DNA of 64,000 nucleotides from Phlebopus portentosus (taxonomy: Eukaryota; Basidiomycota; Agaricomycetes; Boletales; Boletinellaceae). The stretch covers positions 2,852,001-2,916,000 of the forward strand of contig JAYXKI010000003.1 of the NCBI GenBank assembly GCA_037892935.1. Reading direction: 5' to 3'. Every line of letters starts with the position of its first letter. Positions within the stretch are counted from its first letter, which is position 1. Positions 1 to 64,000 of the stretch are shown here, piece after piece. The position numbers and the translations under genes were made by a program. Under the pieces are notes generated by a model. The model was not told where the DNA came from and did not search any database. It saw nothing but the letters and a program-made list of their open reading frames with translations.

Positions 1-762
1 TTTCTTTTGTTCTTCAGCAATGAGTTGATTTAGATATGATATTGATGGATATATATTTATTATTAGATCGGAGTATCAACATGAATCGCTCGTCTAGCTC
101 ACTATCGGGGGCAATCACGATCCCGGAGGTCTGACGTTGTGCTGTCCGGATCCTTTGCTCTTTTTTGTGTTCCGGCTCTTTAAGTTGTGTTCCCGTTCCT
201 TGAGTTCTCTACTTGGTTGTGATTTGTATAGGGATCCGATTTATCCTTTTACATGTCCCTTCCTACGACACTAGGAAGGTTCGGGTTGCGATTTTAAATT
301 GATCTGGTTCATTTGAGGTGGGGGCTAGCCGTCGTCCTTAAAAACTCCACCATATTCGTTGTGTCGTGCAAATATTTCTCTGTTTATTCGTTCTTAGCTT
401 GTTACAGCCTTCGTTACTGAAGACATGTTTTCTGGTATCTCGGACAGGACAAATTTCATTGATTCATCTGGACAGCAACTTTTCTTGAATTGAGAAACAT
501 GATCATTGACATAAGGTAGGGATTTTCTGATTGAGTTTGCCAAGGAAGTCCGAAGCATTTGTATCTTTCTAGCAATTAATGTTGTTAATGATAATGAAAT
601 TACGCGAATGTGATAGACGCGCCGATCATCCGTCGATCAGCTGGACCCACCGTGACGCTCACTGAGGCTGAATGGCGTTTTTGCTCCTTTGTTTCTCGCC
701 ACGACCATCCAACGCGTTCGTCCCATGGCGAGTGCAGAGGTGACTGAGATGACGCGTCTCAG
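1..762. other. No gene recognised (left edge)
   Basis: No long open frame with coding character and no RNA gene was seen here. The sequence is T-rich on the + strand and is probably intergenic plus the upstream region of the dNTPase-like gene that follows. An ATG at 672 opens a short frame that could be its first exon, but the splice sites needed to join it are weak. Confidence 0.5.
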
Positions 763-3354
763 ACTTATTATCACGTCGAAACTCCCTTAGCCCTTACGAG
801 GACAATCAAAGACCCAATACATGACTTCAGTCAGTGCAATTTTCCTATCCTTTCTCTCGTCGCCATTTCCCTGACTCATTTTTGGACTTTATCGAATAGT
901 CACCTTTCCTGCTTACATCTGGTCCTTCATTGACACGTGAGTATCTAGCTATTTGAGTCTGAAGATAACTTCTTGAATAACGCAGACGTCAATTTCAGAG
1001 ACTGAGAGCTATCAAGCAGCTCGGTGTGTCGTACTATGTCTGGGCGGGGGCATCTCACAATCGCTTCGAACATTGTATTGGTAAGTATTTTATTTCATGA
1101 CAAAGGTATTCCGGTCATTAATGCGCTGTCAGGCGTCGCTCATCTCGCGGGTACGCTCGTCGAACGTCTAAGGACAATGCAGCCCGAGTTGGGGATCACA
1201 GAGCGCGACGTGCGATGCGTCCAGCTGGCAGGCCTCTGCCACGATCTTGGTCATGGGCCCTGGTCCCACGTCTGGGACGGTCACTTCATACCTGCCGTAT
1301 TGTACGTGTTTTTGCTTCTCTTCTCTTCACAGAACGCTTCGCATTGAATGAGGAAGTCCTTCCCAGGCCAGAACAAGCCTGGACGCATGAAGACGCGTCG
1401 GAGATGATGTTTGACGACCTCGTGAAGCGGAATAACGTCCCTATCGATCAGGACGATGTTAATTTTATCAAGGACCTCATCAAGGGTACCGTTCGTCATT
1501 CCACTCTGAAGTAAGTGCTTAAAATACCCATGTACTGCGTGAGTCGAGGAACTAATTATGGAATAGGGAACCTCCTGAGAAGAAATTTCTTTTTGACATC
1601 GTGGCGAACAAACGTAATGGTATCGATGTTGACAAGTCAGTTTGTCAACAGACTTCTTTTCGCACTCACTAACCTTCATGCCAGGTTCGATTACATCGCA
1701 AGAGACGTTCGCGCAATCGGGGACCACAATAACTTCTCTGCGCGGAGGTTGATCGATTCTGCACGTGTAATCAACGACGAAATCTGCTATCACATCAAAG
1801 ACGCGAACCAAGTATACGAGCTTTGTACTCTGCGTTTCAGCAACCATAAACGTATCTACAGTCACAAGACCGCTCGAGCGATCGAGCACATGATCGTTGA
1901 CGTGCTCAAGGCCGCAGAACCGACGATCAAAATCGCGAAGCAAATTCTGGACCCTGCGAAATACGTTTATCTAACGGATAACATCATGGAACGGTCGAGA
2001 TGTCCGAAGAACCGAGTCTCGCAGAGAGTCGTAGGATACTCGAACGCATCCGCAGACGTGATTTGTATCGCTGCGTCGATTGGGGCACGTTTCGGTATGA
2101 CTTGCTATCACGTCTCAAGAAGCTGATCAGCCCGGAACAAATTGTCCATGCGGCCAAGGAGCTGTTCCGCTCCGATTTAGACGGTAAGCCAGGAAGGTCC
2201 CGCTCGCGTGGTCCGAATCAGGACATCGTCGCTAGTTTATCCGTGGAAGATGTTATCGTCGACTTTTCGACGCTACATTTTGGGATGAAGGAGAAGAACC
2301 CGATTGATTTTGTACGGTTCTATGGGAAGCACAACGTCTATCGTAAGATTCACTTAGCTTCTGATCTGCATGTATTACTTATTGATCACTGTATGCTTCC
2401 AGAATCTTTCAAAGCAGGAGCCGGAGAACTATCCACACTGATACCAGCCTGTTTCGCAGAGATTCAGCTAAGAATTTATGCAAAAGAATCCATGTTCGAC
2501 TCTAACATATTCATAACCGATATGGTTCATACTGACGAATACTGTCGTTTAGCTATTACGGCCTCGTTCAAGCGGGCTATCGCGAGCTCCTCTCGACTCT
2601 CTCGGAGAACGAGCCAGAAACTCCACCACCATACCTCAACCTCAGTCATCCCGGGGTGGGATCTCCAAGTCCTTCGCTGAGTGAACCTCCCCTGACACCA
2701 CGCACCAACACAGTTGCAACAGTGTCTCCCTCGTCAGGCTCAGGCTCGCGCAATAATGGTTTTCCAAATAGGAGCAAGACACCTTCGTTGAATAAGTTTA
2801 CGCGTGTTGACCCGTCTTTCGCCCCTTCTTCGCCCTCGCTGACAGCAAAGCGGATGAAGGGTTCGTCGATCCCGCTGGCTCCCCTTGATCTGAAACCACC
2901 GCATCGTCCGGTAGTGTCGGAATCAACAGCGATCACGAGCCGGGCGGAGAAGGCACAGAATGGACAAGCACGAGGACTCGCCGTTCAAGATAGTCTCGTG
3001 TCTATGACAAGCGAAACGAGCGAGGTATCAACTGAGGTCTTTAATAGCGACGCTGGGACTCTCGTCGACGGCCGTATTTACAGAGTCAAGTCTGCGAAGG
3101 CAGACTCTGATCAAATCCCAATGGATACAGACGACCATATTCGGGCCAAGTCACCAACTACTCCATCACCGTCGTCATCAAAGAGAAAGGCAAAGGCATC
3201 CCATTCAAACCAGCAGCTGTCGGCTCCATCGGCGGATATCCAGAGTAAGATGCGCAGGCCGCGTTCAGTCCGACGCCAACGCACTGCTGACCATGATAAT
3301 GCAAGTAATGAGGTGGACGGAGAAGGATCTCGTCTCAAGAGGCGAAGGTCTTAA
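763..3354 (+). CDS. SAMHD1-like HD-domain dNTP triphosphohydrolase
   Basis: Predicted to hydrolyse dNTPs to deoxynucleoside plus triphosphate, as SAMHD1-family enzymes do. Exons read in order [36 protein letters not shown], then [19 protein letters not shown]; this gives the metal-binding H...HD set, and the later FDYIARD supplies the fourth Asp. Family blocks such as [11 protein letters not shown] and [15 protein letters not shown] follow. Introns are 35-60 nt (for example after 1080, 1288, 1511 and 2350). The last ~230 residues are Ser/Pro/Lys-rich, probably disordered, ending in a basic [13 protein letters not shown] tail that could act as a nuclear signal. The start codon was not located; the frame is open back to about 748 and the first exon is probably further upstream. 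A one-base frame discontinuity near 1985-2005 separates LTDNIM from [17 protein letters not shown]; see findings. Confidence 0.8.
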
Positions 3355-3919
3355 TTCATGGAAGAGTTAATTCAATTCTTCGTAATACCAGACCAGGATA
3401 TATTTTCGTCTGCATTTCCTGTTACAGTATTTTCTCCTTTCACGCATTCTCTTTCATCTGTTCGCATTTTCACTTTCCTATGCTCTTCACTTTGTTCACG
3501 TTCCGTTTCGCATCATTGCAAGGCAATTTTTCTGTCCAACGTCCCTTGCGTTCGATAATCTTCTCCTGTGCATCTTTCTCCATAGACCATCACTTTGGCC
3601 TTATCACAAAGTTAGACATCAACCATTCCATCCCATCACGTTTCGATACATACTCAGCATGTTTACAGACCCGTACCTTCCGTAATTGCTAATTCTTACA
3701 CCGTTCACTTGGACAGCAAGCATCTTCGTTTGTTTATGAGGTGCGTGATGAAATGGCCACAGATAGATATATTCGAAAACGCGCGATACGATCTGGTTAT
3801 ACAATAGGATGTTTTCAAAATGTGTAAGCAGGTACATATGACTGTCTATTCAGATGTGTCGGCACGACACTAGACAGTTTTAAAAGATTCTTAAACCATA
3901 ATTCAAGTATTGCCAACCG
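3355..3919. other. Intergenic, convergent 3' ends
   Basis: This stretch lies between two convergent genes. It is A/T- and pyrimidine-rich, holds only short chance frames, and probably contains the 3' UTRs and polyadenylation signals of both neighbours. No repeat or RNA gene was recognised. Confidence 0.5.
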
Positions 3920-6003
3920 TCAATGCAAAACATCAACAATACGTTTAATCTCCGACCACGCTTCGCCATCAACTTCCCAGCTCCTCGCGACCTTGTCACG
4001 AAGCATTTGTGCATTCGCACGCTTCAGCTTCCCATCCTCCCCAGTTGCCTTGGAAAGCACCTCCTTAAACTCGCGTTTGAAAGCATCGAGCGTGCCTTCC
4101 GGGCGTTTGTTCCCGAGGCGATGGATAGGTTTCAAGCCGTTCCAAGAACGAGTCTCGAAAAGCTCGTACCCAACCTTTAAAACATCGGAGATGAGAGCAG
4201 CATTCACCGGATGGTCGATGTCGAACGGCCAGCAGATCCTACATTTGCCGGTGTCAAGTATACACTGGTTTGATGAACAAATTTTGAAACGTACATTGGA
4301 ACACCTGCTGTAATCGCCTCCGTAAACGAGTTGTGTCCGCAATGCGTCAAGAACCAACCACAAGCCTGGATAATATGCAATTAAGAAGTCGAAATCTATC
4401 TGGATAAGCAAACAAACCTCATGCTTCAAAATGGATGTCTGTGGAAGCCACTTTGTATAACCTACACCTGATTCCTTTATCTTCGTTTCAATCTCATCGG
4501 GTACAGTCGCAAATGGACTCGCTCTGGAAAACATCTGTATTGCATTTGATGAAAGGAGCTTGAAATACCGCGTAAAAGGGACACATACGAATGGAATGCC
4601 GCTTTCTATGAAGACATCTAGAGCAGCCCATATCTTCTCAGACTGCTTTGTCCACCAAGTGGAACCAAATGACATCTAGAGGACGCTTCGTCAACTGTCT
4701 TGAGCACGACTGAAAGAGACGTACATAAACGACGGAGTGAGGACCGTGCTTGTGTAAAGCTGCATCTAGGAAATCGTGCACTTCGTCTGTTACAGCTGGC
4801 TTGTTGTTTTTCGTCGGAATGACGGGATAGTCAAAAGGCGCCGGGCAAATAATTGGTTTATCGACTAGCCATTCCCGAATAGCTGCGATTGCTTCGTCCT
4901 CGAGAATGGGCATTGTATTCATGATCATTCCGTCACATTCCACGAAAAATCTTCACGTGCCCTGACATGATTAGCATTGTACTGCAGTCAATTGGAAAGG
5001 AGACTGACTTGTGGGCACGTGCGTTGACGAAAGCGATAGGGAAATCCATAAATGGCTTTAGAGTAAAACAGCAATAAGTATTTGTATTACTCATAGTATA
5101 GCGAGAGTTTTACCTCTTGAGGTGAGAATTCATGGTCATACATTGGTGGAAGGCCAGGGATCATCAATAATTCTCCTTTGACGCGCCGATAAATCTTATA
5201 CGGATAAGTCAGTCTAGACTCATTATCACGAATATGTCTCTCATACTTTGTCAGCCTCAGCCTCAGCCGCCTTTTCCTCCATTTCTGTAATTGCTTCTAG
5301 TTTCTTTGAGAGGTCGCCATTCCCTCCGAGCTTTTCTGGACCCCAGAGGAAGAGAACAGCAGAAGCCGATGTCGATTCCAAAGCATATATAGGGACCGCT
5401 GTACCGGTTTCCTGTCTTACACCTTGAAAAGCATCATAGGCGAAGAACTGTGCACGACCAAATCGCCAAGTCGTAAGCATAAGTCCTTATATAGATATCA
5501 GTCACCCACATCCATTATAACCAGTTGAGGAGGAGGAATCGCGCTGTGATAGCCATCACTGGTCGGAGTGGTCTGTACTGTTTGGCTTGCACAGAGCTTC
5601 CTATATCCGTCAAGGAAGTTCGTAGTCAGCTGAGTAAAGTCTAATGGGAGCGTCTCGCTCTCGATGCCAACGACACTAAAGAAATGAAAAAAAAAAACAT
5701 TAGCTTATCATTGGCTAACGACGCTCAACATCAGACTGGGCTACCGGATGAGTTCTTTCAAGTCGTCTTCAGAACCGGGAACAAAATTATTCGATATCTC
5801 CTTTCGAGTCTGATCGTACAGGAAGAGCGGTGTAAAAAGAGTCGCATGTACATTCCTGAAACGAACGATCTTTGTGAGTAGTGTGCATGTTGCTTTTGCG
5901 TGCCCTATTCCCCTGAAATGTGAGATAAGTTATTATCCAAGCGTGTGAGATGCTCACCCCATGATGCAATTGTTAGGGCCACAACGTGTCCACGTGGAGA
6001 CAT
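3920..6003 (-). CDS. UDP-glycosyltransferase (GT1 family)
   Basis: Predicted to move sugar from a UDP-sugar to a small lipophilic acceptor; the acceptor cannot be told from sequence. The start at 6003 gives MSPRGHVVALTIASWG, the usual N-terminal acceptor-domain strand with the GH pair. Later exons give IYRRVKGELLMIPGLPP, FFVECDGMIMNTMP and VVYMSFGSTWW. The donor-binding PSPG region reads WLPQTSILKHE, then ACGWFLTHCGHNSFTEAI and GVPMICWPFDIDHPVNAA; the HCGHNS and final D/N-type positions are present. The exon joins are inferred (about 8 introns of ~45-60 nt, for example one interrupting GVP-M at 4300). It ends VDVLH at 3920. No signal peptide or C-terminal membrane segment is seen, so it is probably cytosolic, as for many basidiomycete GT1 enzymes. 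Confidence 0.85.
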
Positions 6004-6444
6004 GACTTGGCCAAGTAATGCAGAAAGAGGAAAGTGTTGTGTCATTCATCGAGGCTGCGCTGTAAGCCATGTATATGTACCCAAAAGAAAAGTCCAAAAT
6101 AGCCCGTATGCATGCCTCTTTCCCGCTGATTGATAGTATTCTGTGATTCCCACGTACGCGATAGGAACAGCCTATTTGGTTTTCAGTACAAGAAAGAAGC
6201 TATTCTCGGTTTTAAGGGAGCAGCATATGGATAATTATGCAAGCAGTTTTAGCAGACTAGCGAGCCTATTGGATCCGTCTTCGGTGATCAATAATCGTTC
6301 CCATGCGAAGTTCTCATGTCCTTTCAAACTGCCTATCTTGACCGTGATCGCTCGGGAGAAAAGAAATCATAGCTCTCGCGGAGCCGTTAAAGCGCCTGAA
6401 ACAGGAGGAATAGAGACATGGTAACTTGTTGATCTCATTTCTAA

Positions 6445-7082
6445 TTAGAGCCCGTTGGTGTGAAGGAAAGAGTTAACGTTATCCGCAAGGCTACCGACGA
6501 CTCGACCAGGCTTAATCAAGTCGCGCTGTAATTCATTTGTTGCCACTCGGATAATGCTGCGGGGTTGTCTATGCTTGAAGCTTGAAGTTTGGAAGCAAAC
6601 CTGCAAATTGTTGACTATAATAAAGTTGCTAGTATATAACTTACGTAATATTTCAGGGCAAAATACGACCAAATAAGTCCCGAACAAACCGAGAGCCCGC
6701 AAAAAATAACTGCAAGAGTGCATGCTTGACATGTCCTATAGACATGAGAAGAGTTACTATACATTGAAAAGACCTCTCGACTGCTCGCCTGGCAATGAGC
6801 GGACTAGAGCAGTAAAGGCACAGCACCTATAATAATCGAAAGATGGTATCCAAGACAGAAACGGTATCTCTTCCAAATGGTGATGCTGTCTTTTTCGCCT
6901 TTGAAATTCGCCTCGAAGCGATTTACAGTACTAGTTAGTTCAGGAATTCTGCGGTCAGGAGCGAATGCCAGTCGAGAAGAACAAAGACCAAGCATTGAAG
7001 GTACGATTCTGAATCCACCGGCAGACGCATCACTGATACAGAAAAAGAGCCTCAATTCATAGCACAGTGAAGCAAGAAGCAT
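6445..7082 (-). pseudogene. Probable relic of an MFS transporter
   Basis: Two unlinked minus-strand frames resemble the C-terminal half of fungal major facilitator drug or amino-acid exporters. At 7082-6804 the frame has SDASAGGFRIVPSMLG followed by ITIWKRYRFCLGYHLSIIIG, recalling the loop and helix pattern of TM7-TM8. At 6732-6445 it has FLRALGLFGTYL, like the usual R-x-x-G-x-x-G helix, and a hydrophilic C-terminal block, IIRVATNELQRDL. The helices expected between them are missing and no splice sites restore a full frame, so I read this as a decayed gene fragment. The assignment rests on pattern memory only; chance frames are the alternative. Confidence 0.35.
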
Positions 7083-7352
7083 ACGATACGTCGTCGTTTC
7101 GGTTCAAGAAAGATGATCGTTGCTCGGACTCATTAGGTCGTTGCCGAATATCTTATGTAATGTATAAAAAACACGACAAAGATATACTTCCATCCCATCC
7201 TTAACTATCTCTGGCACTATGCCCTGCAAGGTGATTCCTTACTGTCCGAGTGATAATGGTATAAGTATGCAATGTGTAATTTAGGCCAGAGAAGGAGTAA
7301 TCAAGTGGTGCGTGAGGCGGTACGAGAAAACACTATTTCCAGACAAGAACCA

Positions 7353-10300
7353 CTATTTCTTCGCTTTACTTGAGCTTTTGGCAGTACCGATGGCGGCTTT
7401 CGCTTTGCCTTTGCCCTTGCCCGCGCCTCCGGGTGCAGCCTTGATAAGCGAATCCTTTGATATGTCCTCATCTTCTTCGTCCTTCTGTTCTGGTTCTTCA
7501 TCCACATCTTCGTCGAGCTACAGTATCAAATATGAAAGAGCGATAAGCGTAAGGATAATAATGGACGGTGAATAACAATATATGTGAGAGACGCACGTCG
7601 AACGCTTCTTCGAGATCCGGGGCTGGTTCTGCCACGATCTTCTTAGGAACTTTTCCGAATTCTTGTGCCTTGTGGAAGGGCACGGGATGTTCGGTTGAGT
7701 TGTATCTACGATTATTTTCGCAGTGATGTTCAGTCTTCAAATTGCGTGAACAATATAAAGGCAAACGTACTTTCTAGTGAACGCCGACTTGGTCGCAGAT
7801 GAGATCTTCTTGAGGACCACGTCATCCCTATTCTGGTCTACACCGAGCTCAACTATAGTATCCCATTCCTCTTTTGAAAGGTAATAGCCATCCATAGTCT
7901 CAATGACTTCGTCCACGGCGCTCTGCAACCACAGACATGAATCAGACTCACACTTCTCATGCAGTTTAAAGGAAGACAGGGTGCTCACCACTCCGGCGTC
8001 TATAAGCGGTTTAACTAATCGCGGGAAGAGTGCAGGTATGTACTGCTGTCGAATCTCCGGCTTGTCTCCTGATACCTTCAACCTCATGCGGATCTGCACG
8101 TCACCCAACTGTCTCCTTAGCTTGTTTTGCTTCGAGTTCTGGCCCAACCATCTGGCGATATTGAAGTCTATCAGTACCGTAACATGGAAAGGCCACGAAA
8201 GTCACATACTGAGGAAAAGACATCGCATTTTGTCCGCCATAGCCTAGTCCATTGCCATATAAGAGAGAAGCAGGGCGTACGGTTGATGTGATGGCATGTA
8301 ATGGCATCAACGACCAATTTTGTTCAGGTCTGGGAAGGATTAAGTCCAGGAACGCGGAATCCAGCCGAAGTATGAAACACACCCGTGAATCAACGAATCC
8401 ACGAGATCCGAGTCTGAAATAGACGAAGCGGCCTTATCCATCAGCTTCAGATGCTGCAGTGTCCTTTCTGGGCCGGAATAATTTCGTATCCTAGCAGGGT
8501 CGGTCTTCAAATAGTTTTCCTACATTTTCAACAATTTAGTAATCGCTCGCCAGATACGATGAATGGCGTGAATTCAAAACCTGAATGAAGAGAGGGACGA
8601 AGGCGTGATCGTGGAAATAAAGCTCGATCTTATCTCCTAACGATTCTCTGGCCGTCGACGAAAATAGATATGGGCCGAGCATCTTGTTGATGACATTAAA
8701 CGGCGTCATAATCGTGTATTTCTCATTCATTTTTGCCCTACACGAGTGTCAGTTTCGTATAGGAGAATGTTGGGTAAGGATAAACTTACAGGCTCTTGCC
8801 CTCATCAAAGTCCATCTCCGAGTTCGACAGCTTCCATGTCGAAAGCATATTAAGGACTTGTCGAATATCTGACTGGGCGCCTTGAACTAGTTGATCAACA
8901 ACATTGGCAGGGATTTTCATTTTCTCCCTTGTCCAAATGTTAACATTAAATCAATTGTAACAAGTACTATCGTGCCGTACTTGAATGCAATGGTCATGAT
9001 TCGAGAACGAACAGCAGCGGCATCGGGTCTTCCAGTGAAGATTAGACGAGAGAAATACCAGATGGATAGAGGGACTTACTTTCTGAAGGAAAGGTTGAAC
9101 GTCGTGTTCAGCAACGGCCTAAGCTTTTGTGCGTTCCGATCGTTTGCAATACAAATGATCGGAATCTGATTCAGGTGTGAGCTTTCTGCCATAGTCTAAC
9201 GAGGCAAAGTATCCACCTTGGTCTTCTTTATCAGCGCATTCAATGCTCCTACACCACCCCGATCACCCGCAGACATGCCATCAACTTCGTCCATGATCAG
9301 ACAAGCCTTGTCTGAGATCTCAATCCCAGCCACGTTCACTGACTTCGCCTTATCCTGAGGTAACGAGATACATGAGTGATAAATCTTTAAACGAGACTGA
9401 GGGGTTATTCACACTCCTACTGCTCATCCATCCATCCAAGGAGGTATTGGTGATGTTCGTGCTGTTCTGGAGGTTTACTGTCAGTCCCGTGGCTCCAAAA
9501 CCAAGTCAAAATAAAAGTTCGCCTGACCTCCACAAGCTTTTTACTCCGTGCATCACTTGCGTTGAGCTCGATGGGAGTAAAGCCCGCCAATTTCGCGCAT
9601 ATGTGCGCACTGGTTGTCTTTCCAATGCCAGGCGGACCGGAGACAAGTACAGCCCTGAATACGTTCATGCCGTTCTTCCCAGGCTTTTTGAAGTTCGACT
9701 TCAAGCTTGAGGGCCTGACCCGTCATTGAGTGATAAGTTAACAGATCAATTCGCAAATGAAGACAAACCAATCAAGGAGCCATTGGTGTAACTTCTCCAC
9801 CTGGCCCTTGTTTCCGCAGATCTCCTTCAATGTCTTAGGCGCATATCGGACGGTCCACAACTGCGAACCCGTATCGGGCGGCAGCTTCGCTCCTGTCGGA
9901 CTACCACCCGCACTTGCAGCAGCCTTTTCTCTCTCCTTCGCCTCCTTCCTCTCCGCCTTCTCCATCTCCTCCGCAGCCTTGCGCATCTTCTGTTCTTCCT
10001 GTTTCATTTTTGCCTTCGTCTTGTCATCCGCGGAATCGCTACTCCGCGTCGCAATGAGGTTCAAAAATTCGTCTTCGTTTATCTTTCTTAGCTTATGCTT
10101 CTCAATCGCGGCAAGCTTTGATGGACCTGCGTTGTCTCCAACGACGACAAAACTCGTCTTGCTGGAAGGTTGTCCGACGACGCGGCCGCCATAACGTTTC
10201 GCCAGATCCACGGCTTCATCCCGTGAGAGACTCGATAATTCGCCTGTAAAGACGAAAGAAAGACCCGCAAGGCAGTTGGGTTCGCCTTCTGGAATCGGTT

Positions 10301-11227
10301 TAGATCCTGGAGCCGAAGGCCCAGCTGACCTTGCAGCTTTCAAGGCGAACCAACTAGACGAAGCATGAGTGTAAGTAGGTCGGTGAGATGCAGACATTAG
10401 TGAAAGGTATTACTTTGGTTTTGGCTTCGGAGCCTGCGTTTCTTTTTGTCTAGACTCTTCTTTTTTGACCTCTCCACTGCCATTGACTTTGCGCGTCTTA
10501 GTACTTGCCGCACTAAGTCTCGACTTGGATTTCCCTTTTCCAGAAGTAGGTTGCAGATCTTCGTCGCTTGTATCGTCCACGAAGAAATCGAGGTCATCAT
10601 CCTTTTTGCGGGGCTTAGCAGCGGGAATGCTTGGTCTAGGTTTTGCAGAAGTCTTTTGTCTTCTCGAATTTGAAGCGGGCTTTGAAGCAGTTGCCTGCTT
10701 TTTCTTCGGCCGTTCCCCCTCTTCTTCCTCATCGCTACTGATTATTCTCGTTTTCACGACACCGTTGCTCTTCCGAGACGAGGTTGCAGCTTTCTTCTTT
10801 GGAGGAGTTTCCAACGGCTCATCATCATCCTCGTCGTTGCTTAGCAATGCCGCCTTTCGTTTTGTGGATCCATTCCTTGCATTCGAAGGAGGCTTCTCGT
10901 CTACGTCTTCAGAGACGAAGTCAGACCTACTCATACGCGCAAGTAAAGCCACCCACCAATTTCTATCGGAGCAGTTTTCGTCGACCCCTGCGCGGGAGAT
11001 TTCGCAGCCTACCGAAGCCAGAGATAGTCAAAAATGTCCAAGGTGCTAAGAAAGTCATAACATACCTGAGGAGTCGGGGCGAAATGTCGTGACTCCTTTG
11101 GCTGAACTTTCTTCTGACCCGTGCTTGTGGATGAGCGCCCGCCAGCACCGCCAAGGAAAGCTCTAATATCCTTCCCCCCGGATTTGTGGTCCTTCGAGCT
11201 TGTAGCTTGTGTTGCTGCTGGCGACAT
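7353..11227 (-). CDS. RFC1: Replication factor C large subunit (RFC1)
   Basis: Large subunit of the clamp loader that opens PCNA rings on primed DNA in the nucleus. From the start at 11227 ([12 protein letters not shown]) the protein has an Asp/Glu/Lys/Ser-rich disordered region with basic patches, then a BRCT domain ([19 protein letters not shown] ... [19 protein letters not shown] at about 10300-10090). A charged linker follows, then the RFC box ([19 protein letters not shown]), Walker A ([13 protein letters not shown]), [19 protein letters not shown], Walker B ([14 protein letters not shown]), sensor-1 region ([16 protein letters not shown]), and the RFC C-terminal collar. It ends in an acidic stretch and a Gly/Lys tail, stop at 7353. 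Domain order matches yeast Rfc1. At least ten short introns were inferred; coding potential is continuous. Confidence 0.92.
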
Positions 11228-11685
11228 ATCTCGATTGGTCTATTCTTCGTGTGCAGTCAGTGGCTAATTGCTAGGTGAGTCACGATAATCAAAAGCAATG
11301 GCTCAGCCACGCTTCGCTGCAGGGTGAAGGACCTTTAGCACGCTGGCGAACTTTCCAACAAAACTGAGAGTGTGCTCTTCAGTCTTCGCCTTTGCAGTCC
11401 ACCGACAAGAACACGGTCGTCGTCGCGACTCGCGTGTCGGGGCTGCTCCCGACGCGTTACGCCATCTCGTTACGAAACGCGTCACGGTACATCGCATGAT
11501 TGGTCACGTGCGCATATATAAACTTGAACTTTCGAAAGTCTCAAACCTCTACACATAATTTCTCTGACATGTAGAAGAAGAGATCTTACGTTCCTTCTCA
11601 CGTTATGGTTCCTTTATGCCTATTTCTCCTCCGTTTGAATCGCCAGAAGTTCAGAAGAAACAACTCTTCTCTGGTAACTGACAAA
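11228..11685. other. Upstream region of RFC1
   Basis: No convincing gene. A TATA-like ATATATAAA sequence lies at about 11514-11522 and could serve a transcript starting here, but no linked coding exon was found. Mostly GC-balanced upstream sequence. Confidence 0.35.
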
Positions 11686-11845
11686 TCATTTTGATAATGA
11701 CAATGCAATACAGCCGTAATACGATTGAGCTGTGCTTCCTGAAGCCAGTTCCCGCTGCTGAAATGAGCGAGTATCACTAAAGCTTGCGCGTGCCAGGCCC
11801 GACTCGGGGCTAGTACGGTCTAAATTTAGCTCATCGGACTGATTA

Positions 11846-12061
11846 TCATACCAGAAATTTCCTTTTTCGTCTGTGGCCTTCGGCCATTTCTCGCAGGGCT
11901 CTTCCATATGCCACGGTTTCGGGAGCCTCTTCGTCTGGTTTCCCAACCCAAATTTCCCATGGACTCGCCTCCTGTTTGCGCATCTTGAAACGTATATAGT
12001 CCTCACTCTTCCTGGCTTCATCATGATCAAATTTCAGACCTGCTTCCATACCCAACATGAC
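11846..12061 (-). CDS. Possible small hypothetical protein, antisense to NAT 5' end
   Basis: A minus-strand frame from an ATG at 12061 reads MLGMEAGLKFDHDEARK ... WEIWVGKPDEEAPETVAYG and ends at 11846 after a basic HRRKRKFLV. The composition looks coding (charged, few rare residues), and a second frame just downstream (11900-11686) also looks coding, so a spliced gene covering 11686-12061 is possible. It overlaps the proposed N-acetyltransferase start (12057) by a few bases. No family was recognised. It may equally be a shadow or a remnant. Confidence 0.25.
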   Translation of the reverse strand, partial: VMLGMEAGLKFDHDEARKSEDYIRFKMRKQEASPWEIWVGKPDEEAPETVAYGRALREMAEGHRRKRKFLV

Positions 12062-13353
12062 CTTCATAGAAAGAACGACGGTAACTGGCACGCTTCGTGG
12101 ACGCGCACTCATCCGCAAGCAGCCATCCTACTACACCGCTGAGCAGGCCCTAGCTTACCTGCTCCGTGTGGGGTGGGTCGAGGGAGAGTACACAGCACAG
12201 GACATCGCCAAGGGCCGTTTCCCCGCAAACCTAGAGAACCTTGAGATAGTAGTGCGACGGCACTACATATCATTTGCAAATGATACCACGTTGATGCATT
12301 AGTGAGTCCTCCGAAAATCGACTGTGCTACTTCTTGATTGGTCGTTGGGCGATGATGATAGCTCGGCCGAACATTATCTGGATATCACACCGGAGGCAAC
12401 ATTCAAGAGGCTCGTCGAGGAGCGCAAAGGCGGGACATACTGCTATGGGCATCACACCCTCATGCTCGGCGTACTCCGAGCGCTCGGATACAGGTTCGGT
12501 CTTAAGCATTCCGCATTTGCACATTGCATCGCTTACCATTTCCTGTCCGCATTAATCCTCCTATTCAAACTTTGTGTTTAGATCATACTCGGGAATCGCG
12601 CGCATGAACTTTGGCTTCTTCGTTGGCGGGAAAGAGGCGTACCAGGCGTACGGGCATATGATCCTCTTCGTTCAGCTTGGAGACGGACAAGGGACAGACC
12701 CTGCACATACCTGGATTGTCGACTGCGCGCCTGGGCCGCCGTGCCCCACATTGCCAATACCGCTAAGCGACGATCCTACGAACGTCCTGCAGCACTCCGT
12801 TCCGGGCGAGCTCAATAGACTTACCCGCGGGTTCGCAGCTGCTTCAAGTATCCTTCCTCCCGGCTCCTCTGCACCATATTCCCCAGAACAAGCCGCGCAA
12901 GTCAACGACGCACATGCACTCTGGCAGATGGAATACCTTCCACTCGGTAAATCCGAGTTCATGGTTCTATACCAATTCTCGGAGCAAGAGTTCGCGACGT
13001 TGGATTATAACGTACATCACTATGCCAAGATGTTCAAACCATTCGAGGACGTATTCTCCGACGACGTCGTTGGCGCAAGGTTCGCACTCTCCGAATCCGA
13101 TGCCGACAGCGGACTACCTGTGGCCAAACGCTTGCTCGAAAAGTACACACTATTCCGTGGTGTCTTCAAACGCCGTCTGGGAGACGAACTCGTCGAGAAG
13201 ATCGTGTGCAGGTCGGAAGAGGACCGGGTCAACGTACTCAGAAAGTACTTCGGTATCACCATTGCAGATGAAGACATTGTGCATATACAGAAGACTGAAG
13301 CGCGTTGGGAGAAGAAAAAGGAAACTACTCGCGAAATGGATGAATTAATGTAA
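12057..13353 (+). CDS. Arylamine N-acetyltransferase-like protein
   Basis: Arylamine N-acetyltransferases move acetyl (or malonyl) groups from CoA to arylamines through a Cys-His-Asp triad. Three exons were joined by eye: 12057-12300 (YTAEQALAYLLRVGWVEG ... FANDTTLMH), about 12361-12492 and about 12582-13353. The nucleophile motif is VEERKGGTYCYGHH, replacing the more usual R-G-G-x-C-x-E-x-N, so the Cys is present but its context is changed. The His and Asp sit in AHTWIVDCAPGPP. A long C-terminal part (YLPLGKSEFMVLYQFSEQEF ...) fits fungal NAT-like proteins. It lies convergent with the GH43 gene. No signal peptide; probably cytosolic. The catalytic identity is likely and the substrate unknown. 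Confidence 0.75.
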
Positions 13354-13547
13354 TAGATGGGGCGAATTTTTGTTTGTATTTTAGGTTCGGCGCAAATTTA
13401 AAAGTACGTGAAAGAGCTTCCACTTTCCGTTCCCTACGGAACATTACAACTGGAGATATCGAACTCCAGATGCGACGTAAAGAGATCATAACATCCGGAA
13501 AGTACCAAGCAAAATACGAATTATGCATTGAACGAATAGTAAGTCAA

Positions 13548-15085
13548 TTACACAACAACCGGCCAGCCAGTCGAGAAATCAAGGTGGTTGATTCCAAGCT
13601 GGAAAAAAAAAAGCGTTTAGCACCAATATCAAATCATAAAACCGAAAATCAGATCCCTACCTGAGGTCCATCAGCCGTATAGTAATCTACATAGCAAGCG
13701 TAAAAAGAAGAGAGCAATGAGTAAGCTTTAAAACAAATACGCCAGGAACAGGTAAAATGGTGACTTACGGTAAATGAGAATAGGTCCATCATTGTCCACA
13801 AAAAGGTCTTGCCCGCCAGGTCCAACGACATTATCATGCGTTCCGAGGACTAACGTGCCGCCACCGGTGGTAAGGGCAACTCCGTCAGCATCGACATAGC
13901 CGCCGTTCAGGCTACACAAATTAACCAATCACAACATCCATTTAGGGAAATTCGTATGAGCGAAGACTTACGTTGAGGAGCGTCCGACGCGGATATTGTA
14001 CGTGCTACTCGTGCCCTGGCAGCATTGATCCCAAGAAGTGAAGAGGTAGTAGAAATCGCCATTTTTGAAGATGACGGATGCTTCGATGGCCGTCGTGCCT
14101 CCTGTGCGCTGAGCAAGCGCGTCAAACGTGTTGGTCTCCAGTACAGGAGCAGCAGCGGCCACTCTGAATGAATGCGCACTCAGCTACAAAGGCTTTACGA
14201 TCAAGAAGAGGAGTAGATGCTCACGGGACGCCTTTGATCCCAGTCCAGTAACTACCCAAGCTCAGGTACCATTCGCCACCATCTGAAAGTCCGTCGGTAG
14301 GTGATCAGAAATTACCTACCATGGCGAGATGCAATATTCGCACCTATGATCAAGCTGGTTTAGAGGTCTGGTCAGAAAAGGTTCCATCGCAATAGCAAAG
14401 GAATTGATGGCCTACTTCGGATCAATAGCCTGCAAGTGATGTTCGACTTAGTAGAAGCATCCGGAAAGCTCGCGCAGAGACTTACATTATGGTCGTCTTC
14501 AGAATTAGTTGACGTCACTAGGCCTAAATGCTCGAACGAGCCTGGCAGACCCGTACTGGATCTGGCGAGGAAAATCCCAGACTACGAAGCAATTGTCAGG
14601 CTGTATGCATGTCGAACGTGATTTAATGAAATATACGTGTTGGGAACCAAAAGTCGAGGCGGAGTAATACAGCTACAGAAAAGCAGTCTTAAATAAATGG
14701 ACAAATATGTGGGTGCAAGTCGTATTCACATAGAATGTTCCATCCACGATGGTGCAGTCCGGTGCCCAAAGATCACTGAGAAAATCTAAATGAAAGTAGA
14801 GCGACATTACACGACGACGACATACCCGTTTGAAGTGCCAGTAAACTCGTCAGTCCACGGTGCACCATCGGGCCACACCAGGCCCTCCAAAGTCCACACA
14901 GTCCTATCGGTAGATGTGCGGATCTCGAGGCCTTTGCCGGTAGAGAAGATGAAATATTTTCCACTAATATCCTTGCAAATTGTCGGATCATGCACCGAGG
15001 TGTCTCCAGTGACAACGTCAGGCCCCGCTTGGGCCAGCGAGACGCCAGTGGTTGCAAGCAGAAGGAGAGACGGAAGACAACGCAT
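13548..15085 (-). CDS. Secreted GH43 arabinanase/arabinosidase-like enzyme
   Basis: Predicted secreted hydrolase of plant arabinan side chains. The start at 15085 opens a classical signal peptide ([20 protein letters not shown]). The five-bladed propeller markers follow: [20 protein letters not shown] with the catalytic-base Asp, [15 protein letters not shown] with the pKa-modulating Asp, [28 protein letters not shown], and [22 protein letters not shown] with the likely acid Glu. It ends YYTADGPQ joined to [16 protein letters not shown] and a stop at 13548. The exon order requires about seven introns of 45-130 nt. The pattern best fits the endo-1,5-alpha-L-arabinanase group; an exo-arabinosidase cannot be excluded. 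Presence of a pectin-side-chain hydrolase suggests a plant-biomass-degrading lifestyle. Confidence 0.85.
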
Positions 15086-15727
15086 TATGACAGCCTAGTA
15101 CGGGGTCGGAGTCCGAGCGGGAGCATCTGTGCTTGCCCTTATACCCTTGAAATCAGGACTCCATCATAGCAGTTGCTCAGCTTCGGTAAATTCAGTCTCC
15201 TCATTTCCGGGTAAGGCTGTCCGCCCAGATGACATTCGGGGAAAACCTTGGAGTGATTTGCGAGGATCACGACCATTAAGATCGATCCAGAGCCGTCCAT
15301 AAGAAGTTATCGATTTCTTACACATGGCGTTCTGCTATGGGTCGAGCTGGGTCCAAATATGCGAGGAAAGGGCGGATAGATGAAGCAATGTTTTATTGCG
15401 TTGGTAAGGGATACGGACCGCTGGAGAAACAACATATCCTCAAGCGGTCCGCTACAAGAGCACGCCACAGCTCTCAGGAGCACCTTCACCTCCTATAATG
15501 TATTTTCATGCCGAAACTGGCTATCCGTTTGGTCACTCTGATGAAGGTCGGCGTATGAAAGAAATCTCGGGAGGGTCACAAGCTCTACTCATTTGCCAGC
15601 GAACCACAGTTCTGAGCCGAGGGAATGTGATGCCTGATGTCTGGAAAAACACAAAATTGAGGAGAAGCAAAAGACGAAGACGGGTCATCAGGCCATAAGC
15701 ATGATTCTGTTGAAGTCAAAATCAAAG
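15086..15727. other. Upstream region of GH43 gene
   Basis: No gene recognised. The first 150 bases should hold the promoter of the divergently read arabinanase-like gene. Only short chance frames are present on either strand. Confidence 0.4.
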
Positions 15728-16098
15728 TCAACATGAATCGAGGAAAAGATGATCGATCAGGGCATCTGCAATGCATAAGAAATAAATACTTAGTCATCAC
15801 AGGGACCTGCCGAGCCCAACTTCGCAGCGCCCAACACGGTCTCCATCTTGGCTGGTCTGCAATAGCCGATTCTCGCCACAATGAGTGGCGACGAAACCTC
15901 AATTGAGCGGATGTAATAGGGTAGCTTCCGGTTGTTCCAGAGCGAAAACATCAATACGTCGGCGCTGTTCTGCACAGCAATTTACATACTGTGGAAGATG
16001 CGATGCAAATTGGGCACAAGAAGCTAGCCCGACCTGGAATACGCATGATCCATCGTCATAATGGTAATAACTTTTCCGACAAAATCGTGATCCTTCAT
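15728..16098 (-). CDS. Small hypothetical protein or gene fragment
   Basis: A start at 16098 gives MKDHDFVGKVITIMTMDHAY, joined over a ~65-nt intron to NSADVLMFSLWNNRKLPYY, then IRSIEVSSPLIVARIGYCRP and AKMETVLGAAKLGSAGP. A second intron (GT at about 15800, AG at 15764) allows a short end, YALIDHLFLDSC, with a stop at 15728. The continuous, low-rare-residue frame looks coding, but I recognise no family, and about 90 residues may be only a piece of a larger former gene. No signal peptide is evident. Confidence 0.35.
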
Positions 16099-16494
16099 GG
16101 CAGATGGTGGCTTCTCTTCAGTCGAGTCTCGACATCAGAGTAGAACGGTAGCCATCAAACGATTCTGCTTAGAGTGTGTCTTTTCTAACGCTCATTCGAG
16201 ATTTTAGACCCTACCAGAGACTCAAAGTCACGATTGTCAAGTACGTCTCAAATTGTTTCATGTTGTTCTGTCTTGTATGTTTGATTGGAAAAAAATCTCG
16301 TCTATCTTTTCAGTGTCTGCGATTCGGAGACGAGACGAGGACGTGGAAGAGTATGTAAAAATATAAAAATACTATTTATGCTTATGTCTTCTGGATGCAC
16401 ATTTACGCATGGCGAAAAATGCGATTGCTGACATATACTGGAGGCAGTAAGTGTAGTAGGGGTCTCAGGAGGATTCTAATTCTAACCACTATCT

Positions 16495-16745
16495 TGAGGT
16501 GATACAGGTAACAAAATACTGCAATTCAACTGAGATCAACTGAGATCAAAATCAGGATGCAGCCCCGACACAACTATTGACCTATTTCTAATACTCCTGC
16601 CTCGGCTCTAAATATGAGCACACTAACCCTTGATTTCAACCCCATAAGAGGTATTCGTCTATAAGCCAGGACTCCCCGTTTACGCACCATCAACATCCGC
16701 GGTATTTGATCATGATTTGAATCTCGCCTGCAACGAGTCGGGGTT
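16495..16745. repeat. Upstream duplicated segment of DUF6593-like array (copy A)
   Basis: This non-coding segment is a diverged duplicate of 22050-22285. Shared blocks in the same order include GAGGTGATACAGGTAA, a CTATAAGTACACTAA-type stretch, CTTGAT...CAA.CCATAA.AGG, TCTATAA and GATTTGAATC. In both places it lies about 80-160 bp upstream of a DUF6593-like gene, so the duplicated unit included long 5' flanking DNA. Confidence 0.6.
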
Positions 16746-16825
16746 CATTCCAGCTCTGCCACCTCATTTCACGGTTGCGCCCACTATAAGTGTTGTACAT
16801 ACTGGTACCTGTTACGAAGAACGCA

Positions 16826-17730
16826 ATGGCTCAAACTGTCCCGCCAGACGACTCATCCTTCTACCTCATCTTCGCCTCCGACAGCCTCACCAACAACACC
16901 ATCACATGTGACGAAATAGGAACCCGATATCGGATCCACACTCCTCCTAGCCCTGGCACTTCCAAGGGAAGCGTCACCTCGTTCTACAGATGGGATAGAG
17001 AAGTACCGCAGGAGGTGCTTGTTGCCGAGTTGGAGAAACGGAAATTTTCGCATCGAGTACGGATTGCTCCTGGACTTGGATTGGACACCTTTGGTCCGGA
17101 AGTCCCATTCGTACCAGTGACAGATTTCTTCCCGAAGAATGCGATTTACCCAAAACGTAAGCCTCTCATAATGATGTTTTATTCGTCCGGTCTTAAGGTC
17201 GTGCAAAGCAAGCGAACCTTCAGAGCGAGTAATGGCAGCCAATACATCTGGAAATACAAAGGAGACGATATCCAGGTGAATCCGTTTCATTTGCCTCTCC
17301 AATTTCACTCGCTCATGTCCACTTCAGCTTTATAGTAGCGATGATAAAAACCGTGCCGTAGCAAGACTTATTCAAACTGGTTACTCCCGCTCAAAGCCGA
17401 TGAGACTCAAGCTTTCCCAAGAGTGCGTGGATATCCTTGATGAGGTAGTTGGTGAGAATCGTACATATACCTTCGAACTGCATCAATCGCTCATATTTCG
17501 AAACCATGTATGAATTGCATACTAATTTGACATTGCAGTGACATTCATGGTTGTAGAGGATGACAGAGAGGAAGGTTCGTGGTATAACCAAAATCAAAGG
17601 CTATTCGTATTGAGACGTCGGATGTCTCTACTTTCCGTTTATAGAGATCAGCTACTATGCCGTACCGGGCGCGGCTGCAGGAGGAGGAGGGGCGGCGGCG
17701 GCGGCATCAGGTGGAGGTGGTTGTGGCTAA
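16826..17730 (+). CDS. DUF6593-like protein, copy 1 (possibly frame-damaged)
   Basis: Function unknown; the family is, as I recall it, a fungal domain ending in a conserved I-L-D-x-(V/L)-V-V-T strand. The first exon encodes MAQTVPPDDSSFYLIF, NNTITCDEIGTRYRI and RIAPGLGLDTFGPEVPFVP. The second has KRTFRASNGSQYIWKY, the third CVDILDEVV, the fourth TFMVVEDDREE, and the last a Gly/Ala tail ending GGGGCG and a stop at 17730. Unlike its paralogues it lacks Gly at position 2. Its first intron (GT at 17157, AG at 17208) is one base off phase compared with paralogues, so splicing breaks the frame while reading through keeps it. It may be a retained-intron variant or an incipient pseudogene. Confidence 0.6.
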
Positions 17731-17872
17731 GAGATGGTTCGAGTACGTTACTTTCCCATTCTCAATCTGTGATCGTAGATTAAGATCGATTTATATCCAC
17801 AGTTATGAATTAGCATCATTATTGTTTTATAGCCATCAAGCGGTAAAGCATTTATTACAGTGGGAACAGTGC

Positions 17873-17916
17873 AGCGCTGGCATAGCCCCCTCTCCATCAA
17901 AGTCATATAAATATAA
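17873..17916 (+). promoter_or_regulatory. Shared core promoter of DUF6593-like copy 2
   Basis: GCGCTGGCATAGCCCCCTCTC is followed about 10 bases later by CATATAAATATAAG, a TATA box about 60 bp before the ATG. The same pair of blocks, in the same order and spacing, precedes copy 3 (20101), copy 4 (22311) and the relic at 19371. Conservation in otherwise diverged flanks argues for function. Confidence 0.6.
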
Positions 17917-17970
17917 GTGTATCTGGACCGCAGCTGTCCTTCAAGAAACCGCCAGCAAGGCAAAAAGCCG

Positions 17971-18842
17971 ATGGGTCAAACATCCTCAACCCCATCAGAC
18001 CGCTGGCCTTACTTTCTGATTTTCACCACCGACAAGTACGATCTTGACAACAACACTCTCACGTGTGAAGAGCTAGGGATCCGCTATCGCATTTACACTC
18101 CTCCTGTAACTCGTATCTTCGCCTTGACCGACGACCGTGTCACCTCGATTTACAGATGGGATAGCAAAGCTCAGCGGGAGATCCTAATTGCTGAAGTAGA
18201 GAAACGGAGTCATAAGCAGCGGATGCGGATCGCTCCTGGAACTGGGCTAGACGCTCCTGGGATAAATGTTCCGTTTGTACCGGCGAAAGAATACTTTCCG
18301 AATACTTCGGGCTGGTCGAAACCGTAAGTCGTAGTCGATGATGATCTATGGGTCAGGTCTCAATATCATGGCTCTTGGATAGTAAGCGGATCTTCAGAGC
18401 GAGTAATGGCAAAGAGTACATTTGGCGGGTCTACGATGGCACAGTGAGTCTGAGTCGACTGGCTTCTTCCGAATTCCATAGACCAGCATTCGAGTTCTTG
18501 AATAGCTGTATCCTAGCGATGATAAATCTGAACCGATCGCAAAGTTCGGTCACGCCGGTGTCTTCCGCTCGACGCCGATGCATATAAAGCTCACTAATGG
18601 GTGCACAGATATCCTCGACGAGCTTGTCGGTGGGTGATACGTACATCCCTTCAGTCCCGTCAATTCATAGCGTTTACCTGCTCGCCTCCAATGCCAGTGA
18701 CCTGCCTCATCGCAGAAAATGAACGAATCGAACAAGGTTCGTTGTCATAACAGCAAAAGTTATCCGTATTGACACAACTGGCCAACCCCCATTTATAGAT
18801 GCGGCCCACAATGCCCACCGTGCTGGTCCGGGAGGTCACTGA
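17971..18842 (+). CDS. DUF6593-like protein, copy 2
   Basis: Intact five-exon copy of unknown function. The start at 17971 was chosen because MGQTSSTPSDRWPYF is shared with copies 3 and 4 and follows the shared TATA box; an in-frame upstream extension to 17917 has no ATG support. The core reads NNTLTCEELGIRYRIYTPP, DDRVTSIYRWD, VRIAPGTGLDAPG-like residues and VPFVPAKEYFPN. Exon 2 gives KRIFRASNGKEYIWRVYDGT, exon 3 LYPSDDKSEPIAKFGHAG and PMHIKLTNGCTDILDELV, exon 4 VTCLIAENERIEQ. The last exon adds a His/Arg/Gly tail (DAAHNAHRAGPGGH) instead of the Gly/Ala tail of the sisters. G2-Q-T-S-S-T matches the N-myristoylation pattern, suggesting membrane association. Exon joins are by eye but all phases agree. 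Confidence 0.75.
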
Positions 18843-19370
18843 GGTTCACTTTGGGGTATGTAATAGTAGTGAGCAAATATTTCCATGTTTCCAATTCTTG
18901 ATTTGACACCAGAAATGATAAGCAACGCACATACAGATGTGGCCATCAGGGTGGACTGGTGATACTTCCATGACTGGCGACTTCGTGCTTCCTGAGGTTC
19001 TTACGGAGGTTACTACGGTATTACGAAAAACCCTGTGAGTCTCTCCTTCTTCATCTCTGCTTCAGGACGTCACTTCACTGTACAGATATTCTTTCATTGG
19101 AAAAATCATTGTCATGTGTGAAGCACAGAACTCCACAAAAAATCCATAATATATGCACAAATTTTTCTGTCGGGTTGCAGTGTCATACTAAATCACAGCC
19201 GGTTGCCCGAATCTGACATGTCATGCCCCATCACAGTTGATATACATACATTCCAGCCCGGTAAAGCAACTCTGCAAGAGTGTCGCAGCACTGCGCAGCC
19301 GACGTCATGCAGCATCTTTCTGTTTCAATTTGAATCCGGCACATAGGTAGCGACTCTAAGTGCCAGGCCA

Positions 19371-19686
19371 GTGCTGGCACAGCACCCTCTCTTAACTGGT
19401 GCATATAAGCACCCATGTACTGAAGCACTGCTGTATTCCAAAAAGCCGCACACAAATCGCTACGCCAATGGGTCAAATGGTCAAATGAATCCAGCGAGAA
19501 TTCCATTACTGTATCCACTTACAGTGTAATTGTTGGTATATCGAGGAAGATATGCACACAAAGAATCTTCTCCCTGGTCTGTTCAGAACGTCGATAAAAC
19601 TTCAAGATGTCAAACACGTTACTTCGATCGTAGTCCGAGGTGAATCAGCAGTAGCAGTAGCAGCAAGCTGAGGTCGAGGTTGCTGA
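19371..19686 (+). pseudogene. Internally deleted DUF6593-like relic
   Basis: The shared promoter blocks (GTGCTGGCACAGCACCCTCTC, then GCATATAAGCACCC) are followed by the conserved leader and an ATG at 19468, but the frame goes MGQM-V-K and stops. After GGTCAAA the sequence switches to GGTCAAATGAATCCAGCGA, which elsewhere lies in non-coding module R (21540, 23870). Further on, 19640-19686 resembles the Ala/Gly-tail exon of copy 4 (GCAGCAAGC..AGG..GAGGTTGCTGA), followed by a copy-4-like 3' flank. The central coding exons are absent, so this is a recombined, deleted copy. Confidence 0.6.
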
Positions 19687-19940
19687 GATGCCTTGGGCGC
19701 AGGCTAGCAAATAGATTCGAATTTATTCAAATACATCTCAATCCACGACTGTAAAATTATAATCCGTTCAAAACTCGTATTATTCATGAAATCAATACCC
19801 AGCAGTAACATAATTTCTTCTAAATCCGATTATTGCAATAAAGGGAAACGTGTATAATTACCGTAGGATCAATCGAGTGGATGAACCGAGTTATTCGGAC
19901 CAAGGTCGACTTGTGGCAAGAATTCAATATTTGTCAATGA

Positions 19941-19952
19941 TTTAGGGCCGGC
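19941..19952 (+). repeat. TTTAGGGCCGGC junction motif, site 1
   Basis: This 12-base motif occurs three times in the array, about 255 bases after the relic stop here and 253-286 bases after the stops of copies 3 and 4. It may mark the end of the duplicated unit. Confidence 0.55.
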
Positions 19953-20100
19953 AAAAGTGAAACCCGCCCGCGATAACCGTGGGTATTCGGCGCATAAAAC
20001 ACTCCGCCTCCCGCAAAAGGCTCTCGTCTCAAGGCGTGGTCGGCGCGGCATTGTGTGGCTACAGTTTGATTTGAATCAGGCGCACAGCTGGATTCAATCC

Positions 20101-20142
20101 AACGCTGGCACAGCCCCCTCTCATACCTGGTAAATATAAATA
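20101..20142 (+). promoter_or_regulatory. Shared core promoter of DUF6593-like copy 3
   Basis: AACGCTGGCACAGCCCCCTC is followed by TAAATATAAATA, about 40-50 bp before the ATG at 20179. A further upstream block, TTTGAATCAGGCGCAC, is also shared with copy 4. It is the best-preserved version of the family promoter. Confidence 0.6.
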
Positions 20143-20178
20143 CCAATGCACTGAAACCCTGCACAAATCACTACGCCG

Positions 20179-21067
20179 ATGGGTCAAACATCCTCAACTC
20201 CGTCAGACCGCTGGCCTTACTTACTAAATTTCGCCTCCGACATATACAGTATTGCTAACAACACTCTCACATGTGAGGAGCTAGGGATCCGCTATCGCAT
20301 TTATACCCCTCCTAGAGAACGTATCCTCACCTTGACCGACGATCGTATCACCTCGATTTACAGACTGGATCACGAAACGCAGCGGGAGATCCTTGTTGCT
20401 CAACTAGATAATCGGAGTCATAAACGACATGTGCGGATCGCTCCTGGAACTGGGCTGGATGCTCCTGGGCTAGAAGCTCCGTTCGTACGGGTGAAAGAAT
20501 ACTTTCCGAATGTTTCAAAATGGGGAACGTAAGTCGATCCGACGATAATTTGTGAGTTTAGACTCAATAATCTGGACAGTAAACGAGGCTTCAGAGCTAG
20601 CAATGGCAGAGAGTACTTTTGGAGGATTTACGATGGTAGAGTGAGTCTGCTTCTTCCGAGTTCCATAGATCAGCATTCACATTTTGGAAACGAAACAGCT
20701 TACATCGCAGCGATGACAAATCCGAGCCAATCGCAAAGTTCAGTGAAGCCCGTCTCTTCGGCTCACCACCAATGCACATCAAGCTCACGAACGAGTGCTT
20801 AGATATCCTCGACGAGATTGTAGGTGAGTAACATACATCTCCAATCGTATGGTCAATTTATATATATATATATATGTTCGTCTTTATGCCAGTGACCTGC
20901 CTCATTGCAGAGCAGAAACGAAGAGACCAAAGTTCGTGTCTAACAGAATATTAGTAGAAGTTATTCGTGCTGACATGTATTTCTTCCTATCTATAGCGAG
21001 CCAGTCCGCAGGGGCGTCGGCAGGAGCGGCGTCAGCGTCGGCTGCGGCTGCGGCTGCAGCTGCGTAG
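20179..21067 (+). CDS. DUF6593-like protein, copy 3 (possible frameshift)
   Basis: Very similar to copy 2 in exon 1 (MGQTSSTPSDRWPYLLNF, LTCEELGIRYRIYTPP, IAPGTGLDAPGLEAPFVR) and exon 2 (KRGFRASNGREYFWRIYDG). Exon 3 begins CTTACATCGCAGCGATGAC, one base longer than the CTGTATCCTAGCGATGAT-type start of copies 2 and 4, so the usual splice gives a stop. A shorter alternative intron (GT at the GATGGTAG site, AG just after CCATAGATC) would restore phase. Downstream parts remain family-like: PPMHIKLTNECLDILDEIV, TCLIAEQKRRDQ and an Ala/Ser-rich tail of ~24 residues ending at 21067, here without a terminal Cys. It carries the myristoylation-type start. Either an altered gene or a recent pseudogene. 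Confidence 0.6.
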
Positions 21068-21352
21068 ACCTGAGATTGAGGCTGCTGAGAGAGGCTTCAG
21101 GCACACCTCAGTACAGAGCTAGGATGCGAATATATTCCACTTTCTATTCTCAATCTTCGACTGTAAACAATAATTAGTATAGGCGTATATAATTGCAAAG
21201 ATCGACACCTTACAATGGCCTCATTGTCCTTAACCCGAAGATCACAATAAATCGACCAGTCTATCAAAAATCGGAACAGGTCCGAGAAAGAGCAGATGAA
21301 GAACACAAGTTCCAAGCTCGGCAAACTTCGACATTTTTATTACTACAAGTTA

Positions 21353-21364
21353 TTTAGGGCCGGC
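21353..21364 (+). repeat. TTTAGGGCCGGC junction motif, site 2
   Basis: Identical to the sites at 19941 and 23585. It lies 286 bases after the copy 3 stop and is followed by module R-like DNA and a gene relic. Confidence 0.55.
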
Positions 21365-21439
21365 TTACGTGTAACTCGCGATCGGTGAGTTTGACGCGCT
21401 TCGTCACTGTCCACTTCCATCTATGCAAGTGACTACAGC

Positions 21440-21790
21440 GAGCTTTGTCACTGTCTTTTGCTTTAAACAGATGGGATTGTGTATTTACAAGGGTTTGCTC
21501 ATGGGACTTGTCATGACCGTTGATGACGACGGTCAAATGAATCCAGTGAACGTGCTGTTATCCAACGTACCTTCCGTGAGTCGAGTTTAGATGAATCCGC
21601 CACGGCCGACGTCTCTTCGCTGAAGCATGAAGGCTTGTTCGGTACGCTACAAGCACTACCGAGTGTGCGTAAGTATTCATTCGTGCTGATTTATCCTCTT
21701 GATCTGAGAACTTTGACTTTCTGGTAGTAAGCGAGCTTTCAAGTAAATGATGGGAAGGAATGTGTTCGGAAAGTTTGATCAGACTCATCC
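21440..21790 (+). pseudogene. DUF6593-like relic with module R
   Basis: The left part shares GGATTGTGT, GGACTTGTCA and GGTCAAATGAATCCAG with 23800-23890. The right part (about 21725-21775) keeps an intron end and a damaged exon 2, TGGTAGTAAGCGAGCTTTCA, matching the KR-x-F-RASNG exon of the intact copies but with stops and substitutions. No start or other exons remain. Confidence 0.5.
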
Positions 21791-22049
21791 AGGATTTATA
21801 TGCAGACTCAAGGTCACATATTATTCAATTCCAATACTCGTCATTCCACTTAAATCTTGAGCAAGTATCCCTTTTATTGCTCCATGCCATCATTTTAAAT
21901 GTTATGTAACTGAAATATTTCGCATGTTTCAGTGTCTTTGGTTTCAGGGACGAAGATCTCAAATACAGTATCAAACAAGTAAACCTCATTCATATGTGCC
22001 TCTGAACAGTGTGAGTGATCAAGAATCCTGATAATTATTATCTCGAGGT

Positions 22050-22285
22050 GATGGAGAGGTGATACAGGTAATTGAATACTACTCTATTCGTTTACGACAT
22101 CTGCAATCATCTGACCTCACCTGGAAGCCTAGCAGTTCCCTATAAGTACACTAAACCTTGATCGCAATGCCATAATAGGCATCACTCTATAAAGCGGCTC
22201 CACAAAAACCAAAACTCCTGGCGCATCAATATTAATCGCTATTCTCTTGATACCCGATTGCATTTTGAATCAGGTGTGCAGCAAC
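22050..22285. repeat. Upstream duplicated segment of DUF6593-like array (copy B)
   Basis: Diverged duplicate of 16495-16745, with the same series of short blocks, here upstream of copy 4. It shows that copies 1 and 4 share long 5' flanks even though copy 1 lacks the shared core promoter blocks. Confidence 0.6.
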
Positions 22286-22310
22286 GCGTTTTGGTGCCAC
22301 GGGGTCATCC

Positions 22311-22350
22311 AACGCTGACACAGCCCCCTTTTCTAAATGACATATAAATA
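22311..22350 (+). promoter_or_regulatory. Shared core promoter of DUF6593-like copy 4
   Basis: AACGCTGACACAGCCCCCTT is followed by CATATAAATAAG. The spacing matches the promoters of copies 2 and 3; the leader to the ATG is about 35 bases longer. Confidence 0.6.
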
Positions 22351-22444
22351 AGTGCCTATGCACCTTAATGACGGCTATCCTTCAGGAAACCGCGCACGAC
22401 TATAAAGCACGGCGAAGCGAAACGCAAATAAGCCAAACAAAGTG

Positions 22445-23332
22445 ATGGGTCAGACATCCTCAGCGCCATCAGACCGATGGCCCTACTTCCTGATTTTTGA
22501 TACTGACAAACTCAGTAATAACGTTATAACGTGCAACGAGCTAGGGATCCGCTATCGCCTGTACACACCTCCTAGAACACACATATTCAGTGACGATCGT
22601 GTCACCTCGGTCTACAGATGGGATAGAGAAACACAACAAGAGATCCATGTTGCCGAAGTAGAGAAACGAAGACATTCACAACGGGTGCGGATTGCTCCTA
22701 GAATTGGGCTGGATGCTCTTGGTCCGGACGTCCCGTTCGTGTTGGTGAGAAATTACTTTCCGACAACTGGGAATTGGTCGAGAAAGTAAGCATCAGTCGA
22801 TGGTGATTACTGGGTCCGGACTAAAGATTTTGGGTTTTGGAAAGCAAGCGAATATTCAGAGCGAGTAATGGTAGAGAATACATTTGGAAGATGCAAGACG
22901 GTACCATAAAGGTGAGTTTGAATTGGATGCCTTCTTCCGACTTTCATATACCAGCAGTCATTCTCTTTAAACAGTTATATCCTAGCGATGATAAATCTTA
23001 CCCAATCGCGAAGTTGACTCATAGTAGTCTCTTCAGCTCGATGCCGATGCATATCAAGCTCACTAATGGGTGCATAGATATCCTCGACGAGCTTGTGGGT
23101 GAGTGACATATCCGTTTACCCTGGCCAATTTGTAGCACTTACCTGCTCGGCTTTGATGCCAGTGACCTGCCTCATTGCGGAGAAGAAACGAAGGGAGCAA
23201 AGTTCGTGGTTTAATAAAATCAGAAATCATTTATGCTGACATGAATGTCTTTTCGGATCTATAGGAAGCAGTTCCTCAGCCGCGGCTGCAGGTGGAGGAG
23301 CGGCAGCAGCAAGCGGAGGTGGAGGTTGCTGA
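22445..23332 (+). CDS. DUF6593-like protein, copy 4
   Basis: Intact five-exon copy of unknown function. The ATG at 22445 gives MGQTSSAPSDRWPYFLIFD; then NNVITCNELGIRYRLYTPP, DDRVTSVYRWDRETQQEI, RIGLDALGPDVPFVLV and NYFPTTGNW. Exon 2 is KRIFRASNGREYIWKMQDG, exon 3 LYPSDDKSYPIAK ... MPMHIKLTNGCIDILDELV, exon 4 TCLIAEKKRREQ. The last exon is a Ser/Ala/Gly tail ending SGGGGC and a stop at 23332. All intron phases agree (2, 0, 1, 1). It combines a G2 N-myristoylation-type start with a terminal Cys, which would suit a peripheral membrane protein. About 225-230 residues. Confidence 0.75.
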
Positions 23333-23584
23333 GTTGCATCGGGCGTGGGCTAGTGGATGGGTTCAATTGTCCTCGTACACATCTCAATCTGTGATTGTAA
23401 ATTATATTCAATTCATAATTAGCAAAGACCGATACCCCGCAGTAACACCATTGTCCTTAATCTGATAATCATAATAAAGACCTGGAACGCATATCAGCGC
23501 CGTAGAACCAATCTTTCAAAGAGTAGATGAATTGATAGGTTCGAGCACAACCAAGACTTGGCAAAACTCAAAATTTGGAAAATG

Positions 23585-23596
23585 TTTAGGGCCGGC
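23585..23596 (+). repeat. TTTAGGGCCGGC junction motif, site 3
   Basis: Third identical site, 253 bases after the copy 4 stop. Module R begins within about 200 bases. Confidence 0.55.
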
Positions 23597-23789
23597 CTAT
23601 TTCAAGCTCGTGATCCTTCCTTCAAACTGCGGCACGCTTCGACCACCACGCTTCGACCACCACAACCAAAGCATCCAGCTCACGGAGCAATTGCGACGGC
23701 CACGTCGAACAAGGCAACGACAACAGCAACCACTGCCACCTCCACAACGGCCACACTGGGCTTTGGCGTTGGCTGCTTTGTTTACAAAC

Positions 23790-24000
23790 GGTATAAATTC
23801 AGATAGGATTGTGTGTCGACGACGGTGTGCGACTTCAAGTTCGGACTTGTCACGGCGAGTCGATAACGGCACTCAAGTGAATCCAGCGAACGTATCAATA
23901 CCCATTCAGGTGCTTGGCAAGTGTCTTGGGGAAGGCATCTCTACTAGGAGATTTCTCTGGTCTGTTCAGAACGTCGACTCGTCGAATCCTCGACTAAGAG
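23790..24000 (+). repeat. Module R, shared non-coding or relic segment
   Basis: It shares blocks with 21460-21560 (GGATTGTGT, GGACTTGTCA, CAA.TGAATCCAG.GAACGT) and with 19480-19600 (AATGAATCCAGCGA, TCTCTGGTCTGTTCAGAACG). Frames inside are short and differ between copies, so it is probably a relic carried along by the duplications. Its origin was not recognised. Confidence 0.45.
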
Positions 24001-24232
24001 CAATTCAGAATGGCTGCAGTTCTCGCATCACCTGAAAACGACGGTGACAGGCGGGCAAGCAAAGGTGCGCATAAAATATATTCGAAATATGATTCAGACC
24101 TTTTTGTCGTCTCTCTTTTAGCTAATCTGATTGTTTACATGTCCAGATCTTCCACACCTTTCACTATCACTCGACTCGCCACCCTCTTCTTCACCCTTCC
24201 CATCCCCGTCGTCGTCCTTCATACCCCCTCCA

Positions 24233-25462
24233 ATGCCCGGCGCACATGAATATGCGAACAAGTTCCCAATTCATACGTCGAAGAAGAAACAGCAACGCGA
24301 TAGCGCTGATAATAATAATTCTAATGCCAGTACGCCAGCGCCTGTTGCTACGACGCCTGCATCCGCAGTCGCTGTCACAAAAGCATCGTCACCTTCGCCA
24401 GCAACAAGCATCAACATCACCACGAACGGGACAGCTGCTGCCAAGATCAGATCAAGCATCATGTCTTCCGATGAAGTTTCCAAGCAACTCGAGCAAATCG
24501 CCTTGGCCTCGTCTATAGACCGAGATCGAACGAGCGGCATCGCCGAGAACCGAGCCAAGCGCGCAAGTCGCGCAAGTCTCAACTCTTCACGCCGTGCACC
24601 GCCCTCGCCGAGCGTCTCCCGACGGACTTCCGGTGCACAAGGACACATCGCCAATAACGTCAGCAATGGCAATCATAGCAATAAGGAAAGCGTGTCGCTC
24701 TCGCGCGTGCCGTCTAACGTGAAGAATGTGATGATGACGGCAGGGGCAATGACAACGGGAGCGACGGAGTCGGCTGCCGCTAACACGCCAAAACGCCGTT
24801 CCCGCGGGATTAAGATCCGCGATTTTGCTTTTCCTGCGGACGATTTACGGCATACTGGCCAGGGGCCTGATGCAGCTCGTCCAGGACGCTCACGACCCGC
24901 GTCAGAATATGGTGGCGGGGACATCATGAACTCCCGGCGAAATTCGGGTTGGGGCGCGTTCAGATGGGCAGGGAGCAAGCTCTGGGGGTTTGCTCTTGGT
25001 GGCGGCGCAGGAGGCGCCGCCGGTAGTGGAAACGGGAAACATCGCGCGACGCTGTCGACGGTGGATACGGACGGCTTCATACCTACCTCGAGTGACTTCG
25101 CGAGGAACTTCGACGCGTCGAGTCCGCAGGATGAATATGCTCCTAGCGGTTTTGAAGCTGACTCTGACTACCAAGACGCCCAGTCCGACTCGTACGACGA
25201 TGCCGACCTATCGGACTATCCGGACCAAGACATCCCGCTTCTCCCGGGTCTCTATCGTGCCATGTACGCCTTTGTACCCGAAGGTACAGCCGAAATGGCA
25301 TTAGCAGAGGACCAAGTCGTCCGAATCGTCGGACGAGGAGGTGGTGTTGGCTGGGCAGTCGCAGAGGATGAGAACGGGAACCATGCACTCGTGCCTGAGA
25401 GCTACCTCGAGCCCGTGAAGCTGGATGAAGATGTGGAACTCGAAGATGGAGACTCGAATTAG
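24233..25462 (+). CDS. SH3-domain protein (Nbp2/Skb5-like)
   Basis: A single-exon frame of about 410 residues starting at 24233 (MPGAHEYANKFPIHTSKK). The first ~330 residues are Ser/Ala/Thr/Asn-rich and probably disordered, with basic patches such as AKRASRASLNSSRR, a short conserved-looking GIKIRDFAFPADD, and a Gly/Ala stretch. The C-terminus is one SH3 domain: LPGLYRAMYAFVPEG, AEMALAEDQVVRIVGRGG, GWAVAEDENGNHALVPESYL, with the ALYDF-like, W and P/Y ligand-binding positions present. It ends in an acidic tail. The SH3 form resembles yeast Nbp2 and fission yeast Skb5, adaptors of MAPK/PAK signalling; that function is inferred. It is embedded in the DUF6593-like array, but no link is evident. 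Confidence 0.7.
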   Translation: MPGAHEYANKFPIHTSKKKQQRDSADNNNSNASTPAPVATTPASAVAVTKASSPSPATSINITTNGTAAAKIRSSIMSSDEVSKQLEQIALASSIDRDRTSGIAENRAKRASRASLNSSRRAPPSPSVSRRTSGAQGHIANNVSNGNHSNKESVSLSRVPSNVKNVMMTAGAMTTGATESAAANTPKRRSRGIKIRDFAFPADDLRHTGQGPDAARPGRSRPASEYGGGDIMNSRRNSGWGAFRWAGSKLWGFALGGGAGGAAGSGNGKHRATLSTVDTDGFIPTSSDFARNFDASSPQDEYAPSGFEADSDYQDAQSDSYDDADLSDYPDQDIPLLPGLYRAMYAFVPEGTAEMALAEDQVVRIVGRGGGVGWAVAEDENGNHALVPESYLEPVKLDEDVELEDGDSN

Positions 25463-26102
25463 AACGAGCAAGCGAGGTGTTGGACCAGAGTATTCTTTTT
25501 TTGTTGTTGTTCTACTTGTCGGACACTTCAAGTTGTGAACAATTGCTCTTCGTATATATATTTCAAAGACATACCACATCGCTTTTTTGGGCGCTTACCT
25601 GTGCTAGTCACATCGTGTCCCTTTGCATTTTTATAATGCTCGACTCTGCACTTCTCATCCCATTACATCTACCGCCCTTCAATATCCTTTCTTTCCATCT
25701 TTTACCCCCAGTGCAATTCTGAGTTTTAGTAACTATATATTCTATTCTAACTAAGTATTACGGAGGCTGACAAACTACAAATCAGACTCAGACTCAAATT
25801 GCCCTATATCCATATCATCTGTCCACCCGGCTTCCAATTCTGTATCTCTGCTTGACTTTTTCATTTTCTCTCTGGTATTTTTTTTTTTCCTTTCGTTCCA
25901 TGTTGTGCCTTTTTGCTAAAAATGTGCGCCCTGTCGGTGCTTGCCGTACATACGCAATATGTGTAGCTGGTGTCTGTGTTTTATTTTGTTGTATAAAATG
26001 TCGACGTCGTATATTCGGCCCCAAAGTATCAGCGACGGTATGAAATGCTCCACATTTGTAAGAGTAAACCAGAATGAATAACGAGTACGAAACGGCGCCA
26101 GA
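25463..26102. other. 3' flank and intergenic
   Basis: Mostly T-rich 3' flank of the SH3 gene and the far end of the minus-strand DUF6593-like relic. No gene recognised. Confidence 0.4.
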
Positions 26103-27113
26103 CTATGCATATATATTCATACAAATAGATAATAAAAAAAACAGGCAAAAGAGGCGAGACATACATACTACATACTTGAGAAGCTTGATGTAATCGGCAG
26201 GCAGGCATTGTTCGCAATAATAATTACCCTCTGGCCTGAGCAACTTGCCGATACCGCCGACACCCCAGCGGCCGAGCTTGAGAAACTCGCTGTTCAGATA
26301 ATTGAGTAGTGGAAACATCATGTCAACCTGATACAAAATAAGTTAAAGATGCGTTTGATATTGCGGACTTTGTTGTCGGCCTTCGTTTCCTCTCAGCAAT
26401 CATACAAGTGACTACGCGGCCAACTTAGCTTAGCAATTCTAATTCTTCATGTGCAGGAAACAGCCCGGGAGCCAAGCGGGAATCTCATCAAGGATATCTT
26501 CACAACCTTGATATGTTTTGAGTTCGAACGCAAGAAGCTGCTTTGGGATAACATCGGAAATTGGTGTTTTCTGTTGTGACTGGAATATTACTAATCTCAG
26601 TAAGTACGTGAGTGTAAATTGGAGAGATTCATACAACTTGTATACTTACCACCACTTGTTCTCTCCAGACATATTGCCTTCGACTTTCGCATTATCACGT
26701 TCTCAGATCAAAATAACAAAGTAAGGCATAAAATAATTACTCACTTGTCCGACCAAGCGCTAGTGAATGTCGACAAGAATTCATTTGTCGACACAAATGG
26801 AATTTCTGGCCCATAAGCATCCATCGCAAGTCCAGGAGCCATCCTAAAGAGGGTAAGTTCCTTTCCCACTTGACGATAAGGATGTTCTTGTCTCTTCTGA
26901 AGACTGACATGATACTACCACTGACAGAGCCGGCCTGTTTGCGAGTAACGACCTGATAGTGCACTCCCGGATGCTCATATGAGATCGTATCGGAATCGAA
27001 GACAGGGCGAGTGTTCCAGTGACCAGAATTAGGCGGGTATGATGCTACCCGGGCTGATGGAAGTAGCTCTTGAGCAACAGAGATAGTAGGCTGTGCTGTG
27101 GCTGAAGTGTTCT
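26103..27113 (-). pseudogene. DUF6593-like pseudogene, minus-strand copy 5
   Basis: Reading leftwards from 27113, the sequence encodes family-like pieces: HYQVVTRKQAGSVSGSIMSV and VKWERN, then in a different frame RMAPGLAMDAYGPEIPFV and TNEFLSTFTSAWSDK. Compared with copy 6 (WERHTYSTDRIRMAP) there is a frame break after WERN. A second break lies between SNSKHIK and GCEDILDEI near 26540-26500. The last segment (26336-26103) has an unusual end, VDMMFPLLNYLNSEFLK ... LGRWGVGGIGKLL, followed by a hydrophobic stretch. Two breaks and no clear start argue for a pseudogene; sequencing error cannot be excluded. Confidence 0.55.
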
Positions 27114-27381
27114 AATCCTGAGCGCTGATGATAGATGTCTGATGCAACATCATATTAGATTATGATGATATAATTCCGTTTCTCTTTCCTGAAGAAACTC
27201 GTGGAAAACTGACTTTAGTACGCCGCGCTGGCGGAGTGTCTGAATTGAGAAATGGATTGTTACCGGAAATGAGGATGAAGGATGGTGACTACTTCAACCT
27301 GCATTGCCCAACTTCTTCTCTGGATAGGAATAAGGCACATCAGGTGCTGATAAGTAATCCATATTCCCTTCTCCGGTTTCC

Positions 27382-28292
27382 TCAACAACTTGCTGCAGCT
27401 GAGGCAGCTGCATTTGTCGCTGATGCCGCTGCTAATATAATATTCGCGTACGAAGAAATTCCTGAATATGAATCTGTCAGCAATTCATGAACACGTACGC
27501 TGTCTGATTTTATGATACAAACGTTCTCGCCATCTCCGTTTACTCTCGGCAATTAGGCAGGTTACTAAAACGACAGTTTGATAACTTTAGAAGAGAATGA
27601 AACGTAACTCAACAGGATTACTCACCGAGAACTTCGTCAAGAATATCCTCGCATTCACGAGAGAGCTTGATATGCATTGGTCCCGGACGTGACGGGTTGA
27701 TTTGAGATAGCATCGCGAGTGGAAGACGCTTGAATTCTTTGGAATATAGCTTGTCACAGAGATTTAGAAGTGAGTATCAAAACATTCAAAGAAATGCAAA
27801 TGATTTGTATGTACTCACCATCACAGTCCTGGCTTGTTCCTTCCAAATGTACCGCTTCCCATTACTCGCTCTAAACGTGCTTTTGCTTTTACGTTGCCAA
27901 GTGACTATGCTTGAAAGAAGGTAACAAAGAGACGATTGAGATGCTCACTCTTCTGACCAAAGAGCAGCCGCCGGCAAGAACTTATTCATCGATACAGACG
28001 CAACTTCAGGCCCATACGCATTATACTCAAGGTCGGGAGCCATCCGAATTCGATCCGTGGAATACGTATGCCTCTCCCATTCAGCAACGAGAACGTCCCG
28101 TTGCCTCACGCTCCTATGATTCCTAAATATCGACGTAACGCTACCTCTGAAAGAGCCAGAACTTTGTTTAGTCAAGATTCGATAGCGTAGTTCCAAGTCG
28201 CCACATGTGATGGTAGTGTTGTTGAGATCGTCAGTGTCGAAGGTGAAGCTGGTGTACCAATGATTCGGCGGTACTGATATAACTTGGCCCAT
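27382..28292 (-). CDS. DUF6593-like protein, minus-strand copy 6
   Basis: A more diverged but apparently intact copy. The start at 28292 gives MGQVISVPPNHWYTSFTFD, again G2 with Ser at position 6, as in the N-myristoylation pattern. The core reads NNTTITCGDLELRYRI, GSVTSIFRNHRS, RIRMAPDLEYNAYGPEV. Exon 2 is KSTFRASNGKRYIWKEQ, exon 3 LYSKEFKRLPLAMLSQ ... PMHIKLSRECEDILDEVL, exon 4 VTCLIAESKRRWRE. The last exon is Ala/Ser-rich and ends AAASC, so a terminal Cys is kept despite divergence. Intron phases (2, 0, 1, 1) equal those of the + strand copies. Function unknown. Confidence 0.7.
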
Positions 28293-28898
28293 TGACTCGT
28301 GCTTTTCATCTACTCGAAGGGATGTCTTTTGAGTGTCGGGGATATGCAAGTACAGTGGGTGACTATGTCGTACCGTACCTGTGTTGGCCGAAATGCAGTA
28401 CTATTTGAGACGTACTCACACAGGTTGCGGTGCCCGCCGACTGGTCGTAATCAGGAACAATGATGCTTGATACATGTCCTGGCATAGGATAGAAGGCAAG
28501 TATTGTAAGTATCGGAACAACGGATGCTCACTTATTGGGAGCTCGAAACCTCCGTCTAACCCTATAATAGGAAACTGTAAAATAAGTAAACGGGACGGCA
28601 GGCAGAAAGATTGATCCTCAGTCTCCGGCAACCACTGATACACGATTTAGACTATGACCTTGAAATGTCTTTATATATTGGCTTAAATAAACAGGGATTA
28701 ACGAAGAGAAGTGAAACGGAAACGCCTATATGTTGTGAAGGCCATTGCATTGATAGTGATAGATAGCGATTACAGCGGTACAAGTGCAGCCGTACTCTAC
28801 AAATAGATATACCGTCAGAGCACAAATGAAAGGAAAGGAGAGAAAAAAAAAAACACCCATCCACGTAAGCAACCGCCCAACAAAAATATCGTTCTTAC
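28293..28898. other. Intergenic between DUF6593-like copy 6 and YTA7
   Basis: Holds the 5' flank of copy 6 and the 3' flank of the AAA ATPase gene. A minus-strand frame (28643-28416) is open but has no recognised family. The family core promoter blocks of the + strand copies are not obvious here. Confidence 0.4.
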
Positions 28899-31800
28899 TC
28901 AAAACGTAGTAGCGCCGAAATCTTCAGTATCCTCCCTCTCTTCGATAGCAAACTCCTTGACCTCTTCAACAAACTCCTTCAAAACATCGAGCAACTCCCT
29001 CACACAGCCATCCCGATCCCACTCTTGTCGATGTCTCCAAATGACGTTCAGACACGTCGCACGCAGCTGTTCCAGTTGCTCCACGTTCAGCTTGTCCGTT
29101 TCTTCAACCAACTTCGATCCAAGGGAAGATAGCAGATCCGGAGAGATGTGGAATGGCGGAGGAGGCGGGGATGGTGTGCGCGGGGGTTCAGGCGGAGGAG
29201 AGCGAACAATCTCCATTGCGTTTGCGGCTGACTCTGCCGTTGCCTCCATAGTTGGCACACCGGGCTGAGCTACGTGCTCTGAAGTAGTTACGGAAGTATG
29301 CTGACTAATGTCCACAGTATGGTGGAAGGATGGTATCGATTGATGAAGTGGTGTACCGTCAATGTTCATGTTGGCAAGAGGAACGAACATCGGGTTCGTC
29401 GCGTCAGGCAAAGGCCCGGATGACATAAACAAATTGTCCTGGACACCATGTAAAGGTACGGACACAGACATCGGCATATTCACCATATTCGGGTCAAACA
29501 TATGAAAGTCGTTCGGCGGAACATTATGCGTCTGATCTTGCATCATCGGCTGGAACATAGATGGCGAACCCGAGTTCATCATCTCGGCGCCGAAGTTATT
29601 CGGAGCGTGGTATTGGATTGCTGCTACCGCGGACGGTGAGGTGAAGAGGTTGTGCACCGATGGTAAAGGCTGCGCCGGCGTCGGAGACATTGGGTTCAGA
29701 AGGTCGGGATCAAAGCCTGACCCAGACGTACGAGGACGCAACTCTGAGCTGACCTCAGGGATCGTCTCAAGGGAAAGCTGTGGAAGATTCATTGGCCCAT
29801 TCACATTCGGATGAGAGGGTGCTCTTGATGGCGTCGTAGGAAGGCTCTCGCTAACAGTCTGTGCGAAGCGCACGGCAGCCACCGGTCTAGGCTGAGATGA
29901 ATTCGGGCCTACGAGGTCTAGCTCGTCGTGATCATCTTCAGGAACTTCAGGCACAGCGTCCAGTCTCGAACGCTTCGAGTCGCGGTCTGTACCAGCATTC
30001 TCTTCCCCCGAACCATGCGCATCCCCATTCACGTCCTGGGATCGATGCCTCTTCAATCGACGCTCCAGTAATAACGGATCCGTAATCCCAAGCTCAGGAG
30101 CTAGACCGTTGTTTCGCGCACTTCTTCTGAGCGCTCCGCCGTTCTCTCCGCCACTCCCGTTTCCATAACCATTCACACTCCCTTCACCATCCCTCTCCCG
30201 GGACCCGGCACGACTCTTTCTCTTCTCCTTTTCCAGTCGCCTCTGTTCCCGCCTCTTCAACTCCCGACCCGCCATTCTCTCACATTCCAGTCTGAATGCT
30301 GGATCAAACTCCTGTATGCTTACCTCCGCGGCCGTATACATTGCCTGGGCCTTATGTAGTCTATCTCGATCCTCGTACGCCCGTACTTCCGCGTTATGGA
30401 CTATCTTCCCCACCTCGTCAAGGAACATGGCCGGAGTGAGGAACTTGCCCTTGTAAAGGTCAACGTTCATCGACTCGAGATCGACTTCGAAGATCTGTGG
30501 TTCTTGTCGAGCTTCGTGAGCGCCATTGATGTGCGAACTGTCGTGGGTATCATGGCCGTCAATAGATATGATTCCATTTGGCTGAGGGGGCTGAGACTGA
30601 TACATTGAACCGAGGAATGGATCCCATGTTTGGTCTGGATAGAGGTTGTACTCGTCCTATCAAACACAATCATCAAATCCTCTCCGATCTACAAGTCTAA
30701 GGAAAGACCCATACGGACCTTAGCAGGTTTCGTAAATCTCTTATGCTTCCTCTTCAACTCCGCAAGTATCGGCCCAAGGCGGAACTTCAAAAGCGTCAAG
30801 ATCTTCTGGTCATTCTCCTCCTGGACGGCCAACTCCGCGGCTGTCGGCTGCCTCGGTTCTAGTGGTGGTGCAATCGGCAATTCTTCAAGTACTCGCTTCT
30901 TCCTCCTCGTCCCATCTGGGAACTGATTTGGCGGGCGGCGAATGTCATCCAGGAGCTCGTCGAAGAACTTTCTGCGCTTCTCAGGGTCAGGGTAAGTAAA
31001 GACAATTCGGTTATCCCTGTTCATCCCGAACCATGCCTTGACGTCTCGAGGAAGAGAAGCGAACGAGCCGTCGACTACGGCAAGGAGGAGGATCGGATCA
31101 CTGGGCGAGAGCGTATCGAGCATAGCTTTGACCGTCGTTCGTGCCGTTTCGGAGATCGCTGCACACCAGCTCTTCAAAGACGGGATGTAGATGACGGAGG
31201 GCTGGTGTCGTTTGGCTTCAACGAATAACTGAATTATCCCAGCCTCGACAGTCTAGGAAGGGAGGTACAAAATGTTAGATTAGGTAAAAAGACGAAAATG
31301 GGATACGGACCCGTGTCGAATCACCCATTAGCGAGCCTAGGTCCAAAGTCTGAACGTGGAAGCCCTCGAGATGATGAAGAGCAGCGGAGCCGATATACGA
31401 TTGACCCAAGCCAGGTTCACCATGCAGGACAACACGAGGTCGGTACACACGGAGCGTCTCCATCTCTGCAGCAAAGCCAAAGCATCAGCATGAAATCAGT
31501 GACCCAGTATAGACCAATTTCACTTTGCATGAGGATCTCCCTCTCCAGAGCACCCTCGTCATCGTCATCCTCCCATTCCGCTTCCTCCAGCGCAGTCCTC
31601 TTTTTCCCGACAGGTATGGCCTTCTCCAAAACAGTCTTCGTCCTCTCGAGTGTATCTTCTAACAAAGGAACGAGCTGCGAAGGCAAAGGCGCAGCACTCG
31701 AAGATGTCGCACGAGCGGAGGATGGAATCAGTTCTGTCATGGTACCATGGAAAATAAATTACACGTGTTAGTCGGTCGCTCAAAGATAGATAAGTAAACG

Positions 31801-34216
31801 AAAATAAAAAATCAAGATGCACTCCATGTCGATCAGGCACAAACGACGGAAATAAAGAAAAATGAGAACGCGGACGAGAACACGATACACGGGACGCGAA
31901 CACAAACGGCGTGACGTATCGCGTATCGCGTCGTGTTGGAAGTAAACGAAGCAACACGTACTTTTTACGGAGATCATGAAATCTCTCGGCTGCACTCCAA
32001 TCGTTTCTGGTTTTAGAAGAAGACGATCCGTGGATTTGTAAATCTGAGGATATCGTCGCTGCACGGCGTTCAACGCAGCTTCAGTACATAATGCCTGCAC
32101 AATTATGGTCAACATCTCTCAATTGAAGTCGAATTACTCTATTTTAACTCACCCGAAGGTCCGCGCCACCGTACCCCTTCGTGATCTTCGCAAGCCTCCA
32201 GATTGTTTCCTTCGCCTTCTCCGTATCCCATCCTTCCCACTTTCGCGTATTGATTTCCAGGATCTTCGCACGTGCCTCAAGGTTCGGCAATGGGAAGTAA
32301 AACTCTCGGTCAAATCTCCCAGGTCTTCGAAGTGCGGGGTCAACGGCATCAGGTCGGTTCGTAGCGCCGATGACTACAACTTGTCCTCGTCCGTCCATAC
32401 CATCCATGAGTGCCAAGAGTGTGGACACCATTGATGCGTGGATCTGGTCCTGTTTCGATGAACGAACAGGCGCGAGTCCATCAATTTCATCAAAGAAAAT
32501 AATTGAAGGCTGTTGGTTTCGCGCTTCCTCGAAGAGAAGACGGAGCTGCCGCTCAGCTTCACCAACCCATTTTGAGAGGACGTCTGCACCCTTGCGCATG
32601 AAGAATGATATGCCCTTCCCATTGGAGCGACAACTTGCGGCTAGCGCGCGAGCTAAGAGAGTTTTACCGGTTCCTGGTGGTCCGTGGAATAATACACCTC
32701 TTGGAGGCACGAGGTTGAAGCGCTGGAAGACTTCAGGGTATAGGAGAGGAAGGAGGGTCATCTCCTTCAATGAATTAATATCTAGTAGAATGGTTAATGC
32801 TAATGAAAGCTCAAATGAGAAATACGCCTTACGGTCGTCCAATCCCCCGACCTCCTCAAAAGTCACGTTTTGGTTTACACCCAAAGGATCAGCATCTGCA
32901 AGAGCCGCATCGGTGACTTTGCCCAGGTTCGAAGGCGTACCGGCTGCTGCTAAGCCATCCGGGAAGAGTCCACCTCCCCCGGCAGCAAAGAGACCTCCAC
33001 CAGCGCCTGCGCCAGCACCGAACGGTTTTCGCGGGGTACGCGTCGGCACATCCGAATCCGAGTCGTCAGCAGGGCCCGGCATACCCATGTATCGTGATAG
33101 TACAGTGCCATTTGCGCTCCAGCCTGGACCATGACGGCCTTTGCCCTTGCTTCGTCGCTCGCCCGCGGCTTTCGGGGGTTGCATCTCCTCAATAGGCGGC
33201 GGAATGGCATAGTTCACTTGTTTGCGAGCGCGGAGGCCGTATGTTCTCGGTCCGGTATCGGGCTCCTCGTTATTGTCGTCGTCCCCGGGAGGGGTTGATG
33301 GTGCTTCTTCCATTAGCTCATCCTCAGACGAACCAGGGGCCTCTGCATCGCCGACATCGATATACCCATCCTCCTCAGCTCGTTGTCGCGCACTCTTGCG
33401 GGCGAGTCGCTGCGAACGCGACCGCGTTAGTCGACCCGTGGGATGAGATTCATCTGCATCATCCACGTCACCAACAGCATCCACGTCTGCAAGGGGAGAG
33501 TGAGATGACACTTTCTTCGAACGACTTCGAGTCACTCGAGCAGGTGCTGCGATAGATACTTCGCCCTCCTCGTCACTATTCACACGCGCATGGCCACCCC
33601 CTCTCCCAGCATTACCGTTGCTACGGCGCGAGGCAGCGGACGACCGCGTTTGCCGCCCGATGACCTCAACCTGATCTTCATCCTGGTCAAACAAGTTGTT
33701 CGCGTTGCCCCCTCCTGGAGGATGAATGCCATCCTCGTCATCAGGATCGCTCTCGATGTAGTTCGGCCGCTTAGTATGTCTGCCATGCGACGTGGTATAC
33801 TCCGTGACCTCAACATTCTGCGTGTACTCCTCATAATATTCATCGTCAGCATATTCGACCTTGGTACTCTGCTTTTTCTTGGACGACGCGCGGGTAGGAC
33901 GCTCGTCTGCGGGGCTGGAGACGGACATGGATGCATCGCCAGCAGAGTACTCTGAGCCTGATGGAGCTGCTAAAAGCGACTCTGAAGACTTGCGGTTGCG
34001 CGTCGAGCGACGGACGGGGCCATGGACGTCGGTGACTGAGCGTGCCATCGGTGGTAACGGAGGTGGGATGCGAATCTTAAACGACGGTTTCTTCTCCCCT
34101 GTCTGGTATTGCTCGTGCTCGTCGTCGATATGAATGTCGTGCTCGGCTTTTATGTCCTTGTCGTCGTGCTCGTACTCGTCGTCCGGCTCGCCGTCGGCGT
34201 CGGCGTCGTTGTACAT
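28899..34216 (-). CDS. YTA7: Yta7/ATAD2-type AAA ATPase with bromodomain
   Basis: Chromatin ATPase that remodels or evicts histones H3-H4 in its family (Yta7, Abo1, ATAD2). The start at 34216 (MYNDADADGEPDDEYE) opens a ~450-residue acidic, Ser/Arg-rich region. AAA1 follows: VTFEEVGGLDD, PPRGVLFHGPPGTGKTLLAR (Walker A), SIIFFDEIDGLAP (Walker B), VIGATNRPDAVDPALRRPGR with the Arg fingers, and KGYGGADLR. A second, degenerate AAA module follows with GEPGLGQSYIG in place of Walker A, as in relatives where AAA2 is inactive. A non-canonical bromodomain-like segment lies around YKGKFLTPAMFLDEVGKIV and AEVRAYEDRDRLHKAQAMY. The last ~400 residues are linker and a charged helix ending at 28899. Introns include one at 32790-32835. 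An earlier GTG at 34228 was not used. Confidence 0.9.
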
Positions 34217-34428
34217 GAAAGGACTCACTCAACCGACTTTCTTTGTCGACCGCCGCTTCACAACCAAATGGGGCCAATGTGACTCATCATTTCCATATAT
34301 GGGGCTCGCTGCGTCACGAGGTGTCACATCGGCATTTGTCATGATCATTAAACAATATTATTAAACACGCAGGTATACATACAAACATAAATTTCTAGTA
34401 ATAGTTCTAACCAGGATATACAGACCAT

Positions 34429-35397
34429 CTACTTTGATTCTTCGAGCGCAGGTAATACGCATTGCTTCACGAAGAACTCATGGAAACGGTCATCTTTCGT
34501 AAGCTCAGGATGGAACGTCGTCACTAGGTGCCTACCCTGCCGTAATGCGACGACAGTTTGAGGATCTCGTGGATCGGTATCGTCTTCGTCTTCGGCGACT
34601 ATCTGCTGTCCTCGCGGGAGAAGCAACGCGGAGAGTCTGGCGATGATCTGCACAGGTGGCGAAAGGGCGGAAGGAGTGATGTCCGTAATCACCTGTGAAT
34701 CACCACGGAGATTAGTGTAAAGACAGAAATGAGAGACTCAAAGGGAGCTTACTGGAGCACGTATGAAGATACAGTTGAAAGGTCGGTTTGGCTCTCGCAG
34801 ACCTTCTGTGTATAATGGAGCCTCAAACGACTCGACCTATCGACTTCTAACTCTATCTCTGTAGACTGGTGCTGAATGATTGTGATGCACTAACCTGGGA
34901 TCCCCATCCGTTTCTCGCGGTCTTGATATCAACACCACCAAGCAGCTCCTGACCACCTTTCTTCATCCCTTCTGCCTCTTTCGAAAGCAGAATCGCACCC
35001 GCGCACGTCCCCCATACGGGTTTCTTCTGCACAAACTCGCGCAGAGGCTCTGTTAACCCTGCAAGTCTCGCAAGGAGAGCGATCGTTGTTGACTCTATGC
35101 GTCGCGTGACATCATTAAGAAAAAATGAAACGCAGTCAGGTTCTGAATATGATCTAGCGAGAATACGCACCTCCGCCGGGAATGATCAACCCATCGCACT
35201 TGGCCAGATCCTCGACTTGGCGAATGAGCACGATTTTGATCGGTCTCTCTACGCGCACTTTCTGCAGCAAGACTTGGTGCTCGGCGAATGCACCTTGCAT
35301 CGCTGATTATACGATATCAACATCATAGACCCGCTTCGGTATACATTGACTTAGACATACCTAGGATACCAATGACAATCGGATTTCCTTCACCCAT
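34429..35397 (-). CDS. SNO1: PdxT/Sno glutaminase subunit of PLP synthase
   Basis: Glutamine amidotransferase that supplies ammonia to PdxS/Snz in vitamin B6 synthesis; the Snz partner is not in this window. It starts [13 protein letters not shown] at 35397. Exons encode LIIPGGV-type residues, [37 protein letters not shown] with the nucleophilic Cys, [24 protein letters not shown] and [20 protein letters not shown], where the His and Glu complete the triad. Stop at 34429. A ~35-residue insert after [16 protein letters not shown] (acidic, AEDEDDTDP) is longer than in bacterial PdxT. Read divergently from the methylthioadenosine phosphorylase gene. Confidence 0.9.
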
Positions 35398-35753
35398 GTT
35401 CTGCGTATTTGCTACAATGGTTGGGGAGAAGAAGAGACGAGAAAGCCCCGGTACGAGTCAGAGCCATAGAGTCTTCCATTCACAAGGAAATCCTAACGAA
35501 AGAAATTGCAATCAATTTTTCTCACCTTCTATATTCGGAATCGACGTAAAATTTCCGAAATTTTCAACCTTATTTTATTTTTCCTGAACGGTCGACGTGC
35601 GTGTCACTGCGTGATCACGATCACCTCAGCCTGAGGCTTCTCTCTGCTTTGATCTACTCAAAATGATTCGATGAAAACTGTTCTTCAACGCCGACCATCA
35701 CGTTCAGACTTGCTCTCAAGTCAGTGAGGACACTTGGATATAGATATAGTACC
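35398..35753. promoter_or_regulatory. Divergent promoter region, SNO1/MTAP
   Basis: 356 bases separate the two start codons, so both promoters must lie here or overlap. A poly-T/A stretch at 35570-35585 is the only clear element; no TATA box is obvious on either strand. Confidence 0.5.
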
Positions 35754-36840
35754 ATGACCTTAGATTCTACACCAGAGAAAGGTAATCTGTAGTGCACCTT
35801 CTGACTGTATGCTCGAACTCATGTGTTGCTTGCTCTTCAGTTCTCGTCGGCGTTATTGGAGGCAGCGGGTTGTATCATCTCGATAACCTCGTCCCTGTGT
35901 AAGACGCTTTTATCTATTGTGAAGAAGGGAGTGATCTAAAACGCCCTCTATGAAGCAAAGAAGTGAATCCCGACACAGTGAGTTCGGTCTTTCAAAGTAT
36001 CTGCACTCTGAATCGAATCTTGTACCTCAGCCTTGGGGGAAACCAAGCTCGCCCATCACGATCGCAAAAGCACCAGGCGGGACACTCGTCGCCTTTCTCG
36101 CGCGTCATGGTCCGGGACACGGCCTCCCGCCCTCCGCAGTCCCCTCTCGCGCCAACATCGCAGCCCTTAAATCTCTCGGCGTGCGCCTCGTTGTAGCGTT
36201 CTCAGCGGTCGGCTCTCTCCGCGAAGAGATCAAGCCAGGCGACTTCGTGCTTCCCGATCAAATCATCGATCGCACAAAGGGTATCCGCCCCGCGTCGTTC
36301 TTCGAAGGAACGTCTATCGTCGCACACGCGCAGTTCGGCGACCCGTTTGCGAACAAACTAGTCAACTTCCTCGAGGATCGTGTGCGTAAAGCTTTGGGAG
36401 GCACAGGGAAAGACCTGCACACCGGAAAGACGATTGTATGCATGGAAGGACCTCAATTCTCTACTCGTGCTGAGAGCAAGATGTATCGCTCCTGGGGCGG
36501 GGACCTCATCAACATGAGCGTCCTCCCCGAAGCCAAGCTCGCGAGGGAAGCAGAGCTCAGCTACGCTCTCATAGCAACTTCGACGGACTACGACTCCTGG
36601 CGCGAGAACAGCGAGGCCGTCACCGCAGCCGAGGTGTTCAAAACTCTCAAAACTAACGCTGATACTTCCAAGCGCGTGTTGGAGCTCATCGTAGCTGACT
36701 TGCATGATGCTGCGGACAGCGGGGAGATCCTGAGCGAGGAAGCGGGCAGTATGCAGTACTCGATCATGCCTCGCTCGGAGAAACAGTCCGAGGAGGACAG
36801 GAAGAAATTGGCTTTCGTACTCCCGGCTTACTTTTCTTGA
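35754..36840 (+). CDS. MEU1: S-methyl-5'-thioadenosine phosphorylase
   Basis: Cleaves methylthioadenosine with phosphate to adenine and methylthioribose-1-phosphate in methionine salvage. Exon 1 is MTLDSTPEK; then VLVGVIGGSGLYHLDNLVPV, KEVNPDT, and a long last exon with PWGKPSSPITIAKAPGG, FLARHGPGHGLPPSAVP, RANIAALKSLGVR, VAFSAVGSLREEIKPGDFV, DQIIDRTKGIRPASFF, VCMEGPQFSTRAES, and INMSVLPEAKLAREAEL. These are the phosphate-, base- and ribose-binding blocks of trimeric MTAP. It ends VLPAYFS at 36840. Three introns in the first 300 bases. Cytosolic. Confidence 0.92.
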
Positions 36841-36953
36841 ATGAGGAAGAATAGAACTAGGTTTTATATTTCTTGAGGTTTCTTGCCTATCCGGCTATCT
36901 ACAGTGTTTATTATCCTCTCTTGTCGTCTAGACAGTGTAGATTCAGCAGAATG

Positions 36954-37560
36954 TTATACAAATCTATTTCTAAATATCGTCTTGCGTCCATCAAAACATA
37001 ACACTAGTACTGCCACTCTATGCAACACTGCTCGCTCCACATTCATACTCTCGCTTGCGATAAACACGGAAATCTCCATCCAGTGCTGATTCACTTCGAC
37101 TAAGGAAACATCGATGTGAGCTACTTCCGTTTCATGATTCCTACAAAAAGTCCCCCGCTCCGTTATGCCTCCTGCTGTTACATCGACCCTACATACCTTA
37201 AGCTCGCTCAGACCAGCTCCATCGCAAGTTAGCCCTCTCAACACCTTCCATCTCAAATCCATGTCCGGACAATCACCACTGAATTCTCATCTCGACGTGT
37301 TAAAGACTCCAAAATCGCTTGTCCGAGTCTAGGTATGGAGTACCAAACAGGAACCTCGGGAAAGTAGTTCGGATACATGCGGACGGCCTTCACGAGCTGG
37401 GATTCACTCACTAAACAGCGCGTGATAATCGCTATTTGGGGGAAGAGAATGTTTGAAGGGACGTATTCGCGGATAATCCTACTGGGATTGGTGATATAGA
37501 TGGCAGTAGGAAGGAGATGCCGAAAGAAGAGGAAGTGTTTCCTCAGATTTCAGGACGTCG
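36954..37560 (-). pseudogene. Unidentified minus-strand gene or fragment
   Basis: Reading leftwards from about 37545 there is a clean frame, IIREYVPSNILFPQIAIITR, CLVSESQLVKAVRMYPNYF and VPVWYSIPRLGQAILESLTR, ending in a stop near 37250. A second frame continues directly (MDLRWKVLRGLTCDGAGL ... VEVNQHWMEISVF) to a stop at 36954. The frames overlap by a one-base shift with no usable intron, so this is either two exons joined in a way I cannot see or a frameshifted gene. No family recognised; some F-box-type fungal proteins have a similar feel, but no F-box was seen. Confidence 0.35.
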
Positions 37561-38311
37561 TAGTGGATTCAGATTGTATATGCTTTCTCGATGACTGAGA
37601 AGCTGAATCATCGACCTTGATCGCTCTCGATAGTTGAAGGGCATTTGTTTCGAATAACGGGAAGAGATACATATGGAAGTCACATATGCGCAAGTCTCTA
37701 CAGGTGCATGCTTGCATACCACCTTACTATTTCACTTATTTCTTCCTCGTTTCCGACAGTTATTCAAAGACGATAATTCAAATACACCCATCGCAACATT
37801 TCAACGCCGCCATCTCTTCCGCAGACAGTTTCACAATAGGATTCAACTTGGTCCAGCAATTGACTATTGCTTTTGCTTCCAGTAACAGGTGTCATTGCGC
37901 ATATGCAAGTCGTGGAGAGCACTTTATCCTGAAAATACACGCATGATGTAATATTTCTTACGAATATTTATTCTGCTTCAGGTCAAGCTATTGATAACAT
38001 TAGTACCTCTACACAATCCCTACGGATTGATCCTGACGAGTTATATTTTAGATCAAATTCTGGGGGGTGTAGCCGGAAACTGACGAATGTCATGTTGTGG
38101 CGTATACACATCTAATGTTGAACTTCTCATCTTCCAGAGTACTTGAGCTCTGTAATATTGTACATCAATTACGATAAATAAAATACATAAAATACAAAGG
38201 TATAGACATTCACGAAACTATTTTTATACACGAGATCACGTGCCATATGCCCTCGAGCCAACCGCCGATCATTTGTCCCACTACCATTTACTGTCTGTAA
38301 CCCACTCGACC
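37561..38311. other. Upstream region of HAP5, little recognised
   Basis: A minus-strand frame near 37880-37780 (EAKAIVNCWTKLNPIVKLSA) may be an upstream exon of the unidentified gene to the left. The rest is AT-rich and appears non-coding. Confidence 0.35.
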
Positions 38312-39185
38312 ATGCCTCACGAACCTCAAACGCAGCCTTTCGTTCAGCCTGGTGACCTGCTTCCCGAGTTTTTACGCTCATTCTGGCAGCGCCAGATTGA
38401 TGCTGCCGAGCAGGAGACGCCTGATTTCCGACACCCGCCACTGCCGCTTGCGAGGATCAAGAAAGTCATGAAGAGCGATCCGGAAGTCAAAGTGAGTTGA
38501 ATGTTTACTTTGAAAGTATGGGAGAAATTGATCTGAGACTGGCGTGGGCGCGTGTACGTAGATGATTGCTGCTGATGGTGTGTGTTAAAATTCCCTTTGT
38601 ACACTTCGGGATTTATGCTGAGTTGGGTTGCTGTAATGAATGGCAACGGTGAACAGCACCGATTCTTTTCTGCAAAGCATGCGAGAGTGCGTGTTTCTTT
38701 CCCTCCATCTCGTCGCATGAACGCTCACCCACATATATTTCTTTCCTCTGCAAGTCTTCATCTCAGAAATAACAGCCCGCGCATTCATCGTCGCAGATGC
38801 GAACAAACGACGCACGCTCTCTCGGTCCGACATCGCCAAAGCCCTTTCTAAATCTGACCAATTCGATTTTCTGATTGACATTGTCCCGCGTGAGGAAGGG
38901 TTTCCCGGTGTAAAGCGACCTTCCCAGACGCAGACCCAGGTGCAAGCGCCGGGTACGTCTGCTGGCTCAGCGACGGCCGCTGCCTCTGCTCCGGTGAGTG
39001 CCGGTGCGAGTGGGATAGGGAAGCAACCGGTGCAGAGTCCGGTTATAAAGCGGGACGAGGTATGTGACTAATTAGGATCTGGTATTTCAAAGCGACGTAC
39101 TTATTTCGAAAGTGAATCTTTCAAGGACCACGATCGATACATGGAGATATTATCTCTTGCTGGAGCAGGACGAGGAGGTCAATAA
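38312..39185 (+). CDS. HAP5: CCAAT-binding factor subunit Hap5/NF-YC
   Basis: Histone-fold subunit of the heterotrimeric CCAAT-binding complex in the nucleus. Exon 1 (38312-38490) encodes [40 protein letters not shown] and [17 protein letters not shown]. Two small exons give [15 protein letters not shown], and the next [19 protein letters not shown] and [20 protein letters not shown] followed by IDIVPREE. All alpha helices of the H2A-like fold are present. An Ala/Ser/Gly/Gln tail follows. The end is inferred: after KRDE a phase-0 intron leads to [19 protein letters not shown] and a stop at 39185; without splicing it would stop just after 39060. About 190 residues. Confidence 0.88.
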
Positions 39186-39568
39186 TACCGACGTCGATTC
39201 CCGGACATCAAAAACACCGTCGTCATGGTCTGATTCCGTTGCTTATACTTTGGACGTGTGTATTATGTATCATACTATATATTTACTTCTTAGTTTTCTA
39301 TCTGGAGTAGGGTTATCCAGTTTCTGAGCGGCCTGCCTTCATTTTCTTCTTTGCCGTTGCGGTGGACGTCAATAAAACCCAATTTATTCAATTAGAACGC
39401 GTAAACACTTGAGAAGAGATGCTGCAAACTGTCGTCGAAGTGAGCCTTGCGATGCTGTAAATTTCTGTTACATAAGCCGATCCAAACGCTTCTCTTTACC
39501 GGCTACTACCGGACTCTTCAAAGCGATTAGCAACATCATGAATGCACACAAGTTGAGTATTCTCCGCC
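39186..39568. other. Short intergenic stretch
   Basis: No gene recognised. It contains the HAP5 3' flank and the promoter of the dehydrogenase gene. Confidence 0.4.
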
Positions 39569-40519
39569 ATGAAGCCTCAAAACCGGACATTCATAATTTC
39601 TGGAGGGTATTATAGTTCATTATTTTATATTAAATCTATCTGATAATGATATCGTAGCTCTTCTGGCCTGGGTCTTGCAACAGCCTACATACTCCTCGAT
39701 GCAGGGGCCTTCGTCTCGATCCTGGACCTGCGAGAGAACAAGGATCTCTCAGCGAAAGACAGCAAACGCATCAAGTTCTTCAAGACAGACGTCACCTCCG
39801 AAACTGATATAAATAATGCCGTTGAGAGCACGATATCCTGGTCCCAATCGACAAATGCACCATTGGGTGGAGTAGTGAACTGTGCGGGAGTAGCAACTGC
39901 AGCGAAGATCATCGACGCCCACGGGAACCCTCATTCTCTCGATTTGTGGAACTTTGCGGTTGCGGTGAACTTGACGGGGGCATTTAACTTGACGAGGCTT
40001 GTGTGTAAGCATCTTATCAATGGACCGCTGGATGGTGAGGATGGGGAGAGGGGAGTTGTTGTATTTGTTGCGAGTGCTGCTGCCGTGAGTGATGATGCCT
40101 TAAGAATTTGTTTCGAAGAATCTAGGTAATGTCTGACTGGGATAATAGTTTGAAGGACAGCCTGGACAAGCTGCTTATGCGGCAACGAAAGGAGGTCTCG
40201 TCAGCGCAACACTTCCCATCTCTCGGGACCTCGGTACGCTCTCCATTCTACATAACTCAAGTTCTTCTCCTCGTTAAACTAAACAGCTCGCTACGGTATC
40301 CGTGTAAACACCATCGCACCTTCTGCATTCAGTAGCGCCATGACAGACCGCATGCCCGAAAAGACACGCACGAGTCTGGTGCGCGAGCTCAACTTCCCCA
40401 AGCGATTTGGGAGTGGCAACGAGTTTGCGCAGACTGTGAAGTTCGTGATTGAGTGTGGGTATATGAATGGGGAGACGCTTAGGTTGAGCGGGGGCGCGAG
40501 GTTGCCTGGGAGGCTTTGA
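39569..40519 (+). CDS. Short-chain dehydrogenase/reductase (HSD10-like)
   Basis: NAD(P)-dependent oxidoreductase of the classical SDR family. The ATG at 39569 gives [13 protein letters not shown], joined over a ~50-nt intron to [19 protein letters not shown], which completes the G-x3-G-x-G cofactor motif; SILDLRE places an Asp at the strand-2 end, favouring [15 protein letters not shown] is the NAG-like motif. After VVFVASAAA a further exon supplies [20 protein letters not shown] with the YxxxK pair. [19 protein letters not shown] and [17 protein letters not shown] and [11 protein letters not shown] follow. The whole resembles type-2 3-hydroxyacyl-CoA dehydrogenase (HSD17B10); the substrate is not proven. 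No mitochondrial presequence was obvious. Stop at 40519. Confidence 0.88.
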
Positions 40520-40645
40520 GGCTATGAAATATCATTACCATTGTCAGCTGGATTGGGGCTGTAAGTGAATGATTGTATGGCGAAGTCAAAACCAAATACA
40601 CTTGTATTACAATTCATACTTCTGAAGCAACTTGAACTCGGACTA

Positions 40646-41389
40646 TTACTTCCACAAAACTCTGGGCACATCCAGCAACTTCCCATTTTTTCCGAACTTC
40701 ACACCCTCTTTCTGAAGCATGCTGACTTTCCTCGAGCAATGCGAGCCTTCTTTGTTTCCAGTACCCCATTCCCCGAGGAACCCACCAAGCGAGAAGTCGG
40801 AGGCGATGACTCGGTGACAAGGGATGTAGGGCGCGAACGGATTCCGGCGAAGGGCCGAGCCAACTGGATAAAGGAGAAAAGTTCAAGTTAGGATGAGATA
40901 TAGATCCTTGTCAAAGAGTATTTACCAGACCGAGGAGAACCTCCACGGAGTCTCTCGCAAAGATGCTTGTAAGTCGTTACATTCCCGCAAGGGATTTGGC
41001 GCGTAAGATCATACACCACCCACTGGTGCGGCGTGAGCTTCTACAAAAAGGGAACGAGAAGTAATATCGTGTTGGTGGACTGATTTTTGAGCGGTTGAAT
41101 AAAACTGACCTTGCCGTCAGGTGTTCGATAGAGATCACGTTCTGTCTCGGTAACTGGGAAGTAAACTTGGTCTTTGCCTGGACGACCTGGATGAGATTTT
41201 TGACCGATATGACTCGCATTCAAACCTCATACTTTGAAGAGAAAGATCCACGATGTCCTCTTTTTCGATTGGAAGATCACTGAATTGACGGTTCGATGCT
41301 TTGATCTTCACGTTCGCGCCGAGCTCTTGCGGCACAATTCTGTTTTCCTTTCCAAAGGACTTCGATTTGGTTAAGCGAACGGCAGGCAT
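40646..41389 (-). CDS. MGT1: O6-methylguanine-DNA methyltransferase
   Basis: Suicide repair protein that moves the methyl group from O6-methylguanine to its own Cys. The start at 41389 gives MPAVRLTKSKSFGKENRIVP. Later exons read TPHQWVVYDLTRQIPCGNVT, TYKHLCERLRGGSPRS, VGSALRRNPFAPYIPCHRVI with the acceptor Cys in PCHR, then ASDFSLGGFLGEWG and a C-terminal KLLDVPRVLWK, stop at 40646. The helix-turn-helix with the Arg finger lies in LRRNPF. The N-terminal ~90 residues differ from yeast Mgt1. Three or four short introns. Read divergently from the hypothetical gene at 41653. Confidence 0.9.
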
Positions 41390-41652
41390 GATGATGATAG
41401 TGGTCTTGTTACAAAGTCTGGAAGGCTCTGGTTCAGATCACTTGCGCCTTTTAAGACAGAGATTCTGACTCGACTGACTCAATGGTGGCGGTCAAAGACG
41501 GAGCCGAAGTGCACGACTCGGACTCGGAGACGACGCGTCGCGACGCGTGCACGTGATTCACTGATCGGCGCTGATCCGTGGCTTAACTTTACTATAAAAT
41601 TCGACCTCGTTCAAGTTCAAGTTCAACTTCACCCACAACTCTCATCTCGGTA

Positions 41653-43292
41653 ATGCCTCTTATCGCCGCTTCCGACCCCCCTCAAAAGGAAAACTCCCCC
41701 AGTAATGAGAAGGGAAAGGCAAGAACTCCTCTGAGGCCAGTGGTTGCGTCAATTACTCCCGGCACATCATCATTGTTGAGCGTCAAGCGTACACCGCTTG
41801 GAGAGAAGAAAGTGACACTACCGTCTACGAAGACGAAGAATTCTGAGGCGGATGTGGAAGAAGCGAAGCCACGCTTTCCGTCTGCTACTATCGAAGTGGA
41901 TAGTATTGGCGACGCCATGGCTGCACGACTCGTGATTTGCCTTCTGGGACACGTCCTCTTCCTGAAAAGTCAGGTTCCATTGTAAGCCACAAATCTCTCT
42001 TCCCTTTGATGTCGGACTAAATCATCTTGGAAGTCCTGTGGCTCAGCTAATAAAAATGTCATCGAAAAGAACCAACGAGCGACCTAACAAGAAGATGGAT
42101 GCATTGCTTTCGTCTTTCGATGTCCTCTCCACCCATCTTGGCTCGACCTTTAGTGCTCTTGCTCTTGCACTTTCCTCTTGCCATTCTACCTCAAACCAAA
42201 CAAGTCACAAGTCTAGACTAGCGAAGACTCATGTAGCAATCGTCCTAGGACCAAGCGCCACGAGCATGAGCGCCGCGCGGGCACGTGTCGTGCTGGAGAT
42301 CGATGGACTTCGTGTGGCTCTACGAAGGACTTTTGTACCAACCTCGAATGTCGCCATGGGCCCTGTGATCAACGAGAACTTAAAGGAAAATGCCCAACCA
42401 AATATTTCTCGATTCAAAGAAACATTTGGAAGGCCCCCAGCGTCTCTCATCGAACGTCGAGGTCTTCTTGACGTATCTCATCGCTCACCAATGGAAGATA
42501 AGTCCGACGTTAATTCAGAAAGTGGTGACTATGACCGCAACATCGTCGAGTTCCCACCCGACTCCGATTCGGAAAGTGATTCTGATCCATCTTCCGACGA
42601 TGATTCGGACGAAGAAGTGGATTTATCTGAGGAAGAGGAAGCATCGGTGACACCAATGCAAACCGAGGCTGATATCAACGCAGCCGAGCGTAATCTTTCC
42701 CGTACGCTAGCGATTGCAAACGCAGATCCGGAGCTTGGCATGGCCACTGAAACTCGTGCGTTACCAATCTTAGTCCTTCTCACATAGCGTAGACTTACGA
42801 AACAACGATCTAGGTCCTACGCAGATACACATACTTATTCGCGCCCCTCGGCGCTTCTCCCATCCCGCGTGGGTTCCGCGCCAAAACCTTACGCGCGACA
42901 TGGACCCGCTTTTGCGTGAGTTCGAGGAGCTCGTCGTCTCCACGCCTAATGCAGGAGAAGACAAAGCCGCATTAAACGATATCACCAACTCTCCGACACA
43001 GTCCGACAAGCTCCCGCCTAAGCTCACAAAGCCAGACGTGAAACGCAAGGGGCCGGGAGGTGTCAAGACGGACTACGTCCGCGTTCAATCGCGGGGTGCT
43101 GCGGAGTCACTAGATTCTGCCCGTGCGGCCGGGGCTGATAAGACATGCTCAGCGAGTGAACCTGGCGCAAGTAAGATCACTGATGAGGCAGTGGACAGAC
43201 GCTCAAACGAAGACGCCGCCGACAATGAAGAGGGAAACGAGATGATCTGGTGGAGTTGGGACGGGAAGCTCGAGGGCTTTACTGAAATATAG
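41653..43292 (+). CDS. Uncharacterised acidic, Ser-rich protein
   Basis: I do not recognise this family. Three exons: 41653-41981 (MPLIAASDPPQKENSP ... KARTPLRPVVASITPG), about 42039-42757 and about 42812-43292. Phases agree at both joins. Recognisable blocks are NERPNKKMDALLSSFDVLS, KENAQPNISRFKETFGRPPA and SLIERRGLLDVSHRSPMEDK, a very acidic run (DSDSESDSDPSSDDDSDEE), then TQIHILIRAPRRFSHPAWVP and RQNLTRDMDPLLREFEELV. The end is EMIWWSWDGKLEGFTEI. The middle is low complexity; the HILIRAPRRFSHPAWVPRQN block looks the most conserved. Basic and acidic patches suggest a nuclear protein, by inference only. About 510 residues. Confidence 0.6.
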
Positions 43293-43909
43293 ATCGGTAT
43301 GGCCACTCATGGACTTCCAGAGAAGGACAACGGATACTAGATCTACCATCATCTGGCACCTGCATTTTCGTTTACCCCTGCATGGACAAGTCTCCGAGTC
43401 TCATTTCGGATGCAAAAAGGCTGTTTGTACACTCAACGGATTCATAGCGCACATCTTTTCACACCGGTCCAGGATTCATCTCGACACTCGCAATGTTACA
43501 ATGTCACTCTCATCACACATGAATATGATTCCTTTATCAATTTATAACATTTCTTTCTCTTCCAAACTCCTCTATATCACGACATGTATGTTGTTTTATA
43601 AACCGACTCACGACTCGGAATTAGCGTATTTTGTCTGATTTCAACTGTATTCATCCTCAACACGCAGTCAATGCCAGTCCTATTTATTTGTCCAAAAGAT
43701 TTTATTAAATGATGATCGTTGCATATTGCATAAACTAAGAGCTATATGTAAGTGCGTCGAAACATAATAGATATCTAGCTTCGGCTTTTCAGTTTTTGCT
43801 TGAGCGTGAACGGCCAAAATTGGCCACTATCCAGACTGCAGTTAAGAGATTGCATGGAGATCCGCCCTGCGTTCTACCTTCGTTTCAATGGGCCATAGAG
43901 AGATTTAAA
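43293..43909. other. Convergent 3' flanks
   Basis: AT-rich, between two convergent genes. No gene or repeat recognised. Confidence 0.45.
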
Positions 43910-46899
43910 TTAATATCGACCGCCTCGTCCGTTCGGTCCACGATAAGGACCGTAATCCGGTGGCGGACGTGCTGATAAGAGAACCAAGCCGATAGTCAGT
44001 ACACAGAACACCTGATATAAGAATTAACATACCCTGCCGAGGCGAGGCGGAGGAGAACGTTCGCGGACGGTATTTGAGCCAGGGATGACGGCGTTGCGGA
44101 AGAGCTGCATAAGGTCGTCTGTCCGGAATACGGGACCTTGAAAAGCGAGCATGTATCAGGCGCTTAGAATACAAAGATTACAAGGGGAAAATAAGAGACT
44201 CACCATCGAAGGAGTTCGAGGGTGGCAACTGACTTATGAACCAATTCAAGACCTGGGGTAACTGCGCCCTCTGGGGTCCGTCGCGCTCATCACGCTCGCT
44301 ACCATACCTCCGTGCAGGCGAGCGTGTGCGATCTCTTTCTCTATCAATCCTCGTCACTCGTCCTCGATCACCTCGCTCACCATCATCGCCCCAGGCAGGA
44401 CTACCGTATCGTCTGCTTCCACTACCCGAAGGTCCGCCCCACCTGTCCTTAAGAGGGGCCGGAGAGTTGTCGCGGGGACGTTTATGAGGAGGTTTGGCTA
44501 GCTCTTCCCTCCTCATCCTCTCCCTTTCTCTCTCTCGGTCCTTTTCCCTCTCACGCTCACGGTCAGGCGAAGGTGGACGCTTGAAACTACCACCGTTGGG
44601 ATAAATGGTGGAACCACTAGTGGACGGAGGCGGAACGCCGTCAGCGCCGACTGTGATGTCGCGAATGGTGCCCACCCGTGCTAGAGCAGCGGATTGTTTG
44701 GCTTGCGACACTCCTAGATCACGATTAGCAATACCATCAACGTTTGCGTAGATGTGCCTTTGTGCGAAACGCTTTATCGGCGGATCTGTGATTTGAGAGA
44801 GGCATTGAAAAGATATTTCCTGCAATTAGACAGAAGAGAGACGAACCATTTGGATAGACCTCAGCCATACGCTTCTCGAGTTTCAAAGCTGCTTCCAGAT
44901 TTCCATATTGATATTCGTACCTTGCCCACCGCTCCCAGAGAGGACGCGCTTTATCAGGCGGAAAAGTTCCAACAGTGCGTTCGAAAAGCGCGCGCGCATC
45001 TAAATCCACCATGTCAGAGAGCATTGCACTGTTATATGTCCAGATCGCTCACTGTTTTCATCGTTAACAGACATCAAAAATGTCAAGTAACGAACAACGA
45101 AGTCAATTTCCTGCGAAAACCTGTTCATAGCAACGCTTAGGATCCTATTAGCAACGACTGTTTGCTTGGCGACGTGATACTCCATCAGCGCAGCCGCCTC
45201 AAACACCTCCCACGGGGCATATTTGTCTTTTCTCGCTCTTTGGAAGACCAAGCGACTCGCTTCAAGGCCTTCAGCACGCATTGCGAAACGAATGTACATA
45301 ATGTACACTAAACCGTATTCTTGCTTCCTCTCGCGGAGTTGGGTTGCGAAAGAAGAGTCTTCAGAGGATGAGCTCGTTGTAGTTGATATTGATAATCCTT
45401 TATTGAGACCTGAGCTTGGAGGTGGCGCGTCGGCTTGTTCGGTATTCGCCTCAGCTGCACCAGCATTTCCAGGTGTGGTTTCCTTTTCGTTTGTATTCGC
45501 GCTGGCGTTGATCTTCGAGTCAAGCACTTCAATCTCTTCTAGCACACCTTGCAAAAGCTTCGTAAATGTCGCATGTACTTCGGCATTGTTTTTCTGGAGT
45601 TCGTAATTCTCAGCCAGGGCAAAGTTGAGAACAAAGCTTGTCGGGTTCGCTTCGATTCCTGCCTTGAGGATTTGAAGTGCTTCGTCCGTGCGACCCATGC
45701 TATTTGTCCACGAGTATGCCATGAACCAGATCTCGCTGAAGAAACGCATGCGCACAACGGCCCTCCGATACACTGCTTGCACACGGGTAAGAAAGGTGTT
45801 GCGCTCTTCGATTTCCAACGGATTGCTTTCTTCCCACTTGAGGTATTGCTTCCAGGCCCCTGCCAGAGATCGGTCCTTTTGGTTGTAGGTTGGTTTGTGC
45901 GGGAGATTCAAAGGCGGACGTTGGCCAGAACTTAGTGCTGGGTGCGGTGGGAGTAGAATGCCGAGGTGCTTGCGAAGCTCACGCAACTTTGTTCTGGCTT
46001 GCATGTGCGCTGGTGTCAAGTCTTGCAAAAACTTCTTCGCCTGGGAGAAAACATTGGTGAGTTCCATTACTGGACACAGCCTGCTAGTAGATACGCACCG
46101 TTATTTTATTCAGACCATTCTCAAACGCTTCGTAATCTTTCCAGAGCGTCTCAACATTCTCGAGAGGAATTTGAACAGCACGTTGATAGATCTTGCGTAA
46201 CTGGTCCATCTTCTGCTGTTCTTCCCAAGTCGAGCTCGCGGGACCAGATTTGACAAATTGAATGTACTCTGCCCAAATATCGGCACTGTCTTTGTCTTGG
46301 CCTACATGTTGTAGAGCAAAATCGTAAGCCTTCGCAACAGTATCACGCGTCTCCGGACTGGCGTTCACTCGTCTTCCGATGTCGACATGAATTAGTTCAC
46401 CACAATTGCAACGAAGACGGCTGGTATGACTGACCTCACGTAGACAACGTAAAACTTCCATAGATCAACGGACACTGATGTTCTCAGAAATCGAGCGAAT
46501 AGGGCTTCGGCGTAGGGAAATGTCGTTTGGTTTACCAAGAAATGGGTCAAGTACGAGATCTGGGCCGACGACTTTTCGGACGGGCGTAAAACACGTTTTC
46601 AGACGTAGGTTCGAGGTCACGCATAAAATTAAATTAAATTGAAAAAGGGCATAAAAATAAATACGAACAGTGTTTGGGTACTTCTGAAGCAGGGCCTCGT
46701 AAGCTTCCTTTATCTTTTCAAGATCGCCTGATTCTTCGGAAATATCGAGCAGCGCGTTCCATGCAGCTTCACTGTACGGATTATCTTGAGCGTAGCTGAG
46801 TTTCTGCGACCACTCAGACGGTTGCGGTTGAGGTTGTGGTTGTAGAGCGCTCTCGGTTGCTTCAGACTTGAGCTGCGTGTCACTTGCTTGTGCTTGCAT
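43910..46899 (-). CDS. RNA14: mRNA 3'-end processing protein Rna14 (CstF-77)
   Basis: Scaffold of cleavage factor IA, acting in polyadenylation in the nucleus. It starts at 46899 (MQAQASDTQLKSEAT); an upstream GTG at 46911 was not used. HAT repeats follow: EWSQKLSYAQDNPYSEAAWN, WEEQQKMDQLRKIYQRAVQI, LENVETLWKDYEAFENGLNK, AGAWKQYLKWEESNPLEIEE, RFFSEIWFMAYSW, EASRLVFQRARKDKYAPWEV, EAAALMEYHVAKQTVVANRI, ARALFERTVGTFPPDKARPL and WERWARYEYQYGNLEAALKL. After the Suf domain comes an Arg/Glu/Asp-rich, SR-like region with REREREKDRERERER, then LPQVLNWFISQLPPSNSFDG, the monkeytail-like segment contacting Rna15, and a short Arg/Gly/Pro tail ending at 43910. A ~65-residue Asn/Ala/Ser-rich insert lies between HAT repeats. 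Confidence 0.88.
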
Positions 46900-46973
46900 G
46901 GTGCAGTCCACCTTGTAGTTCCTTTCTTATAATCACGCGAATTAATTGTCTTCCACCCAGTGGAATTTGAACG

Positions 46974-47174
46974 ATGGACTCTGTCGATGTCCTTACGCGT
47001 GTCAGCTGTCCCAAGCGACGGCAAACCACACTTAACGTACAGCTCGAACCCCAGCCTCCAGAACCTGATATCGATATTTGTCAATATCAATGCACACCAC
47101 CAGCAATTACCGTTGAAACCAGAGGCAGACGAGAGGAAGGGAAGAAGAGGACGTGGTGGTCGACGACGAAGTGA
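46974..47174 (+). CDS. Possible small protein or upstream exon
   Basis: A 66-codon frame, MDSVDVLTRVSCPKRRQ ... VETRGRREEGKKRTWW, starts just after the RNA14 promoter region. A GTGAGG donor near its end suggests it might be an exon, but no acceptor keeps it in frame with the coiled-coil gene starting at 47446. It could be chance. Confidence 0.25.
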   Translation: MDSVDVLTRVSCPKRRQTTLNVQLEPQPPEPDIDICQYQCTPPAITVETRGRREEGKKRTWWSTTK

Positions 47175-47445
47175 GGTTTCTTGTTTCCTTCCCGAACCCG
47201 AACATGTTCAGTTCAGCCCACTTTCCACATTTAGGCATTGAAGCCACATTAGGAAGTGGTGATCCCTCCACACCGGAATTTCGCAACTTAATCTCCTACT
47301 CCCACATCCTCGCACTAAAAGAGTCTTCCGCACGGTGTCACAACTCTGAGCCCCTGGTTCCCTTAACAGCACTGATCCAACTCTTGTTTTCTACTTGCCT
47401 CTCGAGACTTGCCTTACCGCCATTACTACAGCCAATTATCCGAAT
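47175..47445. other. 5' flank of coiled-coil gene
   Basis: No further exon recognised. Pyrimidine-rich and probably promoter or leader for the gene starting at 47446. Confidence 0.35.
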
Positions 47446-50400
47446 ATGGCTTCAAGTTCTTTCATGTCCGAAAATCAATCTTTTTCGGAGGCAAATTCTA
47501 GCTGGGCGTCTCTCATCGTCGATCAAGTCCAAAACGCCCTCGAAGATGAGGAATATAGCAATATTCTGGACTTCAACACTGATGCTGGCGAACATAGCAC
47601 ACCAGCTAAATCGTAAGCAGGTGTCCAATGTTACTTTGAAAGAACATTTATACACCCCTGTTTTTCAGACCCGGCCGGTCAAACCAGCAGGTGGACATGA
47701 GAACCTTCGAGCAGATCCTGCAAGTGATGATACAACAGGGAGCCGCCTTAGACAAGCTTCACGAGGAGCTCGATCAGTATCGCCAAGAATGTAGACAGCA
47801 GCTTGAATACCGTGACGCGCGTCTTCGCGTAGCCGAAAAGGAGTTACGCTCTCTACGTGCGGATAAAGAGAGAACAATGTCTGAGCTCGAGGAGCTTGAA
47901 GAAGAACTTGGAGCACTAAGAGGTGTAGACGAAGAACCCACGTCGGCAAACGTCTTGACTAGGGAGGAGCACGATCGTATCGTACACCGCATTAAGGACG
48001 ACGCGAGACTGCGAATCGAGAATATTGAGGCCCAGAAGTCTCACGTTACAGTCCAGCTTTCTCAACTGCAGATCCAAGTTGCTCAATTGAAAAACCAACT
48101 TGACGACAAAAGCTATCCCGAAGAGGTAATTGAGGATCTCACCAAGACTCTACGATATACTATCATTGAGACCTGCAAAAATGGTTAGCTCAATTAGCGT
48201 TTTAAACAGCTGTCTGTACTCACCCATGCACTAGCGGACGTTGAAGCTCAAGCGGTGAAACAGGTCAGTTCGTCGATCATCGTCCCAACCCTCCTTCTAA
48301 CGATGTGGAACAGGAACTTGCTGCGACTCGACAACAATTGTCAGAGCGTAAGTGAAGTTAAGTATTTTTAGAAAACTTACTGGAGCACTTACCTTTTGTA
48401 CAGGAGAAATGGAGCTGGAGCTCACCCGCAACGTCAGTAGTACGTCCCTGTCACTCCAAGCGAAGCTGATTTTCGTCTCTAGGCTCGAGATAATGCAGAA
48501 ATTGAGATGGAAGAGCGTAAGTCATGGTAACTGATCGGGAACAAAACCTTTTTGCGATACCTCTTTTTAGTCAAAGCAAATCTTGAGGAGCTCCGTTCCG
48601 TAAGCTGTTTTCCTTCCTTTCTGCTGTCAATAGGCACCTCACAGACCTTTCAGGACTATGATACCATACATGAACGTCTAGCGGTTTGTGAGTACCGTCG
48701 GCGTTGCCGGCTTACACGTTTTACAAGCGATTTCACACAGCGGAATCAATGCAAAGCCGAGCCGAAGCTAATGAGGTAGGTCTTGAGAAATCCTTGGCAT
48801 GAGTGTCAATTATCTGATATTCTACGTAGGAAGTTTTAAGAGTGACTCAAAATGAGGCCCAGCATCGTACGTGTCACATCTGCCGTTTGGAAGCGAACTT
48901 ACGAAAAGGAATCTTCCATGAAGTCCAGATACAATTATCGGGAGTCAAAGCTGAACGAGATCAAGGTAAATTGCGTCCGTTGTACATTCCAAGTCAATAC
49001 TTACCTGATGCGAATAAATGCAGCTCTTTTGGAGTGCCAAAATCTCCACGATGTATGTAGATCGCCACACAATCACTATGATAAACTCAAAATCACTCCT
49101 AGTGCCTGAACAGAAGGGAATGGACTTGTCAGTAAAGTCGTATTCCTTGTCGTCGCCCTCGGCTTACGTGCATTTAGCGCCTTCGAGAATGGAATCGTCT
49201 AATGATGTGAGTAAAATTTTCGCTTATAACACTTTGCTTTTCTGACTCGTTTGAACCCAGGCTTCCATTCAAACCGAAGAACAGGTAGACGCGCTTCATG
49301 AAGAGCGAGATACAGGTAAGCGCGACCACTGGATGTCTACTAGGTCTCCGTGGAGTAGCATGATCCCGATTTTAGCCCTCGCGGAAGCTGAGCGCCTTCG
49401 TTCTGTAAGTCTCGCAACTCGTAACGCAATGAGCATCGTCAGGCTAATCTCATGCAGAATGTCTCTGAGTCATCACAGTCGGATACTGCACGTATGTACA
49501 TCATTAAACATTTTCTTGCTTTGTATCTGACGACTTCTCGTAGTAATCGAAGAGATCAAGAAGCTCAAACAAGTATGTACCAGCTACAGTATACTACTTC
49601 AGTCTTGACAGTGAAATTGTCTGCGTAGGATCTGAAGGATGCGGAAGGGCAACGCGATGAAGGTGTGTCCCTTCCCACGTCAGATCTCGCCGCACCTAAT
49701 TCTCTCAAAGCCGAGCGCGCGTCCAAAGAGACCGAGATTGTCCGTGGCACCATTTTCGTCTTGATTTCTGAAAGCACTTATTTTTCGACCAGGAACTTGA
49801 CGAAACGCGGGAGCGAGTCGACGAACGTATGTCCAATCGTTAGCAAAAAGGTACCGTTCTCTAATTCCTCTTATCCCAGTGGGTAAGACACTCGAAAGGG
49901 CTCTTGCCGTAAGTCGTTTCTCTTTACGTTGATGCAAGCATTACTGATGGTTATCCAGGACTTGGATGCTCTGAGCACACGCCGTTCAGAGAGTAAGGCA
50001 TCTTCAAAGTGTGAATAGCTGCAAACTCATTATTCATTATTAGTGGAAAAAGAAGTGCACGTTCTGAAAGAGGTGAGGATTCGGCCGTATATAATTATCC
50101 CAAAGGCTGGAATGTAGTTAGGACCTTCGCGCCGCCGAGGAGAAACTGGGCGCAGGTACGTTCTTTCTTATGCAAATTCGTAAGCTCTGATTAACCTTGT
50201 GTGATTATAGCCGTGAAGGAAGCTGCACAGGAGAAAGAGGTGACGTCTTTTCCAGTCGATGACACTTTCCTGCTGACGATCTGCTAGGAACTGGAATCTG
50301 CTAATGCTCGTAATTCTCAGCGTAAGTAGGTTTCTGAAGAATAAGGGCTACTAACTCACCGTTCCCTAAATAGTGGAAGACGATGTGAAGACCTTGAAAG

Positions 50401-53400
50401 AGGTGCATACTAGGTCAAACGTATCTAATGAGGTACTGAATTCTTGTTTAGGAGCTGCAGAGTGCCGAAGAGCAAGCTAAGAAGTGTGAGTGGTTCCCCG
50501 TCAACTCAAAGGATACCTTACTTACTTGATTCTAGTAAACGAAGCACTCGCGAGGGAGCAGGAGGTATTGCTCTTTTTCGTGCTGTGCTGTAGTTAGCTG
50601 ATGCGTTACCAGACGTCAACGGAGAACATCCGTCTCCGAACGCAAGGTAAGGTGTTTATTGAAAAGTATCCACGGGTCCTCACATATCTGTGAACAGTCG
50701 AGAAGGAATTGAAAGGTCTTCAGGCCGTGGGTGGTACAGTCGTGGTCGATTCTACTCGCAACTGAAATTGTCTTGTCAGCAATACTCGGAGCAAGCTCGA
50801 CTTGCTACGGAAGGTAGACTGAAAATCTCTGTTCAACATTTTTTTGTTAATACCCGAATAGGTGCACAGAAAGCTCAGGCATTACAGACGGTCCGTCAAT
50901 ATTTGCTGAACTTCCTGTTTTAATAACCAATACGCACTATCAAGAAACTCGATGAGGAGGAACAAAAGTCGTCTACATTGAGTGCTGAGCTAACGGAAAC
51001 AAAGAAACAATTGACGGAACGTAAGTCAGATACGCATACCCTCGTGCATGTTGCTGATTGCCGTTATCAGAAGTGGAATCCAATGCCTCGGAGTTGGAGA
51101 AGGTTCGCGCATCATTGCAAGAAGCGAAAGATGGCCGTGGTCAGGGTATGTCGGATATGAACTTTCGTCCTGACGAGCACGACTAAAGAGTGCTACAGTC
51201 GAAGCGCGTCTCCTGGAGATCACCGATATTCTGCAGAAGACAGAAAGGGAGCGCGATAGCAGTAAGTCCACTTAAAAGTTGTAGGCAAATACGAGGCTGA
51301 TGTTTCATGCAGTCGAAGCTCAACTGAGTATAGCTCAGGCTGCACTTGAGAGCGCTAGCCAACAGCAAACCGAAGGTCCGGATCGTGCGTGAACTCATCA
51401 GATGACATCTGACTCTTTTCATACAGTGAAATCAGAACGAGAGCAAAGCATTATGAATAAAGAAGCAGAACTTCAAAGAATCAAGGCCGAACTGCAGATA
51501 GATATCGACTCTCTAAAAGCTTCGTTAAAAGAAGCTAAGGAACAGATAAACAAAGGTATTCATGAAATTCAGCTTCCTCCACTGACGCTCATTGGTCACT
51601 ATAGAGGTCAAACTGCGGACTGAAGCAATGAAAGCTGCAGAGGATGTCAAGGCGAGACTGCTGGAAGGTAGACGACCCTTTAATTAAAATAGACGCTTCT
51701 AATTTTTTTGGCAGAGGCAAGAAAACTTGAATCCGAACTGAGCGAGGCGAGAAGGCGGACTATTGATTGTGTGTTATGTTTCATCGAAACTCAAAATTAC
51801 ATTAACTTTTCTGCTAGCGGAGGAGAAGGGCAAGAAGGACCGTACGGAAGGTACGTATAGTGACGCTTCTTTTGTCTCTTTCTGACGCCAGAGGACTATA
51901 GTGGAAGCTAAGGACAGAGAAATCGAGGGACTTCAGGATGCCCTCAGAGTAGCAGAAAATTGTCGCAAAGAAGGTATATCTCTTGTATTGGGCGATTAGA
52001 CAATGGCCTGACAGCATTCATGAGCTCTGAGAGAAAATGAACGCATCCGGCTGAAGTATGCAGAAGCAGAGGGTAACCGAGCAGAAGGTATATTGTCGTC
52101 ATTTCCCCTATTCAGCCGTTCCTATTGATTTCTTGGAACTAGCTGACATGCTGAATGAAGAGTTGCAACAAGTATGACTCCTTTCCGATTATCGAGACGT
52201 TTAGCTCATAAACTCTGTTTAGAAACTATCAGAGTTAGAAGAAGAAGCGAAAAAAGCATCTTCTATGGAGTCGGACCTGCAAAGCAGTACGAGTCATAAC
52301 TGCCTTGCTTGAGGTTATTTCCACTGATTGTTTGTCTGTGCAGCCCAAGCCCAACTAGCGCAGGCTATGGAGGTATGTCAATATCTTCACGCGTTTTATT
52401 CAGGGCTGATCCGTAGTTTCATCAGTCTATGAACGTCGCCAAGGACCAAGCTTCAAAATGTGAGCTACAACATCTCTCATCTTCCTGTCTGCTGACCCCT
52501 TGGCTGGATAGACTCGATGGAGATCGCTCAAAATAAAACGGCAAGTTCACCCATCAGCGTGCAAAAGCAAGATACTCATGAAAGCGCACTACAGACGATC
52601 GCAGAGTTACGTGCTGAAAATGAGCAGTTAATAGCTGCACGCCAAAAGGTCCGCTGGAAGCTCGCTCTCGAATGCTCTTCGGCTCTTGCTGATATGTTAC
52701 TTTCAAGATGGCTGCAATTTATGGCCTACCTGCTGAGTCACTAACCTCGCCCCGACACACGCCAACGCGAGTGATCCCTACTACACCAGTGAGAAGCTCG
52801 CAGTCATTATCACCATCAACAAGTTCCGGTCCCCTGCACTGGGTAGAGTATCCTGTACCTCCAGCACCTCCGACAAAACGCAGGAGAATTTCGAAGCAGC
52901 CGACGTCAGGAAGCTCTGGCAATGTAGCGCCTGGAACATCTCCTGCATCTGCCATCCTCCTAGACGAAGCAGGTGATCGAATGTCCACACCTCTGCCGTC
53001 GCCGATAAAGAAAGAGCAGAATGGTGATATTCCTCGACATATGGTCGAATTATGCTCGACATTTGCGAGGCTGTCGACGTGGCAGGACAATGAGGGTCGA
53101 TATCTCTGCGGTTTTTGCACGTATGTTTTGCTATCCTTCAGGTCACTCGTTTAGAGTATAACCTCATTTCTCAGGCTATATAACTCCAAACATGCGAGGG
53201 ACCGCCGCACTCCGCTCACATTTGACCCTTCGCAATATCCGATAACATTCTGGAAGCACTGCCTCATGCTTCACAAGGATGCTTTGAAACCTGACATTGG
53301 AACCTGGCTCAAGGCAGATGGTCATCCGTTAGCAGTAAGTCCGCAAGCCGATTATGCGAAGCCTCTTCCTGACGACATTCGTTGATCTTTAGGAGTCCGA

Positions 53401-53670
53401 TCCTTCAAATGATCTTACCTCAGTACTGGTGAACTTCATAGCGTGGAAGGGTGAAGCGGGGTACACATGTGGCTTGTGCAAGTAAGTTAACATTCTGCCT
53501 TTCCTCGTCCAGCAAAACGCTGATGGTGTTTACTTGCCCGCACCGAAAGATTGGAGAACAATATCACTAGCAACTGCGGGCCTATAGATTTCGACCCCTT
53601 CACCGAACCGATTCTGTTCTGGACCCATTGTCATAGAGAGCATGTACCGTTCTGGAAGCCTATTTCTTAG
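47446..53670 (+). CDS. Giant-exon-number coiled-coil protein with two C-terminal Cys/His motifs
   Basis: Unrecognised family. Exon 1 starts at 47446 (MASSSFMSENQSFSEANSSW). Exon 2 (47669-48183) begins a coiled coil (LDKLHEELDQYRQECRQQLE). From 48235 to 52648 about 45 small exons of mostly 29, 34 or 63 nt continue it; the joins keep a single Glu/Leu/Lys-rich frame with no stop, for example ALAEAERLRS, LIEEIKKLKQ, ELDETRERVDE, MEKEVHVLKE. A short non-coiled linker lies at 49070-49220 (exon borders unsure). After 52708 comes a Ser/Pro region with a basic TKRRRISKQ (nuclear-signal-like), then two copies of a Cys/His motif: RYLCGFC ... FWKHCLMLH and GYTCGLC ... FWTHCHREH, ending FWKPIS at 53670. 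About 50 exons in 6.2 kb. The expected product is a long rod with zinc-binding ends; a spindle-pole, tether or motor-associated role is guesswork. Confidence 0.75.
49376..50890 (+). repeat. Array of 19 microexons alternating 29 and 34 nt
   Basis: Nineteen consecutive exons have the lengths 29, 34, 29, 34 ... 29 with introns of about 48-57 nt, average near 51. 29-nt exons always run phase 1 to 0 and 34-nt exons phase 0 to 1. A pair plus two introns spans about 165 bp and encodes 21 residues. The exons resemble each other: 29-mers often begin T(G/C)GA(A/G)AA and encode x-E-K-E-x-x-x-L-K-E, while 34-mers often begin GA(A/C)CT and encode (D/E)-L-x-x-A. Each border shows a GT donor and an AG acceptor. 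Confidence 0.85.
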
Positions 53671-53976
53671 TCCAGTATAATTTTTGAATCCGCTGTCCCC
53701 TACTCCTGTTTATCCTTTTCTTATAAAATGTTAATCGTATACGCATCCATCGCAGGACATGTTACATGCTGTGATCCATGAATGTTTTCTTGAGGGATGA
53801 TTCATTGACAGCAAAGAGAAAAAATAATACATAAAACATACCATTATCTCACCGAAACAGTATCAGTATCTAATGGAAGAAGTTATGAGCAAGTTTATAC
53901 TACATGTATTTAAGTAGAAGGATCTGGAGTTCAAGGAAACGTGAAAAGACTTTGAAGTACTTTGGTAAGTCATTGT
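53671..53976. other. Convergent 3' flanks
   Basis: About 300 AT-rich bases between two convergent genes; no gene recognised. Confidence 0.45.
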
Positions 53977-56139
53977 TCATCGCGAATAAGGATGGTAGTT
54001 GTGTCCCCTCTGCGTCCTTTGAGGACCGATGCCCTGCGGTCCGCCTGAGCCTCCACGAGGTCCGCGAGGAGCGTTCATAGGCCCACTAGCGCCCATCATA
54101 CCAGCACTACCCATACCACCACGGCCGCCCATAGGAGTGCCCATGCCAATCATACCACCACCTCCTCCACTCCCCATACGGCCCATACCTCCTCCCATGC
54201 CTCCACTCATGCCACTCATTCCAGGAGTCATACCCATACCACCGCCCATACCTGCTCCCATTCCACCACCCATCCCGCCCATCATATTAGCCATGGCACC
54301 CATGTTGCCCATACCTCCCATCCCGGCCGCACCTCCAAACTGCTGGAACATACGCGTGTAGAGCTGCGCGAGGGCCTGCGGGTCGAAAGGTGTCCCCCCT
54401 GCCGCTGCTCCAGTGGCTTGACCGGTCTGTGCGCTCGCAGCAGCTGCGAAACCGCCGCCACTAGCGCCGCCGCCTGTCCCGTAGGAGTCACTGTGCTGCC
54501 CGCCGTTGTAGCCTCCGCCTCTGGGATGGAAGGTACCTCCTCCATCACCCTCGCGTTGATGACGAGGTTGAGCAAGCTTGACGTCAATCTGCGGAGAAAG
54601 AGTAATGAGTCACTCAAATCTCAGGAAAGTATTACAAGCACTTGCCATCTTGCCATCAATCTCAAGATTCCCAAAACCAAGAAGAGGTTCAACGTTCGTA
54701 TTCTCAAATGAGACGAAGCCGAAACCCTTGCTCCTCCCTGTCTCGCGGTCAAGCATGACCGTGGAATCAATGACCGTCCCATATTGCGAGAAGTATTCGC
54801 GCATTGATTCCGACGTGACCGTCCCCGCTAAACCACCTATGAAGAGCTTCTGGGCCTTCTGGTGCTCTGACCTAGGGATTGCACGTTTCGGGTCGATCTA
54901 GTTATTAATGAAATGAAGCACAAAAGCTTAGAAGATCTCTTCGTGTCGTTAATAATTATATATTCACTCACTATTTTACCATCTAAAACATGCTCACGGA
55001 CCATTACAGCATTTACCGAAGCAGGATCTTCGAATGTGAGAAATGCAAAGCAACGCGAACGACCAGTAGCGTCCCTCATGATGGTACAAGCCTCGACTCT
55101 TCCGAATTTTTCAAAGTACTTCTTCAGACCCTCTACATTGGACGAGATAAGTTTAGTCGGACTATGTATCAAAATAAAAAGGAGAATGACTAGCTACCAT
55201 CTGTAGTATCCCAATTTAAGCCACCAATGAACATTTTCCTGGATATAATATATTATTGTAAGTTACGGTATTCTGGGATTCGGGAAATCGATCAAATTCG
55301 AAGTTGACTTGGGCGCAAAGCATCATCATCGCATTCGTTCGGCCGGCTAAACCGCTAGATACGTTAACGACGACACTGGAGCAGAACAATGTACTTGTCT
55401 GTCTCTTTCTGTCTAGGGAAGTCTCCTAGCCTAGCCTAGTCGAAGGGATGCAAAGCCTACGGAAAGCTACTCAAGCCAGTCGCGACTAAAGCCGGCGCGA
55501 GGCGGGTGGATACGACAAGAGGTGATTCTACCACGAAACAGCTAACAGCTATCGTCCGCAGATACTTCCGGGTCCCAACTTGAACTACCCAAAAACAGCG
55601 GGAAGATGGCTCGACTTCCCGGCCCTGACCCAACACCCCAGAAAGCACTAAACACTACGATAGTACTCACCCTTCATCCTTCATCTCCGACGGCCTGATA
55701 TGTCGATCCACAATGGGCAGAGAGGGAATGCTCTGCTGATTCAGGTCGCGCTGTGGCTGATTCTGATAACCCTGATTGATTCTTGATGAGTAGTCTGGAG
55801 TAGAAGACTGGTAAGACTGAATCGGCTGGGGTGCATTCCCATTTGTGAATGTTGGTATTGGCGAAGTCTCTTTCTGGTCAGTAGACGTTTGAGGTGGCGG
55901 CGGAGACTTGGCCTGCTCATTTGCAGCCGGTGTGGCGGTAGCGGTTGGAGTCGACGACTCCGCTGGCTTTTCAGGGGGCTGTTCCTCCGATTTTGTATCT
56001 TTCGCCTCCTCTGTCGGGACAGAGAAGTCGTTCTCGTCGCCATAAAGATCTAAGTTGTGGCTCAAAAATGAGGAAAGCTCATTCATTGCCGAGCTTTTGT
56101 GCACTTACCTCCGTACAAGTCAGCGTCGAGGTCGGACAT
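53977..56139 (-). CDS. HRP1: Hrp1-like hnRNP with two RRMs
   Basis: RNA-binding protein resembling yeast Hrp1/Nab4, which binds the polyadenylation efficiency element with cleavage factor I. It starts MSDLDADLYG at 56139, joined to DLYGDENDFSVPTEEAKD and a Pro/Gln/Ser-rich region. RRM1 has KMFIGGLNWDTTD and RSRCFAFLTFEDPASV, then IDPKRAIPRSEHQKAQ. RRM2 has KLFIGGLAGTVTSESMREYF and GRSKGFGFVSFENTNVEPLL, then IDVKLAQPRHQREG. The tail contains Gln/Ala and FDPQALAQLYTRMFQQFGG, then ~90 residues of almost only Gly and Met, ending RGHNYHPYSR at 53977. The two RRMs and linker fit Hrp1; other yeast or animal two-RRM hnRNPs (DAZAP1-like) are the alternative. Introns are short. Confidence 0.85.
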
Positions 56140-56339
56140 AGTGGTAGAGGTCAGAGAGACGGATGACCCGGAATAGCCGCTCGACCTGATTTGTAAGGTT
56201 TCTTTGTAATCGTGGGACACATACTCCATATTAGAACACGTATATACTTGTAATGCTTGTAATGTAACAATCGCTACATAGGCGCCTGTACCATCTTGAC
56301 CTCCGACCACCATCTCATCAGGTGCGCCAACTACCAGTC
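56140..56339. promoter_or_regulatory. Divergent promoter region, HRP1/GH85
   Basis: 200 bases between two divergent starts; both promoters must lie here. No TATA box is clear. Confidence 0.45.
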
Positions 56340-58932
56340 ATGCCTATCAATGCAGACCAGGAGCCACGTTCTTCTATGTCTCAACCAAATTTCTTTGAGA
56401 ACCTTCAGCAATTCGATGAATATACATCGAAACCGAGGTATCAAACTGGATTAGAAGGCCTTCTGCGATATATTCCAAGGAATAAGAGTCAAGGACCTGC
56501 AAATGAGAATCGCGGAAAGCTCCTGGTACTTTATCATATAGCACTTGAAGCGCCAGACTTTCCATTCTGATAAAGACAAAAGGTCTGCCATGATTATAAG
56601 GTAAAGTGATCACATCTCGCCACATCACACACGTCAAACAGCACGACAGGGAGGCTACAATGAGAATCCATCCTCTCTGGCTTATACCTTCAATTTCTGG
56701 GACAGATGCGATACCTTCATCTAGTGCGTACTACATTTCTGATAGATGCCGGGTCTGTAAGGTCTTGTTGGCTATCCTCTGTTATCCAGTTTCTCCCATC
56801 AGAGGGTCTCTGTTCCGCCTCCAGCGTGGGTCAATGCCGCTCATAGACAAGGTGTCAAAATTGTCGGCGTTCTGTTAGTGAGGCCATTATTTCTTTTTTT
56901 AGAGACTTTCCGAGCCACTTTTGATTTATTAGAATATTTGAACATCAAGAGTCTATGGAAGACACACTGCGTCTACTCATCGGGAATATTTCACAGGCTC
57001 GGGCAGGACAACGAGCAGGACACGCCAATAATGGCCTCCCTATAACACGTCACTATGCGCGCTTACTTGCAGACCTTGCTCATGAGCGCGGATTTGATGG
57101 ATACCTGCTTAATTTTGAGTTTCCTTTTATTGGTCGTTCTGAACAGGCTCGCGCTGTCGAATCTTGGATCAGCCTGTTGAATACTGAGCTGAAGAAGAAA
57201 ATCGGAGACTACGCCGAAACAATTTGGTATATGTCTTAATTAATGATATCATAGTGTCTGCTGATACGTATGAATGGGTTAGGTACGACAGTGTAATCAC
57301 TACGGGCGCTTTGCGCTGGCAAGACCGACTAAACAGTCGTAATCTCTCATTTTTTCTCGCTTCAGACTCGTTCTTTACGAACTACACTTGGCCGGCACAA
57401 TTCCCATCTTTATCAGCGCAGTACTTTCTCGGTCTGGACTCGAAACACCTGCAGGGAAGTGATAAGACCTTGCAAGATGTTTATATAGGGATCGACGTCT
57501 GGGGCCGGGGCAGTCATGGAGGAGGAGGACTCGGTTCGTTTCGCGCAGCAGATCATATCGACCCGACTGGACTTGGATTGAGCATCGCGCTCTTTGGCCC
57601 TGCATGGACATGGGAAAGTGATGAAGGGAAAGAGGGGTGGAACTGGGAGAAGTGGTGGGAGCGCGAACGGACGCTTTGGGTTGGACCTGCGATTGAAGGC
57701 GCTCACGTTGAGGTTCCCGAACCTCCATTGCGCGAAGGGGAACAACCATGTCCCTATCCTCATAGCGCATTCAGACCAATGCGTGAATTCTTCGACTCTA
57801 AGCCTCCTCCTCAACCCGATCTCCTTCCTTTCTGCACATCATTTTGTCCTGGTGTGGGTCATGCGTGGTTTGTCGATGGCAAGAAGGTCATGCACAAAGA
57901 AAAAGGCTGGACAGATATCGACAAACAGACGTCGTTGGGCAATTTGCTCTGGCCGAGACCGAAAGTCGAGTGGGACGAGAATGATTCTGAAGAAGCATTA
58001 CCGAAGGTCAGCACGAAGTTGACGTTCGCGGACGCGTTCAACAGTGGATCGTCTGTAGTGATTAATCTTTCTGCGGAGGAGAGTCCTCAAGAAGGGACGG
58101 CATTCCGATGCCTCTGGATTCCGGTACAATCTATCGCCATGACTCCAGGCGGGCTTTACGAAGTGGAACTAGTATACAAAGTATCATGCGATAACAGCGT
58201 AGAGCTCGATGCTGCTTTGTCTGCGAAGGCTGAAACGGCAGTGGAGATCAAGCCGGTCTCCTCACTTGATCTCGAAAACGGATGGAGCAGGCTTTCTGTA
58301 ACTTGCAAGGCAATCGCTCCTGCCTCGGCCGGCTCCGGTTCCAACTCTAACACCGTAGCGAACATAGGTATCATCCTTGCTGTAGCCTCGGAAGAGGCCT
58401 CCCTTCCATATACTATCGACATCACACTCGGGCAACTGAGCGTCTCGCCCAAATCATCTCTGACAGGCTTATCTCCGTATGCAATGCGCCTGCTCTGGGC
58501 CGATTGCACTCGCGAAAATAGTCCAAACTCAAACCCGTCACAGTCAGAAACATTAATAATCACCTGGGAGTCGTGTATCTTGTATACCTCTCCTGCCATA
58601 GTCGGAAGCGACAATCCCGATCCTGAGGTACCGTTCCCACCTTGGACTCTCGATCGCTCACCGCATTGGATCCCTCGCCTGCAATACGCAAATATCTATG
58701 CTGAGAAAGGGGCGTGGAATATATATCCGTCGCAAGCTGCCGTATTTCTGGGCACGAGTGGGTGGGGCTCTGGGGCTCATACGGGTGCAGGACCAAACTG
58801 CTTCGTTTGGAGAGGAGTACATTGCCCGAAAAGTTGAAGGACGGCAAGGTGAGATTTTACGTGCAGGGAGTGACGGATAGAGGCTCTGTCCTGCCTTGGG
58901 GACGTTGCGCATTTGTAGATCTTGATCTCTAG
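56340..58932 (+). CDS. Endo-beta-N-acetylglucosaminidase (GH85)
   Basis: Predicted cytosolic ENGase, cleaving the chitobiose core of N-glycans. The ATG at 56340 gives MPINADQEPRSSMSQPNFFE, FDEYTSKPRYQTGLEGLLRY and IPRNKSQGPANENRGKLL; small exons then give VCHDYK and GGYNENPSSLAYTFNFWDRC. Next come FSHQRVSVPPPAWVNAAHRQ, IFEHQESMEDTLR and RGFDGYLLNFEFPFIG, the Asn-x-Glu catalytic pair of GH85. A long exon continues with RWQDRLNSRNLSFFLASDSF, YIGIDVWGRGSHGGGG and a C-terminal beta region. No signal peptide is seen, as for cytosolic ENGases. The last ~60 codons need a frame change: GKVRFYVQGVTDRGSVLPW at 58840-58930 is family-like but lies in another frame than the preceding exon. A ~37-nt intron near 58757 (GTGGGTGG...GTGCAG) or a frameshift would explain it. 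Confidence 0.82.
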
Positions 58933-59134
58933 GGATACAAAACAAGGGGATCTAGATGTTCTATTTGTCTTGACGAACAGTGTAGCATTCATTGTCTGGA
59001 TTTACGTTAGGTGTATATACATAAAATTTAGAGCTGGGCATATATCCTCGTTTCTGTTGGAGGATGGCCTACGATGTCCACACGAGAACAGAACAACAAA
59101 ACACAAGAAATGACCTCTTTTCCAGCTGCATGTC
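58933..59134. other. Convergent 3' flanks
   Basis: Short gap between convergent genes; nothing else recognised. Confidence 0.4.
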
Positions 59135-61276
59135 TCACATATCGCCGTCGACGACATTCGAGTATGATTCAGCCTCAGATGAGCTGTCGTAATAGTTTTC
59201 CGAATAGTCCGCAGTCATGTCAATTCCGATAGCTAAAAAGATACAGATCCATGAGACAGCGCAATTAACAATCCATGAGAGGACATACTGATGAATCCAA
59301 TAAGACCTTCATCGAGGCTGTCACCTAACATCTCGACTCTGCAATAATACTGATGAGAACCAGAACATAGAGGAGAGAAAAATAAATAAATAGAATTACT
59401 CACTCGACAATCGCACTGCTTCGATCAATACTCGCTCTCCTAAAGTCATCGTCTTCGTCATTCCTCGTCCGCGGTGCCTCAGTCAGACTATACGGTTCTT
59501 CCTCCAAAATCTTATCATTCCATTCTTCATCGAAGAACATCTGCCCAATATGTTTCAAGCTCCCTGAATGCGCGATAAGAGTGCCGTTGGGAGATTGTGA
59601 CCAGTCTGTATGCACCATGGTGTGGATGTGGATGGTACGGCCGGGGTAGAAGCCTGGGTAGAGTGTGCGCAGAGAGACTGTGCCAGTGGAATCGGTTGAA
59701 TACCCTCCACGGAGCCAGGTATTGTTGGTCGTACCAGGCCCACTCCCTGGAGGTGGACCGCCTCGTCCGGGGCCGCCGGGTCTTCTGCCTGGACTATCGC
59801 CCGGACGACCGGGGGACCCGGAGGGCGGCGATCGGGAGGGGGCCGTGTGGAGGAGGTGGGCCGTGTGGAGGAGGTGGGCCAGGCGGAGGAGGCGGAGGAG
59901 GTGGGCCATGAGGAGGAGGGCCAGGCGGAGGAGGCGGAGGAGGCAGGCCAGGTGGAGGCGGCGGGAAAGGTGGAGGCGGCGGGAAAGGTGGAGGAGGCAG
60001 GCCAGACGGAGGAGGTGGAGGAGGCGAGCCAGATGGAGGAGGTGGAGGAGGCGAGCCAGGTGGAGGAGGCGGGAAAGGTGGAGGAGGCAGGCCAGACGGA
60101 GGCGGCGGCGGAGGCGAGCCAGATGGAGGAGGCGAGCCAGGTGGAGGAGGCGGGAAAGGCGGAGGAGGCGGGAAAGGTGGAGGAGGCAGGCCAGACGGAG
60201 GAGGCGGAGGAGGCGAGCCAGATGGAGGAGGCGGGGGAGGCGAGCCAGATGGAGGAGGCGGGAAAGGTGGAGGAGGCGGGAAAGGTGGAGGAGGCGGGCC
60301 AGGCGGAGGAGGCGGAGGAGGCAGGCCATGTGGAGGAGGCGGGCCAGGCGGACGAGGCGGGCCATGTGGAGGAGGCGGGCCAGGCGGACGAGGCGGGCCA
60401 GGCGGAGGAGGCGGAGGAGGCAGGCCATGTGGAGGAGGCGGGCCAGGCGGACGAGGCGGGCCAGGTGGAGGAGGCCGGGGTGGATGGTCATGATCATCGG
60501 GGGGACCTCCCGGACGTCTTCCGGGAGGACGTCCGTTCATCTTGGTCTCGAATGAACCATAGAAGCCTGCTGCGTTGGCTGCATATGCATAGAATCAATA
60601 CAAATATGAGATAAGAGAAAGCGTTACGAACGACTCCAAATCTCGACGAATGCACTCGGAACAGGCTCGCAGGTCGCAGTATCAATGACACCAATATCAA
60701 GTGTGATTACTACACCCCTACATCGTACAAATCGAACATCATCAGCCTTCATGTCTCCCAAAGTGAAATCGATCGAGCATGCTCACTGCTGATCCTCAAC
60801 AAGATCCGTCCTTACAAGCTCATTGTTCACATAATATGGAACCTCTTCAATTTCGGGCTCAGTCACACACGTAGACTCTCTCAAACCATTACCACTGAAG
60901 GGGAATTGTTCGGAGAAGGAACGTTTCTTTCGACGCGAAACGTGGAAGTCGTTGATGGAAGAAGCGCAGCCTCGCGCAGCGAGGTGGCGCTTGTTTGCCA
61001 GATGCTAGAATAATGGATATTTTCAATGTGGGAATAAAAGTTGAACGTTAAGGAATAGATACCTCTCTACGAACTAGCTCGGCCCTAGAGACTCGTCCAG
61101 AAAATTGTTCTGGATGAGCTGTAGCACACAGCAAGATGAGAATAGCACCACAAGTCCCCGATATTAATCCCAAGGCTATGCTCACCATCAACAACTTGAA
61201 GAAGCAACCCGGCAGCAAGCAGCGCAATAAACACGCTCCCGAGAGAGAGTCGCAGGGTGTGTTTCCCGGGCAACAT
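59135..61276 (-). CDS. Secreted intradiol dioxygenase-like protein
   Basis: Resembles extracellular intradiol ring-cleavage dioxygenases, Fe(III) enzymes opening catechols. The start at 61276 gives a signal peptide, MLPGKHTLRLSLGSVFIALL followed by AAGLLLQVVDA, and a pro-like basic segment (SRRKKR). Then VTEPEIEEVPYYVNNELVRT, TCEPVPSAFVEIWS and NAAGFYGSFETKMNG follow. After the Pro-codon repeat (59830-60540) the domain resumes: NNTWLRGGYSTDSTGTVSLR, TLYPGFYPGRTIHIHTMVHT with ligand-type Tyr and His residues, and GQMFFDEEWNDK. Two small exons add MLGDSLDEGLIGFI and TIGIDMTADYSENYY, stop at 59135. The upstream, longer Met (61579) was not used because it precedes the signal peptide. Whether the repeat is translated or an intron is unresolved; see findings. 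Confidence 0.8.
59830..60540 (-). repeat. GC-rich Pro/Gly codon repeat in intradiol gene
   Basis: About 700 bases of short imperfect units (GGAGGAGGCGGA, GGTGGAGGAGGC, CAGACGGAGG, CGGGAAAGGTGG and the like on the + strand). On the minus strand one frame reads PPPPPPSGSPPPPPPSGLPP, PPPPFPPPPPF and PPPHGPP patterns for about 245 codons. All six frames lack stops, so open frames here (Glu-rich or Arg-rich on +, Leu-rich on -) are uninformative. It lies between GFYGSFETK and NNTWLRG, where the family usually has a short linker. Confidence 0.75.
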
Positions 61277-61695
61277 ACTGAAGGGATTCAAGAGGGGACA
61301 TAGCATCAAATCCTCCGGAACCGTATAAATACGCTTGGAAGACGGCATTATTAGCGCTGCGGAAACACTTCGAAAGGCGTCCGGCGTTGGATCAGCTCTG
61401 ATAACGATAACAAGGGCCGTGCGCTGCGCAGCAGAGGTCGGATGCCGATGAATTGATGGACCAAACGAACCTGACATTCCGGTCCTGGCCCACACCCGAT
61501 CAGGCAGCCCGAGGGCGGAGTTAAATATCCTCTGTTTTGCCATTTTGCTTGTTTGTTCTAAATACACAAACAACATCATCGCGACGCACTACAGCCTAAG
61601 GGAATCCAATGCCTATCTATAACTAGATGATCGATGTGCGTGATAAGATCTCTGTAGATTTATTCAAAAATAGTCAGTCAGACAGCGACGAGAAG
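61277..61695. other. Intergenic
   Basis: Promoter side of the dioxygenase-like gene and 3' flank of the IMPDH gene. An in-frame extension upstream of the signal peptide is open but looks non-coding. Confidence 0.4.
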
Positions 61696-63609
61696 TCAAG
61701 CAAATAGTCTCTTCGTGTACCTGCAGCAAGTCAGAGAAAATACTCATTCACGATGCACCATAGGCAAGGACTGTTACTTACGAATGCAGCCCATGAACAC
61801 CTCCCTCAATTTGTGCACTCGCCGTGCGCAGCTCAAAGCGGACCTTGCCCTCCCGCACAGCGTCCTGCATTTCGCCAATGCTACGATATCCAATGTCCTG
61901 CAGTGAGTGCTGCAGGCCCGCATGTAGGTACGGAAGGAACTGTTTAACGGAACCCTTATCCTGAACGTCACCCGAAACGCCCTGTGCAACTTTGACAGCG
62001 CTCGCTTCGCTGAAGTAACGCGAGGTCGCGGCGTTTTCTTGGATATAATTCTGTATGCCGTTTGGCTGCGCCTTGCCAGTACCGCTGGAACCGGGCTTTC
62101 CTTGTTCCATAGCCTCGATGCTGCCCATTCCGCGATACGCCTTTACACGCTTACCCTCATGGTAGAAATACTCTCCGGGTGCTTCGGCCGTACCTGCGAG
62201 CAAGCCTCCCATCATCACCGCACCTGCTCCAAGAGCGATAGCTTTGACAATGTGCCCTACGTTACTGATTCCACCGTCCGCGATGACTGGAACGCCAAAG
62301 TGCCGTGCAAATTCTGCGACGGCGTAAACAGCTGTAGCTTGCGGGCGACCAACGGCCATGACCTCCTGCGTGATACAGATACTACCCGAACCCATACCAA
62401 TACGGAGCCCGTCTGCACCTGCCGCAATTAGCGATGCAGCCTGCTCCCGCGTGACAACATTTCCAGCAATAACTTCGAGGTGCGGGTACGTCCTCTTGAT
62501 CCATTCTATCATCTCGATTTGGAAGACAGAGTTACCTTGCGAGGAGTCAATGACGGCGATGTCCAGTCCCGCATCGACGAGCAGAGCAAGGCGCTGCCTA
62601 TCGATGGGACGTGTACCAATTGCCGCTGCAGCGTAAAGTTGCTTGCTCTCTGGCAACTTCGAAGCAAGTGGATAGTTCTGGTTCTTCAGCAGGTCCGAGC
62701 GAGCGAGGAGCGCAACAAGGTTGCCTTCCCTGTCGACAATGGGAAGTTTTCCCTTCTTGGAGTCGCGAAGGATTTCATTGGCTTGCTGTAAAGTGATGCC
62801 TACGGGTGCGGTAACGAGGTTCCTCGTCATGACCTCCGTCAGAGGTGTCGACGGGTCGCGGAACTGCACGTCTCGGTTCGTGACAATACCCAGAAGCTTT
62901 CCACCAAGAGCGCCAGTGTCTATGAATTTCAAAATTAGTATTGTGACTTTTACGTGCTCAGAAGAAGAATCAGATAATTTTATCAATGTTATCTACTTGT
63001 CACGCAGAACTACCGCGTTTATTCAGTAGAACGAAGGTTAAAAAGGAAATAATTCATCACATCACAAACGGTAAAAACGCAACTGATGCTCACCAGTAAT
63101 GGGAATACCGCTAAATCCATGGCGCGCTTTAATGTCCAGAACGTCCTCCACGATGTGATCGATTGAAAGGACGACGGGATCAGTGATGAAGCCATTCTCG
63201 TGCCTCTTTACGGCACGGACCATCGCCGCCTGGGCGCTCGCAGGCTGATTGTGATGGATAACGCCAATTCCTCCCAGCAGCTATCCACAATTCCACTTCT
63301 CAGTACACTACCACAGAGACGAGGATGCTGACTCACCGCCATTGCGATAGCCATCTCCTTCTCTGTGACAGTATCCATAGGACTACTCATGAACGGGGTT
63401 TTGAGAACGACATTACGCGTGATGCGCGTCTCTGTTACGACTTCTTGAGCAGCAAAATCGATCTTTCCAGGAAGGAGGAGGAAGTCATTGTACGTGAGTC
63501 CGCCATGTCTTTCTGAGTTCATGAGCTCCGGCGCAGATAACCCGTCTGCTCTCCTGTACGTCTCAAGGAACTGAAGCGCATCCCTTGGACCCAAGTAGCT
63601 CGTCGACAT
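61696..63609 (-). CDS. IMD: Inosine-5'-monophosphate dehydrogenase
   Basis: Converts IMP to XMP with NAD, the committed step of guanine nucleotide synthesis. It starts [20 protein letters not shown] at 63609, followed by [17 protein letters not shown] and [20 protein letters not shown]. Two CBS repeats include HGFSGIPIT and [20 protein letters not shown]. The barrel core has [32 protein letters not shown] and [17 protein letters not shown] with the catalytic Cys, [33 protein letters not shown] and the flap with [10 protein letters not shown]. The C-terminus is [18 protein letters not shown], then, over a ~60-nt intron, YTKRLFA with a stop at 61696. After [11 protein letters not shown] the usual A-C-G-R-P-Q is A-V-G-R-P-Q, a second Cys replaced by Val. 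Cytosolic tetramer in the family; full length. Confidence 0.93.
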
Positions 63610-63823
63610 GGCTGATCCTGAGAGGTAAGGAAGACTTGGAGAAAGGATGGGAGTGAACTCCAGGATTGTAACCAGTTTTCACGTTTCTGAATTTATGTGT
63701 CGAGCAGTTTAGGTCACGTGCGGTATGATAACCTTGCCACCAAATAAAGCAAGTAATTCACGTCGATCGCACTAGGTTGATCTGCGCTACTTGTACCTTT
63801 GCCTCTTCTCTCCTGAACACGCT

Positions 63824-64000
63824 ATGGAGACCTCCCCTTCAGAGGCTGACTCTGCTCGAAACTGGGACAAAAACGCATCTGTTGGGGATCAAATAATCTC
63901 TATCGTGCTTCAGACGCTTCACTGCTTCGAGTCTCACATCACACCACTCGACATCGTCATAGCTATCCTCACCTCAAAAGACAAATACGAGCAAGTCAAA
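63824..64000 (+). CDS. Partial unidentified gene, cut by window edge
   Basis: An ATG at 63824 opens a frame of 59 codons to the window end, METSPSEADSARNWDKNASV, DQIISIVLQTLHCFESHI and TPLDIVIAILTSKDKYEQVK. No stop or splice site appears. The acidic, Ser-rich start and amphipathic helix look coding. No family recognised. It is divergent from the IMPDH gene. Confidence 0.5.
   Translation, partial: METSPSEADSARNWDKNASVGDQIISIVLQTLHCFESHITPLDIVIAILTSKDKYEQVK

Follow-up and report, generated by a model that had tools for sequence, protein, structure and literature searches.

Fibrillar collagen genes descend from a duplicated exon unit. Their exons measure 54, 45 and 36 nt (PMC4838654), and the array of microexons described here resembles them in its many small exons of fixed size matched to a structural repeat, whole units of which keep both reading frame and structure. 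All of these collagen sizes are multiples of three, whereas the two microexons of the present unit are symmetric jointly and not one by one. The unit also encodes an alpha-helical coil in a fungal gene, and in place of the 54/45/36-nt Gly-X-Y exons of the collagen type, sizes of mainly 29, 34 and 63 nt and a heptad coil were found. The micro-exon genes (MEGs) of flatworms share with the array long consecutive runs of tiny exons and the possibility of in-frame shortening. They are defined as genes of at least seven exons, at least half of which are micro-exons, shorter than 70 nt and divisible by three (PMC7653826). The present gene has 53 exons, seven of which (42, 54 and 33 nt, and four of 63 nt) are shorter than 70 nt and divisible by three, with a longest run of three (63, 54 and 33 nt). 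Each MEG exon is divisible by three (PMC7653826), while 29 and 34 are not, so that in-frame skipping would have to remove a whole pair. Tandem exon duplication, as presented in PMC9013439, yields adjacent exons that match in length and phase and are somewhat alike in sequence, and the thirteen 29/34 pairs of this gene have the equal lengths and identical phases of tandemly duplicated exons. The locus departs from that description (PMC9013439) in that the copied unit would comprise a pair of exons with their two introns, its copies would be very old, and exon use is probably cumulative rather than mutually exclusive. Duplicated small-exon genes are already known; what sets this one apart is that its unit is a microexon pair, meaningful only jointly, with a length of three heptads. 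Among the titles and abstract openings listed by searches of an open-access library, none described a comparable array, although one may exist in print.

The array lies in a 64,000-nucleotide stretch of Phlebopus portentosus DNA (the window; assembly GCA_037892935.1, contig JAYXKI010000003.1), within a gene modeled at 47446..53670 on the forward strand, as are all features below. The model, whose start codon was picked by inspection, has 53 exons, a 3486-nt CDS and 1161 residues; its recurrent exon classes are 29 nt (17 exons), 34 nt (13) and 63 nt (4). Four Sanghuangporus proteins, all annotated as hypothetical (ACEPAF_7100, ACEPAH_6293, ACEPAI_6585 and ACEPAG_3470), are orthologues identical at 99.1, 92.6, 88.5 and 84.1% of aligned residues, respectively, and 47, 47, 48 and 43 of the 52 junctions are collinear in the four; for ACEPAF_7100 the alignment covers 1122 residues. 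Exon 2 (47669..48183, 515 nt) encodes a coiled coil undivided by introns and provides an internal control. The split coil follows at 48235–52459, beyond the span first reported. It begins with three 29/34 pairs in exons 3–8 (48235..48687), upstream of that span, and a terminal pair at 52344–52459 closes the pattern, whose extent is therefore larger than first noted. Between the first pairs and the strict array lies an irregular stretch (48741..49315) with exons of 35, 37, 42, 29, 25, 29 and 55 nt, the phases of which are still 1>0 or 0>1, except for the 42-nt exon (1>1). An early model had a single 93-nt exon here (49114–49206), backed by one of the four Sanghuangporus annotations; it was replaced by exons of 25 and 29 nt (49103–49127 and 49178–49206) because the other three annotations use them and the phase alternation is restored.

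The strict array, exons 16–34 (49376..50890), is as the preliminary description had it: 19 exons alternate 29, 34, 29 and so on to a final 29 nt, all with GT–AG borders and with phases 1>0 and 0>1 in turn. Its introns measure 48–56 nt, and the starts of its 29-nt exons are 162 to 169 bp apart, in agreement with the roughly 165 bp originally given for a pair plus introns. Farther downstream, exons 35 and 36 (50945..51145) measure 76 nt (34 + 42) and 75 nt (63 + 12), followed by 63-nt exons at 51199..51261 (phase 1>1) and 51313..51375. The latter may instead be 72 nt long, with a donor 9 nt downstream, as in two of the four Sanghuangporus annotations and in a gene model blind to exon length. Next come an exon of 129 nt (51427..51555, 2 × 63 + 3, phase 1>1), which starts 9 nt later in the length-blind model, a 63-nt exon (51605..51667, phase 1>1), exons of 54, 33 and 72 nt, all of phase 1>1 (51715..51973), and a last 63-nt exon (52025..52087), whose encoded protein is conserved in Pyrrhoderma noxium. 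Exons of 29, 64, 29 and 34 nt (52143..52459) form the final portion of the split coil. The 129-nt exon and the 63-nt exons had been recognized from the start, but the starts of the latter are 51199, 51313, 51605 and 52025 rather than 51182, 51314, 51605 and 52018. The C-terminal part (52512..53670) has larger exons of 137, 413, 160, 89 and 121 nt and encodes a basic stretch and two paired Cys/His motifs.

The length-blind model contained no exon-length term and took its splice weights from general knowledge; three intron penalties gave an identical result. A self-trained model collapsed into spurious introns and was dropped in favor of these fixed consensus weights. Seventeen of the 19 array exons emerge separately from the length-blind model, the other two being fused into a 111-nt exon (34 + 48 + 29) by read-through of the intron at 49663..49710; a cruder first model had recovered 14 of 19. 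This 48-nt intron, the least certain of the strict array, has no in-frame stop, a weak donor (gtgtgt) and a weak acceptor (tcaaag), and all four Sanghuangporus annotations read through it. It is the single soft spot of the array; the remaining 17 introns between array exons have collinear counterparts in every one of the four proteins. Apart from that read-through, no gain or loss of a strict-array unit was found among the four. The anatomy is read from the DNA itself, and every intron in the array is presumably spliced. The probability that the 19-exon 29/34 pattern arose by chance is negligible: a 264-kb sample of this genome yields 772 predicted internal exons outside this gene, six of them of 29 nt and seven of 34 nt, and runs of 15–45-nt exons in the other 59 predicted genes of the sample reach at most four.

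The borders keep a fixed relation to the coil. One 29/34 unit of 63 nt encodes 21 residues, exactly three heptads, and phase-1 introns follow the hydrophobic core: of the 28 intervals between them, 27 leave a remainder of 0, 3 or 4 residues on division by seven. The same holds, core to core, for 10 of the 11 intervals other than 21 residues, and the codon split by a phase-1 intron is hydrophobic in 19 of 29 cases (base rate 0.326). Coil outside the split region lacks such fragmentation: exon 2 has 515 nt, and for six other coil-scoring genes predicted in 324 kb, exons lying mostly in coil, given for four of the six, measure 92–862 nt.

The units also resemble one another in register, if weakly. 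Rotation by whole heptads lowers the mutual similarity of the nine strict-array units, both by BLOSUM score (p = 0.0007) and by identity (p = 0.0033); when eight splice-adjacent positions are masked, the in-register advantage remains (p = 0.029 and 0.017, respectively). The latter figures come from a cleaner form of an earlier masked test, mis-specified in that its null admitted splice-adjacent residues to the scored columns, which had given p = 0.044 and 0.093 for two 29/34 sets under a light mask and 0.25 and 0.39 under a heavy one. These unit tests, and that among the 63-nt exons below, were computed on the first gene model; the units of exactly 21 residues do not touch the exon that was later changed. 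At the DNA level, mean identity between units is 0.353 in register versus at most 0.326 at every other whole-codon shift; pairs with at least 0.49 identity number 5 of 78 in register versus 0 of 156 heptad-shifted, and pairs with at least 0.45 number 7 of 78 versus 3 of 156. The best direct repeat returned by a repeat finder has four copies (48235, 50044, 50374 and 50698; 63–74% to the reference copy), and all four begin at acceptors of 29-nt exons. Taken over the entire coil, the 21-residue signal is modest (p = 0.024 for the window protein, 0.008 for P0003 and 0.064 for P0001). The four 63-nt exons do not resemble one another in register (p = 0.84); compared with the 29/34 units, their in-register mean is the highest (0.255 vs. 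−0.045 and 0.157), individually so in just two of the four. Homology of the units would rest on a modest statistical excess, because their amino-acid identity is 18.7%, third codon positions agree no more than by chance (0.274), and a search for intron homology within phase classes of the array found none.

Homologue searches, two rounds of which scored just the 7997 and 7991 candidates sharing the most words with the query, gave a total of six proteins. A Pyrrhoderma noxium protein of 960 residues, named kinesin K39, has 32% identity over 37% of the query, with related ends; the 21-residue periodicity is absent from it (p = 0.32). Pfam matched no motor domain in this "kinesin K39" (P0005), nor a kinesin motor domain in the window protein. 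The 21-residue periodicity of P0006 (p = 0.0015) was considered as an outgroup trace of the unit and rejected, its register being mismatched (unit profile p = 0.99).

We think it probable that the array arose when a 63-nt unit of two exons and three heptads was duplicated in tandem long ago, a history we favor over repeated intron insertion. Duplication as the cause is suggested by the thirteen phase-identical units, the in-register excess, the direct repeat and the core-spaced phase-1 introns. The exon–intron–exon–intron duplication put forward in the preliminary description is still the best explanation, although the resemblance is weak and the 63-nt exons are unlike each other. The amplified unit, a 29-nt exon, a phase-0 intron, a 34-nt exon and a phase-1 intron within a long coiled-coil gene, would add 63 nt, 21 residues and three heptads each time; therefore gain or loss of a copy would preserve frame, intron phases and coil register, and unequal recombination between copies would be tolerated where single-exon changes would not. 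Selection on frame and coil may then have kept the exons at their exact lengths, leaving silent sites and introns to drift to randomness, and subsequent changes within units would mostly be steps that the coil tolerates, namely whole heptads or shifts of three or four residues. Toward the 3′ end, several units would be missing the phase-0 intron, producing the 63-nt exons. Length and phase agree with the earlier proposal that 63 is 29 + 34 after intron loss, and also with an ancestral one-exon form; we tentatively favor loss over later gain.

Several other accounts of the lattice deserve weighing. Were some array introns unspliced or spliced otherwise, the regularity would be partly an artefact of reading, and the introns at 48867–48923 and 49663–49710 are indeed read through or misread in all four Sanghuangporus annotations, with 49316–49375, just upstream of the strict array, read through in two, and the length-blind model shares the read-through of 49663–49710. 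All three, however, are of 3n length and free of stops, a class readily missed by annotation, and with 17 of 19 exons emerging from a length-blind model and 17 of 18 introns collinear in each of the four Sanghuangporus proteins, we consider such an artefact very improbable. Better placed, though still unlikely, is a history in which the protein was already a 21-residue repeat encoded by one or a few exons, and introns were repeatedly gained at an equivalent proto-splice site in each repeat, the phase-1 series before the phase-0 series. The 63-nt exons have phase-1 borders without a phase-0 intron, as if the later series had stopped short of the 3′ end; the intron sequences are unrelated; and the codon after a phase-0 intron starts with G in 11 of 18 cases. 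Yet dozens of independent events, precise to one base, would be required, and the units in the 63-nt exons lack mutual repeat similarity. At a typical proto-splice site, moreover, G begins the downstream exon, whereas 23 of the 29 exons that follow phase-1 introns begin with T or C.

Coil geometry alone might have set the borders, with structure or splicing causing introns to arrive or survive at core codons, and no duplicated unit. The core-to-core spacing of intervals other than 21 residues, together with the mutual dissimilarity of the 63-nt exons, is what this predicts, but it leaves unexplained both the exact repetition of 29 and 34 and the in-register similarity away from splice sites, and we know of no mechanism by which introns sense heptads; we hold it improbable. 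The preliminary description remarked that the period is similar to a nucleosome repeat; hardly to be credited is the thought that introns were placed in linker DNA between nucleosomes. Fungal nucleosome repeats are close to the 162–169-bp period, but 63 nt of exon plus two ordinary introns (about 51 nt each; median in the genome sample, 57 nt) yields that period with no special cause, and linker insertion would hardly produce one-base precision, alternating phases and two introns per period.

The locus offers a clean case for telling introns carried along by duplication from introns inserted at spaced sites, because the two routes predict different outgroup structures. It is also a probe of how the fungal spliceosome handles dozens of exons of 29–34 nt amid introns of about 50 nt. 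Conceivably, though we think it quite doubtful, the lattice is a functional splicing ruler, the 29 + 34 pair being a three-heptad cassette of about 3 nm of coil with its introns held at the core by selection. Skipping of one exon alone breaks the frame, so both members of such a cassette would have to be skipped together; one gene could then yield coils of differing length with heptad register kept, and introns at core codons would be maintained by selection over the split coil, beyond their inheritance through duplication. For annotation the gene carries a warning, in that some of its stop-free 3n introns are read through in public Sanghuangporus annotations. These four annotations also stop earlier than our model and lack its last exon, which is backed by the proteins P0005 and P0006.

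The coiled-coil gene occupies positions 47446-53670 of the + strand and, on a reading of the sequence together with a length-blind gene model (one lacking any exon-length term), comprises 53 exons encoding 1161 residues, with introns that are all GT-AG. Its most regular section, exons 16-34 (49376-50890), is a strict array of 29- and 34-nt exons in phases 1>0 and 0>1. The preliminary description of this alternation over 19 exons is borne out by the exon table; 17 of the 19 stand separate and unchanged in the length-blind model (14 were recovered by a cruder first version), and the other two are fused to 111 nt (34+48+29) across the intron at 49663-49710. The extent originally assigned, 49376-50890, holds for the strict array, but the pattern is wider, running from 48235 to 52459. 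Three more 29/34 pairs lie at 48235-48687 and are followed, before the strict array, by an irregular stretch of 35, 37, 42, 29, 25, 29, and 55 nt; 3′ of the array come larger exons of 76, 75, 63, 63, 129, 63, 54, 33, 72, and 63 nt, and then terminal small exons of 29, 64, 29, and 34 nt, all on the + strand. In the gene as a whole, 29-nt exons number 17, 34-nt exons 13, and 63-nt exons four, and 35 of its 53 exons measure at most 42 nt. The deviating exons still obey the phase rule: introns among exons 3-48 are exclusively phase 1 or phase 0, and any exon there that is not cut in phase 0 has phase 1 at both of its borders. Two of the four Sanghuangporus annotations use a donor 9 nt further downstream (51376-51384), by which the 63-nt exon at 51313-51375 would become 72 nt.

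The intron at 49663-49710 is short (48 nt), has weak splice sites and no in-frame stop, and is read through in all four Sanghuangporus annotations. With these and the length-blind model reading through, we still take it for an intron on sequence grounds, because its position is exactly that predicted by the pattern, because the read-through residues would put Gly and Pro within the coil, and because in those residues two of the Sanghuangporus orthologues (P0001 and P0003) disagree at 5 of 16 positions, more than their respective 99.1 and 88.5% identity with the window protein would suggest. Likewise, the annotated S. baumii read-through runs on with unrelated residues at the place of the next exon, as if in another frame. 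This intron and those at 48867-48923 and 49316-49375 are of 3n length without an in-frame stop, and are read through or misread in public annotations of related species, representing either annotation errors or genuine retained introns. The introns at 48600-48653 and 50814-50861 share both properties, yet are spliced out in all four Sanghuangporus annotations.

Protein search identified the window protein as the orthologue of hypothetical proteins in four Sanghuangporus species, with identities of 99.1, 92.6, 88.5, and 84.1% over 1121-1122 aligned residues. Judged on this protein alone, the window genome (a 38.4-Mb fungal assembly) appears very close to S. sanghuang. Collinear junctions number 47, 47, 48, and 43 of 52; the last junction is not collinear in any of the four, because the annotations stop before exon 53550-53670 (+ strand), which is supported by the C-termini of two more distant relatives, P0005 of Pyrrhoderma noxium and P0006. 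Such an architecture is rare in a 264-kb sample (the window and twenty 10-kb stretches, together less than 1% of the genome), where the length-blind model, whose predictions are crude, places 60 genes: outside the coiled-coil gene, the longest run of 15-45-nt exons is four, and internal exons of 29 and 34 nt account for 6 and 7 of 772, respectively. Six other predicted genes in 324 kb score as coiled coil, and in four of them (L007, L008, L016, L024) exons lying mostly in the coil span 92-862 nt; therefore, within this small sample, splitting into tiny exons is not a general trait of coil genes. Exon 2 of the coiled-coil gene itself is also coil, yet is a single 515-nt exon. The mean exon length of 236 bp reported in the S. 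sanghuang re-annotation (PMC10219462) is about seven to eight times that of the exons here. Exons of constant size that match a structural repeat are found in collagen genes (PMC4838654), and flatworm micro-exon genes contain series of tiny exons whose lengths are all multiples of three (PMC7653826); the coiled-coil gene is like the former in how it functions and like the latter in appearance, while falling outside both definitions.

Tandem duplication of an exon-intron-exon-intron unit, proposed in the preliminary description, was assessed by comparing the in-register match between units with the match after shifting them one or two heptads, including at positions remote from splice sites. 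Among the strict array's nine exact units, the in-register comparison scores higher, with a mean BLOSUM of 0.491 versus 0.208 (p=0.0007) and amino-acid identity of 18.7% versus 14.7% (p=0.0033). Masking eight splice-adjacent positions leaves p=0.029 and p=0.017, respectively; an earlier, mis-specified version of this masking had yielded less significant values (0.044 to 0.39). DNA identity over 13 units is likewise greatest when the units are in register, at 0.353, with a whole-heptad shift second at 0.326, and 5 of 78 in-register pairs, made by the units at exons 3, 18, 24, 26, and 28, reach at least 0.49, versus 0 of 156 shifted comparisons. The best direct repeat of the region has four copies, each aligned with the beginning of a 29-nt exon. 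Against duplication, third codon positions match between units at chance (0.274), introns compared among themselves show no class similarity, and among the units formed by 63-nt exons there is no in-register similarity (p=0.84, n=4). For these reasons the duplication would be old, with moderate statistical support. The four Sanghuangporus proteins show neither gain nor loss of a unit within the strict array, which was therefore probably established before their species diverged. The array is best read as the product of unequal recombination acting on a coding unit of two exons and 63 nt: only whole-unit changes would be neutral to both frame and coil, which would account for the exact exon lengths with no need of a splicing rule. 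The array may in part have grown by two units at a time. The direct repeat at 29-nt exons (50041-50729) recurs every second unit, at spacings of 330 and 324 bp, and residue similarity in the strict array is as high at a 42-residue shift as at 21. The arithmetic also permits skipping of exon pairs.

The codon interrupted by a phase-1 intron is hydrophobic in 19 of 29 cases (base rate 0.326, p=0.0003), and a hydrophobic residue recurs, relative to these introns, at offsets 0, 4, 7, 11, 14, 18, and 21. The spacing between consecutive phase-1 introns, in residues modulo 7, is 0, 3, or 4 for 27 of 28 intervals, including 10 of the 11 that are not 21 residues long (p=0.0014). The exon lattice therefore keeps to the coil core even off the 21-residue step, and indels within units seem limited to steps that the coil tolerates.

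Both distant relatives share N- and C-terminal parts with the window protein. At 960 and 982 residues, P0005 and P0006 are shorter than the 1161-residue model by 201 and 179 residues, about nine units, but the middle part of the proteins aligns too poorly for this difference to be equated with the array. Once the coding sequence of P0006 is subtracted from its 4346-base contig, no more than 1400 bases remain for introns and flanks; P0006 is therefore either a transcript or a gene with far less intron than the present one. A 21-residue periodicity is present in its coil (residues 228-731; p=0.0015) and was not detected in P0005 (p=0.32); the P0006 periodicity follows a pattern different from that of the present units. 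Pfam returned no family above cut-off for the window protein or for P0005, and the name kinesin K39 carried by the latter is unsupported, with no motor domain found there. The C-terminal part, encoded by larger exons, contains the basic sequence KRRR together with two Cys-Cys...His-Cys...His motifs, a combination that may point to a nuclear scaffold-like protein. These spaced CxxC...HCxxxH-type motifs (53095-53670), perhaps an undescribed zinc-binding domain, are kept in both P0005 and P0006.
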